Positions 1-53,059 of a stretch of 53,059 nucleotides of DNA are shown one piece after another. Origin of the DNA: Cryomorphaceae bacterium (GTDB lineage: Bacteria > Bacteroidota > Bacteroidia > Flavobacteriales > Schleiferiaceae); the NCBI GenBank assembly GCA_003566715.1, contig PXCF01000031.1, positions 1 to 53,059 on the forward strand. The letters run 5' to 3'. The notes beneath the pieces are model-generated. The model was not told the origin of the DNA and did not search any database. It was given only the letters and a program-made list of their open reading frames with translations. The translations under genes and the position numbers were made by a program. How positions within the stretch are numbered: the stretch's first letter is position 1; the number at the start of each line of letters is the position of its first letter.

Positions 1-336
1 CCTGTCATTGTGCAATTAAAGGCATCAAGAGCGTTTTGGTTTGAAGGCGGCGCACAAATAAACAAAGGCGTTTACACACAATTGGATCGCAATAATTGGT
101 TCCAACACGGTGATATGGCGCTCTTAGAATTACAAGCGGTTTTTGGATTCCGATACCACATCTTCAAAACACTTTCCATAAAAGCTCGAGCCCATTTGGG
201 ACTTAACCCGGCCTTTATAAATGATGGAGCCCCGGCAATAGATAATGAACTTGTGACTTTTCAGGGACAGACAGAGCGATTAAACTTTATTGCTTTAGAA
301 ATAGGCTTGAGTTATCTGTTTCCATTGAAAAAATAA
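1..336 (+). CDS. Outer-membrane beta-barrel protein, C-terminal part (5' end outside window)
   Basis: The reading frame is open from base 1, so this is the 3' end of a longer gene; the GTG at base 10 is not a convincing start. The visible 111 residues alternate polar and hydrophobic residues in short strands and end in a strand (IALEIGLSYLFPLKK), as in Bacteroidota outer-membrane barrels of the PorT/porin-like type. The function cannot be named from this fragment. A 216-base gap separates it from rpoN. Confidence 0.6.
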   Translation, partial: PVIVQLKASRAFWFEGGAQINKGVYTQLDRNNWFQHGDMALLELQAVFGFRYHIFKTLSIKARAHLGLNPAFINDGAPAIDNELVTFQGQTERLNFIALEIGLSYLFPLKK

Positions 337-552
337 ATCATAATTCATCTCTTTTCTTTCAAGATATAGCTTTCACCATCTCGATCATGCGTGACAAATC
401 ATCGCATGGATTATGTCACCATAATGTTTGACTTATGGTACTTTCTGAGCATTTATGATATTTTGCAAAAATAAAATACCGCTGCTTATCAAAAACCGAG
501 CCATCATATTGTTTTGTATTGTATATTCGTAGCGCATTTTCACTACTACACT

Positions 553-2007
553 ATGTTAAAACAATCGCTTAGTCAGAAGCTCTCCCAGAAGCTGTCTCCA
601 CAACAGATTCAATTAATGAAGCTCATCCAGCTTCCACTGCAAGATTTGGAGCAGCGCATTAAAGAGGAACTAGAAAGCAATCCCGCTTTAGAAGAAGAAA
701 ATGATGCGTATGACGAGATGGATCCGCACGCCAATGATGGAGAAAGTGATGGAGAGGAGCGCATAGAAACAGATGACATCGACATTGACCAATACCTCAG
801 TGACGATGAAATTCCCGATTATCGGCTTCGCAGCAACAATTACAGTGCGGACGACGAACAATACGAAGTCCCCGTCATTACTACTTCCTCGTTTTATGAC
901 TCACTGCAAGAGCAATTGGGGTGGAAGAAACTGGACGAAGAGTCGCTTCAGCTGGGAAAATACCTCATCGGCAATTTAGATGAAGACGGATATTTGCGAA
1001 GAGAATTAGAGGCCATTACCGACGATTTGGCATTTTCCGTTGGCATAATGACGACCAAAGAAAAACTGGAGTCATTACTTAAAGTCATTCAGACATTGGA
1101 TCCCGCCGGTGTTGGGGCACGCAACTTACAAGAGTGCTTGTCGTTACAACTTCAAAGAAGAACCCCCACTGATATTATTCAGTTGGCTCAGACAATTATT
1201 GACGAACACTTCAACGAGTTTACCCGCAAACACTACGAAAAAATAACCAGCAGGCTCAATATTTCGGAAGATCAACTCAAAGAAGCACTCGAGCAAATTG
1301 GCAAATTAAATCCTCGACCAGGGAACTCCATTGAAAGCGGTCGCACCATTTCGCAAGCCATCACACCAGATTTCATCATTTCCATCAGCGACGGTGAGCT
1401 GGAACTTACACTGAATGCCAGGAATGCACCTGAACTGAATGTAAGCAACGAGTACAAAGACATGCTTAACGCTTACAAGGCTCAGGGCAAGAAAAAAGAC
1501 AAACGCGTTAATGAGGCTGCGCAATTTGTCAAGCAAAAACTCGATGCCGCCAAATGGTTTATCGATGCCATTCAGCAACGCCAGCAAACCTTGCTTATCA
1601 CCATGTCTTCCATCATGAATTACCAAAAAGATTACTTTTTAAGTGGTGATGAGAAAGACCTGCGCCCCATGATTCTCAAAGACATTGCTGAAGAAATCAA
1701 CATGGACATTTCAACTGTTTCTCGTGTAGCCAACAGCAAATACGTTCTCACACCTTACGGTACGTTTTTGATAAAAGAATTTTTCAGTGAGTCAATGACC
1801 AATCAAGACGGAGAGGAAGTGTCAACCCGTGAAATTAAAAAAATCCTAGAAGAAAGCATCGCTGAGGAGGACAAGCGCAAACCATTGACCGACGAAAAAT
1901 TGGCGAAAATCCTCAAAGAAAAGGGATACCCCATTGCTCGGAGAACCATCGCCAAGTATCGTGAACAATTGGACATTCCTGTGGCCAGACTTCGCAAAGA
2001 ACTTTAA
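553..2007 (+). CDS. rpoN: RNA polymerase sigma-54 factor
   Basis: Sigma-54 directs RNA polymerase to -24/-12 promoters and needs AAA+ enhancer-binding activators to open them. The 484-residue product has the glutamine/leucine-rich region I (LKQSLSQKL, QQIQLMKLIQLP), an acidic region II (about 45-110), a core-binding domain, a helix-turn-helix near DISTVSRVANSKYV and the diagnostic RpoN box ARRTIAKYREQ at about 462-472. The frame is open upstream to a TTG at 514, but the ATG at 553 puts region I at the N-terminus as in all family members, so it was chosen. The PAP2-like gene starts two bases after the stop codon, suggesting co-transcription. No sigma-54 activator gene was recognised in this window. 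Confidence 0.97.
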   Translation: MLKQSLSQKLSQKLSPQQIQLMKLIQLPLQDLEQRIKEELESNPALEEENDAYDEMDPHANDGESDGEERIETDDIDIDQYLSDDEIPDYRLRSNNYSADDEQYEVPVITTSSFYDSLQEQLGWKKLDEESLQLGKYLIGNLDEDGYLRRELEAITDDLAFSVGIMTTKEKLESLLKVIQTLDPAGVGARNLQECLSLQLQRRTPTDIIQLAQTIIDEHFNEFTRKHYEKITSRLNISEDQLKEALEQIGKLNPRPGNSIESGRTISQAITPDFIISISDGELELTLNARNAPELNVSNEYKDMLNAYKAQGKKKDKRVNEAAQFVKQKLDAAKWFIDAIQQRQQTLLITMSSIMNYQKDYFLSGDEKDLRPMILKDIAEEINMDISTVSRVANSKYVLTPYGTFLIKEFFSESMTNQDGEEVSTREIKKILEESIAEEDKRKPLTDEKLAKILKEKGYPIARRTIAKYREQLDIPVARLRKEL

Positions 2008-2009
2008 AT

Positions 2010-2609
2010 ATGCGGTTTTTCGCCCATTTGGTTTCCTACCTAATCCACCCTTCCATCATGCCTTTTTTGGGTATTTTGGTTCTTTTACAGACCTATCACT
2101 ATACGTTTCCCGAAGCTCTCTATTACCGCATCATCATTCTTGTTGTCAGTGGCACATATCTATTACCACTTTTGACAACCACTACCATCTACAAGCTAGG
2201 CTACATTTCATCCATGAAAATGACCAAACCTGAAGATCGAAAAACACCCTTTTTATTAACCGCCATTTTCTTCTATTTTACTGCACAAATTCTCAAATCC
2301 GTAGAGGCCATCCCGCTTTTGTACATATACCTGATGGCCGCTTCCGTGACGGTTTTTATTCAATTGATCGCTCTGAGTAAATATAAAATCAGCGCGCATA
2401 CAGCAGGTATTGGAGGGCTCATGACATTGTTGACTTTGATGCACATGCAAGGAGAAAGTTTCTCTATACATTGGCTGGGTGGCGGCTATTTGCTTATGGG
2501 CTTGGTTGGATGGTCGCGTCTTTATTTGCAAGCGCATACGCAAACAGAAGTCTTATTGGGCTATCTCAGCGGGATTGTTCCCTTGATTATCTTTGTTTTT
2601 ATTTTCTAA
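2010..2609 (+). CDS. PAP2-like integral membrane protein
   Basis: A 199-residue protein with about six hydrophobic segments. Two short stretches resemble the type-2 phosphatidic acid phosphatase signature: SAHTAG (like the SGH motif) and SRLYLQAHTQTEVLLGY (like SRxxxxxHxxxDVxxG), with Arg and His in the expected order. A KPEDRKTP stretch may correspond to the first motif. PAP2 enzymes remove phosphate from lipid phosphates such as undecaprenyl pyrophosphate, but motif one is poor, so activity is uncertain. The gene follows rpoN by two bases and its transcript would end at the hairpin at 2634-2661. The same family often lies beside rpoN in Bacteroidota as far as I recall; that is memory, not a search. 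Confidence 0.6.
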   Translation: MRFFAHLVSYLIHPSIMPFLGILVLLQTYHYTFPEALYYRIIILVVSGTYLLPLLTTTTIYKLGYISSMKMTKPEDRKTPFLLTAIFFYFTAQILKSVEAIPLLYIYLMAASVTVFIQLIALSKYKISAHTAGIGGLMTLLTLMHMQGESFSIHWLGGGYLLMGLVGWSRLYLQAHTQTEVLLGYLSGIVPLIIFVFIF

Positions 2610-2633
2610 AAAACAACCATTGGTTACACGAAT

Positions 2634-2661
2634 AAAAAAAGACGCACCGAGGCGCGTCTTT
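2634..2661. terminator. Bidirectional intrinsic terminator between the PAP2-like gene and atpG
   Basis: A perfect 8-bp stem AAAGACGC / GCGTCTTT (2638-2645 with 2654-2661) with an 8-base loop. The A7 run at 2634-2640 gives a U-tract for the minus-strand atp transcript; the T/A-rich right side serves the plus strand less well. It lies between two convergent genes. Confidence 0.85.
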
Positions 2662-2685
2662 AATTTCTGTGTTTTGTAAAAAAGC

Positions 2686-3549
2686 TTACCCTTCCAAGGC
2701 AGCGGCTCCACCAACAATCTCGAGGATTTCGTTGGTAATGGCAGCCTGACGGGCTTTGTTGTAATCGAGTTTCAGCAAGCGCGACAATTCCTTGGCGTTA
2801 TCAGTTGCCTTATGCATGGCGGTCATACGAGCACCGTGTTCAGAAGCATTGGAGTCCAATACAGCCTTAAAGAGTTGCGTCTTCAAAGACTTGGGAATTA
2901 AATCGGCAACAATCTCTTCTTTTTCCGGCTCAAAGATATACTCTGAAGAAGCCGATGCGTCGTTACCTTCTACGGGTGCAATGGGAAGCATGGTTTCTAG
3001 CAAAGGCATTTGTGCCCCGGCATTTTTAAAGTGATTGTACAACACCTGAACTTTATCGTAGGTGCCATCCGCAAAAGATTGCATGGCGTACTCGGCAACT
3101 TCAGCTACATTGTCGAATGTCAAATCGTTGAAGATGGCGCTGTGGTCGGCGGCTACAGTAAAGGTTTTACGCAACAAATCGTTGCCCTTTTTACCGATGG
3201 TCACCAAAGTAACTTCTACGCCATTCTCTTGGTATGCCGATGCTTCACGACGGGTAAGTCGGATGATGTTGGCGTTAAACGCGCCACACAATCCACGGTT
3301 AGACGTCACGGGAATCAAAAGCACACGCTTAACATCGCGCTGTTGTCCATATACACTTTCGCTTTGATCAAGCGATGCATTCAGGCCGCTGAGAAGCTCG
3401 GTGAGTTTCTCGGCATAGGGGCGCATCTGTGTGATGGCGTCCTGTGCTTTTTTTAGCTTCGCGGCTGACACCATTTTCATTGCAGAGGTAATCTGCATGG
3501 TGCTGCCTACGGATTGTATGCGGTTTCTGAGTTCTTTTAGATTGGCCAT
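2686..3549 (-). CDS. atpG: F1 ATP synthase gamma subunit
   Basis: The gamma subunit is the central rotor shaft that couples proton flow in Fo to catalysis in F1. The 287-residue product begins MANLKELRNRIQSVGSTMQITSAMKMV and ends with the matching C-terminal helix (ARQAAITNEILEIVGGAAAL), the two coiled-coil strands of the shaft, both typical of the family. It is the last gene of the minus-strand atp operon, 21 bases after atpA, and is followed by an intrinsic terminator at 2634-2661. No atpD (beta) or atpC (epsilon) follows, so those subunits must be encoded elsewhere. Confidence 0.97.
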   Translation of the reverse strand: MANLKELRNRIQSVGSTMQITSAMKMVSAAKLKKAQDAITQMRPYAEKLTELLSGLNASLDQSESVYGQQRDVKRVLLIPVTSNRGLCGAFNANIIRLTRREASAYQENGVEVTLVTIGKKGNDLLRKTFTVAADHSAIFNDLTFDNVAEVAEYAMQSFADGTYDKVQVLYNHFKNAGAQMPLLETMLPIAPVEGNDASASSEYIFEPEKEEIVADLIPKSLKTQLFKAVLDSNASEHGARMTAMHKATDNAKELSRLLKLDYNKARQAAITNEILEIVGGAAALEG

Positions 3550-3570
3550 GAAGAACCGAATTCGGGGTTA

Positions 3571-5145
3571 TTAATACTTAGATGCCAAATCTTTAGCCAC
3601 TTTTTCAAGCACGCTGGTTTGTTCGTCGGTGTACTTACCGGCTTTCAACTGATCCAGTGTGTCGCGGTGCTTGGTATCGAGGAAAGCGAGGAACTCGGCT
3701 TCAAATTCTTTTACGCGGTTAACCGGAACATTGTTGATTAAGCCTTTGGTACCACAGTAAATGATGGCAATTTGCTTTTCAACCGCAAGTGGGCTATTGA
3801 CGTTTTGTTTAAGAATTTCTACGTTGCGACGACCTTTGTTAATCACCGACATGGTAGCGGCATCGAGGTCTGAACCAAATTTGGCAAAAGCTTCCAGTTC
3901 GCGGAACTGTGCTTGGTCAAGCTTAAGCGTACCTGCCACCTTCTTCATTGATTTGATCTGTGCTGAGCCACCCACACGTGATACGGAGATACCTACGTTA
4001 ATAGCAGGACGAACACCAGAGTTAAACAAGTCAGATTCAAGGAAGATCTGCCCGTCGGTAATAGAAATGACGTTGGTTGGAATATACGCAGATACGTCAC
4101 CCGCTTGCGTTTCAATGATAGGAAGAGCGGTTAAAGAACCACCTCCTTTCACTTTGCCCTTCAAAGACTCGGGTAAATCGTTCATTTGCGCAGCAATCTC
4201 GTCGTTGTTGATCACCTTAGCGGCGCGCTCCAACAAGCGTGAGTGCAAGTAGAAAACATCACCGGGGTAGGCCTCACGTCCGGGTGGACGGCGAAGAAGT
4301 AAAGACACCTCGCGGTAAGCTACAGCTTGTTTTGACAAGTCATCATAAACGATCAATGCAGGACGACCGGTATCGCGGAAATATTCACCAATGGCAGCAC
4401 CGGCGAAAGGCGCGTAAAACTGCATAGGCGCAGGGTCAGAAGCGTTGGCGGCAACAATGACGGTGTAATCCATTGCACCGGCTTCTTCAAGTGTTTTTTG
4501 TATCTGCGCGATGGTAGAACCTTTTTGTCCGATACCTACGTAGATACAGAATACCGGTTCACCGGCATCGTAGAATTCTTTTTGGTTGATGATGGTATCA
4601 ATCGCTACGGATGTTTTACCGGTTTGACGGTCACCAATGATCAACTCACGTTGTCCACGTCCGATGGGGATCATGGCATCAACCGCTTTGATACCCGTTT
4701 GCAGTGGTTCGTTTACAGGCTGACGGAAGATAACACCCGGTGCTTTTCGCTCAAGTGGCATTTGGAAAGTTTCGCCGGCGATGGCACCTTTACCGTCGAT
4801 GGGTATTCCAAGTGTATTAACCACTCGTCCAACGATGCCTTCCCCAACATTGATAGAGGCGATACGTCCGGTGCGTTTTACGGTACTACCTTCACGAATT
4901 TCGGTAGAAGCACCTAATAATACGATACCTACGTTATCTTCTTCCAGGTTGAGAACGATTCCTTGGAGTCCGTTATCAAATTCAACGAGTTCACCGGCTT
5001 GCGCACTGGATAGTCCAAATGCACGAGCGATACCATCACCTACCTGAAGGATGGTTCCTACCTCTTGTAACTCGGTTTCAGAACGGAAACCTGACAATTG
5101 TTCTCTTAATATTGCTGATACTTCAGCGGGTTTAACTTCAGCCAT
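3571..5145 (-). CDS. atpA: F1 ATP synthase alpha subunit
   Basis: The alpha subunit forms the regulatory nucleotide-binding half of the F1 hexamer. The 524-residue product has the Walker A loop GDRQTGKT at 171-178, the arginine-finger segment [10 protein letters not shown], and the alpha/beta signature [11 protein letters not shown]. Its length is close to the usual 500-525. It lies between atpH (15 bases upstream) and atpG (21 bases downstream) in the operon. Confidence 0.98.
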
Positions 5146-5160
5146 TACGATTGAATTTAA

Positions 5161-5718
5161 TTAAAGTTGTGGGACGTACAAGTTTTTGGAAAATTGGTGT
5201 TTGAGACCGGCCAATTTGGCGGCCACACTGCCGTTGTATTGTTGATCTTCCAAGCGAAGAACAATACCGGCGATGATATCGGGGTTGACGGTGTAAGTTA
5301 CACTAACCTCTGATTGTGCCCATTCACGCAAGGATTTTTCAACCGTTGCGCGTTGCGTATCTGACAACTCTGTTGCGGTGGTAACAAACGCTTCTTTGAC
5401 ACCTTTCATGGCGCGATACTGGCCCATGTAGCTCTCTGCTATTTCCAGCAAAACGTCCTCGCGGTTCTTGCGGGTAATTAAGTTAAGAAAAAGCATGGTT
5501 GCCTTTTGAAATGACGCTTCAAACAGCGTATTCAAAATGGAAACTTTCTTGTCTTTCTTTACCACAGGACTTTTAAGAAGCAAGCGAAAGTCACGACTTT
5601 CAACACCAACTGCAAGTAAGTGTTTCATATCAGCGGCAATTTCCTCAACCAATGACTTCTCCTTGGCGAGCAAGAGAAGTGATTTGGCGTATCTTCTGGC
5701 TATTTTTACTGATCGCAT
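5161..5718 (-). CDS. atpH: F1 ATP synthase delta subunit
   Basis: Delta links the top of F1 to the peripheral b-subunit stalk. The 185-residue product starts IARRYAKSLLLLAKEK (the usual RYAKALFELA-like opening) and carries the family's C-terminal pattern around NPDIIAGIVLRLEDQQYNGSV. Length and position between atpF and atpA are standard. Confidence 0.94.
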   Translation of the reverse strand: MRSVKIARRYAKSLLLLAKEKSLVEEIAADMKHLLAVGVESRDFRLLLKSPVVKKDKKVSILNTLFEASFQKATMLFLNLITRKNREDVLLEIAESYMGQYRAMKGVKEAFVTTATELSDTQRATVEKSLREWAQSEVSVTYTVNPDIIAGIVLRLEDQQYNGSVAAKLAGLKHQFSKNLYVPQL

Positions 5719-5738
5719 AAGGCGATTAAGTTAGTTTG

Positions 5739-6227
5739 TTATTTAATGTCTTCCAACATTTCATTGATAAGTGCCTCCTGCTTCTTGGCGTCAGCGAGTT
5801 CTTTACGCAAAATCTTTTCGGCCATATCGATGCTCAAAGCGGCCACTTGATTCTTTAGTTCAGTCATCGCTGCACGTTTTTGCATTTCAATTTGCTCACG
5901 GGCATTTTCAATCATCTTCTCTGCTTCAGCTTTAGCGGCTTCTTTGGCACCATCGATGGTTTTATCGCGCAATTCGCGACCTTCTTTAAGCATGGCATCG
6001 CGCTCGGCACGTGCTTCAGCAAGAATTTTTTCGTTATCGGCCTGGAGGTTTTTCATTTCCTCGCGAGCTTTTTCTGCCGACTTTAAAGCGTTGTCGATGC
6101 TCTCTTCGCGATCTTTAACTGCGGTGAGGATGGGGCCCCATGCAAATTTCTTCAACAGGAATACCAACAACAAAAAGGTAAGTGTTGTCCAAAAGATCAG
6201 ACCAAATCCGGGAGTTACTAATTCCAT
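5739..6227 (-). CDS. atpF: Fo ATP synthase b subunit
   Basis: The b subunit forms the peripheral stalk that holds F1 against Fo. With the ATG at 6227 the product is 162 residues: MELVTPGFGLIFWTTLTFLLLVFLLKKFAWGPI gives one membrane anchor, followed by a long charged coiled coil rich in Lys, Glu and Ala. The frame is open to 6272, but the 15 extra residues lack similarity to the family and would precede a canonical N-terminus, so the shorter start was chosen. Order atpE-atpF-atpH is standard. Confidence 0.95.
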   Translation of the reverse strand: MELVTPGFGLIFWTTLTFLLLVFLLKKFAWGPILTAVKDREESIDNALKSAEKAREEMKNLQADNEKILAEARAERDAMLKEGRELRDKTIDGAKEAAKAEAEKMIENAREQIEMQKRAAMTELKNQVAALSIDMAEKILRKELADAKKQEALINEMLEDIK

Positions 6228-6300
6228 TGTTTTTTGTTTGATTGAGTGAAATAAAGCGCGAAGCGAACCCAATGTTCACTTCGCGGTTTAAAAGGTTGAC

Positions 6301-6519
6301 TTAGGCGCCAGTGTTGGTTCCCAAGAGCGCTACTACGATGGCAAACAGACCTGCACCCTCGATAAGGGCAGCAGCGATAATCATCGCAGTTTGAATTTTA
6401 CCGGCAGCTTCGGGTTGACGAGCGATTCCTTCCATTGCGGAACCACCTACTTTTCCGATACCTAGACCGATTCCCAACGTTGCGAGACCGGCTCCGATTG
6501 CAGCAATACTTCCTACCAT
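6301..6519 (-). CDS. atpE: Fo ATP synthase c subunit (proton type)
   Basis: The c subunit forms the membrane ring that carries ions through Fo. The 72-residue hairpin has glycine-rich helix 1 (GAGLATLGIGLGIG), the polar loop ARQPEA and helix 2 with the ion-binding carboxylate Glu54 in ALIEGAGLFAIV. The residue after Glu54 is Gly, not Ser/Thr, and the Gln of sodium-type rings is absent from helix 1, so proton coupling is inferred. Confidence 0.96.
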   Translation of the reverse strand: MVGSIAAIGAGLATLGIGLGIGKVGGSAMEGIARQPEAAGKIQTAMIIAAALIEGAGLFAIVVALLGTNTGA

Positions 6520-6555
6520 TTTAATTGAATTTAGGAATTAAACAAAAAAACGAAC

Positions 6556-7677
6556 TTAATGGTGCTCGTGTTCTTCAACGGCCTGACCGATGAACAACGC
6601 AGTGAGCAACGCAAATATGTAAGCTTGTAGCAAGGCCACAAGAACTTTAATAATAAAAATAAACAAGGTCAAAATAATCGCCGCTGGACTCACCCAAATA
6701 GAATCCAACACGAAGATCAACGAAATCAAACTCAGGATGACGATGTGTCCTGCCGTCATATTGGCAAACAAACGAATCATCAAGGCAAAAGGCTTGGCAA
6801 ATACACTCACCAATTCGATGGGCGCCAATAGAATTCTTACCGGCACAGGAACCCCTGGCATCCAGAAGATGTGCTTCCAGTAATCTTTCTTACCGTTGAC
6901 ATTGACAATAATCAAAGACAAGACAGCCAGTACCATGGTAAAGGCAATGTTACCACTTAAGTTAGCACCACCGGGAATGAAAGGAATAAGACCCAACATG
7001 TTGGCAATCCAAATAAAGAAAAACAAAGACAGCAAATAAGGCACAAAACGGTTATAGTGCTTGTGACCAATGTTTTGCAAGGCAATCTCGTCGCGAACAA
7101 AAACGATAAGGGGCTCCAGAAAAGAGGCCATACCTTTCGGTGCTACGCCACTACCATTTCTTTTATAGTAATTCGCCGCTGGCAAAATGATGATGAGCAT
7201 CAAGATGGCGGTCACAAACAAAGACGCTACATTTTTGGTGATAGACACGTCAATGGGACGAGCATTGAGCGCATGGTGTTCCTCGTCTAGGTCGAGATAC
7301 ACCCCATCCTCATTGGCCGACTGGCTGGCCAAGTAAATCTTTTCGTGATACTTGACAAAGCGCTGACCGTTGACTTCAACCACTTCTTTTCCGGCATCAT
7401 CGTGGTGAAATGCGGAGGAAGAGAATACGGACAGTCCACCTTTGTTGGTGTATACAATGACCGGAAGCGATACACTTACCGGATGTCCTTTCCAGTCAAA
7501 CAAATGCCAGTCGTAGCTATCACCAATGTGATGCATGATGACGGCGTTGATGTCTTCATCTTCGTGGGTGTCTAAATCGCTTGCAGCTAAGTCACTGGTA
7601 ATGTGCTCATGCTCTTGGGCGTTTCCAAAGCTGATGGCAAAAGCCGTAATGATGGTGAAAAAAATGTTCCGGTGCAT
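6556..7677 (-). CDS. atpB: Fo ATP synthase a subunit with long N-terminal extension
   Basis: The a subunit provides the half-channels and the essential arginine next to the c-ring. The 373-residue product has the membrane core with the key Arg in ALMIRLFANMTAGH and the C-terminal helices ending in a His-rich tail. The N-terminus is unusual: starting at the ATG at 7677 it opens with a signal peptide (MHRNIFFTIITAFAISFGNAQ) and about 130 residues of predicted periplasmic sequence before the first core helix, roughly 100 residues longer than the E. coli protein. Such extensions are common in Bacteroidota atpB. The frame is open to 7737 but the extra 20 residues would spoil the signal peptide. 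An own -7 box lies at 7716-7723. Confidence 0.95.
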   Translation of the reverse strand: MHRNIFFTIITAFAISFGNAQEHEHITSDLAASDLDTHEDEDINAVIMHHIGDSYDWHLFDWKGHPVSVSLPVIVYTNKGGLSVFSSSAFHHDDAGKEVVEVNGQRFVKYHEKIYLASQSANEDGVYLDLDEEHHALNARPIDVSITKNVASLFVTAILMLIIILPAANYYKRNGSGVAPKGMASFLEPLIVFVRDEIALQNIGHKHYNRFVPYLLSLFFFIWIANMLGLIPFIPGGANLSGNIAFTMVLAVLSLIIVNVNGKKDYWKHIFWMPGVPVPVRILLAPIELVSVFAKPFALMIRLFANMTAGHIVILSLISLIFVLDSIWVSPAAIILTLFIFIIKVLVALLQAYIFALLTALFIGQAVEEHEHH

Positions 7678-7715
7678 GGAAAACGTTGTTTTAATACCTG
7701 CCCTAAATTTGGGTG

Positions 7716-7723
7716 CAAATGTA
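7716..7723 (-). promoter_or_regulatory. -7 promoter box TACATTTG before atpB
   Basis: An exact TAnnTTTG on the minus strand predicts a start near 7712 and a leader of about 35 bases for atpB. A good -33 TTTG at the right spacing was not found. This could be an internal promoter that lets atpBEFHAG be transcribed apart from the bactofilin genes. Confidence 0.5.
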
Positions 7724-7788
7724 CAGTGAACGAACAATTAAATAGCCCTGAAAATTTATTTTTTTTACTGGCTTCAACGTTTTGTTTT

Positions 7789-8160
7789 TCAATATTTTAA
7801 TATCCTGATACTGGCGAGTGTGGAATAGATTAAGAACATCAGGTATAAAAAGAGTAGAGGATAGCTCCAGTTTAGCGATACATTTTCGAAGCGATAAATG
7901 GCCAACAGCACCATCACCAGTACCGTCAACATTTTAAACATGTTCATGCCAAGTAGGGCATAAGCAGCGAGTTGAGGGTGCTTTTTATGTAGATATACTG
8001 TTAAGGTCAAGCCCAGCATTACAAAGAAGACCATAAACCCATAAACCAATGGATAAAAAGCCGGCCAAGGCTGAAAACTAGCCGGCCAAATCAAATAATG
8101 TATGGCGACAATAACTCCGGCAATAGGTAACGTCGCTAATATAATCAATTTATTCTTCAT
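7789..8160 (-). CDS. Small four-helix membrane protein of the atp operon (AtpI-like position)
   Basis: A 123-residue protein with four hydrophobic segments (IILATLPIAGVIVAIHYLIW, FYPLVYGFMVFFVMLGLTLTVYL, GMNMFKMLTVLVMVLLAIY, LLFLYLMFLIYSTLASI). It sits between an AtpZ-like gene, with which it overlaps by 11 bases, and atpB, the place of atpI in other bacteria. AtpI and AtpZ are thought to help c-ring assembly or Mg/Ca handling. Sequence resemblance to AtpI itself is weak, so a role in ATP synthase assembly is inferred from position only. Confidence 0.75.
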   Translation of the reverse strand: MKNKLIILATLPIAGVIVAIHYLIWPASFQPWPAFYPLVYGFMVFFVMLGLTLTVYLHKKHPQLAAYALLGMNMFKMLTVLVMVLLAIYRFENVSLNWSYPLLFLYLMFLIYSTLASIRILKY

Positions 8161-8365
8161 CAGACAATTTGGAAACCTCCTTAATGGCTACGTAAAGAGC
8201 TATGGCCACGCCGGTTAATGATAATACAATGGTAAATACGGGATGAGATGAATGTACTCTGCGCATATCAATTCTGAAGCCGGCATAAGTGAATCCGCCA
8301 ATAATGGCACCCATCTGGAAAACGAGTCCGGAGAGTACAATCCAACGATTACGCGGTTTTGCCAC
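8150..8365 (-). CDS. AtpZ/AtpI-family protein
   Basis: A 71-residue protein with two membrane helices (LVFQMGAIIGGFTYAGFRID and FTIVLSLTGVAIALYVAIKEV), the usual architecture of AtpZ. The segment GAIIGGFTYAGFRIDMR fits the family's glycine-rich first helix. It overlaps the upstream bactofilin gene by 17 bases and the downstream membrane protein by 11 bases, so the three are translationally coupled. Likely an assembly factor of the Fo c-ring. Confidence 0.8.
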   Translation of the reverse strand: MAKPRNRWIVLSGLVFQMGAIIGGFTYAGFRIDMRRVHSSHPVFTIVLSLTGVAIALYVAIKEVSKLSDEE

Positions 8366-8759
8366 GAACGTCTTTTTCTTTTTTATTCTCTTCTTTCATG
8401 TCGCGAATAACGCCTCCCATTTGGCAGTTTCCGGTAAATTCGGCACCAGATTCAACCGAAAGTTTTTCGGTTTTTATCTCTCCGTGCACCGTTGCTGATT
8501 CAGTTAACTCAAGCATCTCAGTCGCCACGATTGATCCATTGACCGATCCGCTGATGGTGGCTTTGGCACAGAGAATATCACCTTTGAATTTACCTTTCTC
8601 ACCGATGACGAACTTTCCCTTGATATTGGCCTTACCGACAACCTCTCCGTCTAAGCGAAAATCTCCATCAGAAGTTATGTCTCCTTCGATGGTGGTGCCT
8701 TGTAAAATTCTGTTACTAATCGCTGATGGCGCAGGCGTTGATTTACTGGATTTAATCAT
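8349..8759 (-). CDS. Bactofilin (polymer-forming cytoskeletal protein)
   Basis: Bactofilins self-assemble into filaments that scaffold cell-shape or polar structures. The 136-residue product has a short disordered N-terminus, then the six-turn beta-helix of the family (ILQGTTIEGDITSDGDFRLDG onward, with repeated GxI/GxV steps), and a charged C-terminal tail. Length is typical. It is the first gene of the atp transcription unit and overlaps atpZ by 17 bases, so its translation is coupled to an ATP synthase assembly gene. Promoter elements lie at 8782-8815. Confidence 0.93.
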   Translation of the reverse strand: MIKSSKSTPAPSAISNRILQGTTIEGDITSDGDFRLDGEVVGKANIKGKFVIGEKGKFKGDILCAKATISGSVNGSIVATEMLELTESATVHGEIKTEKLSVESGAEFTGNCQMGGVIRDMKEENKKEKDVRGKTA

Positions 8760-8781
8760 AGCTTTATTGTAATGTGGACGG

Positions 8782-8815
8782 CAAAAGTAAAGGAAAAAAA
8801 TTGAGCAAAGCCAAA
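8782..8815 (-). promoter_or_regulatory. Promoter of the bactofilin-atp operon
   Basis: Minus-strand TACTTTTG at 8782-8789 matches TAnnTTTG. TTTG motifs at 8806-8809 and 8812-8815 give spacers of 16 and 22 bases, on either side of the usual 19 or so. The predicted leader is about 19 bases. Confidence 0.6.
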
Positions 8816-8900
8816 AAGTGTTTTAAAACGTTCAGTAGAGCAACATATTAGCCCTTATAGCTTCCATTATTGATCGGGAGAATCCCATTTTTATAAGTGA

Positions 8901-11486
8901 CTACTGATTGAGATTAGAGAATTTCACCTGAAAAAACATACTGTACTCATAGATGGCATTTTCCGAATACATCTTTTTGAAATTCGACAACGAAATGACA
9001 AAGTGTTCGTAGCCGGTTTTTGGCAAATAAATATTCACGCTTCCCTCCTGCTTAATGTCTTCAAAATAGGCCATTGCGGTATTGGCATTTTTAAAGCCAC
9101 TTATTATGATTAACTGTTTATCTTCGCCCATCATGATGTTTCTACTTTTCAGCCTATCCTTAGCATATTTGCTCATATTGAAATCAGATATACTGTTTCT
9201 GATGCGGTTAAAGTCGATGTTTTCTTTGGGCAGAATAAGCACATACTGGTGGGCTTCGTTAGGGTTGAAGGTAAACAACTCTTCAATTTCCGGGCTCAAA
9301 CTTCCTCCAATCTCGGATGGACCGCCGAGATAATCTAAAATCGACTGTGCTTCAATCCCAACGGAGTAACCTTCATACTTTTCGGTAAGCGTAACCAACT
9401 CCTGCGTAAAAGTGGTAATACTACCTTCACTCCCAATACACAAAGCATGGAGCAATTCCAGCTGTGGCAGCAAATCGGTTTCGGAAAAGCGCTCAATACC
9501 TTCCGCACACATTTTTTTTGCCTTTTTAAATTTATTGGCATCAAATGCGGCGTATGCCTCTCTGTAAAATGCTTCGGCAATGGAATCGTGACCGGCATCT
9601 GAATCCGGGTCCAAAGTGCCGTCCAATAATCTCGCAAAAGGTGTATGCCCATATTCACTTTGCAGCTTTCCGCAATAGTTGTCTTTTTTCTCTGCTTGTT
9701 TGGTTTCTTGCGTCATCAAACACAAGGTGTATAACGTGCGAGGCTCGAACGAAGCGCCCGGGTATCGCTTCATCAATTTTTCGTAGATATCAACCGCTTC
9801 TAAGTAATCATTGAGGACGTCCCTGTACACCCGGCCGGCGCCTTCGTGAGCGTTGATAATCCTTTGATGGGATGCTTCTAAAGAATCGGCATCAAAGGGT
9901 ATACGGCTAAGATAATAAGCAGGGTGCATGGGATTCTGGGTAGAGTCTAATTCTGCGCCTTCACCATCGCCCTCTCCTTCTCCGGGGACAAACGTACTAA
10001 TCGTGGTTTTAACCTTTCGTCTCCAGTTGTCTTCCAACTTTCTATTTCCCCAGCGATTAGAGAACTCTGTGATGCCGTTATTTCTTTGAGAATCATCATA
10101 AAAATACCACTTTCCCGAACGCCCTCCCATTGAGAAGCCTCCTTGACCGGGACCAACAGGCCCTCCTCTTACTGATTCTGCACGTTCTTTAGCCGCCTTT
10201 TCCTTTTCCAATTGACGAATGCGTTTTTGTATCAACTTATCGCGTTCTTTTTCGGGCATGTTTGCCATGGCTTGCAAGCTGTCTTCTACCTCTATGGTAT
10301 TGAGAAATTCCACGAGTTCAGCCAAACTTTCCTTTTTCTTTTTCACTTCTTCATATCGGTGGTGCTCATTAGGTAAAGACTGGTAAGCTGTATCATAATG
10401 ACCGGCAGCTTGGATGTATTCACGGAAGTCAAAGTGCAGTTCACCTTTTCTTAGATGCGATAGGCCCAACTGCGTTTTATTGGTGGTACTTGTTTCAATA
10501 GATTTCGCCAGATAATCAAAAGCTTCGGGAATTAAGTCTTCTTTAATGGCGATATCGGCCATGGCGTAATAAATTTGGTCACGATTATCGAAGTTTTTAT
10601 CGTTTTTCGTCATTTTTCTGAGCGTGGCATAAACCGGCTTACTGTCTTGCAGATAAGGGTCGAAGTTTCTTACCTGAGCCATTTGCGCAGCAAAGTAAAA
10701 TTCGTAGGGCGGCTTCATTTTCACCACTTTGGCATACAGCTCTGATGCTTCATAATTATTACCGAGCTGCTCTTGTAGCTGCGCCTGAATATAGCGGAAA
10801 CGCACTTTTTGTGATTTGGGCACACCTGCGGCAATGGCTTCTTCTAATAATTCACTCGCTTTCTTGTATTCCTTTTGCTCGATTTTCATTTCTGCATAGG
10901 ATGCCAAGACTTCTTTTTTCAACTTTTTCGGCACTTTCTTATTGAGATACAATTTATCAAATTGCTCCTGAGCGCCGGCGAAGTTACCTGTTTGCACATA
11001 GGTTCTGGCCGCCCACAGTCGCGCATCGTACAATAGGCCTTCATCGGGAAATTCCACAATAACATAGTTGAAAGCTTCCAATGCCGGAAACCACATTCGT
11101 CGATACACCCTTGATTTTCCGATGAGCAAATAGGCGTCGTCGATATACTTATTCACCTGTTGTCTACCAAAAACCATGGAGTGTTCCTTGATGGTTTTAA
11201 CGCCTTTTTCTTCAGCGCGCTCCATGTCCGCTTCTACACTACCTACTTGAGATTCAGTAGGCCATATATAAATGGGTAAAATATTGAGGTAATCTACCTC
11301 GTGACTGCCTTCAATGGTGTTTACCCCTTTCATCAAAGCTTCATTACCATTGAAAAGCGGGTTGTACTTTGAAGAAAGCATATGCCAATTTCTGCTCAGC
11401 CACGTATTTTTTGTACGGCTACAGCTAGGAAGCACCACCAATAAAATAAAGGTGAATGAAAGTATTTTTACTAACGACTTTTTCAA
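8901..11486 (-). CDS. porW: Type IX secretion system lipoprotein PorW/SprE
   Basis: PorW (SprE in gliding flavobacteria) is an outer-membrane lipoprotein needed for T9SS function, thought to link the PorLM motor side to the SprA translocon. The 861-residue product has a lipoprotein signal ending LPSC (Cys22), the characteristic opening after it (NTWLSRNWHMLSSKYNPLFNGNEAL), many tetratricopeptide-like helices through about residue 400, a charged coiled-coil and Gly-rich linker near 410-460, more TPR-like repeats, and a C-terminal domain. Length matches SprE (about 870). The bactofilin-atp operon follows downstream. A -7 box TACCTTTG lies at 11538-11545. Confidence 0.9.
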   Translation of the reverse strand: MKKSLVKILSFTFILLVVLPSCSRTKNTWLSRNWHMLSSKYNPLFNGNEALMKGVNTIEGSHEVDYLNILPIYIWPTESQVGSVEADMERAEEKGVKTIKEHSMVFGRQQVNKYIDDAYLLIGKSRVYRRMWFPALEAFNYVIVEFPDEGLLYDARLWAARTYVQTGNFAGAQEQFDKLYLNKKVPKKLKKEVLASYAEMKIEQKEYKKASELLEEAIAAGVPKSQKVRFRYIQAQLQEQLGNNYEASELYAKVVKMKPPYEFYFAAQMAQVRNFDPYLQDSKPVYATLRKMTKNDKNFDNRDQIYYAMADIAIKEDLIPEAFDYLAKSIETSTTNKTQLGLSHLRKGELHFDFREYIQAAGHYDTAYQSLPNEHHRYEEVKKKKESLAELVEFLNTIEVEDSLQAMANMPEKERDKLIQKRIRQLEKEKAAKERAESVRGGPVGPGQGGFSMGGRSGKWYFYDDSQRNNGITEFSNRWGNRKLEDNWRRKVKTTISTFVPGEGEGDGEGAELDSTQNPMHPAYYLSRIPFDADSLEASHQRIINAHEGAGRVYRDVLNDYLEAVDIYEKLMKRYPGASFEPRTLYTLCLMTQETKQAEKKDNYCGKLQSEYGHTPFARLLDGTLDPDSDAGHDSIAEAFYREAYAAFDANKFKKAKKMCAEGIERFSETDLLPQLELLHALCIGSEGSITTFTQELVTLTEKYEGYSVGIEAQSILDYLGGPSEIGGSLSPEIEELFTFNPNEAHQYVLILPKENIDFNRIRNSISDFNMSKYAKDRLKSRNIMMGEDKQLIIISGFKNANTAMAYFEDIKQEGSVNIYLPKTGYEHFVISLSNFKKMYSENAIYEYSMFFQVKFSNLNQ

Positions 11487-11537
11487 AATTTACTCCGCCT
11501 GTTGATTGACCTTTGTTCCGTTATAACGAAACGGCGG

Positions 11538-11545
11538 CAAAGGTA
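11538..11545 (-). promoter_or_regulatory. -7 promoter box TACCTTTG before porW
   Basis: Exact TAnnTTTG on the minus strand, with T-rich sequence (11561-11566) at about the -33 distance. Predicted leader about 48 bases. Confidence 0.55.
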
Positions 11546-11614
11546 TTATATTATGCATGCAAAAAACGCTTAAAATGGAACTTGAACTGACAATCAACAT
11601 TTTCAGATAGGTTT

Positions 11615-14077
11615 TCAGCCAAATCTAAGCTTCAATACCCATTTATAATCAAAAGGGTTGCCAATATTGTCGCCATGCCGATAATAAAATCCTAAGCCAA
11701 ACTGCTGGAAGACACTTAACAACTCTACACCCGATTCGAAAATCATATTACCTTGGGGTGTTTGTACGGGGATGCCTAAATGCTCACCGGCTTCATCTAC
11801 TCCGTCTCCCACCATCATTTTGCCAACAAAGGCCAGCTCAGGGTATGCCGCGTTTCTTCTAAACAAGCGCTGCTCAGTGTTCCATCGGGTCATAACACTC
11901 ACATACCGCTGAAACAGCAACTGATTAAACCCTACGGTCTCCCAGGAAAAAGCGTCACCAAGCGTGGAGTAAGGGAGCCATGAATCTTCATTTACCCTTA
12001 GGTTTGCTGCTGGAGAAAAGAGATAGCTATATGGTACTACGCCACTGGTTAGTCCTCCCTCAATGCGGTGAGAAAACCTTCCGAGTAAAAACGATCGGTG
12101 TTGATGATCGACCTGCAAATCTAGGCGAAGAAATGAGCCCTCATCAACCGACCAATCATCTATCGTGTGTTCTATACGGTGCCTTATCACCGGGTACTTT
12201 GGTTCAATGATGGTTCGCCTACCCCTAATTTCCATGATCTTTTCACTGGGCGCATAGCGTCCTTCCCAACGCAAAGACGTGAATGTAAATCCGTTTTCAA
12301 AGCGATTGTCGTTGACCGACTCGGTATTAAACCAATAATCGGCTCCTACCAAGAAACGATTTTCGCGATGAAGGCTAAATCGATTTTCCCATTTGGGAGA
12401 AGGTTGCCACATCACGTAAGCTTGTGCACTACTTACTTGGTCAAAAACCGATACGTAAAATCTTCTCAACTGAGATAGGTCTGCAAAGAGTGCGCCTCTG
12501 GTAACAATATCAAAGGGCTGTCTTCCAGCTTCTTGAAGATCAAAGACGTATCTGCCGCCAAGTTTTAATTGTGAACGTCTGTGTAGCGTGACTTCTCCGC
12601 CATAACCGTATTTCCAGGCTTTGTCGCGAAAACCGTATCCACCATGACCATAAAATTCCACGTAGCGCGAGAAACGCTGATTGGTTCTACCTCCCAACCC
12701 CAAATAAAAACTTTCATAAGCATTGATACGAAGCAACCTCTTTAAATCTAAATCCACGTAAGGAAAAGTGATAAATCCATCACTGATGGCCTGCAATCCA
12801 CGAACCATGGCATCCAGGTTGATTTCTTCTCCAATGCTATCAATAAACTCATAAGTTGTTTCATCTCTGAGCGTCAAGGCTTTCACGCGATTGTTTTTCC
12901 AAAAATCATCACTTTGTTGACCCGCATTCTCATCGATGCGCACAGCAATTTTCCCCACATCCCTAAGCTTGTTTTCTTTTTGAACGTCAACGTCGGTAAG
13001 ATATGTACGAATGGTACCTTCTAAAATCGTATTTACAAAAACCGTTTCGGATGTATCAACGGCAATCTTAGGAATTTCCAAATTATGAAAAACCATGTCG
13101 ACGTGTAGCTGAGAGGGAAACCAAACCGCTTCTTTTTCATAAATTTGCTTGATGCTAATACTTATGCCTTCATCAGGCATCACAGCCGGTTCTGCATTCA
13201 CCGAACGAATGGCCATATCGGGTGCTTGAATCTGTATTTGTCCCACCAACGCATTGATGTTTCTATTACCCGATGGAGAAAATTGAATCGTGTAAACGGT
13301 ATCCCTTCCCTCATTAACCAACATGGTATCGGTAATCAAATAATCGTAATAACGCTCCAACATTCGGTTTATCGGGCTGATATACACCAAGTCGAGTAGT
13401 GAAAACTCTTGATTGTAGAATGAGAAACTCTGAAATTGACTGCTTAGAACAGCAAATAATGGCTCTTTTATTCCCGAGGTACGCGAGGCCAAAACATCTT
13501 CCGTTACGCGATTAGGCCTCCTAAATCGTCTATTACTCACCGACTCTGATAAGAAGAAATCTCTGGTATTAATAAATAAAAACTCACTGGAATATGCCGA
13601 TTCAGGTATGCTGTCAAAATCATCGGGATACGACTTGACTTTTAGTCCTAAACGCAACTTATTGTAACTCTTACACTGGTATTGATCGAGGTACTCGTGA
13701 TCGTTGTCTTTTCTGTTTTCCATCACCCCCTTGATGAGTCTTAAGGCGGGGTTAACACCAGGTAAAACTTCTACTGCTTGAAGCTCTTTCACTGCTTTTT
13801 TAAGGTCGATATACAAAGTGTCTGCTGCATTTACAGTAATCAGTTGGGCATCGAATCCTATGTAACTCACCTTTAAGTCAACCGGTAAACGAACGCCCTT
13901 CAGTTCAAACCATCCTTCCAAGTCTGAAATGGTTCCTACAGGTTTTCCGTCAACAACCACATTAGCAAATGGCAAAACCTCACCCTCACCAGTTATCTTT
14001 CCGCTAATCGTTTGTCCGAACAGGACGGACATTTGACTGAACAGATATACAACAATTAAAAAAGCACGCATAAACAT
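11615..14077 (-). CDS. DUF5686-family outer-membrane protein with carboxypeptidase-D-like domain
   Basis: An 820-residue protein. A signal peptide (to about residue 22, FGQ) leads into a carboxypeptidase-D regulatory-like beta-sandwich (TISGKITGEGEVLPFANVVV... GYIGFDA-type pattern, about 23-100). Then comes the DUF5686 hallmark NPALRLIKGVMENRKDNDHE and a long C-terminal region of amphipathic strands ending in LKLRFG with a terminal aromatic, as in an outer-membrane barrel. The family's substrate is unknown. It stands alone between porW and the divergent adhesin gene. Either ATG at 14077 or 14071 could be the start; the -7 box TACATTTG at 14092-14099 leaves a leader of only about 11-17 bases. 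Confidence 0.85.
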   Translation of the reverse strand: MFMRAFLIVVYLFSQMSVLFGQTISGKITGEGEVLPFANVVVDGKPVGTISDLEGWFELKGVRLPVDLKVSYIGFDAQLITVNAADTLYIDLKKAVKELQAVEVLPGVNPALRLIKGVMENRKDNDHEYLDQYQCKSYNKLRLGLKVKSYPDDFDSIPESAYSSEFLFINTRDFFLSESVSNRRFRRPNRVTEDVLASRTSGIKEPLFAVLSSQFQSFSFYNQEFSLLDLVYISPINRMLERYYDYLITDTMLVNEGRDTVYTIQFSPSGNRNINALVGQIQIQAPDMAIRSVNAEPAVMPDEGISISIKQIYEKEAVWFPSQLHVDMVFHNLEIPKIAVDTSETVFVNTILEGTIRTYLTDVDVQKENKLRDVGKIAVRIDENAGQQSDDFWKNNRVKALTLRDETTYEFIDSIGEEINLDAMVRGLQAISDGFITFPYVDLDLKRLLRINAYESFYLGLGGRTNQRFSRYVEFYGHGGYGFRDKAWKYGYGGEVTLHRRSQLKLGGRYVFDLQEAGRQPFDIVTRGALFADLSQLRRFYVSVFDQVSSAQAYVMWQPSPKWENRFSLHRENRFLVGADYWFNTESVNDNRFENGFTFTSLRWEGRYAPSEKIMEIRGRRTIIEPKYPVIRHRIEHTIDDWSVDEGSFLRLDLQVDHQHRSFLLGRFSHRIEGGLTSGVVPYSYLFSPAANLRVNEDSWLPYSTLGDAFSWETVGFNQLLFQRYVSVMTRWNTEQRLFRRNAAYPELAFVGKMMVGDGVDEAGEHLGIPVQTPQGNMIFESGVELLSVFQQFGLGFYYRHGDNIGNPFDYKWVLKLRFG

Positions 14078-14091
14078 TTGACTTAGTAACG

Positions 14092-14099
14092 CAAATGTA
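14092..14099 (-). promoter_or_regulatory. -7 promoter box TACATTTG before the DUF5686 gene
   Basis: Exact TAnnTTTG on the minus strand with a predicted start near 14088. No clear -33 TTTG at standard spacing. Confidence 0.5.
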
Positions 14100-14205
14100 A
14101 TCCAAAGCGTGTAACGTGCGATTGAAAATTATCCCTGTGATATATGGTTAACTTCTAGGAAATTTTGATTCCTACGAAAAAAAAGAGAGAAAAACAAAAA
14201 AAATA

Positions 14206-14236
14206 TTTGGTCATTTAAAAAATTTGTCTACATTTG
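14206..14236 (+). promoter_or_regulatory. Full -33/-7 promoter of the large T9SS adhesin
   Basis: TTTG at 14206-14209, a 19-base spacer and TACATTTG at 14229-14236 match the Bacteroidota consensus TTTG-N19-TAnnTTTG exactly. An A-rich tract lies upstream (14176-14203). This is the best promoter in the window; the predicted leader is about 22 bases. Confidence 0.8.
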
Positions 14237-14262
14237 TCGTTGAAAAAACCATACTACTACAT

Positions 14263-17200
14263 ATGACTTCTATTCGACTACTACCGAATAGAGGCAAAAA
14301 ATTGGTCTATAAGCGTCTACTACTGGTTCTACTTGTGCTTATTGGCTATGCCTCTACTTCATTTGTGCATGCTGACTGTACACCTACAGTCAATCTTGGC
14401 AACATAATCCAAACATGCCAAGGCAACAACGTACAACTCAACGCATTTAATAACGGAGCCAGTTATCTTTGGTCTACAGGAGATACGACGCCCAGCATTG
14501 TTGTCACCTCACCCGGGATGTACCATGTCACCGTGACCAACAACTGCGGTTCAGCTTCTGACTCTGTTAATGTAATCATTAGTCAACATGCCCAAGTAAA
14601 CCTGGGGCCCGACATAAAATTCTGTTCGTTACAACCTTTTTCACAAACGTTGAGCGTGCCTCAGGTTGCCGGAACCTCTTATCAATGGTCAACTGGGGCT
14701 TTCACCAACAGCATTAATGTTAGCCAAGCGGGCACGTATTGGGTGACTGCTAGTAATGCTTGCGGCACTTATAGCGACACCATTAATATTATTCCGGAAA
14801 CACCTAATAATTTTAATTTAGGCAACGACACCATTATTTGTCAAAGCAACACCCACTCCTTATCGGTGGGTAATGTTGCGGGATCCATAAGTTGGAGTAA
14901 CGGCGATACCACCAATCAAATTAGCATCAACACATCCGGGGTTTACAGCGTTACGGTATCCAATTCTTGTGGTACGGTTACAGACAGCATAGAAGTATTT
15001 TTTGCTCAAGATGGCTTCCCCATCACTTCCCCCTCCAGCATTTGCAATGGCACACCTGTTTCACTAAACTTAGGGTTTACGAGTTTCCCTTACCAATGGC
15101 ATTTCAATGGAAGCCCCTTTAACCAGGCATCTGCTTCACAGCCGGGCACTTATGTGGTAAGCATGAATACACCTTGTGGCGTCATTAGTGACACATTAAT
15201 CGTCACTCAATCTAGCGCTCCTTCAATCAGCAATTTACCTGACACCGTACGCTTTTGTCAAGGCGATAGTGTACTAATTGCCCCCCAAATAAACGGCAAC
15301 GCAACAGTGCAGTGGTCACACGGTCCCACCACCGACTCTGCTTACGTTCGCACACAGGGAACCGTATCCTTAACTGTTACCAATGGTTGTGGTTCGGTTA
15401 CCGAAACCGTCGTTGTTCGTCGCATTAATAGAGTGCGTACACAAAACATCGTTTCTGAATACTTCATTTGTTCGGGCCAAAGCGTTGATGTTAACGCCTA
15501 TTCCGGAAGATCAGGCACCACCTATACATGGAGCAATGGTAGTGGGAATGACAGTGTCAGAACTTTTAATCAATTGGGAAGTTACTCTGTCACGCTATCC
15601 GATAGCTGCAGTCAGAGAACCTATAACTTCAGTGTTCTTCCCCCAGACACTGTGGACTTTTCCTTTCCTGAAGATTCCGTTTTTATATGTGCGGCTAACT
15701 ACGTTGTAAACCCGGGCATTACACACCCTACCTATTCTTACTTATGGAGCACCAATGACACCACACCAACTATTTCCGTTACATCGAGTGGGTGGTACAC
15801 CGTAACCATTTCCAATGGCTGTGACACAAAGACTGATTCACTATATGTGGAAATTGATGTTGTTCCAAATATCAGTATGCCCAACGAAGTGAGAATTTGT
15901 CAGGGAGAAAACGCTGTTCTATCTTCTACTCATCAAAACGGCGTTATTTATCAGTGGAGCACTGGAGATACGACCAACAGCATAACTGTAAACCAAGCCG
16001 GATGGTATACCTTATATGCCTATAACCGTTGCGATACACTGCATGACTCCGTTCAAGTTATTGTTGATCAACCCATCAATTTACCTCAATTACTAAACAA
16101 CCCCCAGTACACCATCTGTACAGGTGACACGCTTATGGTACCCATATTTGTGCCTTCAGATGCCAACATTACCTGGAGCCATGGAGCTAGTTCAGACACC
16201 GTTTACTTCACAACGGGAGGTGTGTTTACATACACCATTTACAATGCATGCGACACCATTATAGACACTATAAGTGTAATCCAAAACAGCATACCTACCA
16301 GAATGCTGCCGGATACCGTTTACTTATGCACGGGCCAAACCACGATGTTGGATGCGGGTGCAGGTAATCAAAATGCTGTTTGGCATGACTTATCCATCGG
16401 CCGCTTCTTCCAGGTACATGCTGCAGGAACCTATTATGTTACGTTAATGAATGGCTGTGGTTTTCGAACCGATACGGTGGTTGTCATAGAGAACGACCCT
16501 ATAAACTCTATCGACTTGGGTAACGACACCATTTTCTGCGAAGGAACACTACTACTAGACCCGCTACCAAATGCAGGGTTGGGATATCACATTGTATGGA
16601 ACAATAACACACATGCTTCTACTTTCACGGTAACACAATCCGGCACCTATACCGTGATGGCTTATAACGCCTGTGATACCGTGCACGACACCGTTAATGT
16701 TTTAATTACTGGTGCTCCAAATTTAAACCTAGGTGCATTTGTTTACTTCTGTAGTGGTTCTGACCTTATTCTTGACGCTCTAAATCCCGGCTCTTCTTAT
16801 AGCTGGAGTAACGGGGACACAACCCGAACGATTAGTGTAAATGTTCCCGGCTGGTATAGTGTTGAAATTACTAATGGCTGTGGCTCTTTTGTGGACAGCA
16901 TAGAAGTTCGTGTAGATAGCGCCATGAATATTAATTTTGGTAATGACACCATCGTATGTATTGGAGACTCCCTATTGCTGGAAAGCGGCGCCAAAGGGCA
17001 CGAAATCATCTTGTGGTCTAATGGTCAAACAACGCCAAGCATTTACGCTTCTAATACTGGAACGTATTGGGTGCAAGTGGACAATGCTTGCGGAAGGTTT
17101 ACCGACACCATTTACATTGAAGTGATCACAGAACCCGATTTTGAAATAAGGGGAGACACAGTGATGTGTACCTCATTCAATACGCCTCATGAGATTTCAG

Positions 17201-18051
17201 GACCTAAAAACATGATGGGGTATCTTTGGGATGACGGAAGTACATCAAGGGTACGTTTTATTCAAGAACCCGGCAAGTACCACCTCACCGTTTTTAATGG
17301 CTGTTTTTACAAAACAGATACCATCACGGTAATCGGACATGAAACCGTATATGTTGACTTAGGCTTTGACGAAATCTTTTGCATCAGCGAACCGCCCATC
17401 TTAGACCCTGAAGTACATGATTATCCCGTTGTGTGGCAAAACGGAGAAGTTGCTCCTACCTTCACCCCTAAAGAAACCGGGTGGTATAAAGCAACCGTCG
17501 TGAACGCATGTGGCACGTTTACTGACAGTGTGTTTTTAGAGAAAGAAGTGCCTATTCCTTTCACCCCTATTGATACAGCGTTCTGTATTTCGGAAAGCTT
17601 GAACATAAACCTCAAAGAATTATGGCCGGGCGATTCTGTTCGCTGGGCAGATGGAAGAGCGAACCCTAGTCGCACATTCACATCATTTAATGAGCTTGAA
17701 TACGTTGTTTCAAATACTTGTGGTGAAGTTACCCAAACACTTAAGATTGAAACAGAAGTTTGTGATTGTCCTGTTTACATGGCAAATGCATTTACTCCGA
17801 ACGGAGATGGTGTGAACGATGAGATTTATCCCATGCACGAGTGCGACATGGGTTCGTACTCATTTCGTGTGTTTTCACGTTGGGGCAGTATGGTTTTTGA
17901 ATCCAACGGTAACAACGAAGGGTGGGATGGTACCCTCAACGGTTCGCCATCTCCTGCTGGAGTGTATACCTACGAACTTTCTTATTCGTACTGGAGCAAA
18001 GGATATTTACACCACCGCCAAAAAATCGGTCAAATAACCCTTATTCGCTAA
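14263..18051 (+). CDS. Secreted repeat protein with T9SS type B (gliding-motility-associated) sorting domain
   Basis: A 1262-residue cell-surface or secreted protein. The signal peptide ends near VHA (37). Sixteen Ig-like repeats of about 70-75 residues follow, each with a leading Cys (CQG, CSG, CTG), a YxWSxGDTT-like core, GxYxVxVxN and a second Cys or CG before DT/DS, suggesting one disulfide per repeat. The C-terminus (NAFTPNGDGVNDE ... FSRWGSMVFES ... GWDGTLNG ... PAGVYTYEL) is the CHU_C / type B sorting domain that T9SS recognises. The frame is open to a TTG at 14224, but the ATG at 14263 gives a proper signal peptide and follows a strong promoter. Its last 11 bases overlap the 3' end of pyrE on the other strand. 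Likely role: adhesin or matrix protein; ligand unknown. Confidence 0.93.
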   Translation: MTSIRLLPNRGKKLVYKRLLLVLLVLIGYASTSFVHADCTPTVNLGNIIQTCQGNNVQLNAFNNGASYLWSTGDTTPSIVVTSPGMYHVTVTNNCGSASDSVNVIISQHAQVNLGPDIKFCSLQPFSQTLSVPQVAGTSYQWSTGAFTNSINVSQAGTYWVTASNACGTYSDTINIIPETPNNFNLGNDTIICQSNTHSLSVGNVAGSISWSNGDTTNQISINTSGVYSVTVSNSCGTVTDSIEVFFAQDGFPITSPSSICNGTPVSLNLGFTSFPYQWHFNGSPFNQASASQPGTYVVSMNTPCGVISDTLIVTQSSAPSISNLPDTVRFCQGDSVLIAPQINGNATVQWSHGPTTDSAYVRTQGTVSLTVTNGCGSVTETVVVRRINRVRTQNIVSEYFICSGQSVDVNAYSGRSGTTYTWSNGSGNDSVRTFNQLGSYSVTLSDSCSQRTYNFSVLPPDTVDFSFPEDSVFICAANYVVNPGITHPTYSYLWSTNDTTPTISVTSSGWYTVTISNGCDTKTDSLYVEIDVVPNISMPNEVRICQGENAVLSSTHQNGVIYQWSTGDTTNSITVNQAGWYTLYAYNRCDTLHDSVQVIVDQPINLPQLLNNPQYTICTGDTLMVPIFVPSDANITWSHGASSDTVYFTTGGVFTYTIYNACDTIIDTISVIQNSIPTRMLPDTVYLCTGQTTMLDAGAGNQNAVWHDLSIGRFFQVHAAGTYYVTLMNGCGFRTDTVVVIENDPINSIDLGNDTIFCEGTLLLDPLPNAGLGYHIVWNNNTHASTFTVTQSGTYTVMAYNACDTVHDTVNVLITGAPNLNLGAFVYFCSGSDLILDALNPGSSYSWSNGDTTRTISVNVPGWYSVEITNGCGSFVDSIEVRVDSAMNINFGNDTIVCIGDSLLLESGAKGHEIILWSNGQTTPSIYASNTGTYWVQVDNACGRFTDTIYIEVITEPDFEIRGDTVMCTSFNTPHEISGPKNMMGYLWDDGSTSRVRFIQEPGKYHLTVFNGCFYKTDTITVIGHETVYVDLGFDEIFCISEPPILDPEVHDYPVVWQNGEVAPTFTPKETGWYKATVVNACGTFTDSVFLEKEVPIPFTPIDTAFCISESLNINLKELWPGDSVRWADGRANPSRTFTSFNELEYVVSNTCGEVTQTLKIETEVCDCPVYMANAFTPNGDGVNDEIYPMHECDMGSYSFRVFSRWGSMVFESNGNNEGWDGTLNGSPSPAGVYTYELSYSYWSKGYLHHRQKIGQITLIR

Positions 18052-18700
18052 GCCATTTACTTGGTGCTTGACGCCAAGACGTCAATGTCTCCATATCCTC
18101 TTCTTTGACGTAAGACAATCGCTGGGCTTCTCTAATTAAATAGCTATACGATGAAAGTGTGTGTAAAGCGCAATCCGCTTGACGCATATTTTCTTCGGAC
18201 GTGTCAAATTCATACGTGAATATTGCGAGCATGCCTAGCACATCGGCGCTTTCCTTTCTCAAGGCTTCTACAGCCAACAAGCTACTTTTACCCGTGCTGA
18301 TGAGATCTTCGATAACCACTACTTTCTTTGCTTTAGGCAGATGACCTTCCACTTGATTCTTTCTACCGTGTGACTTTGGCTCTGGGCGGACGTAAACGAA
18401 GGGCAATCCCAAAACATCTGCCACCAAAACACCCAAAGCAATGGCTCCAGTTGCTACACCAGCTATGACCTCAACTGTAGGGTAAAGCTCTTTAACAGCC
18501 GCAGCCATTTTCTCCTTCAGAAAATCTCGTGTTTCGGGATAAGATAAAGCCATTCTATTGTCACAATAAATGGGTGACTTCCATCCGCTGGCCCACGTGA
18601 AGGGATCCTTGGGCTGCAGCTTAATGGCGTTGATTTTTAACAGATGAGCAGCAATGTCATTTGCTGTATCTTCGTGGTATATTTTCACTGTAGAATTCAT
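18041..18700 (-). CDS. pyrE: Orotate phosphoribosyltransferase
   Basis: PyrE joins orotate to PRPP to make OMP in pyrimidine synthesis. The 219-residue product has the family opening (INAIKLQPKDPFTWASGWKSPIYCDNR pattern, in which FTWASGWKSP is diagnostic) and the PRPP-binding loop VVVIEDLISTGKSS. It is divergent from the NUDIX gene with only 11 bases between start codons, and its 3' end overlaps the convergent adhesin gene by 11 bases. The -7 box at 18705-18712 would start transcription at about the A of the ATG, so the mRNA is probably leaderless. Confidence 0.96.
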   Translation of the reverse strand: MNSTVKIYHEDTANDIAAHLLKINAIKLQPKDPFTWASGWKSPIYCDNRMALSYPETRDFLKEKMAAAVKELYPTVEVIAGVATGAIALGVLVADVLGLPFVYVRPEPKSHGRKNQVEGHLPKAKKVVVIEDLISTGKSSLLAVEALRKESADVLGMLAIFTYEFDTSEENMRQADCALHTLSSYSYLIREAQRLSYVKEEDMETLTSWRQAPSKWLSE

Positions 18701-18704
18701 ATTG

Positions 18705-18712
18705 CAAAAGTA
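18705..18712 (-). promoter_or_regulatory. -7 promoter box TACTTTTG abutting the pyrE start
   Basis: Exact TAnnTTTG on the minus strand, four bases from the pyrE ATG. It overlaps the first base of the divergent NUDIX gene. A -33 TTG was not seen. Confidence 0.55.
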
Positions 18713-19317
18713 TGTACAAAGTATACATTAATCACACAGAATTAAGGCTTACCAATAAGAAGAACTCCGATGCCAACCAGCAGCTCAACTACTACGAAGA
18801 TTTTGACTGGACCACACTATATCAACAACTTAAAAGCAACGACCGCTATGTTTGCTGTGAAGTTATTGATGGCGATGTTGACGAGATGTTTTCCTCGTTT
18901 AGCAAAGTATTTACTTTAATAGAAGCCGCCGGTGGTGTTGTTAGAAATAGCAAAGGTGAACTTTTAATGATTCACCGCTTGAGTAAATGGGATCTGCCGA
19001 AAGGAAAGATTGAACAAGGGGAATCCCCCATTAATGCAGCTTTAAGAGAAGTGGAAGAAGAGTGTGGCATCAGTGATTTAACCATTAAGGACACCACACC
19101 ATATAAAACGTTTCACACTTACGAACTCAACGGTAATTACATTTTAAAGATCACCTACTGGTTTCGTATGACGGCGGGCAGATACAGCGATATGAAACCC
19201 CAAACTGAGGAAGGAATAGACAAATTAACTTGGGTGACGAACGCTGAAGATTTAAACAGAAAAATGAAGAACACATTTCAAAACATTCGTGATGTTTTGG
19301 AGTGGGCGCAGATTTAA
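18712..19317 (+). CDS. NUDIX hydrolase
   Basis: NUDIX enzymes cleave nucleoside diphosphates linked to another group. The 201-residue product has an N-terminal region of about 70 residues unlike the core, then the NUDIX domain (AAGGVVRNSKGELLMIHR) and a complete NUDIX box at 98-120: Gly98, Glu104, Arg112-Glu113, Glu116-Glu117 and Gly119, the metal-binding REVEEECGI helix. The SKWDLPKGKIEQGE segment resembles MutT/diadenosine-polyphosphate hydrolase types, but the substrate cannot be assigned. It ends at a bidirectional terminator at 19318-19348. Confidence 0.92.
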   Translation: MYKVYINHTELRLTNKKNSDANQQLNYYEDFDWTTLYQQLKSNDRYVCCEVIDGDVDEMFSSFSKVFTLIEAAGGVVRNSKGELLMIHRLSKWDLPKGKIEQGESPINAALREVEEECGISDLTIKDTTPYKTFHTYELNGNYILKITYWFRMTAGRYSDMKPQTEEGIDKLTWVTNAEDLNRKMKNTFQNIRDVLEWAQI

Positions 19318-19348
19318 AATAAAAAAAGACGGCACTTGGCCGTCCTTT
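19318..19348. terminator. Bidirectional terminator between NUDIX and PorV-like genes
   Basis: Stem GACGGC / GCCGTC (19328-19333 with 19339-19344), loop ACTTG, flanked by A7 on the left and CTTTCT on the right, between convergent genes. Confidence 0.8.
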
Positions 19349-19371
19349 CTGCTGTTAAATGCTATTTACGC

Positions 19372-20418
19372 TTAAAACATCACACGAAGACCAGCGCTGT
19401 AAGTACCCATAAAAGGTGCTCGGGTTTGTCGATATGAAAAATCTATTGCAAATCGTGTATCGTCGCTAGATGACATCGGTAAGTCGATACTCAAACCACT
19501 GGCAAAACCGGTGAATGCATTGGTTTGTACGCCGTCGATTCGGTTATCGAAGAAGATGTAACCGGCACGTAACATAAACTTTTCCTGGAAGGCAATTTCA
19601 CCACCAACATGGTACTCATCTTTCTGGAAAGAGTTTGAGTTAAATGTACCCATGGCTGTTAGTCGCAAATCACTTCCTAAGTCAAAATCGTATGCACCAC
19701 CTAAATTTAGAGTAGAAGGCAATTCAAAGGCTGCTGAACGACTTTGAAAAGATTGGTTATAATTACCTTCACCAGGCACGGTTAAAGGAACATCTAGACC
19801 ATCACCTCGGAACGAAACAGAAGGTCCAATATTCTTAAGATTAATTCCAAAGCGTATGTGATTGCGACTTCCGGTTACGTACTGAACACCAGCATCAACA
19901 CAAATAGCCGTGGCGCTTAAGTTCGCAAGACTTTGATTAAAAATCTTCAGGTTTACCCCACCGTAGATGGTTTCCGTAAATTTTTGCGCGTAAGAACTGG
20001 TGATAATAACTGCATTGGGAGCAAAAGTTCCCAAGCCACCATCCGGCATATTTTCAGTGGTGATATCGATTTGACCGTAATTAACACTGGTTAATGAAAG
20101 GCCTAAAACACCATTTTCTCCTACGCTTTGCGTTAAACCAAATGCATTGATGGCCATATCTGCCCCAACCAACCATTGCGTATTTGAAAAGGCCACTTCT
20201 GTACCCTCGGTAAAGGCTGTTCCGGCTACATTCATAAAAATGGCCTCAACACCTCTTGCACCGGCGACGTTTGCATTGTTCATCCCGGAGTTCATTGCCC
20301 AGGGATTGATGAGTAACTCAGCAGCTCCAGCTTCACCTACACGTTGAGGGTTTCCTGCGTAAACAGATACACTAGCTAAAGCTAACGTCAATCCAAGTAC
20401 CTTTAATGGTTTTATCAT
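19372..20418 (-). CDS. PorV/PorQ-family outer-membrane barrel protein
   Basis: PorV and its relatives are 14-stranded FadL-like barrels; PorV itself collects T9SS substrates from the translocon and passes them to the attachment complex. This 348-residue protein has a signal peptide (cleaved near SVYA), the family's opening (GEAGAAELLINPWAMNSG, then ARGVEAIFMNVAGTAF, equivalent to the G...NPA motif), repeated amphipathic strands and a C-terminal strand ending RVMF. It is shorter than PorV (about 390) and is better called a paralogue. It is third in a minus-strand unit behind a TonB-dependent receptor and a 1390-residue secreted protein, separated from the latter by a 91-base gap with a strong hairpin. 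Confidence 0.85.
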   Translation of the reverse strand: MIKPLKVLGLTLALASVSVYAGNPQRVGEAGAAELLINPWAMNSGMNNANVAGARGVEAIFMNVAGTAFTEGTEVAFSNTQWLVGADMAINAFGLTQSVGENGVLGLSLTSVNYGQIDITTENMPDGGLGTFAPNAVIITSSYAQKFTETIYGGVNLKIFNQSLANLSATAICVDAGVQYVTGSRNHIRFGINLKNIGPSVSFRGDGLDVPLTVPGEGNYNQSFQSRSAAFELPSTLNLGGAYDFDLGSDLRLTAMGTFNSNSFQKDEYHVGGEIAFQEKFMLRAGYIFFDNRIDGVQTNAFTGFASGLSIDLPMSSSDDTRFAIDFSYRQTRAPFMGTYSAGLRVMF

Positions 20419-20469
20419 AACTCTTCTACTTGTGATGATTTTTCTTTTTGAATGATACGTTTATTGAAT

Positions 20470-20495
20470 GATGGAGCACTTTGACATGCTCCATC
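20470..20495 (-). other. Intercistronic stem-loop between the giant protein and PorV-like genes
   Basis: A perfect 9-bp stem GATGGAGCA / TGCTCCATC (20470-20478 with 20487-20495) with an 8-base loop. No U-run follows on the minus strand, so it is not a standard terminator. It may protect the upstream mRNA or set different levels of the two proteins. Confidence 0.65.
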
Positions 20496-20509
20496 AATTT
20501 TCAATTATT

Positions 20510-23500
20510 TTAAAATGCATTTAGGTCAACAGGTCGCATAGCACCAAACCATTTGAGCACTTTATTACCTCGTTCACCGGCGTCAACGTGAATGATGTAA
20601 ACACCGCTGGCAATAGGAATACCGTAATCATTGGTCAAATCCCACTCTAGGAATGGCAGGGTGTTGTCCTTTCTAAATGTTCTGATCTTAGTACCACTTG
20701 TGGTATAAATATGCACATCGCAACGGTCAGGCAAGTTGGTGATTTTGACGATATTATCGAGTTGGCTTTGCTCATAACGCGAGAAAGCATAGTAAGGGTT
20801 TGGTACAACTCTTATCAAATCAAGCGCATCAGAAGCAACATCCGATAATCTCACGCCGGCTGCTATATCAGTGGTATTGAATGAGTACATTGGCAAGCCA
20901 TTGTTTAAGGAATCCGTCGTGTGAAACTCAGACCAAGTACGATTCATTCTGATTTTGTAGCGTACCGTCGCTGGTATATCTCCATAAGGATCTACGTTGG
21001 CAAACGCAGGATTTAACCTCGGAACATGCACATATTGAGCAGCACGCCAGAACGCACGTCTTGCTAAGTTGGCACTTGGCAGACTGAGATAGTGGACGAA
21101 CAAAGGATTGGTTTCAATATCCGGTCCAGTATAAGTAAGGTCGACTATGGCATTTTGGTTAGCATTTGTATTTTCTGCGTGGAAAATATATAAGTAATGC
21201 ATACCACCCATAACCACTCTAAAATTATCAGCGATTCTGGCTGATGGATTCCAAAGCATATCGTTACCGTTGTCGCCAACCAACCACGTATTTTCACCAA
21301 AGGCAATACACAATCTTGACCCAGTTTCAATATCTATGGCGTAACCCGGGAAGTAAGACCATCCAGCATCGGCAGGATCGTTAGACCTTACCAGTTCATC
21401 ACCCTGCAGAATCCACCCAGGCGCCGTTCTCAAACTGTGTTTGGTAACTCCATCGGCTGATTCTAAAGGATCTTCGGCCATTTCAAATACAGGGACGCGT
21501 GTCCATTTAGACTTATCTGATGTAATGACTACATCAACAGATCGCGATCTTGAAACCTCAGTATTTGAAGGTGTGATCCCGTCAAAACCAGGGCCAAAGC
21601 CTTGAGAGAACTGACTGGTCGCTCTTGTTAAACGACTTACTATAGAATATGGAGCCCATGTTCTATTGACAATATTCCAGTTATCGCATGGATCGGCAAT
21701 TAAATCACGGTAAGTTTCATTAATCGTACCTGCTGATGTCAAAGTGTTGGTTCCGGCAAAAATCCAATTGAGGGGTGTAAATGAATTATTGCTGGAAATT
21801 CCGGTTAACCATGGTTTTGTGGGATCTGAATAGATGACTTCAGAACCGATAATTCCGGCACCAAATTCACACTCCTCATCCTCTGCTGGATTTCTCACAT
21901 TTCTGATATTGACAGACAAGCCTATCTCAGAGATGATTTGTTCGTTGTTGAAACCAATGGTCGTATCAGAAGCTATACCTACAGGTCCATTTGACTTATT
22001 GGCACCGGCGCCTAGAACAACTTCCTCGCCATCTTCATCGATATAAGTTCCTTCTAGGAACCATCGGGTGTCGGGTCCCATAACTCTTCTGTTACCTGTT
22101 ACCGGACCATCAAATTTAATCGTAAAGTTACCCGGACGAACATTTTTAGGATTAACTACCTTGATGTTTAAAGGTCCTTGGTTCTTTTTATAGGTAATCT
22201 GCTCAACCTTGTAAGAATTGACAATAGCCTCTTCGGTCATATCCGTAATTTCCAAGAAACGTCCCATATTACCAATACCGTCTACACGAGTAATTTCCGG
22301 GCTATCGCCATATTGAGAGTTAAGAGTCATACCATCGCGCTGCATTTCCGTTTTATGTGGAATGGCACGGTGAACGACAATGGAACCACCACCTGCTGAA
22401 CGACGGCTAGGCAAATAAGGTGTTTGCTGCGTCAAATCAGGTTCTGTTGGACTAAACACACGGAATTGATTTACCGCATAAGCAATGACATAGAAATAAT
22501 ACTCTCTGTGGTTGATTAAACGTCCATCTAACTGATCCGTAAACGCGTCTTGAGTGATTCTATAAGTCGTTTGTATTCCCTGATTATTGGCCTCAATGGT
22601 CATATCTTGAGGAATAAAAGCATTATTTAAATCCGGTGCACGTTCGAAGTTAATCAACTGTGTATGTTCGTTTTCTACATCACTTTGAAAAACCAAACGA
22701 GATAAATCAGGATTGTATAAGTCAGCAGACGTAACATCCGCATTTCGGAATTGGAAAATCTGGATGCCTTCAAAGGCGTACTCAAAGTAACCTTCTTGAC
22801 GAGCGGAATCAATTTTAGCTGGCGTCCAATCAGGTTGCTCCACGATAAGTGGATCAGTTTGGCGATATCCAAAATTGAAATTATTACTTGTAGGTGGATA
22901 AGAGAGTTTCATGATAAGCTCTCTGTCTAATGTTTCAATGGTTACAATAGGGGCATCCGGTCCATCCAGAATCTGGAAACAGTTGTCGAAAAGATTCTGC
23001 GCCTTATCGTCGGCGATCTTTAGAAGTCGAACAGAGGCATATGGGTCAGGATCTGTAAAATCACGCGCCCACACAGCACCCGTAGTGATAAAGTTCAACG
23101 CTCCTGGCTCTAGAGTAAATGGACCTGCTGTGTGAAGCCCTCTTTTGTCGAACAACTCTGTTGCCGGCTCAAACCAACCTCCATTTGGCCAAGGCTCAAA
23201 CGGCGGGAATGTACCCCAAGAAAAGAGTCCTTCGGTTTGAGGGCCAGTTGACGTTGTATCGTAAGATAGACCAGGATAAGCGAACAATGTACGAGTACCA
23301 GAACCATCTGCGGTAAAACCATTTCCGTTACTGGCACTACCAAGTCCTCCACTGGTTGTATAAACCAAGGGGTTTCCATTTAACCAACGGTTCTGTAAAT
23401 AACGATAATAATCTTGACCAACGCGTGGATCGACCATATTGGGGTTGGTAAAATCACTGCGGTTATAATACATGAAGCCGCTCATGATGATACGTTCATT

Positions 23501-24682
23501 GATTCCAAGTGCTGGGTTTTCAGGAATACAGTTTCCGGCCGAGTCTCTTACCGCATCGATACAACCGTCTTTGTTGTTATCTAACCCGTCAAAATAATCG
23601 GCAAAAGGTCCTTGGAAAAAGTCTAAACCAATGGCTGGGGGATTGGCACCGTAACCAATAGGACCCGCATCAATGGGGTTGGCGTTATAACAGTATCCCA
23701 AACCACGGGGAATATCACAACCAATTAAGTCATCATTGGGGTTTCCTAAATCGGGGTCAAACCAAGTTCCAAAAAAAGTGTTGGTCAGCGTAAATGTCGA
23801 CTTATTGAGAATACGATAGTTGTAAAAAGTCATGTTATTAATCTCATCGTTTGAGCTAAACGCAAACGCTTGCGCACGAATCTCAAAACCAAGCGCACCG
23901 GCCTCCGACTGAGTGTGAACATTACCACGGTCATTGTATACCCACCATATGGTTTTGTCACCGTAAAGTACGTCGATTTCAACAACACGACAATCATACT
24001 GACGATCCAAATCATAACCGGGATAATCAACTTCCCAATCGTACAAACCATCACCATCTAAATCTTCAAATGGAGCCAAACGGAAAGGAAGCGGGCTATC
24101 AAATCCGGGGATACCATTTCCGGGCCAGTCACGGATCACCAATGGGGGATCGTATCCGGGGAAAGCATCTGCTTCGTTACAGTTAGGATCTTCTTTACAC
24201 TGTATCCACGCACGATGAATTTCAACATCTTCTCTAAAGATGGTCCAGAAGCGGTCATAACGTGTACAAGTAGTATTGGTAACCGATGCCGTACCATCAT
24301 CTGTAAGTGGTCCGGGCCAAAAGTCATTACCACGCTGACGGTATGTCATGGCGGCAAGTCTCAACTGAGAACCTTCATCCAAACCACCCAGCCAAAGTGC
24401 ACCGGCAAACATGGAGTGACGGTTACTACCTTTAGGTACTTCATAGCGCGGCTGACCGGTTAGGTTCCACCACATATCTCCCGCAGCCAGCACTCTTGCA
24501 CGAACGTTATTAAGATCTAAGTCGATTTGTGCCGTTGCCGGACTACACAACTCATTCATGGTTCGTTTCACGAACTTCTTTTTATTACTGTCTCCACCAC
24601 CTGGGATTTCACGAGCTGATAGAGTGGAAAATGCAAACATCATCGTGATTGCAGATATCCAAAAGAGCATTTTATTTCTCAT
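20510..24682 (-). CDS. Giant secreted protein (1390 residues) of the receptor/PorV unit
   Basis: I do not recognise a named family. A signal peptide (MRNKMLFWISAITMMFAFSTLSA) is followed by a Trp/Tyr/Asp/Asn/Gly-rich globular region. Near the start it has GDMWWNLTGQPRYEVPKG and MFAGALWLGG. Two calcium-loop-like stretches are seen: DLDGDGLYDWE and DNNKDGCIDA. Cysteines occur in scattered pairs. The C-terminus (VVPNPYY ... VHIYTTSGTKIRTF ... GIPIASGVYIIHVD) has the shape of a type A T9SS sorting domain or FlgD-like Ig fold, but continues with an atypical tail ending PVDLNAF. It lies 40 bases after the TonB-dependent receptor and before a PorV-like gene, so the protein is probably exported by T9SS and displayed with them. 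Function unknown. Confidence 0.8.
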   Translation of the reverse strand: MRNKMLFWISAITMMFAFSTLSAREIPGGGDSNKKKFVKRTMNELCSPATAQIDLDLNNVRARVLAAGDMWWNLTGQPRYEVPKGSNRHSMFAGALWLGGLDEGSQLRLAAMTYRQRGNDFWPGPLTDDGTASVTNTTCTRYDRFWTIFREDVEIHRAWIQCKEDPNCNEADAFPGYDPPLVIRDWPGNGIPGFDSPLPFRLAPFEDLDGDGLYDWEVDYPGYDLDRQYDCRVVEIDVLYGDKTIWWVYNDRGNVHTQSEAGALGFEIRAQAFAFSSNDEINNMTFYNYRILNKSTFTLTNTFFGTWFDPDLGNPNDDLIGCDIPRGLGYCYNANPIDAGPIGYGANPPAIGLDFFQGPFADYFDGLDNNKDGCIDAVRDSAGNCIPENPALGINERIIMSGFMYYNRSDFTNPNMVDPRVGQDYYRYLQNRWLNGNPLVYTTSGGLGSASNGNGFTADGSGTRTLFAYPGLSYDTTSTGPQTEGLFSWGTFPPFEPWPNGGWFEPATELFDKRGLHTAGPFTLEPGALNFITTGAVWARDFTDPDPYASVRLLKIADDKAQNLFDNCFQILDGPDAPIVTIETLDRELIMKLSYPPTSNNFNFGYRQTDPLIVEQPDWTPAKIDSARQEGYFEYAFEGIQIFQFRNADVTSADLYNPDLSRLVFQSDVENEHTQLINFERAPDLNNAFIPQDMTIEANNQGIQTTYRITQDAFTDQLDGRLINHREYYFYVIAYAVNQFRVFSPTEPDLTQQTPYLPSRRSAGGGSIVVHRAIPHKTEMQRDGMTLNSQYGDSPEITRVDGIGNMGRFLEITDMTEEAIVNSYKVEQITYKKNQGPLNIKVVNPKNVRPGNFTIKFDGPVTGNRRVMGPDTRWFLEGTYIDEDGEEVVLGAGANKSNGPVGIASDTTIGFNNEQIISEIGLSVNIRNVRNPAEDEECEFGAGIIGSEVIYSDPTKPWLTGISSNNSFTPLNWIFAGTNTLTSAGTINETYRDLIADPCDNWNIVNRTWAPYSIVSRLTRATSQFSQGFGPGFDGITPSNTEVSRSRSVDVVITSDKSKWTRVPVFEMAEDPLESADGVTKHSLRTAPGWILQGDELVRSNDPADAGWSYFPGYAIDIETGSRLCIAFGENTWLVGDNGNDMLWNPSARIADNFRVVMGGMHYLYIFHAENTNANQNAIVDLTYTGPDIETNPLFVHYLSLPSANLARRAFWRAAQYVHVPRLNPAFANVDPYGDIPATVRYKIRMNRTWSEFHTTDSLNNGLPMYSFNTTDIAAGVRLSDVASDALDLIRVVPNPYYAFSRYEQSQLDNIVKITNLPDRCDVHIYTTSGTKIRTFRKDNTLPFLEWDLTNDYGIPIASGVYIIHVDAGERGNKVLKWFGAMRPVDLNAF

Positions 24683-24722
24683 AACCCCATTATTTTATTA
24701 AAAAAATTAGTTTTCAATATGA

Positions 24723-27700
24723 TTAAAAATTCCACATAACACCCAGACGTACACGACGGGGAAGTGCAAAGTTAAACGGATTTTGAAGGCGTGCTCTGTA
24801 CAAATCGGCAAATGCTTCCGCACTCACGGCTTGTTGTACAGCGGTCACTGAACGGTCAGACGCTAAATAACCATCGTCTTGTGGGTCTCCGGTGTAGGCG
24901 TAAACACCGAGTACGTTCATGTTGTCAAATACGTTAAGTACCTGAAGATATACATCCACATTTTGTTTTCTTCCTCCTTCCTTAAACGCGAAGGCGAATA
25001 CTTTATTAACGCGCATATCGGCTCTGAATTGCCATGGCAAGCGAGAACCATTGATTTGACCTAGAGTAGGGATGTTTCCTTGAGGATTAGTTGTAAGTGG
25101 ATAAGGAAGTTCTCTTCTAGTAAACGGCGTTCCGGAGTTGGCGTTTACCACGAAGTTAACCCCGAAGTTTTCCAATACGCGCTTGTTCCACCAGATAGGT
25201 CCATTATATGATTTCCCTGAACCGTAACGATAGTCAAATCGAACCGTTGCTTGGTGACGAGAGTCAAAGCTTAATGGAAGAATAAAGCGAAGGTTAGGTT
25301 GCTCTGTTCTAGCCAAGTTAAGTGAGGTATTTGGACCTGAACCGGTACCATCCGCAAATTGGAGGGTATAGTTGGCAAATACCGTGAAGTTTCTATAGCG
25401 GCGTAGGTCATACTCCAATGAAAAACCTTTTACAGTAGAGAAGTCCAAGTTGTCATATGTTATATACGTTCCCGGATAGGCATTGGTCATGGCGCGTGTT
25501 TGCATCATATCGCGCATTTCACGGTAAAAACCCGAAATCTTCATTGAACTGATGCGCGTCAATACTTGTGTAAAACCAATTTCGTAGTCGGTGGTACGTT
25601 GTGGCAACAAGTTTGGATTGGGTATTGGACTATTGGTTCCTTTCAATACTTCATATTCCAACATTTGGATGGGGTTGAAAATGGACAATCCCGGGTCTGG
25701 TCTTTGCGCCAATACATCGTAGTGAGCAAAGAACAACGCCTCATCAGAAATTGGGAAGTTGAAGTTGATACGTGGCATTACCACAATTTGCGGCGTATAA
25801 TCAGTAAATGAAGAAGCATCCAGTGATAGGTTATCCGGATCATCGAAGAAATAAGGACGTGCTTGACCGCCACCTGCATCGGCTATATCTTTCGGATTAC
25901 GCAGGATTCGTCCGTCGGTACCGAACCAGTTGTTTCCGTCGCGGTAACCTACGATGGTTGGTGATCCACCTCCATCTTGGAAGAAATTGTAGTCTTGTAC
26001 GTAAACAATAAAGTCATCCCCAATGGAGCTGGGAATAGTGTTGCGCAATTCGTCAAACTGAGAAGGAATTTCACTTACCGTTCTTGCAGGATATAACGAA
26101 AATGGATCATTCAACACCGGCTGATTAGCGTCGTAACGATCCACACGAACACCTACGTTAAAACGTAAATCATTGAACGTAAACTGGTCTTGTACATAAA
26201 GAGCGCCGTAAATCGGGGAAAAGGCACCAATGGGTCGCGCCAATGTACCATCTTCATTTCGCAAAGTAAAGAAATCTTCAATGGTAGGATTGCCTCTTTG
26301 AATTCTACCCGTGTGATCAAAACCAAGGTAGTTGATTTGTCTCTGTCCACTTAAGTTGATCAACTGATCGGCAGAGAACATATCCAAGCTAAATACCGAT
26401 GGGTCATAGCCATCAATATTAATATGCTCAGTGCTTCTTTCCTCAATACCTACCGCATTGCGGAAGCGACGCGCAAAGGCATTTTGTTGGAAAGCTGTTT
26501 CCGAAAACAAGAAAGGATAAAGAATGGTATCTTGGAAAACACCATTTTCATCAAATACCGGAATGGGATTACTAAAGTCAAATTCGTTGATGTGGTCATT
26601 TTGCAACAGGCGCATCAAGGGCCACAACCCGGGTCCTCCTACACTAAATGAGCGGTCTGTTCTTTGCTCGAGCTCAAAACCGGCAATCACTGAATGTTGT
26701 TTGATATCAAACGTTACCGAACCGGTTACCCGAAATTGAGAGTTTTGTACCTGCTGAAAATTAGATACATTGGCTCCAACATTTCCCCACAACTGATACA
26801 CGCTGAACGGTTGGTCACCATTAATCAAACCACGACCGGCGCGAATAGCGTCGAAGTTTGCGGTGCTACCCAATAAAGGATTGTTGGCAATAGACTGATA
26901 ATAAAATGACGTATACGCTGCCAATTCCGGGTTGTAAGGACTGGGCGTAAACGTGGTGCTTATTGGACGTGGAGAAATCGCTCTAAACCCGGTAAGGCCG
27001 GTGGTTTCATCACGACCAAACTGGTAAGCGAAGTCTGATTCCAAATCAAAGGTTCCTACGTGACCGTAAGCAAAGTAATTATCTTGGTGATTTGGGTCTT
27101 GAATGGTTCTCCAGTTTCTCGTATAGTCGGCCTGAATGGTAAGGAAAACGTTTTGCAACAAACTATTTCGGCTTTCCCCGTCGGTGTTAAAGCTCTGAGT
27201 GAAACGAGCAAATCCCGCTAAGTCGGTATCGATAAACTGTGCAAAGTTGCGGTAGTTGAATAAAGAGTTAAACGTATTAAAGCTGTTTCCTTGAGCGTGA
27301 ACAAACCGACCTCCTAAGGCCAAATTAGAATTCTGACCGAGTGAGATGTTTACGTTACCCGTTACTCTCGCGTTGTACTGCTGAGCATTCAATCGGGCAG
27401 GAATCTCCTCTAGGTCGTTCATGGTAACAAACTCTGCGTTGGTAACAACCCCTTGACCAGGGCCAGCCGGACGAACGGGCACTTGTCTAATCTGATCCAA
27501 TAAAGTTGGGTTGACGCGGTATTGTGGGGTTGCTGCCGGACGAGGATCATTTTCAAACTGAAACTCACCAGCCAATAAGAAACCTACAATGGGCTTGTTG
27601 GTTCCTTTCTTTTTGATTATCGGTCCACCGATTGTCAATGCGGCAAGGTTATAATGGTATTGATCAAAAGGTGAAGACGTCAAAATCTCCCCGGAACCAA

Positions 27701-28388
27701 AAAACACAGGAGATGGGCCCTTGGTAGTGGTAGAAATCACACCACCCGTGGCGTCTCCATACTGTGCTGGCAAACCACCGGTATAAACCTCCGTTTGTTG
27801 AATGGCCGCTTGAGGGAGTTGTAACGATCCACGAACACGAACACCATCAATAAAGTAGATGGTGGTATTGGAACGTGAACCCCTTATTATAGGTGCCGAT
27901 CCGTCGTCTGCTGCATATACACCGGCCGTCTGGGCGGCAATGTTGGTGATTTCACGAACCGCCATTTCATTGATTTCCTTGTCGGTTACACGGGTAACTG
28001 GATCGGTATTGATAAGGGGCTTGTCAAACGTAATGACATCAATAACCTCCAAGTCATCAACCGATTGACTCATTTTAAAGTTTTGAACCGTGGCTACGTT
28101 GGGGTTGATTTGCACACCTTCAAGGATAATTTTATTATACCCCATGAAAGTAACTTCAACGTTGTAAGTCCCTACATCTAAAGGGTTAATGTTAAAGTTT
28201 CCGTCTAAATCGGCATCCTGCGAACGAATGACGTTATCGGCACGGTCTTTGACAACTACCGTAGCAAATGATACTGCCTCTCCGGTTGTAGCGTCTGTTA
28301 CTTTACCACGAAGAGAACCTGGGCGAGACTGAGCAAACGCCAACACTGTACTGCAAACAAAGAGCAGACTCAGTAATTTTTTAGTCAT
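24723..28388 (-). CDS. TonB-dependent receptor with carboxypeptidase-D-like N-terminal domain
   Basis: A 1221-residue outer-membrane receptor. The signal peptide ends at FAQ; residues about 21-110 form a carboxypeptidase-D regulatory-like domain (GSLRGKVTDATTGEAVSFATVVV ... VTFMGYNKIILEGV). The plug domain follows (APIIRGSRSNTTIYFIDGVRVRG ... QYGDATGGVISTTTKG), then a long 22-strand-type barrel ending RRVRLGVMWNF. No SusD-like gene is nearby, so this is not a SusCD glycan locus. It is the first gene of the unit with the 1390-residue secreted protein and the PorV-like barrel. It might act as a conduit, plug or docking barrel for the secreted partner rather than as a nutrient receptor; that is inference. 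Confidence 0.9.
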   Translation of the reverse strand: MTKKLLSLLFVCSTVLAFAQSRPGSLRGKVTDATTGEAVSFATVVVKDRADNVIRSQDADLDGNFNINPLDVGTYNVEVTFMGYNKIILEGVQINPNVATVQNFKMSQSVDDLEVIDVITFDKPLINTDPVTRVTDKEINEMAVREITNIAAQTAGVYAADDGSAPIIRGSRSNTTIYFIDGVRVRGSLQLPQAAIQQTEVYTGGLPAQYGDATGGVISTTTKGPSPVFFGSGEILTSSPFDQYHYNLAALTIGGPIIKKKGTNKPIVGFLLAGEFQFENDPRPAATPQYRVNPTLLDQIRQVPVRPAGPGQGVVTNAEFVTMNDLEEIPARLNAQQYNARVTGNVNISLGQNSNLALGGRFVHAQGNSFNTFNSLFNYRNFAQFIDTDLAGFARFTQSFNTDGESRNSLLQNVFLTIQADYTRNWRTIQDPNHQDNYFAYGHVGTFDLESDFAYQFGRDETTGLTGFRAISPRPISTTFTPSPYNPELAAYTSFYYQSIANNPLLGSTANFDAIRAGRGLINGDQPFSVYQLWGNVGANVSNFQQVQNSQFRVTGSVTFDIKQHSVIAGFELEQRTDRSFSVGGPGLWPLMRLLQNDHINEFDFSNPIPVFDENGVFQDTILYPFLFSETAFQQNAFARRFRNAVGIEERSTEHINIDGYDPSVFSLDMFSADQLINLSGQRQINYLGFDHTGRIQRGNPTIEDFFTLRNEDGTLARPIGAFSPIYGALYVQDQFTFNDLRFNVGVRVDRYDANQPVLNDPFSLYPARTVSEIPSQFDELRNTIPSSIGDDFIVYVQDYNFFQDGGGSPTIVGYRDGNNWFGTDGRILRNPKDIADAGGGQARPYFFDDPDNLSLDASSFTDYTPQIVVMPRINFNFPISDEALFFAHYDVLAQRPDPGLSIFNPIQMLEYEVLKGTNSPIPNPNLLPQRTTDYEIGFTQVLTRISSMKISGFYREMRDMMQTRAMTNAYPGTYITYDNLDFSTVKGFSLEYDLRRYRNFTVFANYTLQFADGTGSGPNTSLNLARTEQPNLRFILPLSFDSRHQATVRFDYRYGSGKSYNGPIWWNKRVLENFGVNFVVNANSGTPFTRRELPYPLTTNPQGNIPTLGQINGSRLPWQFRADMRVNKVFAFAFKEGGRKQNVDVYLQVLNVFDNMNVLGVYAYTGDPQDDGYLASDRSVTAVQQAVSAEAFADLYRARLQNPFNFALPRRVRLGVMWNF

Positions 28389-28608
28389 GAATCAACGTAT
28401 TTATCTATACCTATAAACCAACTGTAAAATAACGGGATATTTTTCTCCCGACCAAAAGCGTTGTTAAATTTTTTTGTGATTTGCATTTAACAAATTGATA
28501 ATGAATGTTTTTTTTTATAATTTTACCGCTTGAAACATTCCAAATAAGGCTGTATAAGCAATAAAATGTGGCGTCGAATGTTGTTATTTAACACTTATTC
28601 TTTCGTAG

Positions 28609-29052
28609 ATGGCTGTAAAAACCTTTAAAAACCGTTTCCTTTTAATCTTTTCTGTTTCCCTTATATTATGGGCATGCCGGAGAGACCAACACCCCATTCC
28701 GGAAGTCTTCGTGGACATTTACGTATCACTGAACATCCCGTCCAGTCTACCACTGCAAAACCCGGGGGGAGCCATTCACCATGAAGGCGGATATAAAGGA
28801 CTGATCATCTATCGACGTTTTCTGTCAAACCGTTCTGATGACTTTGCTGTTTTTGACCGTGCTTGTCCCGTTCATTGGGACCAAAGCTGTGGCCGTGTAT
28901 CTATAAACGAAGATATGATGTATGGAAGCTGTGCTTGTGATAGCGCACAATACCTATTATATGACGGCAGTGCTATTGGTGATAACGAATCGGTGCCGTT
29001 GAAGTTTTATCGGGTGAGGTATCACGGGAATTCGTTGCATATATTTAATTGA
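28609..29052 (+). CDS. Rieske-fold-like lipoprotein with four cysteines
   Basis: A 147-residue lipoprotein with the lipobox LWAC (Cys23). The core reads AVFDRACPVHWDQSCG ... MMYGSCACDSAQYLLYDG, aligned by eye with Rieske ferredoxins (CxH ... CxxH then GxxF and DG). The second cluster-binding motif has CACD where Rieske has CPCH, so a canonical [2Fe-2S] site is unlikely. Cys-rich, His-poor relatives are, from memory, frequent in Bacteroidota and unexplained; the four Cys could form two disulfides or bind metal. It is convergent with the PaaE-like reductase, with a REP hairpin between them. Confidence 0.75.
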   Translation: MAVKTFKNRFLLIFSVSLILWACRRDQHPIPEVFVDIYVSLNIPSSLPLQNPGGAIHHEGGYKGLIIYRRFLSNRSDDFAVFDRACPVHWDQSCGRVSINEDMMYGSCACDSAQYLLYDGSAIGDNESVPLKFYRVRYHGNSLHIFN

Positions 29053-29059
29053 GAAATAA

Positions 29060-29083
29060 GGACAGCTCGAGGCTGTCCCCTAC
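29060..29083 (-). repeat. REP-like element (GTAG plus hairpin), copy 1
   Basis: Read on the minus strand it is GTAGGGG followed by a hairpin with 7-bp arms GGACAGC / GCTGTCC around a CTCGA loop. The 5' GTAG tetranucleotide beside a hairpin is the hallmark of REP sequences processed by RAYT (TnpA-REP) transposases. A second copy is at 49507-49531. There is no T-run, so it is not an ordinary terminator, although it lies between convergent genes. Confidence 0.75.
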
Positions 29084-29087
29084 ACAA

Positions 29088-30236
29088 TTATTCGTCGAAC
29101 GAAATCACCACCTTGGGGCTTCTTGGATGTGTCTGGCAAGTAAGCACGTAACCGTCCTCTACTTCATCTGGCTCAAGGGCATAATTCATGTCCATCTCTA
29201 CTTCTCCTTCTAACACCCGCGCTCTACAAGTACAGCAAACCGCACCTTTACAACTAAAAGGCACATCTGAACCTGCCTCCATTGCGGCGTCGACAATGTT
29301 ATCGCCATCATAGGCTAAATCAAAATGGGTTTCTTCCCCATCGAGAATAACCGTTACGCTTGAGGTGCCATCCGCTTTGGACTTTACCTTACTGCCGCTA
29401 TCGTTCACGCCGGTGGCTTCTGTTTTGCTGGAAGTGGTAAACAATTCGAATATGATGTTTTCGTTGGCAACACCCAAATCTTTCAGGGCTGCATCCACAG
29501 TAACAATCATCCCCTCCGGACCGCATATAAAAAATTTATCTACCCCTTTGGCATCAAAAAATCGATCGGCATATGCGCGACATTTAGCGTCATCGATATG
29601 ACCCTTCAGCAAATCGGTTCCCTGGTCTTCTCTACTCAGCACATGGTGAACGCGCAAGCGATTCATGTAGGTGTTCTTCAACTCATCAATGGTGTCGCGG
29701 AAAATAATAGAATTGCTCGTGCGATTTCCAAAGAAAAGGGTGAATGTGCTCTTTGGTTCAAGTGCCAAAATGGTTTTCATCAAACTCATAATCGGGGTGA
29801 TACCTGAACCGGCAGCAAAGGCTACATAGTTTTTGGCATTTCCTTCCGTAATATTCGTTGTAAAATTCCCCTCTGGTGTCATCACTTCAAGTGATTGACC
29901 AGGGGCAAAATGCTCGTTGGCATACGTAGAAAATTTCCCGCCTTCCAGTTTCTTTATGGCTACTCTTAATGACTCATTTAGCGGACTGCTACATATAGAA
30001 TAAGAACGTCTGATGTCCTCCCCATCAATGGTTGTTCTTAAGGTCAAATATTGACCGGGTAAGAAACGATAGTCATTTTTCAAATCATCGGGCACTTCAA
30101 ACGCTACCGACACACAGTCGTCTGTTTCTCTGCGCACATCGCTGATGGTAAGAGTATGGAATCGAGGACGTGATTTCGCCCCGTCGGCCTTTAAGAAATT
30201 ATCGGCTGTTTTTTTCTTGATATTAAAGAAACGCAT
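29088..30236 (-). CDS. PaaE-like ferredoxin reductase (FAD/NAD(P)H + [2Fe-2S])
   Basis: A 382-residue electron-transfer protein. Residues about 25-125 form the FAD-binding barrel with RRSYSICSSP, residues about 130-255 the NAD(P)-binding domain with AAGSGITPIMSLMK and FICGPEGMI, and the C-terminal 95 residues a plant-type ferredoxin with Cys ligands in CKGAVCCTCRARV and CQTHP. This layout matches PaaE, the reductase of phenylacetyl-CoA epoxidase. The paaABCD oxygenase genes are not present, so it may serve another oxygenase such as a fatty-acid hydroxylase or desaturase. A -7 box TACCTTTG lies at 30276-30283. Confidence 0.88.
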   Translation of the reverse strand: MRFFNIKKKTADNFLKADGAKSRPRFHTLTISDVRRETDDCVSVAFEVPDDLKNDYRFLPGQYLTLRTTIDGEDIRRSYSICSSPLNESLRVAIKKLEGGKFSTYANEHFAPGQSLEVMTPEGNFTTNITEGNAKNYVAFAAGSGITPIMSLMKTILALEPKSTFTLFFGNRTSNSIIFRDTIDELKNTYMNRLRVHHVLSREDQGTDLLKGHIDDAKCRAYADRFFDAKGVDKFFICGPEGMIVTVDAALKDLGVANENIIFELFTTSSKTEATGVNDSGSKVKSKADGTSSVTVILDGEETHFDLAYDGDNIVDAAMEAGSDVPFSCKGAVCCTCRARVLEGEVEMDMNYALEPDEVEDGYVLTCQTHPRSPKVVISFDE

Positions 30237-30275
30237 ATAATAAAAGGTGTTTTCGATTGTAAAAATAATGGCTTA

Positions 30276-30283
30276 CAAAGGTA
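30276..30283 (-). promoter_or_regulatory. -7 promoter box TACCTTTG before the PaaE-like gene
   Basis: Exact TAnnTTTG on the minus strand, predicted leader about 36 bases. It lies in the short 57-base gap after the transporter gene. Confidence 0.5.
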
Positions 30284-30293
30284 AGTTACAAAG

Positions 30294-31988
30294 CTATATC
30301 ATCATACCCACAACGACCGCTGTGAAAAGTGATGCAAAGGTTCCGGCGATCAACGCACGTATACCCAAACGACTCAAATCAGAGCGTCGAGAAGGAGCGA
30401 TGGCGCCTATACCGCCTATTTGGATACCAATGCTGGCAAAATTGCTAAATCCACACAATATATAAGTAGCAATGACAATACTTTTCGGATCGGTAAAGGC
30501 ATTGGCTGACATCATCTCTCCCAACGATACATACGCCACAAATTCATTGAGAACGGTCTTTTCTCCCAGCAATTGACCAACCAAAACCACATCGTCGGCA
30601 GCGACGCCCATCAACCAAGTAAGTGGTGCCAAAACATAACCGAGCACAAACTGCAAAGACAAACCGTCGTACTGTCCATTGGTCATCGTGTTAATGGCTT
30701 CGTTAACGCCCAACAGACCGCCAAGCCCATCTCTGAACAAAAAATTAAACAAGGCAATCAACGAAATAAATACCAGCAACATGGCTCCAACATTAATGGC
30801 CAAACGCAGTCCATCGGTGGTGCCGTTAGATATGGCCTCCAACGCATTGCTGCCTATACGGTCGCTGCTAACCGTCATTTCGGAAGAAATCTTCTCGGTT
30901 TCCGGATACAGTAATTTGGCAGAAACAATGGCCGCAGGGGCACTCATCACCGAAGCGGCAATGAGGTGTTTGGCAAAAAAAACTTGCCCAACCACGTCAC
31001 TCCCCCCCAAAAACCCAATATATGCGGCCAATACGCCACCCGCGATGGTGGCCATACCACCCGTCATTACGCAGAGCAATTCGGACATGGTCATTCGCTC
31101 TAAGTAAGGCTTTACCAGCAATGGCGATTCCGTTTGACCCAAAAAAATGTTTCCCGCAGCAGCCAAACTCTCTGCCCCCGAAAGTTTTAGTGTTCGCCGC
31201 ATGACCCATGCAAATACATAGACTATTTTCTGTAGCACCCCATAGTAAAACAACAAGCTGGTTAATGCCGCAAAGAAAATAATTGTGGGCAGCACCTGAA
31301 ACGCAAATATGTAACCGAATGAATCGGCATCGATTAAATCTCCAAATAGAAAATCTGCTCCAAAACGCGTGAATGACAACAGCTTCACAAATGCCCCACT
31401 GACAGCATCAAAGGCATCACGCACGAAAGCCACTTTTAATATCAGTAAGGCAAAAATTATTTGAATACTTAGACCTTTAACAATCAGCAGCCAGTCGATA
31501 CGACGCCGATGCTTGGATAGCAAAAATCCGAGAAATAAAAGCACTGTTAGACCAATCACGCCTTTAAATAAGCTACTCCACTGCCAAGCAACGGTTGGAA
31601 CATCGGTGTTAAACGGCGACATGGTTTTTCGTTTAAAGGCATACACAATTCCGGATTCTTTTAATGTCAACCCGGCATCACTTGCATTAACAACGTAATA
31701 TCTGGTGGTATCAGTAGGTGTGGTGTAGGTGAGTGCTAAAGTATCGTTTTGTAGGTGCCAGCGACCTTTTGCTTGCAGATTGTTTTTTGCAGAGAGGGCA
31801 TAATTAAAGCGGCCATCTTCATATATGTTTAGGGTATCATCTTTGGCAATGATGAATAAATCATCTCCTTGTTCTGTACGGATATAATCAAATTGCCACT
31901 TACCAGTTACAAGCTCATTAAATGAGCCTTGAGAACCAGCAAAGGCTGACCATGCGTTTAGCATTAAAATGAGAAGGGCAAAGCGCAT
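30294..31988 (-). CDS. CNT-family nucleoside transporter with N-terminal lipocalin-like domain
   Basis: A 564-residue protein in two parts. Residues 1-17 are a signal peptide and about 20-125 a beta-rich domain (GKWQFDYIRTEQGDDLF ... DTLNIYEDGRFNYAL ... GRWHLQNDTLALTY), the pattern of Bacteroidota lipocalin-like/META-type domains. From about 140 on it is a concentrative nucleoside transporter with about eight or more helices, the substrate motif GQTESPLLVKPYL and the late motif NFASIGIQIGGIGAIAP. CNTs import nucleosides with Na+ or H+. It starts three bases after the bifunctional nuclease gene, so the two are co-transcribed. Confidence 0.88.
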   Translation of the reverse strand: MRFALLILMLNAWSAFAGSQGSFNELVTGKWQFDYIRTEQGDDLFIIAKDDTLNIYEDGRFNYALSAKNNLQAKGRWHLQNDTLALTYTTPTDTTRYYVVNASDAGLTLKESGIVYAFKRKTMSPFNTDVPTVAWQWSSLFKGVIGLTVLLFLGFLLSKHRRRIDWLLIVKGLSIQIIFALLILKVAFVRDAFDAVSGAFVKLLSFTRFGADFLFGDLIDADSFGYIFAFQVLPTIIFFAALTSLLFYYGVLQKIVYVFAWVMRRTLKLSGAESLAAAGNIFLGQTESPLLVKPYLERMTMSELLCVMTGGMATIAGGVLAAYIGFLGGSDVVGQVFFAKHLIAASVMSAPAAIVSAKLLYPETEKISSEMTVSSDRIGSNALEAISNGTTDGLRLAINVGAMLLVFISLIALFNFLFRDGLGGLLGVNEAINTMTNGQYDGLSLQFVLGYVLAPLTWLMGVAADDVVLVGQLLGEKTVLNEFVAYVSLGEMMSANAFTDPKSIVIATYILCGFSNFASIGIQIGGIGAIAPSRRSDLSRLGIRALIAGTFASLFTAVVVGMMI

Positions 31989-31991
31989 TGG

Positions 31992-32573
31992 CTAGGAAGA
32001 TAGCTTATCAATTTCGTCGCGAATGCGCGCGGCTTTTTCGTAATCTTCATTTTTTACTGCTTCGTCCATTTCTTGCTGAAGCTTTGCCATTTTATCTTTT
32101 GAAGGCACGGTTTTCTCTGATTTAGAAGAGGAAGAAACACTTGCCGCATCGGCTTTTTCATCAAGTACCACTCCTGCTTTATCAAGGATACCGGTATAAG
32201 TATAAATTGGACTACCAAACCTTATGGCCAATGCCACAGCATCGGAGGTTCTTGCGTCGAGGACTATCTCTTGGCCTTCATTTTCCAAAACCATCATAGA
32301 AAAAAACACCCCTTCTTCTAACTTGTGAATAATGACCTCTTTTAGTTCAATGGCAAATTTATTGGCAAAATTAACAAACAGGTCGTGGGTTAGTGGACGT
32401 GGTGGTTCTACATCTTTTTCGAGTGCAATGGCTATGGATTGTGCCTCAAAGCCACCAATAATGACTGGTAATTTGCGCTTGCCATTTTCTTCGCCCAGCA
32501 CCAGTGCATAAGCACCGGATTGAGTTTGGCTGTAAGACAACCCTTTGATTATTAGTCGGACTTTTAGGCTCAT
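31992..32573 (-). CDS. Bifunctional nuclease family protein (DUF151) with UVR motif
   Basis: A 193-residue protein. Residues 1-135 are the DUF151/BFN domain (YALVLGEENGKRKLPVIIGGFEAQSIAIAL ... LDARTSDAVALAIRFGSPIY), whose plant and Thermotoga members have been linked to nuclease activity. A Ser/Lys linker leads to a C-terminal UvrB/UvrC-type UVR motif (MAKLQQEMDEAVKNEDYEKAARIRDEI), a protein-protein contact helix pair. BFN followed by UVR is a common Bacteroidota layout. It is co-transcribed with the nucleoside transporter, which would suit a nucleic-acid salvage role, but that is inference. Confidence 0.92.
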   Translation of the reverse strand: MSLKVRLIIKGLSYSQTQSGAYALVLGEENGKRKLPVIIGGFEAQSIAIALEKDVEPPRPLTHDLFVNFANKFAIELKEVIIHKLEEGVFFSMMVLENEGQEIVLDARTSDAVALAIRFGSPIYTYTGILDKAGVVLDEKADAASVSSSSKSEKTVPSKDKMAKLQQEMDEAVKNEDYEKAARIRDEIDKLSS

Positions 32574-32605
32574 GGATTTTATTTAGAAGGCATCAAAGCA
32601 TTTTT

Positions 32606-32613
32606 CAAAGATA
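32606..32613 (-). promoter_or_regulatory. -7 promoter box TATCTTTG before the bifunctional nuclease gene
   Basis: Exact TAnnTTTG on the minus strand, immediately downstream of the etfA terminator. Predicted leader about 29 bases. The -33 position falls within the terminator stem and shows no TTTG. Confidence 0.5.
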
Positions 32614-32646
32614 AAAAAAAAGGGGGAAACACCGTGATGTTTCCCC
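32612..32646 (-). terminator. Intrinsic terminator of etfBA
   Basis: A 9-bp stem GGGGAAACA / TGTTTCCCC (32623-32631 with 32638-32646), loop CCGTGA, with a run of A on the plus strand giving the U-tract for minus-strand transcripts. Confidence 0.88.
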
Positions 32647-32659
32647 AATTTATTGTCTT

Positions 32660-33622
32660 TTACTGATTGGCTTTATGCGCTTTAATGGCTTCAGTAAGTT
32701 TGGGCACTACGTCAAAGGCGTCGCCTACAATACCGTAATCGGCTGCCTTGAAAAATGGTGCTTCGGGATCGGTGTTGATAACCACAATTTTGTTGCTGGC
32801 ACTTACACCGGCCAAGTGCTGTATGGCTCCACTGATACCAATGGCTATGTACAAATTTGGATTGATGGCGATACCCGTTTGCCCAACGTGTTCGCTGTGT
32901 GGACGCCAACCCATATCACTTACCGGCTTGCTGCATGCTGTTGATGCGCCAAGCGCTTCGGCTAAGTCTTCAATGAGGTTCCAGTTAGACGGATCTTTCA
33001 ACCCTCTACCCGCAGAAACCACCATTTCTGCTTCCGGCAGTGGGATTTTACCTTTTACACGATCTACGTCTTTAACTTGTACGGTTGGCGCATTGTCTGC
33101 TACTACGGCGAAGTCAACCACTTCTGCTGATGCGTCATTGGGCGCGGGAACACCAATACCATTAGGGATAATGGACAGGATAAAACGTTCCGCTTTCACT
33201 TGGTAATCGACAAAACCCTTACTCGAAAAGGCTGAGCGACGAACGACCAAAGGATCGACAGACGTGGGTTTTTCGGAAATGTTGGTTATCAACGAGGCGT
33301 CAAACTTAACTGCAGCAAGACCGCCTATCATTTTTCCGCCAAACGTTCCGCTGACGACAACTCCTTTTGCTCCGGCCTCTTTGGCGGAAGCCACAATGGT
33401 GTTGGCCCATACATAATTATTAAAATCACCTGCGTCGTTGGCGCGATAAACCTTTTTAATGCCATACTGACCAAGCTGCGCAGGATCATCTGACGCATTA
33501 ATAACTACTGCTACAGCATCTGTTCCCAGCGCTTCAGCAAGATGTGAGGCATAAGCGGCTGTTTCAAAAGATGTTTTCTTAAACTTTCCCTCCCAAGTTT
33601 CGATATATGCTAATACACTCAT
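32660..33622 (-). CDS. etfA: Electron transfer flavoprotein alpha subunit
   Basis: ETF carries electrons from acyl-CoA dehydrogenases to the quinone pool. The 320-residue alpha subunit has the FAD-binding C-terminal signature HSEHVGQTGIAINPNLYIAIGISGAIQHLAG and PEAPFFKAADYGIVGD. Length and the order etfB-etfA (30-base gap) are standard. A strong terminator follows. Confidence 0.96.
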   Translation of the reverse strand: MSVLAYIETWEGKFKKTSFETAAYASHLAEALGTDAVAVVINASDDPAQLGQYGIKKVYRANDAGDFNNYVWANTIVASAKEAGAKGVVVSGTFGGKMIGGLAAVKFDASLITNISEKPTSVDPLVVRRSAFSSKGFVDYQVKAERFILSIIPNGIGVPAPNDASAEVVDFAVVADNAPTVQVKDVDRVKGKIPLPEAEMVVSAGRGLKDPSNWNLIEDLAEALGASTACSKPVSDMGWRPHSEHVGQTGIAINPNLYIAIGISGAIQHLAGVSASNKIVVINTDPEAPFFKAADYGIVGDAFDVVPKLTEAIKAHKANQ

Positions 33623-33652
33623 GTTTCAATATTTTTAAAATTAAACGATTGA

Positions 33653-34399
33653 TTAAATGACTTTGGCCTCATTGTGTAACAAGTTGACCAATTCCTCTAC
33701 ATTATCCGGATCAATCATTTTACAATCTCCTTTGGGTGCGGGCTTTTCGTAGTGAACAGCTTCGGTTTTCAAATCCGCATCAACCGGTTCTATTACGCTA
33801 AGTGGCTTAGAACGCGCCTGCATAATTCCACGCATATTGGGAATTTTCAAGTCTTTTTCTTCAACCAAGCCTTTTTGTCCAGCTATAACTGAGGGCAAAG
33901 AAACCACGCTCTTTTCTTTTCCGCCGTCAATCTCGCGAATAACCTCCGCTTGATCACCGTTTATATCTAATCCAACGCAGGCATTCACAAAAGGCCAATC
34001 GAGCATGGCTGCCAACATTCCAGGAACTTGTGTCCCGTTGTAATCAATTGATTCACGACCGGCAATGACCAAATCGTAGTTGTTTTCTTTTACCAAATGA
34101 GCAATTTGTTTGGCCACAAAGTAACCATCGGTTGGCTCAGCGTTGATTCGTACCGCATCATTTGCCCCAATGGCTAAAGCCTTTCGCAAAGTAGGCTCTG
34201 TTTCTGCTGTTCCCACATTGACCACAGTAACCGTAGCTCCCTGCTTCTCTTGCAGCCATACAGCGCGAGTGAGTCCAAACTCATCGTAAGGGTTGATAAC
34301 AAACGATACCCCGTTTTTATCAAACGACTTTTGATCTGAGGTAAAGTTAATTTTTGCCGTTGTATCCGGCACGTGACTTATACAAACGAGTACCTTCAT
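33653..34399 (-). CDS. etfB: Electron transfer flavoprotein beta subunit
   Basis: The beta subunit binds AMP and completes the ETF heterodimer. The ATG at 34399 gives a 248-residue product beginning MKVLVCISHVPDTTAKI, a standard opening, so the longer open frame to 34477 was not used. AIGANDAVRINAE and DLVIAGRESIDYNGTQVPGMLAAML fit the ETF-beta nucleotide-binding signature. Its promoter elements (34443-34473) are divergent from those of the Crp-like regulator. Confidence 0.96.
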   Translation of the reverse strand: MKVLVCISHVPDTTAKINFTSDQKSFDKNGVSFVINPYDEFGLTRAVWLQEKQGATVTVVNVGTAETEPTLRKALAIGANDAVRINAEPTDGYFVAKQIAHLVKENNYDLVIAGRESIDYNGTQVPGMLAAMLDWPFVNACVGLDINGDQAEVIREIDGGKEKSVVSLPSVIAGQKGLVEEKDLKIPNMRGIMQARSKPLSVIEPVDADLKTEAVHYEKPAPKGDCKMIDPDNVEELVNLLHNEAKVI

Positions 34400-34442
34400 T
34401 GAATTTTGATTAACCAGATTATTGCGTAATAAATACTTGCCA

Positions 34443-34473
34443 CAAAAATACGTGATGTATAAATGCTGTGCAA
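34443..34473 (-). promoter_or_regulatory. Promoter of etfBA
   Basis: Minus-strand TATTTTTG at 34443-34450 with TTG at 34471-34473, a 20-base spacer, fits the Bacteroidota consensus. Predicted leader about 40 bases. Confidence 0.65.
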
Positions 34474-34530
34474 GCATATAAAAAATCGTGTCACATGACC
34501 AACAAAAATCAAAAAGTGTTTGTTTAAATA

Positions 34531-34562
34531 ATCATGTTTTAAGGTGATATCTATCATGTTTT
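34531..34562 (+). repeat. Direct repeat of ATCATGTTTT upstream of the Crp-like gene
   Basis: The 10-base string ATCATGTTTT occurs at 34531-34540 and 34553-34562, 22 bases apart (about two helical turns), just upstream of the -7 box at 34580. It could be a regulator binding pair. Confidence 0.4.
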
Positions 34563-34579
34563 CCCGCATTTAATCAATG

Positions 34580-34587
34580 TAACTTTG
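34580..34587 (+). promoter_or_regulatory. -7 promoter box TAACTTTG abutting the Crp-like start
   Basis: Exact TAnnTTTG ending three bases before the ATG at 34591. The start of transcription would fall at about the ATG, so the message is probably leaderless. Confidence 0.55.
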
Positions 34588-34590
34588 CAA

Positions 34591-35328
34591 ATGTTAGATC
34601 GAACAATTATTCAGTGTGAGCAAATGGCGTCGACCTCTATTCCCGAAAAACTAAGACTCCTGTTCCCGTCCCTTAGCGACGCATGGATACGCCACCTCCT
34701 AGAGGATGGCGAACTTATTTCCGCACATCAAAACCAAAGTGACTTTGACGATACCGACGGTATTCACTGCTATATTATGCTGGACGGATTACTCTTGGCC
34801 GAAAACGAAGAGAGCTCCCTCCTTCTGCAACAAGGCGATGTATTTGGACTAAGAGAAACGCTTTTTTCTTCCAATACAAACGGCGCTCACCCCAACAACG
34901 AACAAAGTCAAAGTCAAGGTCAAGGTCAAAGTCAAAGTCAAACCAATGGCCAGGTTCAATTGATGTCCACGTCCAACAAAACGCTTTTCATTAAAATAAA
35001 GAGCGGTGTGGTGTTAAAGAAAATGGAGTCGACCCCTCAACTAAGAGAAGATTGGCTCCACGTTCTCAACCAGTCGTTTGAACGTCAACTTTCCTATGGC
35101 TTGGATTTATATCATTTGGACACCTTAGATCGCGTGCGCCATCTAATCAAGAAGATGATACGGTATGCCGACGAACGCATAGAATTGCCTATCAAACAAA
35201 TTCAAATGCTGACGGGCGTAAGCCGTAGCAGTATTTATCGCTGTCTCAAAACATTGGAAATGGAAGAGTCTCTCGTTTTTTGTAACAAGGGACAAATATG
35301 CATCGATGTGCATAAAGAGATGAGTTAA
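34591..35328 (+). CDS. Crp/Fnr-type regulator with Ser/Gly-Gln repeat insertion
   Basis: A 245-residue transcription regulator. The N-terminal half has the beta-roll pattern of cyclic-nucleotide-binding-like domains (GIHCYIMLDGLLLAENEE, LLLQQGDVFGLRETLF). The C-terminal half has the dimer helix and a winged helix-turn-helix (LPIKQIQMLTGVSRSSIYRCLKTLEMEESL). Conserved cAMP-binding residues are not seen, so it is likely effector-free or binds another ligand. Within the beta-roll (about residues 105-118) an SQSQGQGQSQSQ stretch is encoded by a CAARGT hexamer array. The start at ATG 34591 is supported by the -7 box just before it. It is divergent from etfBA and may regulate it. Its last four bases overlap the convergent lipoprotein gene. 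Confidence 0.8.
   Translation: MLDRTIIQCEQMASTSIPEKLRLLFPSLSDAWIRHLLEDGELISAHQNQSDFDDTDGIHCYIMLDGLLLAENEESSLLLQQGDVFGLRETLFSSNTNGAHPNNEQSQSQGQGQSQSQTNGQVQLMSTSNKTLFIKIKSGVVLKKMESTPQLREDWLHVLNQSFERQLSYGLDLYHLDTLDRVRHLIKKMIRYADERIELPIKQIQMLTGVSRSSIYRCLKTLEMEESLVFCNKGQICIDVHKEMS
34903..34944 (+). repeat. In-frame hexanucleotide repeat CAARGT (about 7 units)
   Basis: Units from 34903: CAAAGT, CAAAGT, CAAGGT, CAAGGT, CAAAGT, CAAAGT, then the degenerate CAAACC. It codes for alternating Gln and Ser/Gly. Length change by whole units keeps the frame. Confidence 0.85.
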
Positions 35329-35876
35329 CGATTGTCGATGCTAAGGTTAAAGTATCCGTTACTGATGCTGTAAACCATGTTTTGCACCCGAACCGTAAAC
35401 GCAAATCTCCCACAAATTGATTTTCTCGATATATCACTACGCATGAGTATGAGCTGAGTTGGTTCTGCACAATCAACCGGATAAAACCTGTTCCGCAGCA
35501 CATTGCTCTCATCGTAATACGCTTCAACCAAAGTACCATCTGCCTTTATGCCCGGACAGTTCCCTTCTTCTGAAGGGTAAAAAAATAAGTCCAGTCGGTA
35601 AAAACGATTGTCCATTCTAAAAAAACTACTGAGAGCCGAAAGCGTATCATTGATGGTGACGTGTGTTTCGTTGTTGGATGGCGGACGCGTACCCCACTCC
35701 ACCGCTGTAGGCGCCATGATGCGCTGAGAACTAGAACCGTTGTCAAACGTAAAAAACATGGTGTTGTGTGGTTGTTCACAGTTGTATTCAATGCCATATT
35801 CCTCTGATCTTTGCTCTTCCACTGAACAAGAAGTTAGTATGAGCACAGACATCAATACAACCCACTTAAATCGCAT
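35325..35876 (-). CDS. Hypothetical lipoprotein
   Basis: A 183-residue protein with a lipoprotein signal (VVLMSVLILTSC, Cys17). The rest is beta-rich with a Cys at about 31 in EYNCEQPHNTMFFTF and another pair near NCPG and DCAEPT; no family recognised. It is convergent with the Crp-like gene, overlapping it by four bases, and stands alone. Confidence 0.75.
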   Translation of the reverse strand: MRFKWVVLMSVLILTSCSVEEQRSEEYGIEYNCEQPHNTMFFTFDNGSSSQRIMAPTAVEWGTRPPSNNETHVTINDTLSALSSFFRMDNRFYRLDLFFYPSEEGNCPGIKADGTLVEAYYDESNVLRNRFYPVDCAEPTQLILMRSDISRKSICGRFAFTVRVQNMVYSISNGYFNLSIDNR

Positions 35877-36044
35877 AGCTTAAATCCCTTATTATTTTCG
35901 AGGTAAATATACACAATCAACATGAAAAATTCATGCGGCGTATCCTTGCGATGTAAATGGTCTTTATTTTCTATGCAATAACCGCGAAGACGGTATTTGG
36001 GTAGTCATTTGATTTTATTTACCTTTACGACAAACAAGATCGTA

Positions 36045-36749
36045 ATGCATATAATCATCACTGGCGCTTCATCCGGACTAGGCAAAGCTTTAACTGAGGC
36101 TTTCCTTGAAAAAAACAAAGACAACCATATTATAGGTATCAGCCGATCAAAAACCATAACGCATCCGAGATACCACCACATTACCGCCGATTTATCGGAT
36201 ATCGATGAGATAAAAAACCTTCACATATCGATTCCCGACAGCGAAAAGAAGTGCTTGCTGATTAACAATGCCGGTCAAATTGACCCCATTGACTTCACAC
36301 AGAGCTTAAATGTCCACGCTTTAGCAAAACACTACCACCTCAATGTACTTGCCGTACACGCAATGTGCTCAAAATTCCTAACTGCTACGGAAAACAAAGC
36401 CCACCGGCACATCATTAATATCAGTTCTGGTGCGGGAAAATACCCGGTAAAAGGCTGGGGTGCCTATTGTGCCGGAAAGGCTGCTGTTGATATGTTGTCT
36501 CGCGTTATGGCCGAAGAATACACCGATGTGGGTGTTTGGTCTTTGGCTCCCGGCATTGTAGACACCCCCATGCAGTCAACCATTAGACATACTCCTGAAG
36601 AAGCCTTCCCCGACTTGCCGCGCTTTATAAATTACCACCAAAACGGTGAACTGGTAAGTGCCGAACAAACGGCCTTAAAAATCATTGCGCTTTTCGACCA
36701 TCCTGAAAAAGTTAAAGATGTCGTTATTTCGTTAAGAGATTTTGCTTAA
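36045..36749 (+). CDS. Short-chain dehydrogenase/reductase
   Basis: A 234-residue NAD(P)-dependent oxidoreductase. The Rossmann motif is TGASSGLGKAL at the N-terminus, with NNAGQ in the middle and the catalytic Ser plus YCAGK (YxxxK) in NISSGAGKYPVKGWGAYCAGKAA. The C-terminal part (SLAPGIVDTPMQ) resembles benzil reductase/sepiapterin-reductase-like SDRs. The ATG at 36045 was chosen over the open frame to 35997 because it places the Rossmann strand at the N-terminus. Substrate unknown. The lipoprotein gene at 36774 follows by 24 bases. Confidence 0.92.
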   Translation: MHIIITGASSGLGKALTEAFLEKNKDNHIIGISRSKTITHPRYHHITADLSDIDEIKNLHISIPDSEKKCLLINNAGQIDPIDFTQSLNVHALAKHYHLNVLAVHAMCSKFLTATENKAHRHIINISSGAGKYPVKGWGAYCAGKAAVDMLSRVMAEEYTDVGVWSLAPGIVDTPMQSTIRHTPEEAFPDLPRFINYHQNGELVSAEQTALKIIALFDHPEKVKDVVISLRDFA

Positions 36750-36773
36750 TTTGGCTGTCTTAATTCATCTTCA

Positions 36774-37307
36774 ATGAAACAAACATTACCCCTGTTTTTT
36801 ATATGTCTCATATTGTTAGGTTGTCGAAAAGACCCAGAAGACATTAACGTTCTCGAGCAAACGCCTCCGAGGACACTGGCCGAACAAATGCCGGGTGAAT
36901 GGACGCTCGAAGCCGTCTCCTACGTATCGGAATTCACTATTGAAATTGAGGGTTTACCTTTACCCATCAACAATAGTGGTACCGATAAAAACGCCCGTGG
37001 AAGTATGTCGATAGATGCCACTAATATGGATTACAACGCCCGCTACACTGTCATGCTGGCCATCCCTTTTCTTCCATTGCCAAGCTTTCCCGTGCCCGAC
37101 AACATTCAATTTGCGGGTAATTACAATATTTCGGGTGGAAATATTGGCGTTCAAAACAGCGGTGGATCCAGAACATTGGAGGTCATTTCACACGGCCCAT
37201 ATCACCTAACATTTCAAACAACCAGTATTTTAAACTTAGGATTACCCCTTCCCGGCGTGTCCGACATCCCCGTAGACGTTATTCTTCACTACGTAAAAGA
37301 CTTTTAG
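36774..37307 (+). CDS. Lipocalin-like lipoprotein
   Basis: A 177-residue lipoprotein with signal FFICLILLGC (Cys17). Residues EQMPGEWTLEAVSY start a domain with the GxW opening of lipocalin-like folds, and the rest alternates in strands with Pro-rich loops (LPLPINNSG, LPLPSFPVPD). No enzyme motif is seen. It follows the SDR gene by 24 bases and could be co-transcribed with it. Confidence 0.75.
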   Translation: MKQTLPLFFICLILLGCRKDPEDINVLEQTPPRTLAEQMPGEWTLEAVSYVSEFTIEIEGLPLPINNSGTDKNARGSMSIDATNMDYNARYTVMLAIPFLPLPSFPVPDNIQFAGNYNISGGNIGVQNSGGSRTLEVISHGPYHLTFQTTSILNLGLPLPGVSDIPVDVILHYVKDF

Positions 37308-37373
37308 AAATAGTAAAGTTTTAGATTTTCGTTGTACTTTAGCAGCCATTATTAACTAATCACACATTTTCAA

Positions 37374-38114
37374 ATGAAAAAATTATTATTTTCTTTCACG
37401 GCTTTGTTGGGATTTGGTGTTGCTTTTGCACAAACCCCTTCTTATGACTTATCTGCTGAATTGGTTCAGCCAGCAGCCAGCGCAACCATCGTTTCAGGAC
37501 AGTCATTTACCATTGAGATAAATGTAAACAATGCAGGACCTGACGCTATTCCTGCTGGAGACACCATTGGTGTTGTGCCTTTGATTGGCGGACAACCATT
37601 TCAAAATCAACAGGGCCAACCATTTATATTTGCCACCATTCTTCAAGCACCTATTCCCGCAAATGGATCAATCTCTTTTGACAACAACTTCACTGTAACT
37701 GGTACGCAGTCAGGATCGTTGACTTTATGTGCAGAGCTCTTCGCAGTACAAGGTAATTCTGCCGGAGGTGAGATTGATTCATCAAACTGGGTTGATTGTA
37801 ATAGTGTAAATTTCCAAGGTGGTGGAACAACCAGTGTAAACGAATATAAACTTTCCGTTACCGAAGATAACTCTTACTACGCCGAAGGTGTTTTCTATTT
37901 CGATGTGACCTCTATTAATGGCGACGCCGCACGTGTCAACTACGATTTAGTAAACGTTGCCGGCCAAACCATCATCAGCGGACAACTTCCAATTAACGTA
38001 AGCAGTGTAAAAGGACAAGTGGAAATCCCTCAAGTTCCCACTGGTGTTTACATCATGCGCATGTCTGATGGCCAGCAGTTCAACGCCACCAAAAAAATTA
38101 TGATCGCTCAATAA
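37374..38114 (+). CDS. Secreted protein with CARDB-like domain and T9SS type A sorting domain (paralogue 1)
   Basis: A 246-residue exported protein. The signal peptide ends FAQ. Residues about 22-150 are a CARDB/Ig-like domain (YDLSAELVQPAASATIVSG ... NNAGPDAIPAGDTIG). The last 80 residues are a type A sorting domain (YDLVNVAGQTIISGQL ... VPTGVYIMRMSDGQQFNATKKIMI), which T9SS recognises and cleaves. A near-consensus -7 box TACTTTAG lies at 37335-37342. It is followed by a strong terminator and then a diverged paralogue at 38199, so it is one half of a tandem duplication. Function unknown. Confidence 0.88.
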   Translation: MKKLLFSFTALLGFGVAFAQTPSYDLSAELVQPAASATIVSGQSFTIEINVNNAGPDAIPAGDTIGVVPLIGGQPFQNQQGQPFIFATILQAPIPANGSISFDNNFTVTGTQSGSLTLCAELFAVQGNSAGGEIDSSNWVDCNSVNFQGGGTTSVNEYKLSVTEDNSYYAEGVFYFDVTSINGDAARVNYDLVNVAGQTIISGQLPINVSSVKGQVEIPQVPTGVYIMRMSDGQQFNATKKIMIAQ

Positions 38115-38132
38115 TTTTTTGAGTCCCTCATT

Positions 38133-38165
38133 AAAAAAAGCCTTTCCATGTGAAAGGCTTTTTTT
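38133..38165. terminator. Strong bidirectional intrinsic terminator
   Basis: A perfect 14-bp stem AAAAAAAGCCTTTC / GAAAGGCTTTTTTT (38133-38146 with 38152-38165) with loop CATGT, followed by ATTTTT. It separates the two tandem paralogues, so the second needs its own promoter. Confidence 0.92.
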
Positions 38166-38198
38166 ATTTTTACCACATTCATTCACACTACATACACT

Positions 38199-38915
38199 TT
38201 GAAACGTCTCACAACCTTACTGTTCTTTGCCGCTTGTTATATAATGAACGGGCAATCTCACGACTTGGAAGTATCCCTGATTCGCCCAACCAATGGCTTT
38301 GCGTCGGGTGTACAGTTCACTTTTGAGGCCGGGTTTACCAACAATGGCCCCGATACCATCCCCGCCGGAGACACCGTGTTCTTTCAAGCCACATTTAACG
38401 GGCAACCACTGCTCGAAATGGGTCAACCCATTACCTATAGGTATATATTTAATCAAAACCTTGCTAGTGGTCAAACTTTAAGTAGCTCCAGACAATTAAC
38501 CGTCATCGGCGGCAGTTTTGGGCAAGTAAATGTGTGCGCCAAAATCACAGAATACAGAGGGGTGGCCTCCGGGAATGAAATTGACTCCAGCAATTGGGAA
38601 GATTGTCGATTGCAAACATACTCAGACGTGAGTAGTACAGGAACATTTCGATTGTTATCGCCCATAAATAACTCTCGCATGGTGCACAACCATCTAATCA
38701 TTGACTTGGAAGACGCCCCCATTTCTGTGAGTAACGCGGCAAACATTAAACTTTACAATCTCAATGGTCAGGTCATTTACAGCACGACCATCGCTTCTAA
38801 GAATCACCAAATTTTTGAAACATTAGTCATTCCAAGCGTGCCTCAAGGTCTATATATCCTCGACCTGTATTTTGCAGGGCATGCCCCGTTGCGAAAAAAA
38901 CTCAGTACTCTTTAA
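38199..38915 (+). CDS. Secreted protein with CARDB-like domain and T9SS type A sorting domain (paralogue 2, TTG start)
   Basis: A 238-residue exported protein, paralogous to the gene just upstream: SHDLEVSLIRPTNGFASGVQF aligns with its YDLSAELVQP opening, both share NNGPDTIPAGDT-like and EIDSSNW segments, and both end in a type A sorting domain (IKLYNLNGQVIYSTTI ... VPQGLYILDLYF). The likely start is TTG at 38199, since only that start gives a signal peptide (MKRLTTLLFFAACYIMNGQ); the first ATG at 38244 would remove it. It ends 11 bases before the convergent DUF3050 gene. Confidence 0.85.
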   Translation: MKRLTTLLFFAACYIMNGQSHDLEVSLIRPTNGFASGVQFTFEAGFTNNGPDTIPAGDTVFFQATFNGQPLLEMGQPITYRYIFNQNLASGQTLSSSRQLTVIGGSFGQVNVCAKITEYRGVASGNEIDSSNWEDCRLQTYSDVSSTGTFRLLSPINNSRMVHNHLIIDLEDAPISVSNAANIKLYNLNGQVIYSTTIASKNHQIFETLVIPSVPQGLYILDLYFAGHAPLRKKLSTL

Positions 38916-38926
38916 GCATTCATCGG

Positions 38927-39685
38927 CTACACCGAAAATGCCGCATCCCACAAACGCGCACGAATGCTTAGTGATTGTTGAACGGCCTGTTGCGCTTCTT
39001 CCCATTTTAAAGGGTCGTCACCACACAAGCGCTGCGTCATTTCAATCGCCAAATGGCTGTGGTGGTCACCATCTACTTCTATGTGGCGTTCTAAATAATA
39101 GCGAAACGTTTGGTAATCCTTTCCGGTGTTTTTCTCTATGTCTTTTACAATAGACAGGAACATATCCGGAATCAAGTCCTCTCTCCCAAAGGTGAAAATC
39201 GCCGCCATTAAGTGCGGCTTACCGGAATTGATGATGGAAAAGGTGAATGTCATAAAGTCCAATGCCGCCTTAGGCACACCGTTTTTTAAAGCCGCTGATT
39301 CCAATGACTCTCCTCGGATAAAATCGCCAATAAAACCAAGAACAGTAGAGGTATCCGCACCACTCTGCGACATAGCGTCTAAATACAACTCAAAATGACT
39401 TTTACGAACACCGTGCTCGTCCACATCCGACTCCTCCCCCGTAACGATTTCATTAATTAAGTAGCGCGTTTGGGCATCTCCTACGGGAACCCACGGCACC
39501 TCCACACAGGTCAAATGACGTTGTAAGCCTTTGAGCAAAGACATAAAATCCCAGACGGCATACACGTGATGCTCCATAAAATTTCTGAGCGCTTCGGTGG
39601 TTTGGATGTTCTTATAGGTGTTACTCTCCACAATTTGTTTGCGAACGGGGGCAACAATCCCGTTGATGGCTTCAATGTTGTTCAT
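38927..39685 (-). CDS. DUF3050-family heme-oxygenase-like protein, putative diiron oxygenase
   Basis: A 252-residue helical protein of the DUF3050 family. Candidate metal ligands appear in the heme-oxygenase-like diiron order: Glu38 with His39/40 (MEHHVYAVWDF), Glu99 (FELYLDAM), and His201, Asp205/207, His208, His211 in ERHIEVDGDHHSHLA. Members of the wider superfamily (UndA, SznF types) bind two irons and oxidise fatty acids or amino acids. It lies three bases after the phosphopantetheinyl transferase gene, so its substrate may be a carrier-bound acyl chain. Both the diiron role and the substrate are inference. Confidence 0.8.
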   Translation of the reverse strand: MNNIEAINGIVAPVRKQIVESNTYKNIQTTEALRNFMEHHVYAVWDFMSLLKGLQRHLTCVEVPWVPVGDAQTRYLINEIVTGEESDVDEHGVRKSHFELYLDAMSQSGADTSTVLGFIGDFIRGESLESAALKNGVPKAALDFMTFTFSIINSGKPHLMAAIFTFGREDLIPDMFLSIVKDIEKNTGKDYQTFRYYLERHIEVDGDHHSHLAIEMTQRLCGDDPLKWEEAQQAVQQSLSIRARLWDAAFSV

Positions 39686-39688
39686 CGT

Positions 39689-40339
39689 TTACTTGTCAAT
39701 TAGAAATGCTGTTGAAAGAACCACTTTATTGATGGTTTGGTTCTGCAGATACCAGCGTTTTTTATTTTCTGTGATGGCATAGCCAGTCATTATAGTAGGT
39801 GTCTCTCTGTCCGAGCCTTTCTCCTGCAGGTTGGCCAAATCATTCCAATACACCCGAATATGTGTGTTGAACAAGAGGCCCGGCGAGCCATTGGCCTTGT
39901 AAACCGCCTCTTTAGCGCACCAATAGTGCACGGCGCCAATACGCAACAATTCATCCATCTCCGCCTGGTGGGCAAATCGCTGAATGACCCGCTCAGAAAA
40001 CACGCGATCTTGATGTTCGATGTCAATACCACAAGGCAGACTTGGATGAAAACAAGCAGCGGCGCATCCAATGGTATGCGATAACGACACTTCGCCATTT
40101 TCACTGTAAACGGGCTTGCCATTTGACATGAATGACAACGTTCCCCTGTTGCCGGTCAATGTTTGCAATGCCTTGCGCGCACCAATATATTGTGCTCTTA
40201 CCTCCGCATGTGATATTGCTCGATAACGCTCACCATCAAAAAAGCCATCGTGCAGTGCTCCTGGAACAAACGCTTCTCCGCGCAAATCCCATATACACCA
40301 TTGAAGATCTTCTACTGAGCCTTTTTTTATGATGGGCAT
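39689..40339 (-). CDS. 4'-phosphopantetheinyl transferase (Sfp superfamily)
   Basis: This enzyme moves 4'-phosphopantetheine from CoA to a Ser on carrier proteins. The 216-residue product has the two-half Sfp layout with metal-binding GIDIE at 104-108 and WCAKEAVYK at 140-148, including the catalytic Glu and Lys. The size is between AcpS and Sfp types. It is the first gene of a two-gene unit with DUF3050, three bases apart; a -7 box lies at 40360-40367. Confidence 0.92.
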   Translation of the reverse strand: MPIIKKGSVEDLQWCIWDLRGEAFVPGALHDGFFDGERYRAISHAEVRAQYIGARKALQTLTGNRGTLSFMSNGKPVYSENGEVSLSHTIGCAAACFHPSLPCGIDIEHQDRVFSERVIQRFAHQAEMDELLRIGAVHYWCAKEAVYKANGSPGLLFNTHIRVYWNDLANLQEKGSDRETPTIMTGYAITENKKRWYLQNQTINKVVLSTAFLIDK

Positions 40340-40359
40340 GTGTTTTTATTTTTACCGAG

Positions 40360-40367
40360 CAAAGTTA
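40360..40367 (-). promoter_or_regulatory. -7 promoter box TAACTTTG before the phosphopantetheinyl transferase gene
   Basis: Exact TAnnTTTG on the minus strand with a predicted leader of about 17 bases. No clear -33 TTTG. Confidence 0.5.
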
Positions 40368-40436
40368 GGTTTGAATTTAGGATTTCAGATTGGTATTAGC
40401 TTTTTCGCCATAAGCGACTAAACAACCAAAACACCT

Positions 40437-40444
40437 TATCTTTG
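40437..40444 (+). promoter_or_regulatory. -7 promoter box TATCTTTG abutting the S4-protein start
   Basis: Exact TAnnTTTG, five bases before the ATG at 40450, so the transcript is probably leaderless or nearly so. Confidence 0.55.
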
Positions 40445-40449
40445 CTCAT

Positions 40450-40812
40450 ATGCGATTAGATAAGTTTCTTTGGAGTGTCCGGTTATTTAAAACCCGTAAA
40501 CTGGCGGCTGATGCATGCCGACTCGGAAAAGTAAAAGTTGACGAGGTCGTATCTAAAGCCGGGAAAGAAGTCAAACCTCAATCGGTGGTTGACTTAAAAA
40601 AAGACGGCATCACCTACACCTTTTACGTCATCGATTTGCCGCCATCTCGTGTAGGCGCGCCAAAAGTAGAGGATTACATCTCCAATCAAACCAAGCCGGA
40701 GGAGATGGAACGAAAGGCCTTTATGCAAATGGCTTCAAAACTAAACCGCCAAAAAGGCTTGGGGCGCCCTACCAAAAAAGACCGGCGCGATATCGACAAA
40801 CTACGTGATTAG
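40450..40812 (+). CDS. S4-domain RNA-binding protein (Hsp15-like)
   Basis: A 120-residue protein with an N-terminal S4 RNA-binding fold (MRLDKFLWSVRLFKTRKLAADACRLGKVKVDE ... GKEVKPQSVV) and a Lys/Arg-rich C-terminal tail (LNRQKGLGRPTKKDRRDIDKL). Hsp15 binds stalled 50S subunits with nascent chain and helps recycle them. Length and both motifs fit well. The ATG directly follows the -7 box, and no ribosome binding site is available. Confidence 0.93.
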   Translation: MRLDKFLWSVRLFKTRKLAADACRLGKVKVDEVVSKAGKEVKPQSVVDLKKDGITYTFYVIDLPPSRVGAPKVEDYISNQTKPEEMERKAFMQMASKLNRQKGLGRPTKKDRRDIDKLRD

Positions 40813-40947
40813 GGCCAATTTATGTGTTAAATGATGATTTATTTTCACTAACTTGCAACCCTTTCCAACCATTGTGCATCTAATTGGTTAATACACTAAA
40901 AGTCCACCAAAATTGACACCAACACTTAAATACAAATTCATCCAATA

Positions 40948-42714
40948 ATGAAACAGTTTTTCAAAATGCTGCTCGCATCATTAACAGCCGGTGTGTTGTT
41001 ATTTGGCTTGGTATTCTTAGTCTTTATCGGCATCATTGCTTCGCTCTCGGTTAAAAGTGATACAGAAATCAAAGACGGCTCGGTCATGCGCCTGAACCTC
41101 AATATGGTTATCAATGAGCGTTCGGTTGACAACCCTTTTAGCGGCTTTGATCCTTTCAGCGGAGAGGTACAACGCAGCGGTGGCTTATTCGAGATAGTTG
41201 AAGCCATTGAAACAGCAAAAAACGACGACCGCATCAAAGGCATTTACCTCAACAGCGGCATGTCGTTCGCCGGCATGGGCAGTTTAAAGGAGATTCGCGA
41301 CGCCCTACTTAACTTTAAAGAAAGTGGCAAATTTATCATTAGTTACTCGGAAATTTATTCACAAAAGGGACTGTATATATCGTCCGTCGCAGACTCCATT
41401 TACCTAGCTCCGGAAGGAGGGTTGGAGTGGACTGGACTTTCTTCGGCGGTTCCCTTTTACGTACAAGCACTTAAAAAGGCCGGCATAAAGCCGCAAGTCA
41501 TCCGCGGCAGCAACAACGTCTTTAAATCAGCGGTGGAGCCTTACATTGAAGACTCCATTTCCCCCGCCAATAGAGAGCAGCTTTCGCTCTTACTCAACGA
41601 CATGTGGACTTTGATGCGAAGTGAAATAGCCGAGAGCCGTGGAGTGACGGTAGAGGATCTACAGACTTGGGCAGACAGCCTTAGCATTGCCAACCCGCAG
41701 GTAGCAGCCGATTTAGGACTGGTTACTCGCACCGCATACATCGATGAAGTCAACGATGTACTTCGACAGCTACTCGACGTGGAGGAAGATAAAGACATCC
41801 CCTTCGCATCGGTTGAAAATGTAAGAGGTGAAAAGAAAACCAAAGGCAAATACACCGGAGATCGTGTCGCGGTGGTTTTTGCCCAAGGAGCGATTTCATC
41901 GGGTACAGGTGATGAATTGAGCATCGGCTCGGATCGCTTGGCCAAAGCTTTGAGAAAAGTGAGAAAAGACGATAAAGTTAAAGCCGTTGTATTACGCGTC
42001 AATTCTCCCGGCGGAAGCACCTTGGCTTCCGACGTAATTTTAAGAGAAGTACAACTCCTAAAGGATGCCGGCAAAATAGTGGTGGCCAGTTACGGAGATT
42101 TAGCTGCATCCGGTGGTTACTACATCTCATGCGTGGCCGATAAAATTGTGGCTCAGCCCTCCACCATTACCGGTTCAATCGGGGTATTTGGTTTGTTTTT
42201 CACCGCCGAAGAACTGCTCAACGACAAGATTGGCATTCGATACGATCGCGTAAAAACTGCGGAATTTGCCGATTTGGGATCTCTCGACCGCGAAATGCGT
42301 CCGGAGGAAAAAGCCTATATGCAAAACATGGTGGATTACTTCTATGGTCGCTTTTTGTCTCTGGTCGCCGAAGGTCGCGATTTGGACTCCTCTTATGTTG
42401 ACGACATTGGCCAAGGACGGGTATGGACGGGCGTTCAAGCCTTAGAAAACGGCTTAGTAGACACACTGGGTAGTTTACAAACCGCCATTGCCATGGCGCG
42501 AGACATGGCCAATTTGGGCGACGATGTTCGCGTGGTACAGTATCCCAAAAAGATGGACCCCATTCAAGAACTCCTTCGCTCTTTTGGACTGGATGAACAA
42601 TCCCGCATGAAAAAACAACTCGGACAATTTTACCCCTTCTATCAAAAGTGGAAAGAGATGGAGCGTCATAGTGGGTTGCAGAGTCATATCGGCTACGACC
42701 TGATTATAGAATAG
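40948..42714 (+). CDS. sppA: Signal peptide peptidase SppA, 67K type
   Basis: SppA degrades leftover signal peptides in the membrane. The 588-residue product has an N-terminal membrane anchor (residues 8-34), a degenerate first half and a catalytic second half: general base Lys193 (SNNVFKSAVEPY) and nucleophile Ser388 (GDLAASGGYY), matching the Lys/Ser dyad of the E. coli enzyme (K209/S409). VLRVNSPGGSTLASD is the conserved substrate-binding strand. A hairpin terminator follows at 42756-42793. Confidence 0.96.
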   Translation: MKQFFKMLLASLTAGVLLFGLVFLVFIGIIASLSVKSDTEIKDGSVMRLNLNMVINERSVDNPFSGFDPFSGEVQRSGGLFEIVEAIETAKNDDRIKGIYLNSGMSFAGMGSLKEIRDALLNFKESGKFIISYSEIYSQKGLYISSVADSIYLAPEGGLEWTGLSSAVPFYVQALKKAGIKPQVIRGSNNVFKSAVEPYIEDSISPANREQLSLLLNDMWTLMRSEIAESRGVTVEDLQTWADSLSIANPQVAADLGLVTRTAYIDEVNDVLRQLLDVEEDKDIPFASVENVRGEKKTKGKYTGDRVAVVFAQGAISSGTGDELSIGSDRLAKALRKVRKDDKVKAVVLRVNSPGGSTLASDVILREVQLLKDAGKIVVASYGDLAASGGYYISCVADKIVAQPSTITGSIGVFGLFFTAEELLNDKIGIRYDRVKTAEFADLGSLDREMRPEEKAYMQNMVDYFYGRFLSLVAEGRDLDSSYVDDIGQGRVWTGVQALENGLVDTLGSLQTAIAMARDMANLGDDVRVVQYPKKMDPIQELLRSFGLDEQSRMKKQLGQFYPFYQKWKEMERHSGLQSHIGYDLIIE

Positions 42715-42755
42715 TGACGGTCCATAAAGTCCGATAGCTGCGTTATGCTCATCTG

Positions 42756-42793
42756 AAAAGTGCTCATTTACTTCATGTAAACTGCGCTTTTTT
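42756..42793 (+). terminator. Terminator-like hairpin after sppA
   Basis: AAAAGTGC (42756-42763) pairs with GCGCTTTT (42784-42791, one G-T wobble) and TTTAC (42767-42771) with GTAAA (42777-42781), loop TTCAT, with a T6 run at the 3' end. It belongs to a larger intergenic block that looks repeat-like. Confidence 0.7.
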
Positions 42794-42811
42794 CCCCGAT
42801 AGCTATCGGGG
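42794..42811. repeat. Perfect 18-base palindrome CCCCGATAGCTATCGGGG
   Basis: CCCCGATAGCTATCGGGG equals its own reverse complement. It directly follows the sppA terminator. A related CCGATAGCTG lies at 42731-42740. From memory such GATAGCTATC palindromes recur in Bacteroidota genomes. Confidence 0.8.
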
Positions 42812-42857
42812 TCGCAGGCCTTGCTCTCAAACTTTCTAGTTCAGCCACTTTAACTAT

Positions 42858-43598
42858 TTGGACAAAGCCTATATTGTGGGTAATTTAAAAAGACATCATT
42901 TGCGAAGAGAAGCCGGCATGCATTATTTGGTGCTGGCAGCGCTCTTCGTTGGCGCCTTGGTTACCTGTAATTTGGTAGCCACGAAATTTGTGGAGGTCAA
43001 TATGGGCTTCCGTAAATTTACCTTATCGGCCGGCATTCTGGCTTATCCCGTCACCTTTCTCATTACCGATGTGCTCAGTGAAATATACGGCAAACGTCGC
43101 ACACAAAACGTCGTATGGGCCGGGTTCGCTGCTACAGTTTTCACCTTGGCTATTTTGGCACTTGGTGGACATTATAGTGCTACAGAAAATTCTCAAGTGA
43201 GCGACGACATGTACAATGCCGTTTTCAAAAACTCCCCACGGTTGATAGCGGCCTCTATGATTGCCTATTTATCAGCCCAACTGGTAGATGTGCGTGTATT
43301 TCATTTTTGGAAACGCGTAACCAAGGGGAAAATGCTATGGGTTCGCAACAACTTTTCTACCATTTTTTCCCAATTAATAGACACCACATTGGTGGTCAGT
43401 GTCATTTTTATCAATATTGAAAATGGAAAACCGGTATCAACCATTGGATGGGCTTCTTACGGACAGTTGATTCTAGACGGCTGGATATTTAAAGTCATGT
43501 GGGCCGCCTTAGACACCCCCATATTCTACGGTTTATCTTACTGGTACAAGCGCCGCTTCAAGTTGGAAAACGGAGGAAATCTAAAGGTCGAACTGTAA
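42858..43598 (+). CDS. Queuosine-precursor transporter (YhhQ/QPTR family)
   Basis: A 246-residue integral membrane protein with about six helices that imports queuosine precursors (preQ0/preQ1). Family features are HYLVLAALFVGALVTCNLVATK, KFTLSAGILAYPVTFLITDVLSEIYGK and FLITD..SE.YGK-like spacing, plus SYGQLILDGWIFK near the end. The start is uncertain: TTG at 42858 is the longest; a GTG at 42876 and ATG at 42918 are alternatives, and family members usually have some 15-25 residues before the first helix, favouring the upstream ones. It ends two bases from the convergent FAD oxidoreductase gene. Confidence 0.88.
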   Translation: MDKAYIVGNLKRHHLRREAGMHYLVLAALFVGALVTCNLVATKFVEVNMGFRKFTLSAGILAYPVTFLITDVLSEIYGKRRTQNVVWAGFAATVFTLAILALGGHYSATENSQVSDDMYNAVFKNSPRLIAASMIAYLSAQLVDVRVFHFWKRVTKGKMLWVRNNFSTIFSQLIDTTLVVSVIFINIENGKPVSTIGWASYGQLILDGWIFKVMWAALDTPIFYGLSYWYKRRFKLENGGNLKVEL

Positions 43599-43600
43599 AT

Positions 43601-44839
43601 CTACTGACTTTTCCCAAGAATGGCTTCCGCTACCAATCTACCAGATTTCATAGCAGCATTGAGCGAGGCGTTGAGTAAGTAATCACCGCAGAGGTAAACG
43701 TTTTGACCGATCATATACTCCTCCTTTGGCATATCGTTGCGCACCTCAGTAAATTCCGGTAACGCATGGTTGATGAAATAATTGCCAATCACTTTCCAGT
43801 CGTCGGTTCTCGGACAATACGCCGTCATTTCTTGACGAATTTGGTCTTCAATTTTCATCCCCATAACAATGCGTTCTCCTGGTAAGGATACGGAAATCAA
43901 TTCTTTTCCCTCAGGGGCAAACCCCTTGTGTAGGTTGGTTAGCACCGCCATATTGTTGAACAAACCACCTTCCATACCATTTAAGGCAATGGCATTGGTA
44001 GAAAAAGGCTTATGGTCTGAACTGAAATAAATCTGTGTGGTCTGCTTATACGTGACTTTTCTCTTCTTATCTGTTAAGCCCGGCGTGGCCACAATGAGGT
44101 GAGAATAAGGATACGCCGTGTCTTCTTCATCAATGGCGTACTGCATATCGAAATTGACTATTTTGGTATTCAACTTAATCTCGTCGTCCTTTAAAACCGA
44201 AGCCAATTGTTTGGGAATTTCTGCCATGCCATTTTCAGGGATGGCCGCTTGTCCTTCGGCAAACATTTTCATCACAAAGAGGAACATCGGATGTGGGGTG
44301 TCGATGGCGCGTTCTAAGAAAATACCCCCAAAGAAAGGGCGAAAAAAATGGGTTATAATCGTGGAAGAAAAACCATACTGCTGGAGATAATTGATGGTAG
44401 GCATTTGTGGGCTTTCCGCAAAAATTTCTTCTACCGACATCGCCTTTACCTGATTGGTAAGCTTTCGCACCAGTAATTTATCGGAAAAAGTAGCCGCCCA
44501 AGACATCAATGTTGAAAAAACACCCCAATAATACCTGGAAGGATCGCCCATAAAGGTTCGTCCCAAATCACCCAATATGATGGAGCCCGGGACAAATGAT
44601 TTAAGCTTAAGTGCTTCGTAATCAAGTATCTTTTTTGCTTCGGGATAAGCTGTTAAAAGAACTTGAAAACCGCGATCGAGAATAAAGCCGTCTTTATATT
44701 CCGTATGAACCCTACCGCCAATATGATCAGAAGCTTCCAATACCAAAACATCTTTACCTGCTTTTTTAAGGTAATTGGCGGCGGTCAAACCGGCTATCCC
44801 TGCGCCAACGATTAAAATCTTTTGTTTAGAATCCGTCAT
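43601..44839 (-). CDS. FAD-dependent oxidoreductase (amine-oxidase/phytoene-desaturase-like)
   Basis: A 412-residue flavoprotein. The dinucleotide fold is ILIVGAGIAGLTAANYL (GAGIAG at 12-17) with VLVLEASDHIGGRV, the GGR motif of the amine oxidase/protoporphyrinogen-oxidase/carotene-desaturase superfamily, and a C-terminal FAD contact YLCGDYLLNASLNAAMKSGR. The substrate cannot be told; no carotenoid genes are nearby. It stands alone, with a candidate -7 box at 44930-44937. Confidence 0.88.
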   Translation of the reverse strand: MTDSKQKILIVGAGIAGLTAANYLKKAGKDVLVLEASDHIGGRVHTEYKDGFILDRGFQVLLTAYPEAKKILDYEALKLKSFVPGSIILGDLGRTFMGDPSRYYWGVFSTLMSWAATFSDKLLVRKLTNQVKAMSVEEIFAESPQMPTINYLQQYGFSSTIITHFFRPFFGGIFLERAIDTPHPMFLFVMKMFAEGQAAIPENGMAEIPKQLASVLKDDEIKLNTKIVNFDMQYAIDEEDTAYPYSHLIVATPGLTDKKRKVTYKQTTQIYFSSDHKPFSTNAIALNGMEGGLFNNMAVLTNLHKGFAPEGKELISVSLPGERIVMGMKIEDQIRQEMTAYCPRTDDWKVIGNYFINHALPEFTEVRNDMPKEEYMIGQNVYLCGDYLLNASLNAAMKSGRLVAEAILGKSQ

Positions 44840-44929
44840 GTTGCTCTATACGTTTAAATACAAATTACTTACTCGGGCTGTATCATTTTTTGATTTTTTA
44901 AAAGGACGGCACGCCATTAAGGTTAGTTG

Positions 44930-44937
44930 CAAATATA
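44930..44937 (-). promoter_or_regulatory. Candidate -7 box TATATTTG upstream of the FAD oxidoreductase
   Basis: Exact TAnnTTTG on the minus strand. The leader would be about 87 bases, longer than for the other genes, so it is less certain. Confidence 0.4.
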
Positions 44938-44963
44938 ACGTTGTTTGTGATATGGAAACCATG

Positions 44964-46112
44964 TCACATTCCATTTTCCTTAACCCACTCCAAAATGTCT
45001 TGCTCAATATCATCTAATACCATTCCTCGTCTCTCCATGACCAGTGCAGCTGTTTTGAATGCTTTGTCAATTTTGTATTCAGTAAAACCCGCAGCGCCAC
45101 CCCAGCTGAATGACGGAATGTAGTTACGGGGAAATCCGCTGCCAAAAATATTGGCGCTCACCCCCACCACCGTCCCGGTGTTAAACATGGTATTGATTCC
45201 GCACTTGGAATGATCGCCCATGATGAGGCCGCAAAACTGAAGGCCGGTCTTCACAAACGTCCCTTTGCTCATCGACCATATACGCACCTCCTCGTAGTTG
45301 TTTTTCAGATTTGAATTATTGGAGTCCGCACCGATGTTGCACCATTCACCCAAGACAGAGTTCCCCAAAAATCCTTCGTGCCCTTTGTTGGAGTAGCCTT
45401 GAATGACGGAATTATTCACTTCCCCGCCAACCTTGCTATGCGGCCCAATGGTCGTTGGACCATAAATCTTCGTTCCCATTTTAATGGTAGAGTGCTCACC
45501 GAGGTACAGGCCTCCACGCAGCACACTGCCTTCCATCACCTCGCTGTCTTTATCGAGATATATGGGGCCACTGGATGTATTAAACACTGCGCACTCTGCC
45601 TTTACGCCTTCTTCGACAAAAATCCGATCGCCGATGACAGTGTTGGTATCTGATAAATTGGCCGATTTCCTGCCTCTGGTAAGTACGGTAAAATCGTACT
45701 CCATGGCTTCGCCGTTCAGTCGGAACAAGTCCCAAGGGTGTTGTACCCTCAGTAACTCACCGTCGAATTCCTCGGGTTTTGCTGGCGATGATGTATTGCG
45801 AGCGGCGACAAGCTCACCATTCACGGTGATGCCTTCCCCGTCTCTTAAGCGACGAATCTTTTCAGCCAGAGCATCATTGGGCATAAAGCTGGGGTTGATA
45901 TACGCCACGTCGTTTTGATCTTTAGGGAGAACAAACTTCTTTTGCAAGTGAGGCCTTGTTTGATAACCAACAAAGGCATCGGGAAACAATCCGGTCCACT
46001 TTTCCTTTAGCGTTCGAATGCCACACCTTAGCTCACCGGTTGGCCGCGTCAAGGTGAGCGGATAAAGCTGTTCTACTTCATTGCCTTCAATAAAAATGAT
46101 GGTTGAAAACAT
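44964..46112 (-). CDS. Alternative GlmU-like sugar nucleotidyl/acetyltransferase
   Basis: A 382-residue protein of the bacteroidete-type GlmU family (TIGR03991). The N-terminal part opens FSTIIFIEGNEVEQLYPLTLTRPTGELRCGIRTL, the distinctive beginning of that family. From about residue 150 on it is a left-handed beta-helix of hexapeptide repeats (VIGDRIFVEEGV, IKMGTKIYGPTTIGPHSKVGGEV, GEWCNIGADS, IMGDHSKCGIN). It probably supplies UDP-GlcNAc for cell wall and lipid A, replacing classical GlmU. A near-consensus -7 box TATCTTAG lies just upstream of the start, before the rpmE terminator. Confidence 0.9.
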   Translation of the reverse strand: MFSTIIFIEGNEVEQLYPLTLTRPTGELRCGIRTLKEKWTGLFPDAFVGYQTRPHLQKKFVLPKDQNDVAYINPSFMPNDALAEKIRRLRDGEGITVNGELVAARNTSSPAKPEEFDGELLRVQHPWDLFRLNGEAMEYDFTVLTRGRKSANLSDTNTVIGDRIFVEEGVKAECAVFNTSSGPIYLDKDSEVMEGSVLRGGLYLGEHSTIKMGTKIYGPTTIGPHSKVGGEVNNSVIQGYSNKGHEGFLGNSVLGEWCNIGADSNNSNLKNNYEEVRIWSMSKGTFVKTGLQFCGLIMGDHSKCGINTMFNTGTVVGVSANIFGSGFPRNYIPSFSWGGAAGFTEYKIDKAFKTAALVMERRGMVLDDIEQDILEWVKENGM

Positions 46113-46136
46113 ATAAATTTTATTTGGAGCTAAGAT

Positions 46137-46168
46137 AAAAAAAAACCGCGCGATAATCGCACGGTTTT
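46137..46168 (-). terminator. Terminator of rpmE
   Basis: Stem AAAACCG / CGGTTTT (46142-46148 with 46162-46168) extended by GCGAT / ATCGC (46150-46154 with 46156-46160) with single unpaired C and A; an A-run on the plus side gives the U-tract for minus-strand transcripts. Confidence 0.85.
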
Positions 46169-46194
46169 ATTGATTGCCCAAAGTGTAATTAAAA

Positions 46195-46446
46195 TTACTT
46201 CTGGAATTTTTTGTAACGGTTGCGGAACTTGTCCACACGACCGGTGGTGTCTACCAATTTCATTTTTCCGGTGTAATACGGATGTGAGAAAGAAGAAATT
46301 TCCATCTTAACCAATGGATATTCTACACCTTCTACTTCAATTGTGTCTTTGGTTTCTGCGCATGAACGAGAAACAACAACGTCACCGGTACCCATGTCTT
46401 TAAATGCAACTGGGCGGTAGTTTTCTGGATGAATGCCTTTTTTCAT
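46195..46446 (-). CDS. rpmE: 50S ribosomal protein L31, type B (zinc-free)
   Basis: An 83-residue ribosomal protein starting MKKGIHPENYRPVAFKDMGTGD and containing SSFSHPYYTGK and DKFRNRYKKF, all typical of type B L31 (often called rpmE2). The CxxC pairs of zinc-type L31 are absent. The start at 46446 fits the family; the frame is open to 46485 but those residues are foreign to it. The promoter lies at 46519-46547 and leaves a leader of about 70 bases, long enough for translational control, though no structure was identified. Confidence 0.95.
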   Translation of the reverse strand: MKKGIHPENYRPVAFKDMGTGDVVVSRSCAETKDTIEVEGVEYPLVKMEISSFSHPYYTGKMKLVDTTGRVDKFRNRYKKFQK

Positions 46447-46518
46447 GATACTGGGTATTTGTGTTTTGGTGGTTGGTTTGCCCAAAACACCAATATTTAC
46501 TGTTCAATTTTTGGGCTG

Positions 46519-46547
46519 CAAATATACGTCAATCGTTTAGATATCAA
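46519..46547 (-). promoter_or_regulatory. Promoter of rpmE
   Basis: Minus-strand TATATTTG at 46519-46526 and TTG at 46545-46547 with an 18-base spacer. Confidence 0.65.
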
Positions 46548-46567
46548 CAACGAAATGTTTGATTTTT

Positions 46568-47848
46568 TTATGGCAGATCAAAACCTATGTCTTTGCGATA
46601 ATAAATACCGTCGTAACAAATCTTATTTATGGCGTTGTAAGCCTGCATCAATGCGTGTTTGTAGTGGTCGTCAAGAGCGGTAAAGGCCATAACACGTCCT
46701 CCATTGGTGAGCAATTTATTGCCCTCTCTTTTGGTTCCCGCGTGAAAAATAAGGATGTCATCGGCTACTTGGTTAAGCCCGCTGATTTCTTTGTTCTTTT
46801 CATAGGCTTCCGGGTAACCGCCACTGACCACCATCACGGTAGCGGCAGATTCTTTACGCACTTCTATCTGATAATCGTGAAGCGTTTGATTGTGAATGGC
46901 CAAACACAGTTTCCCGAAATCGCTACTGATTCTCGGCAACACCACTTCAGTTTCCGGGTCGCCCATACGGCAGTTATATTCAATGACATAGGGTTCACCT
47001 CCCACATTGATCAATCCAAAGAAAATAAATCCGCGGTAGTCGATTTTCTCCTTGGCCAGTCCGTCAATGGTCGGCTTAACAATGCGCTCTTCTACTTTTT
47101 GCATGAGGGCATGGTCAACAAAAGGCGGTGGGGAAATGGCCCCCATCCCCCCGGTATTCAGTCCGGTGTCGCCTTCACCAATGCGCTTGTAGTCTTTGGC
47201 GGTTGGCAATAGTACGTACGAATTCCCATCGACGGCGGCAAATACGATAAACTCAATGCCGTCGAGGAAGGCTTCGATGACCAATCGGCTACCGGCGTCG
47301 CCAAATTTACCACCTTCGAGCATGTCGTCGATGGCTGCTTTGGCTTCCTCAGCGTCATTGATGATCAATACGCCTTTACCCGCAGCCAACCCGTCGGCTT
47401 TGAGCACATACGGGGGTTGAATTTCATCGATATAGGCCTGTGCCGAAGCAACGTCGGTAAATGTTTTATACGCGGCAGTAGGGATATCGTTTCTGGCCAT
47501 AAACTGCTTGGCAAAATCCTTACTACCTTCGAGTTCAGCGCCTTGTTTTCCAGGTCCAACAATAGCTAAATCGGGAAAGCGCTGTTCCAATTCATCACGC
47601 AATCCGTTGACCAGTGGATCTTCCGGTCCTACGACCAACAATCCAATCTCATGCTTTTCAATGGCCTCTGCCACCTGGTCGACGTTATTGGGCGACACAT
47701 CCGGTAGGTTGGTCGCGCGATTGAGCGTGCCGCCATTTCCCGGTGCAATGTAAAGATTGCCTACGACGTCTGATTGCGAGAGTTGTGTGGCCAAAGCGTG
47801 TTCGCGACCGCCACTGCCTAAAATTAATGTATGTAATTGCGAATGCAT
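46568..47848 (-). CDS. purD: Phosphoribosylamine-glycine ligase
   Basis: PurD makes glycinamide ribonucleotide in purine synthesis. The ATG at 47848 gives 426 residues: N-terminal LHTLILGSGGREHALA, the ATP-grasp segment PPYVLKADGLAAGKGVLI, and the GDPETEVVLPR and TGLNTGGMGAISP motifs. The longer open frame to 47911 runs into the upstream thioesterase gene. It starts ten bases after that gene's stop codon, in a unit with the HU/SPOR gene. Confidence 0.96.
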   Translation of the reverse strand: MHSQLHTLILGSGGREHALATQLSQSDVVGNLYIAPGNGGTLNRATNLPDVSPNNVDQVAEAIEKHEIGLLVVGPEDPLVNGLRDELEQRFPDLAIVGPGKQGAELEGSKDFAKQFMARNDIPTAAYKTFTDVASAQAYIDEIQPPYVLKADGLAAGKGVLIINDAEEAKAAIDDMLEGGKFGDAGSRLVIEAFLDGIEFIVFAAVDGNSYVLLPTAKDYKRIGEGDTGLNTGGMGAISPPPFVDHALMQKVEERIVKPTIDGLAKEKIDYRGFIFFGLINVGGEPYVIEYNCRMGDPETEVVLPRISSDFGKLCLAIHNQTLHDYQIEVRKESAATVMVVSGGYPEAYEKNKEISGLNQVADDILIFHAGTKREGNKLLTNGGRVMAFTALDDHYKHALMQAYNAINKICYDGIYYRKDIGFDLP

Positions 47849-47858
47849 GAGAAGGGGG

Positions 47859-48386
47859 TTATTTTTTTTCTTCATCGGGAAAAAAGAGTGCGCGTAATTC
47901 CGTCGCCTCACTGGGGTCCATTTTACCAGCCAAAATTAAAGCCAATTGCTTGCGTCGAAGAGCGCCGTCGAAGCGCTTTTTTTCCAGGTCTGTTTCCGGT
48001 ACCACCGGCGGTACTTGAATGGGGTTGCCCAATTGGTCAACGGCCACAAAGGTGTAGATAGCCTCATTGGCTCGAAGTCTTTTACCTTTGGCATTGGCTT
48101 CCAAAAACACATCGACAAATATCTCCAATGATGAATTAAAGGTACGCGATACGCGTGCTTCTAAGGTAACGATGGAACCTTGGGGAATAGGGCGCTGAAA
48201 ACTTACGTTGTTTACCGAGGCGGTCACCACGATCCGTCCGCAATGCCTATGCGCCGCAATGGCTGCGCAGCGATCCATCCACGACAAAAGTTGTCCGCCA
48301 AAAAGATTGTTAAGGTTGTTGGTATCGTTGGGCAAAACGATTTCCGTCATCACGGTGAGAGAGTCCGAGACGGGTTTAGGGGTCAT
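47859..48386 (-). CDS. Acyl-CoA thioesterase (hotdog fold, YciA/BACH-like)
   Basis: A 175-residue single hotdog domain that cleaves acyl-CoA thioesters. The signature is MTEIVLPNDTNNLNNLFGGQLLSWMDRCAAIAAHRH, with the conserved N-x-x-G-x-x-F/L-GG-x-x-L-x-x-x-D pattern including the catalytic Asp and Asn, and VTASVNNVSFQRPIPQGSIV. The ATG at 48386 was chosen; the frame is open to 48446 inside the preceding gene. It lies ten bases after the HU/SPOR gene and ten before purD. Confidence 0.92.
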   Translation of the reverse strand: MTPKPVSDSLTVMTEIVLPNDTNNLNNLFGGQLLSWMDRCAAIAAHRHCGRIVVTASVNNVSFQRPIPQGSIVTLEARVSRTFNSSLEIFVDVFLEANAKGKRLRANEAIYTFVAVDQLGNPIQVPPVVPETDLEKKRFDGALRRKQLALILAGKMDPSEATELRALFFPDEEKK

Positions 48387-48396
48387 ATCAAATATT

Positions 48397-49365
48397 TTAA
48401 GGAATGTAAATCCAAGCGCCACCATCGAGATTTTTGCGAATCTCATTCAAGGCTTCGCGCGCTTCATCAACGCTGGTGTAGGAGGCGGCAGATACGCGAT
48501 TCAGTTGACCGGATTTTCCCGCCAACTGTGCGTTGCTAAATCCTTGTTTTTGCAAACGCTCTACGTGTTTGTTGGCATTGCTGATATCGGAAAATGCACC
48601 GACAATGATATGGGCGGCTGGTATTTCGATAACAACCTCTTCTTCAACAACCGGAATTTCTTCGGGTGCTTCAAAATCATCGGCAACGATGTGACGGGCG
48701 TCAATATCATAGGAATCTTCAATACCGGGGGCATCTTCTGCAACATCGACCACCTGCTCACTGCTTTTCCAATCCATTTGCATCATAGAAGCTTCCGAAT
48801 GCTGAACCGAACGGGAGGTCGACACCATGTTGAATGCCAATGCCAACGGAAGGGCAACGGCAACGGCGCGGCGCATCCAAGGGGCAAAAGCAGAAACTTC
48901 TTCGCCAGAAACCAACGTTTCCTTTATGGAAACAACTTTGGTCACGCTGGTCTGCTTGGGTGTTTTGACCCTAATGATGGGCAAGCCGTAACTCTCGAGT
49001 AAAAAATTGGTATTTAACTCCGGGAAAAACTCCAAGTTCCCACCGGGGAGTCGGTAAATTTTACCAATGCCATTGATGGCAATGCTGTGCCCGGAGTCCA
49101 ATTGTTTTTTCCATTCGCGAACTTCACGCTGAATATATGCCTCCGCATCGCGATACGACAAAGACAGCTTACGCGCCAAATAGTGGGTCAAAATACCATC
49201 GCTAACCGTTAGTCCTTGCTGGAAGCACACTCGGCGTGATGGCGGACGAAACATCATGGTTCCTTCCTGTAATTCAGCAGGATAATAACGCAACACAAAG
49301 GCGCCAAAGTCGGGAATGACGACGCACTCGTGAAGATGCAATAATTGGTGAATGTGTTTGTCCAT
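48397..49365 (-). CDS. HU-CCDC81/SPOR-domain protein
   Basis: A 322-residue membrane-anchored protein of a Bacteroidota type. The N-terminal about 130 residues match the two CCDC81-type HU-like domains (HLHECVVIPDFGAFVLRYYPAEL ... DGILTHYLARKLSLSYRDAE), a membrane segment (APWMRRAVAVALPLALAF) follows at about 165-185, then an acidic linker and a C-terminal SPOR domain (HIIVGAFSDISNANKHVERLQKQGF ... GAWIYIP). SPOR domains bind denuded septal peptidoglycan, so a division role is likely. First gene of the unit with the thioesterase and purD. Confidence 0.9.
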   Translation of the reverse strand: MDKHIHQLLHLHECVVIPDFGAFVLRYYPAELQEGTMMFRPPSRRVCFQQGLTVSDGILTHYLARKLSLSYRDAEAYIQREVREWKKQLDSGHSIAINGIGKIYRLPGGNLEFFPELNTNFLLESYGLPIIRVKTPKQTSVTKVVSIKETLVSGEEVSAFAPWMRRAVAVALPLALAFNMVSTSRSVQHSEASMMQMDWKSSEQVVDVAEDAPGIEDSYDIDARHIVADDFEAPEEIPVVEEEVVIEIPAAHIIVGAFSDISNANKHVERLQKQGFSNAQLAGKSGQLNRVSAASYTSVDEAREALNEIRKNLDGGAWIYIP

Positions 49366-49506
49366 AAGGCGTGCAGTAAGGTTGAACGCAATGGCGAAGG
49401 TACAAACTTTTTACGGTTTACACGCAATTATTGTTTTGATGTTCGAAATATTCGACGATGCGTTGGTGGGATTATGTAAAAACTTGTGATTAAACAACTG
49501 ATATTT

Positions 49507-49531
49507 GGGTCAGCTCGAGGCTGACCCCTAC
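49507..49531 (-). repeat. REP-like element (GTAG plus hairpin), copy 2
   Basis: Minus-strand GTAGGGGTCAGC, CTCGA loop, GCTGACCC. It differs from copy 1 at 29060-29083 by a T in the left arm and the matching A in the right arm, so the stem is preserved. It lies between two divergent genes, so it cannot be a terminator for either. Confidence 0.75.
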
Positions 49532-49579
49532 CAACCGGTAATTTAATGCCGTGTTTTAGCAATCGCGATTTTGCGATTG

Positions 49580-49587
49580 TATCTTTG
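49580..49587 (+). promoter_or_regulatory. -7 promoter box TATCTTTG abutting the lipB start
   Basis: Exact TAnnTTTG, four bases before the ATG at 49592. Predicted start of transcription at or next to the ATG. Confidence 0.55.
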
Positions 49588-49591
49588 TGCC

Positions 49592-50287
49592 ATGCAAAAA
49601 CCACAGGTTATTTACAGGGATTTGGGGCGGATTGACTTCGCCGAAGCTTGGGACATACAAGAATCGCTTTTTGACGGCATTGTTGCCGCCAAGGTCAATC
49701 GCCGAAAGGATGAACACGCGCCAATGCCCAAGAACTACTTGTTGAACTGCGAACACGATCACGTTTACACCTTGGGCAAATCGGGTAAGGACCAGCATTT
49801 ATTGGTCGACGAAGACGCGCTGAAACGTCTGGGCGCCTCGTATTATCGCATCAACCGAGGTGGCGACATCACCTATCACGGGCCGGGCCAGGTGGTTATT
49901 TATCCCCTGCTCGACCTCGATCAGTTTTTTACCGACATACACAAGTACCTCCGCTATTTGGAAGAAGCTGTAATTCTCACCCTGCGCGACTACGGCATCG
50001 AAGCCACCCGCTCAAAGGGAGAGACCGGCGTGTGGTTGGATGTGGACAACAATCCACGAAAAATATGCGCCATGGGCGTACGTGCTTCCCGCTGGGGGAC
50101 CATGCACGGTTTGGCCTTAAATGTGCACCCCGACCTTTCGTACTTCAGCCACATCGTTCCCTGTGGCATTCAAAATAAAGGCGTGACCAGCATGGAAAAA
50201 GAGCTGGGGTTTGCCCCATCCGTAAAAGAAGTGGCGGAGAAGGTTTGTGGGTACTTGGGGGAATTGTTTGAATGGGATGTGGTATAA
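49592..50287 (+). CDS. lipB: Lipoyl(octanoyl) transferase
   Basis: LipB moves the octanoyl group from acyl carrier protein to lipoate-dependent enzymes. The 231-residue product has the core RGGDITYHGPGQ (89-100), the catalytic Lys157 (RKICAMGVR) and Cys191 (VPCGIQNKGVTSM), as in the LipB Cys/Lys dyad. The ATG at 49592 follows a -7 box directly and gives the standard N-terminus; the open frame to 49571 is not used. The minus-strand higA relic lies 35 bases beyond its stop. Confidence 0.97.
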   Translation: MQKPQVIYRDLGRIDFAEAWDIQESLFDGIVAAKVNRRKDEHAPMPKNYLLNCEHDHVYTLGKSGKDQHLLVDEDALKRLGASYYRINRGGDITYHGPGQVVIYPLLDLDQFFTDIHKYLRYLEEAVILTLRDYGIEATRSKGETGVWLDVDNNPRKICAMGVRASRWGTMHGLALNVHPDLSYFSHIVPCGIQNKGVTSMEKELGFAPSVKEVAEKVCGYLGELFEWDVV

Positions 50288-50322
50288 CTTAATATTTTAG
50301 GTACCCCCAGTTTACGGTATGT

Positions 50323-50421
50323 TCAGATCTTTTTTGACGATCGATAAGCCGATAATTCGAGAGGCTCGAGAAACGCCTCGAGCAAAACTTCTCCGGTGTG
50401 AATATTAGGTAGTTTTTTCAT
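50323..50421 (-). pseudogene. higA antitoxin relic (N-terminal 32 codons only)
   Basis: On the minus strand an ATG at 50421 starts MKKLPNIHTGEVLLEAF, then EPLELSAYR, which matches the opening of HigA-type antitoxins (LPNIHPGEVLLEEFLEP...YRLAK). The frame stops at a TGA (50323-50325) after 32 residues, just where the helix-turn-helix should begin. The next codons read TYRKLGVPK, reminiscent of the following GVP segment, so the gene decayed rather than being a new short gene. No HigB toxin is seen. The CTCGAG hairpin at 50364-50383 is part of these codons. Confidence 0.75.
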
Positions 50422-50441
50422 TTTAAAAAAATGATTTTTAT

Positions 50442-50858
50442 CTAAATATGATCTGCAACAAACCGCCTACAGTAATCCTTAATCTGTTCCCTTACTTGTC
50501 GAAATGCATCGGATATTTCATCTTCTGACCCTTGTGCTTTTGCCGGGTCGGGGAAGTTGTGATGACATACTTTTGCTTTTGTTGGAAAGTAAGGACAGCG
50601 CTCTTTGGCATTGTCGCAAACCGTGATGACAAAGTCGAAGTCGATATGGTTGTATTCGTCGACGTGGTTGGATGTGTGCGCGGAAATGTCCATACCGTCT
50701 TCACGCATACTCGCAATGGCTTTTGGGTTTACCCCGTGTGTTTCCACGCCGGCACTGTAAACATCGGCTTTTTGATCGGCAAAATGCCGCAAATAGCCCT
50801 CCGCCATTTGACTTCGGCAGCTGTTACCCGTGCATAGCACCAATACTTTTGTTTTCAT
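50442..50858 (-). CDS. arsC: Arsenate reductase, thioredoxin-coupled type
   Basis: Reduces arsenate to arsenite. The 138-residue product has the low-molecular-weight phosphatase loop CTGNSCR (Cys9 to Arg15) and the redox pair Cys81 and Cys88 (VITVCDNAKERCP), the same spacing as in the S. aureus enzyme (Cys10, 82, 89), so it works through a disulfide cascade to thioredoxin. Third gene of the arsenic operon, 12 bases after acr3. Confidence 0.95.
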   Translation of the reverse strand: MKTKVLVLCTGNSCRSQMAEGYLRHFADQKADVYSAGVETHGVNPKAIASMREDGMDISAHTSNHVDEYNHIDFDFVITVCDNAKERCPYFPTKAKVCHHNFPDPAKAQGSEDEISDAFRQVREQIKDYCRRFVADHI

Positions 50859-50870
50859 TTTTTAAAGGGA

Positions 50871-51881
50871 TTAGTATCTCCATTTATTGGCCAAATACAC
50901 CAGAGAAAGCATGACCGGGACTTCAATCAGCACACCGACAACGGTTGCCAACGAGGCTCCCGAATTCAATCCGAATAATGAAATGGCCACGGCCACGGCC
51001 AATTCAAAAAAGTTACTGGCGCCAATCATAGCCGCCGGTGCACAAATGGCGTGTTTTAATTTTAGATATCTGCCAATGAACCAAGCCAAGAAGAAAATCA
51101 CATAGGTTTGAATGGTCAATGGAACGGCAATAAGTAAAATGTCGAACGGTTTATCGATGATTTTATCGCCTTGAAAGGCAAATATTAAAATGAGCGTGGT
51201 AAGCAATGCAATAATGGAAACCGGCTTTAGTTTTGGCAGAAAATCACGCTTGAACCAGTCTTCGCCCTTGTATTTGATGAGCAGTTTGTGGCTCAAATAA
51301 CCCGCTGTCAGTGGTATGACTACAAAAATGACCACGGAAGAAATCAATACGTCGTATGGAATGTAGATGTTGGTGATGCCCAATAGGAACTTCACAATGG
51401 GAATAAACGCCACGAGTAATATCAAGTCGTTGACCGACACCTGTACGAGCGTGTAATTGGCATCGCCTTTCGTCAAGTACGACCAAACAAAAACCATGGC
51501 TGTACAGGGTGCTGCTCCGAGTATAATGGCGCCGGCAATGTATTGTTCGGCCATATCCGGATGCAGATAGGCGCTAAATATCTTATCAAAAAATATCCAG
51601 GCAAAAAAGGCCATGGTAAATGGTTTGATGAGCCAATTGATGACCACTGTAAGCGCGAGCCCTTTCCAGTTTCGCGACACGTGTTTGATGGAATAGAAAT
51701 CAATCTGAACCATCATGGGGTAAATCATGAGCCAAACCAGTATGGCCACCGGGATATTCACCTTGGCTATTTCCCAACTGCTAATGACCTGAATACTTTC
51801 TCCACCAACATTGCCTATAAAAACCCCGATAACAATGCAGAGAAAAACCCAGAGTGTTAAGTATCTTTCGAATGTTCCCAT
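50871..51881 (-). CDS. acr3: Arsenite efflux permease, ACR3 family
   Basis: Exports arsenite. The 336-residue protein with about ten helices has the family hallmarks GAAPCTAMVFVWSYLTKGDANYTLVQVSVNDL with the essential Cys, APAAMIGASNFFELAVAVAISLFGLNSGA, and the typical N-terminus (MGTFERYLTLWVFLCIVIGV). The ATG at 51881 was chosen over the open frame to 52007, whose N-terminus lies in the arsR gene. It is 13 bases downstream of arsR. Confidence 0.95.
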   Translation of the reverse strand: MGTFERYLTLWVFLCIVIGVFIGNVGGESIQVISSWEIAKVNIPVAILVWLMIYPMMVQIDFYSIKHVSRNWKGLALTVVINWLIKPFTMAFFAWIFFDKIFSAYLHPDMAEQYIAGAIILGAAPCTAMVFVWSYLTKGDANYTLVQVSVNDLILLVAFIPIVKFLLGITNIYIPYDVLISSVVIFVVIPLTAGYLSHKLLIKYKGEDWFKRDFLPKLKPVSIIALLTTLILIFAFQGDKIIDKPFDILLIAVPLTIQTYVIFFLAWFIGRYLKLKHAICAPAAMIGASNFFELAVAVAISLFGLNSGASLATVVGVLIEVPVMLSLVYLANKWRY

Positions 51882-51894
51882 GGTTGGATGTGGT

Positions 51895-52227
51895 TTAGCA
51901 GCAGCTGTTGTTTTTATGGTTGAGATTGTTCGCCAAATTGGTGAAATAGCTTTGCAATAGGTCAATCGCACGTTCGTCGATGCAATAGCATATGGCGTTG
52001 CCTTCAATGCTTCCTTTGATTAGTCCGGCATGTTTCAGTTCTTTCAAATGCTGAGAAACGGTTGGCTGAGCCAGCGGCAATTCATTGACGATATCGCCAC
52101 AAATACAGGCATCTACATTCATGAGATACTCCATAATGGCCACTCTTGCCGGGTGACCGAAAGCTTTTAGCATGGTCGCCATTGCATTTTGTTTATCGGT
52201 AAAATGCTCGGTTTTCGTTGCGCCCAT
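51895..52227 (-). CDS. arsR: ArsR-family arsenite-responsive repressor
   Basis: A 110-residue winged-helix repressor. DACICGDIVNELPLAQPTVSQHLKELKHAGLIKG holds the DNA-recognition helix and Cys41/Cys43 next to it, like the ELCVCDL arsenite site of other ArsR proteins; the protein ends in Cys109-Cys110, a second possible ligand pair. First gene of arsR-acr3-arsC; a palindromic operator candidate sits at 52247-52262, overlapping the likely promoter. Confidence 0.94.
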   Translation of the reverse strand: MGATKTEHFTDKQNAMATMLKAFGHPARVAIMEYLMNVDACICGDIVNELPLAQPTVSQHLKELKHAGLIKGSIEGNAICYCIDERAIDLLQSYFTNLANNLNHKNNSCC

Positions 52228-52246
52228 AATCGGTAGAATTTTATTT

Positions 52247-52262
52247 TAATATTGCAATATTA
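52247..52262 (-). promoter_or_regulatory. Candidate ArsR operator and overlapping -7 box
   Basis: The 16-base perfect palindrome TAATATTGCAATATTA lies 19 bases before the arsR start codon. Its half TAATATTG is one mismatch from TAnnTTTG on the minus strand, so a bound repressor would cover the promoter. Confidence 0.7.
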
Positions 52263-52389
52263 CGATAAATGATGGAAAGTAAAAAACTTTGCGTGTTTGT
52301 TTAAACAATGTCCGTAAACTCGTTTAAAGTTTTTACTTTAATCTATCTTTATATGGTTTTTTATTTTGACGTTAACATCTGTTTATTAG

Positions 52390-52620
52390 TCAGTTAAACA
52401 AGATTTTTGCGTTTGTTGTTTCGTGAGTTCGTTTACCGACGATTTCAATAACATTTTTGCGCTTCATCTTCTGCAACATATTTCTCAGTTTATTTTCTTT
52501 CTGATCGTCATCTAATATTTCCGGGAGCTTATTATCCAATAGGTTTTTAAAATCTTTGTTTTCACTTAATGCTTTTTCAACTTCTACACAAACAAATAGT
52601 TGAATACTTTCTTGCTCAAA
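52390..52620 (-). pseudogene. C-terminal fragment of an unidentified protein
   Basis: On the minus strand the frame is open from just after a TAA (52621-52623) to a TGA (52390-52392), without a start codon near its 5' end. It reads like a real charged helical protein end: ALSENKDFKNLLDNKLPEIL, then KENKLRNMLQKMKRKNVIEI, then VGKRTHETTNAKILF, similar in style to a C-terminal winged helix. I do not recognise the parent family. Confidence 0.5.
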
Positions 52621-52648
52621 TTACTAAACCCGAAATATACCAAAAGAA

Positions 52649-52813
52649 CTACAGCCCCAACAGCCTCAACCTATAAAACCTAATCGGTTGGTTTAAAAAT
52701 CCATTCAAGATCAAGTGCCAGACTCCACCCCTTTTATCATCGTAATAATAACGTAAACCGAAATACAAGAATGCACCTAACAAACACAACCCTTTATCTA
52801 AATGTTGAGTTGT
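52649..52813 (-). pseudogene. Possible C-terminal gene fragment, membrane-like
   Basis: A minus-strand frame open for 54 codons reads HLDKGLCLLGAFLYFGLR, then YYYDDKRGGVWHLILNGF, then LNQPIRFYRLRLLGL, ending in TAG (52649-52651). The hydrophobic and aromatic composition looks coding, like the C-terminus of a membrane or glycosyltransferase-like protein. No start codon fits, and the upstream sequence is closed by stops. Confidence 0.3.
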
Positions 52814-52963
52814 TTAGTCGTTTAAAGCGAAAGGGCTTTAACCATAGTAAATGTCCAATATTAGCGATGCAACCACCACTCAAAACCCATCATTCACAAC
52901 TCATAACCAACATATTGGCACGTATAAAAAACAAAAGAGCTAATACTTATCACAAATCTGAAA

Positions 52964-53059
52964 TCACAAATCCCACATTTCCCCTAAAAACATCACCGTC
53001 CCGTGAAACAACCCCACGGCTTTACCGTTGCTGATCAGGCGAACTTGGTAGCGGCCGAG
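52964..53059 (-). CDS. PaaI-like thioesterase, C-terminal part (cut by window end)
   Basis: On the minus strand the frame runs in from the window edge and ends in TGA at 52964-52966. The last 31 residues, LGRYQVRLISNGKAVGLF then HGTVMFLGEMWDL, have the closing strands of hotdog thioesterases of the PaaI type (GxYxVxVxxxGxxVALFxGTVxRxGxxW). The catalytic part lies outside the window. Confidence 0.65.
   Translation of the reverse strand, partial: LGRYQVRLISNGKAVGLFHGTVMFLGEMWDL

Follow-up and report, generated by a model that had tools for sequence, protein, structure and literature searches.

A trio of envelope genes on one strand

In the window, that is, the whole stretch of 53,059 nucleotides from a Cryomorphaceae bacterium that was analysed, a TonB-dependent receptor (TBDR), a giant exported protein and a PorV/PorQ-family outer membrane barrel are encoded side by side. 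The question raised by this locus is what these three proteins have to do with one another. In a preliminary description it was proposed that they form a dedicated surface-delivery module, in which one PorV paralogue serves one cargo, the giant, with the TonB-type barrel as partner or anchor, and that the three families should stay together in other genomes.

The genes follow one another in the order TBDR, giant, barrel on the same strand with gaps of 40 and 91 nt (Table 1), and their tight arrangement and reading frame coordinates were exactly as described before. Judged by a pattern match only, a terminator-like hairpin may close the transcription unit right after the barrel gene. The product of the first gene is a TonB-dependent receptor according to its Plug domain (PF07715, 40.7 bits at a cut-off of 23.9), and the carboxypeptidase-D-like domain that had been recognized in it was confirmed (CarboxypepD_reg, PF13620, 53.9 bits). 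At E 0.1 it showed no match to the SusC/RagA model TIGR04056 (cut-off 368) and is not a SusC protein by this model. SusD, reported earlier as missing, was found neither in the window nor in the whole genome upon searching with PF07980. The window contains a second outer-membrane-type gene with an N-terminal CarboxypepD_reg-like domain, which encodes a DUF5686 protein (11615-14077, minus strand).

Table 1. Positions of the trio and its features in the window
Feature	Position	Strand	Properties or basis
TonB-dependent receptor (TBDR), first gene of the unit	24723-28388	-	1221 aa; signal peptide, CarboxypepD_reg, plug
Giant exported cargo	20510-24682	-	1390 aa; signal peptide, no Pfam family
Predicted beta-supersandwich of the giant, residues ~46-570	22973-24547	-	AF2 model and structure match
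Calcium-type loop DLDGDGLYD of the giant, residues 207-215	24038-24064	-	kept in most of 20 orthologues
Second calcium-type loop DGLDNNKDG of the giant, residues 365-373	23564-23590	-	kept in most of 20 orthologues
C-terminal sorting domain (CTD) of the giant, trio-type, residues 1281-1390	20513-20842	-	alignment; profile likeness to PorZ/PorU
PorV/PorQ-family outer membrane barrel	19372-20418	-	348 aa; NF033709; paralogue apart from PorV, PorQ and PorV2
Terminator-like hairpin directly behind the barrel gene	19350-19322	-	12-pair stem and T-run; pattern match only

Co-occurrence and gene order in the Bacteroidia

The distribution of the three families was determined in 198 genomes of the class Bacteroidia, spread over its families. 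Full-length orthologues of the giant were present in 171 of these genomes (the top matches were about 38-46% identical). The TBDR orthologue was detected in 162 of the 171 giant-bearing genomes and in none of the 27 others (Fisher p 6e-26), and the barrel orthologue in 161 and in one, respectively (Fisher p 3e-23); the genome that makes this lone exception is 69% complete. Both partners directly flanked 85 of the 114 giants in the fetched loci, in the same order and on the same strand and with median gaps of 23 and 22.5 nt; the remaining giants were mostly solo paralogues or were situated at contig ends. The expectation that the families stay together in other genomes was borne out by this co-occurrence, and the trio proved to be phylum-wide.

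Full-length solo giants that adjoin neither a TBDR nor a barrel were observed in loci L057, L142, L143, L146, L152, L158 and others, so that the cargo can exist apart from its partners. If they are exported, these giants would need a barrel encoded elsewhere, like orphan type B cargos. Locus L048 only seems to be giant-free, since a longer antisense ORF masks the giant; the trio is intact there. Viral contigs yielded no relative.

In most members of the class the trio is followed by greA, a HIT hydrolase gene and ruvC. As the copies in the Bacteroidia lie in this conserved block, the three envelope genes might simply have been co-inherited in a conserved neighbourhood, as a genomic habit without a joint function. 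However, the trio is intact where the block is lost: in the window a Nudix gene and pyrE replace greA-HIT-ruvC, and the L104 trio likewise does without it. The trio is thus maintained as a unit while its neighbourhood changes. Horizontal acquisition of the trio in the window was considered, since sampled genomes of the same order were without it, and was rejected because the giant is present in all sampled members of the own family and in several other families of the order.

The barrel and its T9SS background

The assignment of the barrel to the PorV/PorQ family held, with 152.4 bits for NF033709 (cut-off 90). It is not PorV, PorQ or PorV2 proper: NF033710 gave 69.9 of 250 bits, NF033711 71.3 of 220 bits and NF052325 (cut-off 325) no match, and the own genome carries separate PorV, PorQ and PorV2 genes. 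Together with these three, SprA, PorU (a C25 peptidase) and 78 type A CTD matches indicate that the T9SS is present in this genome. When the CTD and the barrel of an orthologue were modelled by AF2 as one chain, both parts were predicted to be well folded (pLDDT 83, pTM 0.70), which speaks for the folds and not for a contact. The best PDB match of the model was PorV (8gl6_F, E 6e-14), and 6h3i_F also indicated PorV as the closest fold.

PorU is held at the surface by PorV and PorZ by PorQ (PMC7463736), and type A cargos have PorV as their shuttle (PMC7463736, PMC10994853). For type B cargos, secretion and surface retention are served by cognate PorP/SprF barrels, which are often encoded directly downstream (PMC12618676, PMC9143113). 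As the trio unites PorV-family anchoring with the features of a cognate, type B-like barrel, its barrel may be expected both to collect and to hold its cargo.

SprA was found in 169 of the 171 giant-bearing genomes and in 22 of the 27 others (p 6e-4). Of the two giant-bearing genomes that gave no SprA match, one is 95% and the other 56% complete. Five near-complete genomes have neither SprA nor such a gap in the assembly, and the giant is missing from all of them.

The sorting domain of the giant

The giant had been described as a 1390-residue exported protein with a sorting-domain-like C-terminus. Its size and signal peptide stood, whereas the likeness to known sorting domains was weak. It did not qualify as a T9SS type A cargo (16.6 of the 23 bits for TIGR04183, no match to PF18962) or as a type B cargo, as TIGR04131 and CHU_C did not match its C-terminus. 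The latter models do detect the type B sorting domain of a 1275-aa protein encoded in the window (14224-18051, plus strand; 51 bits with TIGR04131 and 54 bits with CHU_C). Two adjacent small proteins of 246 and 238 aa, also encoded in the window (37374-38114 and 38199-38915, plus strand), have sub-threshold type A sorting tails.

The PorZ model matched residues 1284-1371 of the giant (E 1.3e-5). A PDB search with the CTD profile retrieved PorZ by its C-terminus (5m11, E 0.0085), and PorU came up as a weak match (6za2, E 0.61). Adiponectin, which topped this search, was discounted as an artefact of repeats, with 6.7 bits for each of them. By these sequence comparisons the trio-type CTD resembles the CTDs of PorZ and PorU more than those of type A. 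The giant-type CTDs are highly conserved, with a mean column identity of 60% and a conserved tail ..KWFGxMRPxDLxxF. In the last 10 columns of the alignment this tail runs past the usual CTD end and has an aromatic last residue (..DLxxF). The multi-copy cargos in L197, L201 and L204, in contrast, terminate with ..KFAVIK.

In general terms the giant would be a T9SS cargo that is exported through SprA with its CTD as the signal. This is suggested by the homology of the CTD and by the near restriction of the giant to SprA-bearing genomes, both of which are indirect.

The body of the giant

Pfam gave no match anywhere in the giant, the SusD domain (PF07980 and relatives) included, which means that it is not a SusD/RagB protein by these models. 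The giant gave no match in initial sequence searches of the PDB either, and sortase or A-LPS-delivery domains were not found in the trio. Residues 21-1200 were modelled by AF2 on 71 sequences (pLDDT 82). Comparison of the region of residues ~46-570 by VIA-align yielded dextran dextrinase 9ju0 (Z 19.3, rmsd 3.1, 251 aligned), followed by cellodextrin phosphorylase (GH94), glucodextranase (GH15) and GH116. The GH-L-type plan consists of a supersandwich and a catalytic (alpha/alpha)6 barrel; the supersandwich was matched, and most alignments ended before the catalytic barrel or just touched it. The matches listed were beta-supersandwich enzymes, and SusD was not among them, which excludes nothing. 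On this model the N-terminal half of the giant is predicted to be a beta-supersandwich of the carbohydrate-enzyme type, a fold that does not in itself show sugar binding.

It is also this supersandwich region that recurs in the shorter giants from other classes. Homology restricted to the N-terminal half of the giant was observed for solo proteins of about 560-860 aa in L116 (G203:C1:2204149) and, in the own genome, in L100 (C104:16256-18694). They represent a free-standing supersandwich family, and a trio-type CTD was not seen in the L100 protein.

The calcium-loop-like motifs that had been pointed out in the giant are indeed mostly kept in orthologues from 20 families. In the first loop (D-x-D-G-D-G-x-Y-D, residues 207-215) each D or G of D207-G212 is present in 14-18 of the 20 orthologues. 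Cys46, Cys139 and Cys322 are conserved among the orthologues as well.

Its size and its calcium-type loops would also suit a giant that is structural or adhesive, a surface scaffold or adhesin for which the TBDR would be an anchor or energy transducer and not an importer. Such a role fits with the single copy found in many genomes, the near-universal presence in environmental members of the class, the lack of glycan genes around the giant and the fact that CarboxypepD_reg is not specific to uptake. It does not fit with the carbohydrate-enzyme fold predicted for the body, nor with paralogous trios in polysaccharide loci (PMC9530828), and we regard it as improbable.

Multiple trios and their pairing in other classes

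In other classes of the phylum a profile search revealed shorter giants with lengths of about 1090-1220 aa, and the order TBDR, giant, barrel was found again in most of the loci examined. In the phylum sample 30 of 395 were positive, a fraction that is not a prevalence as this sample leans to cultured-looking genomes. Trios in the other classes are often present in 7-13 copies per genome, and PorV-family genes in up to 16. In 17 of 20 sampled regions the TBDR gene was followed by that of a cargo with a trio-type CTD (675-1174 aa) and this by a barrel gene, and in two others the TBDR and barrel were together and the cargo was a few genes upstream. For 46 of the 60 PorV-family genes listed in eight genomes, to which this count applies, a trio-type CTD encoded on the same strand ended no more than 700 nt upstream, where 0.06 was expected; eight of the 14 unpaired listed genes were the canonical PorV, one per genome. 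Across 19 genomes the number of trio-type CTDs followed that of PorV-family genes with a rho of 0.94.

The own genome conforms to this: its only two trio-type CTDs and its two PorV-family genes beyond PorV, PorQ and PorV2 are those of the window trio and of a variant on contig C47. The variant (L097, 7826-18911) comprises, on the same strand, a 743-aa cargo with a trio-type CTD, a type A CTD protein, a 1011-aa TBDR, a 338-aa PorV-family barrel and an NHL-repeat protein; its TBDR and barrel genes abut. This genomic pairing gives strong support to the proposal of one cargo for one PorV paralogue, to which the PorP/SprF shuttles that are cognate to type B cargos provide a published parallel (PMC12618676, PMC9143113). 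The evidence for one-to-one pairing is good; a physical complex and its ligand are what we infer.

In seven paralogous trios of one genome the distances were correlated for every pair of parts (Mantel p 0.001-0.006), with r 0.90 for barrel and cargo (p 0.005), 0.885 for barrel and CTD (p 0.004) and 0.78 for CTD and TBDR (p 0.004). Because it occurs within a single genome, this co-variation cannot stem from a common species tree. It could reflect duplication of the whole operon, and either way the parts are not reshuffled. Both the co-variation and the presence of multi-copy trios in unrelated loci of other classes contradict a mere habit of co-inheritance, which we consider hardly credible. 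An other-class trio beside yebC- and ruvC-like genes (L217, 15432-16737) may point to an old common neighbourhood with greA-HIT-ruvC, or may be a coincidence.

By profile comparison the other-class cargos are of two kinds: large ones, whose homology to the giant extends over 926 columns (E 3e-46), and small ones, which have in common with it only the last 102 columns, which are the CTD (E 1.4e-14). Exchangeable bodies on a constant CTD, each with its own barrel, are what a dedicated collecting and anchoring barrel would predict.

The genomic pairing suits a shuttle as well as an anchor. The barrel might collect the giant from SprA and no more, PorU then processing the giant so that it is released or attached to lipopolysaccharide, and the TBDR importing the product without touching the giant. 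PorV itself acts as a shuttle (PMC7463736, PMC10994853), and the PorU and the 78 type A CTD matches of the own genome are in line with this. On the other hand, the CTD of the giant stays below the type A cut-off, is highly conserved including its unique tail and resembles the CTDs of PorZ and PorU. Moreover, there is one barrel per cargo, as with the type B cargos that are retained on their PorP/SprF partner (PMC9143113). A barrel that is a dedicated shuttle only is possible, but we think it rather unlikely.

Glycan loci and SusD

According to a report on the alginate locus of R. marinus, a TBDR, a T9SS-CTD protein and a PorV/PorQ protein are encoded beside alginate lyases (PMC9530828). This trio was found again here, next to a PL6-type lyase (L222, 5138-8956), in the Rhodothermus-type genome G236. 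Its TBDR frame of 569 aa is shorter than the published gene of 2805 nt, possibly by a frameshift or deletion in the assembly. Another paralogous trio (L225) adjoins a pectate-lyase-like protein. For many of the genes next to trios in other classes an enzyme domain could not be assigned. The giant-type trio is situated in the greA-HIT-ruvC neighbourhood and not in a glycan locus; the ligand proposed for it is thus borrowed from the paralogous trios.

SusD was present in 0-7 copies (mean 1.7) in 35 trio-bearing genomes and in 5-41 copies in seven genomes without a trio (p 2.5e-5), in a set that is small, hand-picked and phylogenetically uneven. The fold of the cargo, the trios in glycan loci and this contrast in SusD together support the capture of a ligand for a TonB-dependent transporter, and this ligand is probably a carbohydrate.

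Proposed function of the trio

On balance we favour, with some reserve, an uptake complex that resembles SusCD and is assembled through the T9SS, the cargo being collected and kept beside the TBDR by a PorV-like barrel dedicated to it. The giant would be exported by Sec, pass SprA and be picked up through its own type of CTD by its own PorV-family barrel and not by the general PorV. The barrel would then remain with the giant as its membrane anchor, as PorV does with PorU and PorQ with PorZ. At the surface the body of the giant, with its supersandwich and calcium loops, would capture a ligand, probably a glycan or glycoconjugate, and pass it to the neighbouring TonB-dependent barrel. Export through SprA and pick-up and retention by the barrel are suggested by what is known of these families. 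Contact with the TBDR, the type of ligand and uptake have less support than these.

The TBDR, for which the roles of partner and anchor had both been put forward, found no support as an anchor: it would be the likelier functional partner, and the PorV-like barrel the likelier anchor by analogy with PorU/PorV and PorZ/PorQ (PMC7463736). The idea of a dedicated module was therefore largely right, and the TBDR as anchor was its weaker part.

Comparison with known systems

SusC/SusD (RagA/RagB) resembles the trio in combining a TonB-dependent barrel with a large surface-exposed partner encoded next door, in being multi-copy in some lineages and in occurring in part in polysaccharide loci. SusD is a lipoprotein, whereas the partner in the trio is a putative T9SS cargo that carries a sorting domain at its C-terminus and has no SusD Pfam match; a PorV-family barrel is added, and the TBDR does not match the SusC model. 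In the type B systems SprB/SprF and PG1035/PorP, too, the gene behind the cargo gene encodes a FadL-like barrel that is specific to this cargo and serves to collect and retain it (PMC12618676, PMC9143113). The trio differs in that its barrel is of the PorV/PorQ family, curated models assign the CTD of its cargo to neither type A nor type B, and the unit includes a TBDR. PorU-PorV and PorZ-PorQ share with the trio a surface protein that is held by a PorV/PorQ-family barrel (PMC7463736) and the CTD likeness, whereas trios are without sortase or A-LPS-delivery domains as far as found, multiply instead of being single core components and include a TBDR. In the Bacteroidota BAM (BamA-BamG-BamH) the FadL-like barrel BamG binds the surface-exposed BamH, but its surface subunits are lipoproteins that form a canopy over BamA, where the trio has a T9SS cargo and a TBDR (PMC12611786).

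The TBDR-hypA-hypB genes of the R. marinus alginate locus have the three-gene order and the families of the trio, with a cargo body that is unrelated to the giant beyond the CTD. In the accessible text these genes were annotated, no mechanism was proposed and the arrangement was drawn without comment (PMC9530828). Apart from this annotation, a TBDR-cargo-PorV unit was not found in the open-licence literature, in agreement with the earlier statement that no function has been described for the arrangement. Cognate shuttles, PorV-family anchors and pairs of a TBDR with a partner are each already known. What is new, as far as the searchable literature goes, is the combination of a T9SS cargo having its own CTD class with its own PorV-family barrel and a TBDR, phylum-wide and multiplied in some classes.

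There is a real chance that the trio is a new architecture of uptake systems. It might be a third TonB-dependent uptake architecture of the Bacteroidota, in which T9SS-exported, PorV-paralogue-anchored substrate-binding proteins replace SusD on TonB-dependent barrels and a separate CTD class is read by dedicated PorV-family shuttle-anchors; such an architecture would be old and spread over the whole phylum, with the well-studied SusCD-using families nearly devoid of it. For this wider proposal we hold the arguments to be evenly balanced. PorV has been described as the general shuttle for all type A cargos, whereas here PorV-family paralogues have one cargo each, which belongs to a separate CTD class, and are also paired with a TBDR; a genome may carry as many as about a dozen such sets. 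The trio thereby makes it testable whether a PorV-family barrel is a permanent anchor or a recycled shuttle. If the complex forms, it would explain by what means Bacteroidota that are poor in SusD present substrate-binding proteins on uptake channels and would give annotators a marker for polysaccharide loci that are now overlooked by SusC/SusD searches. Nutrient uptake would then be added to the biological roles of the T9SS.
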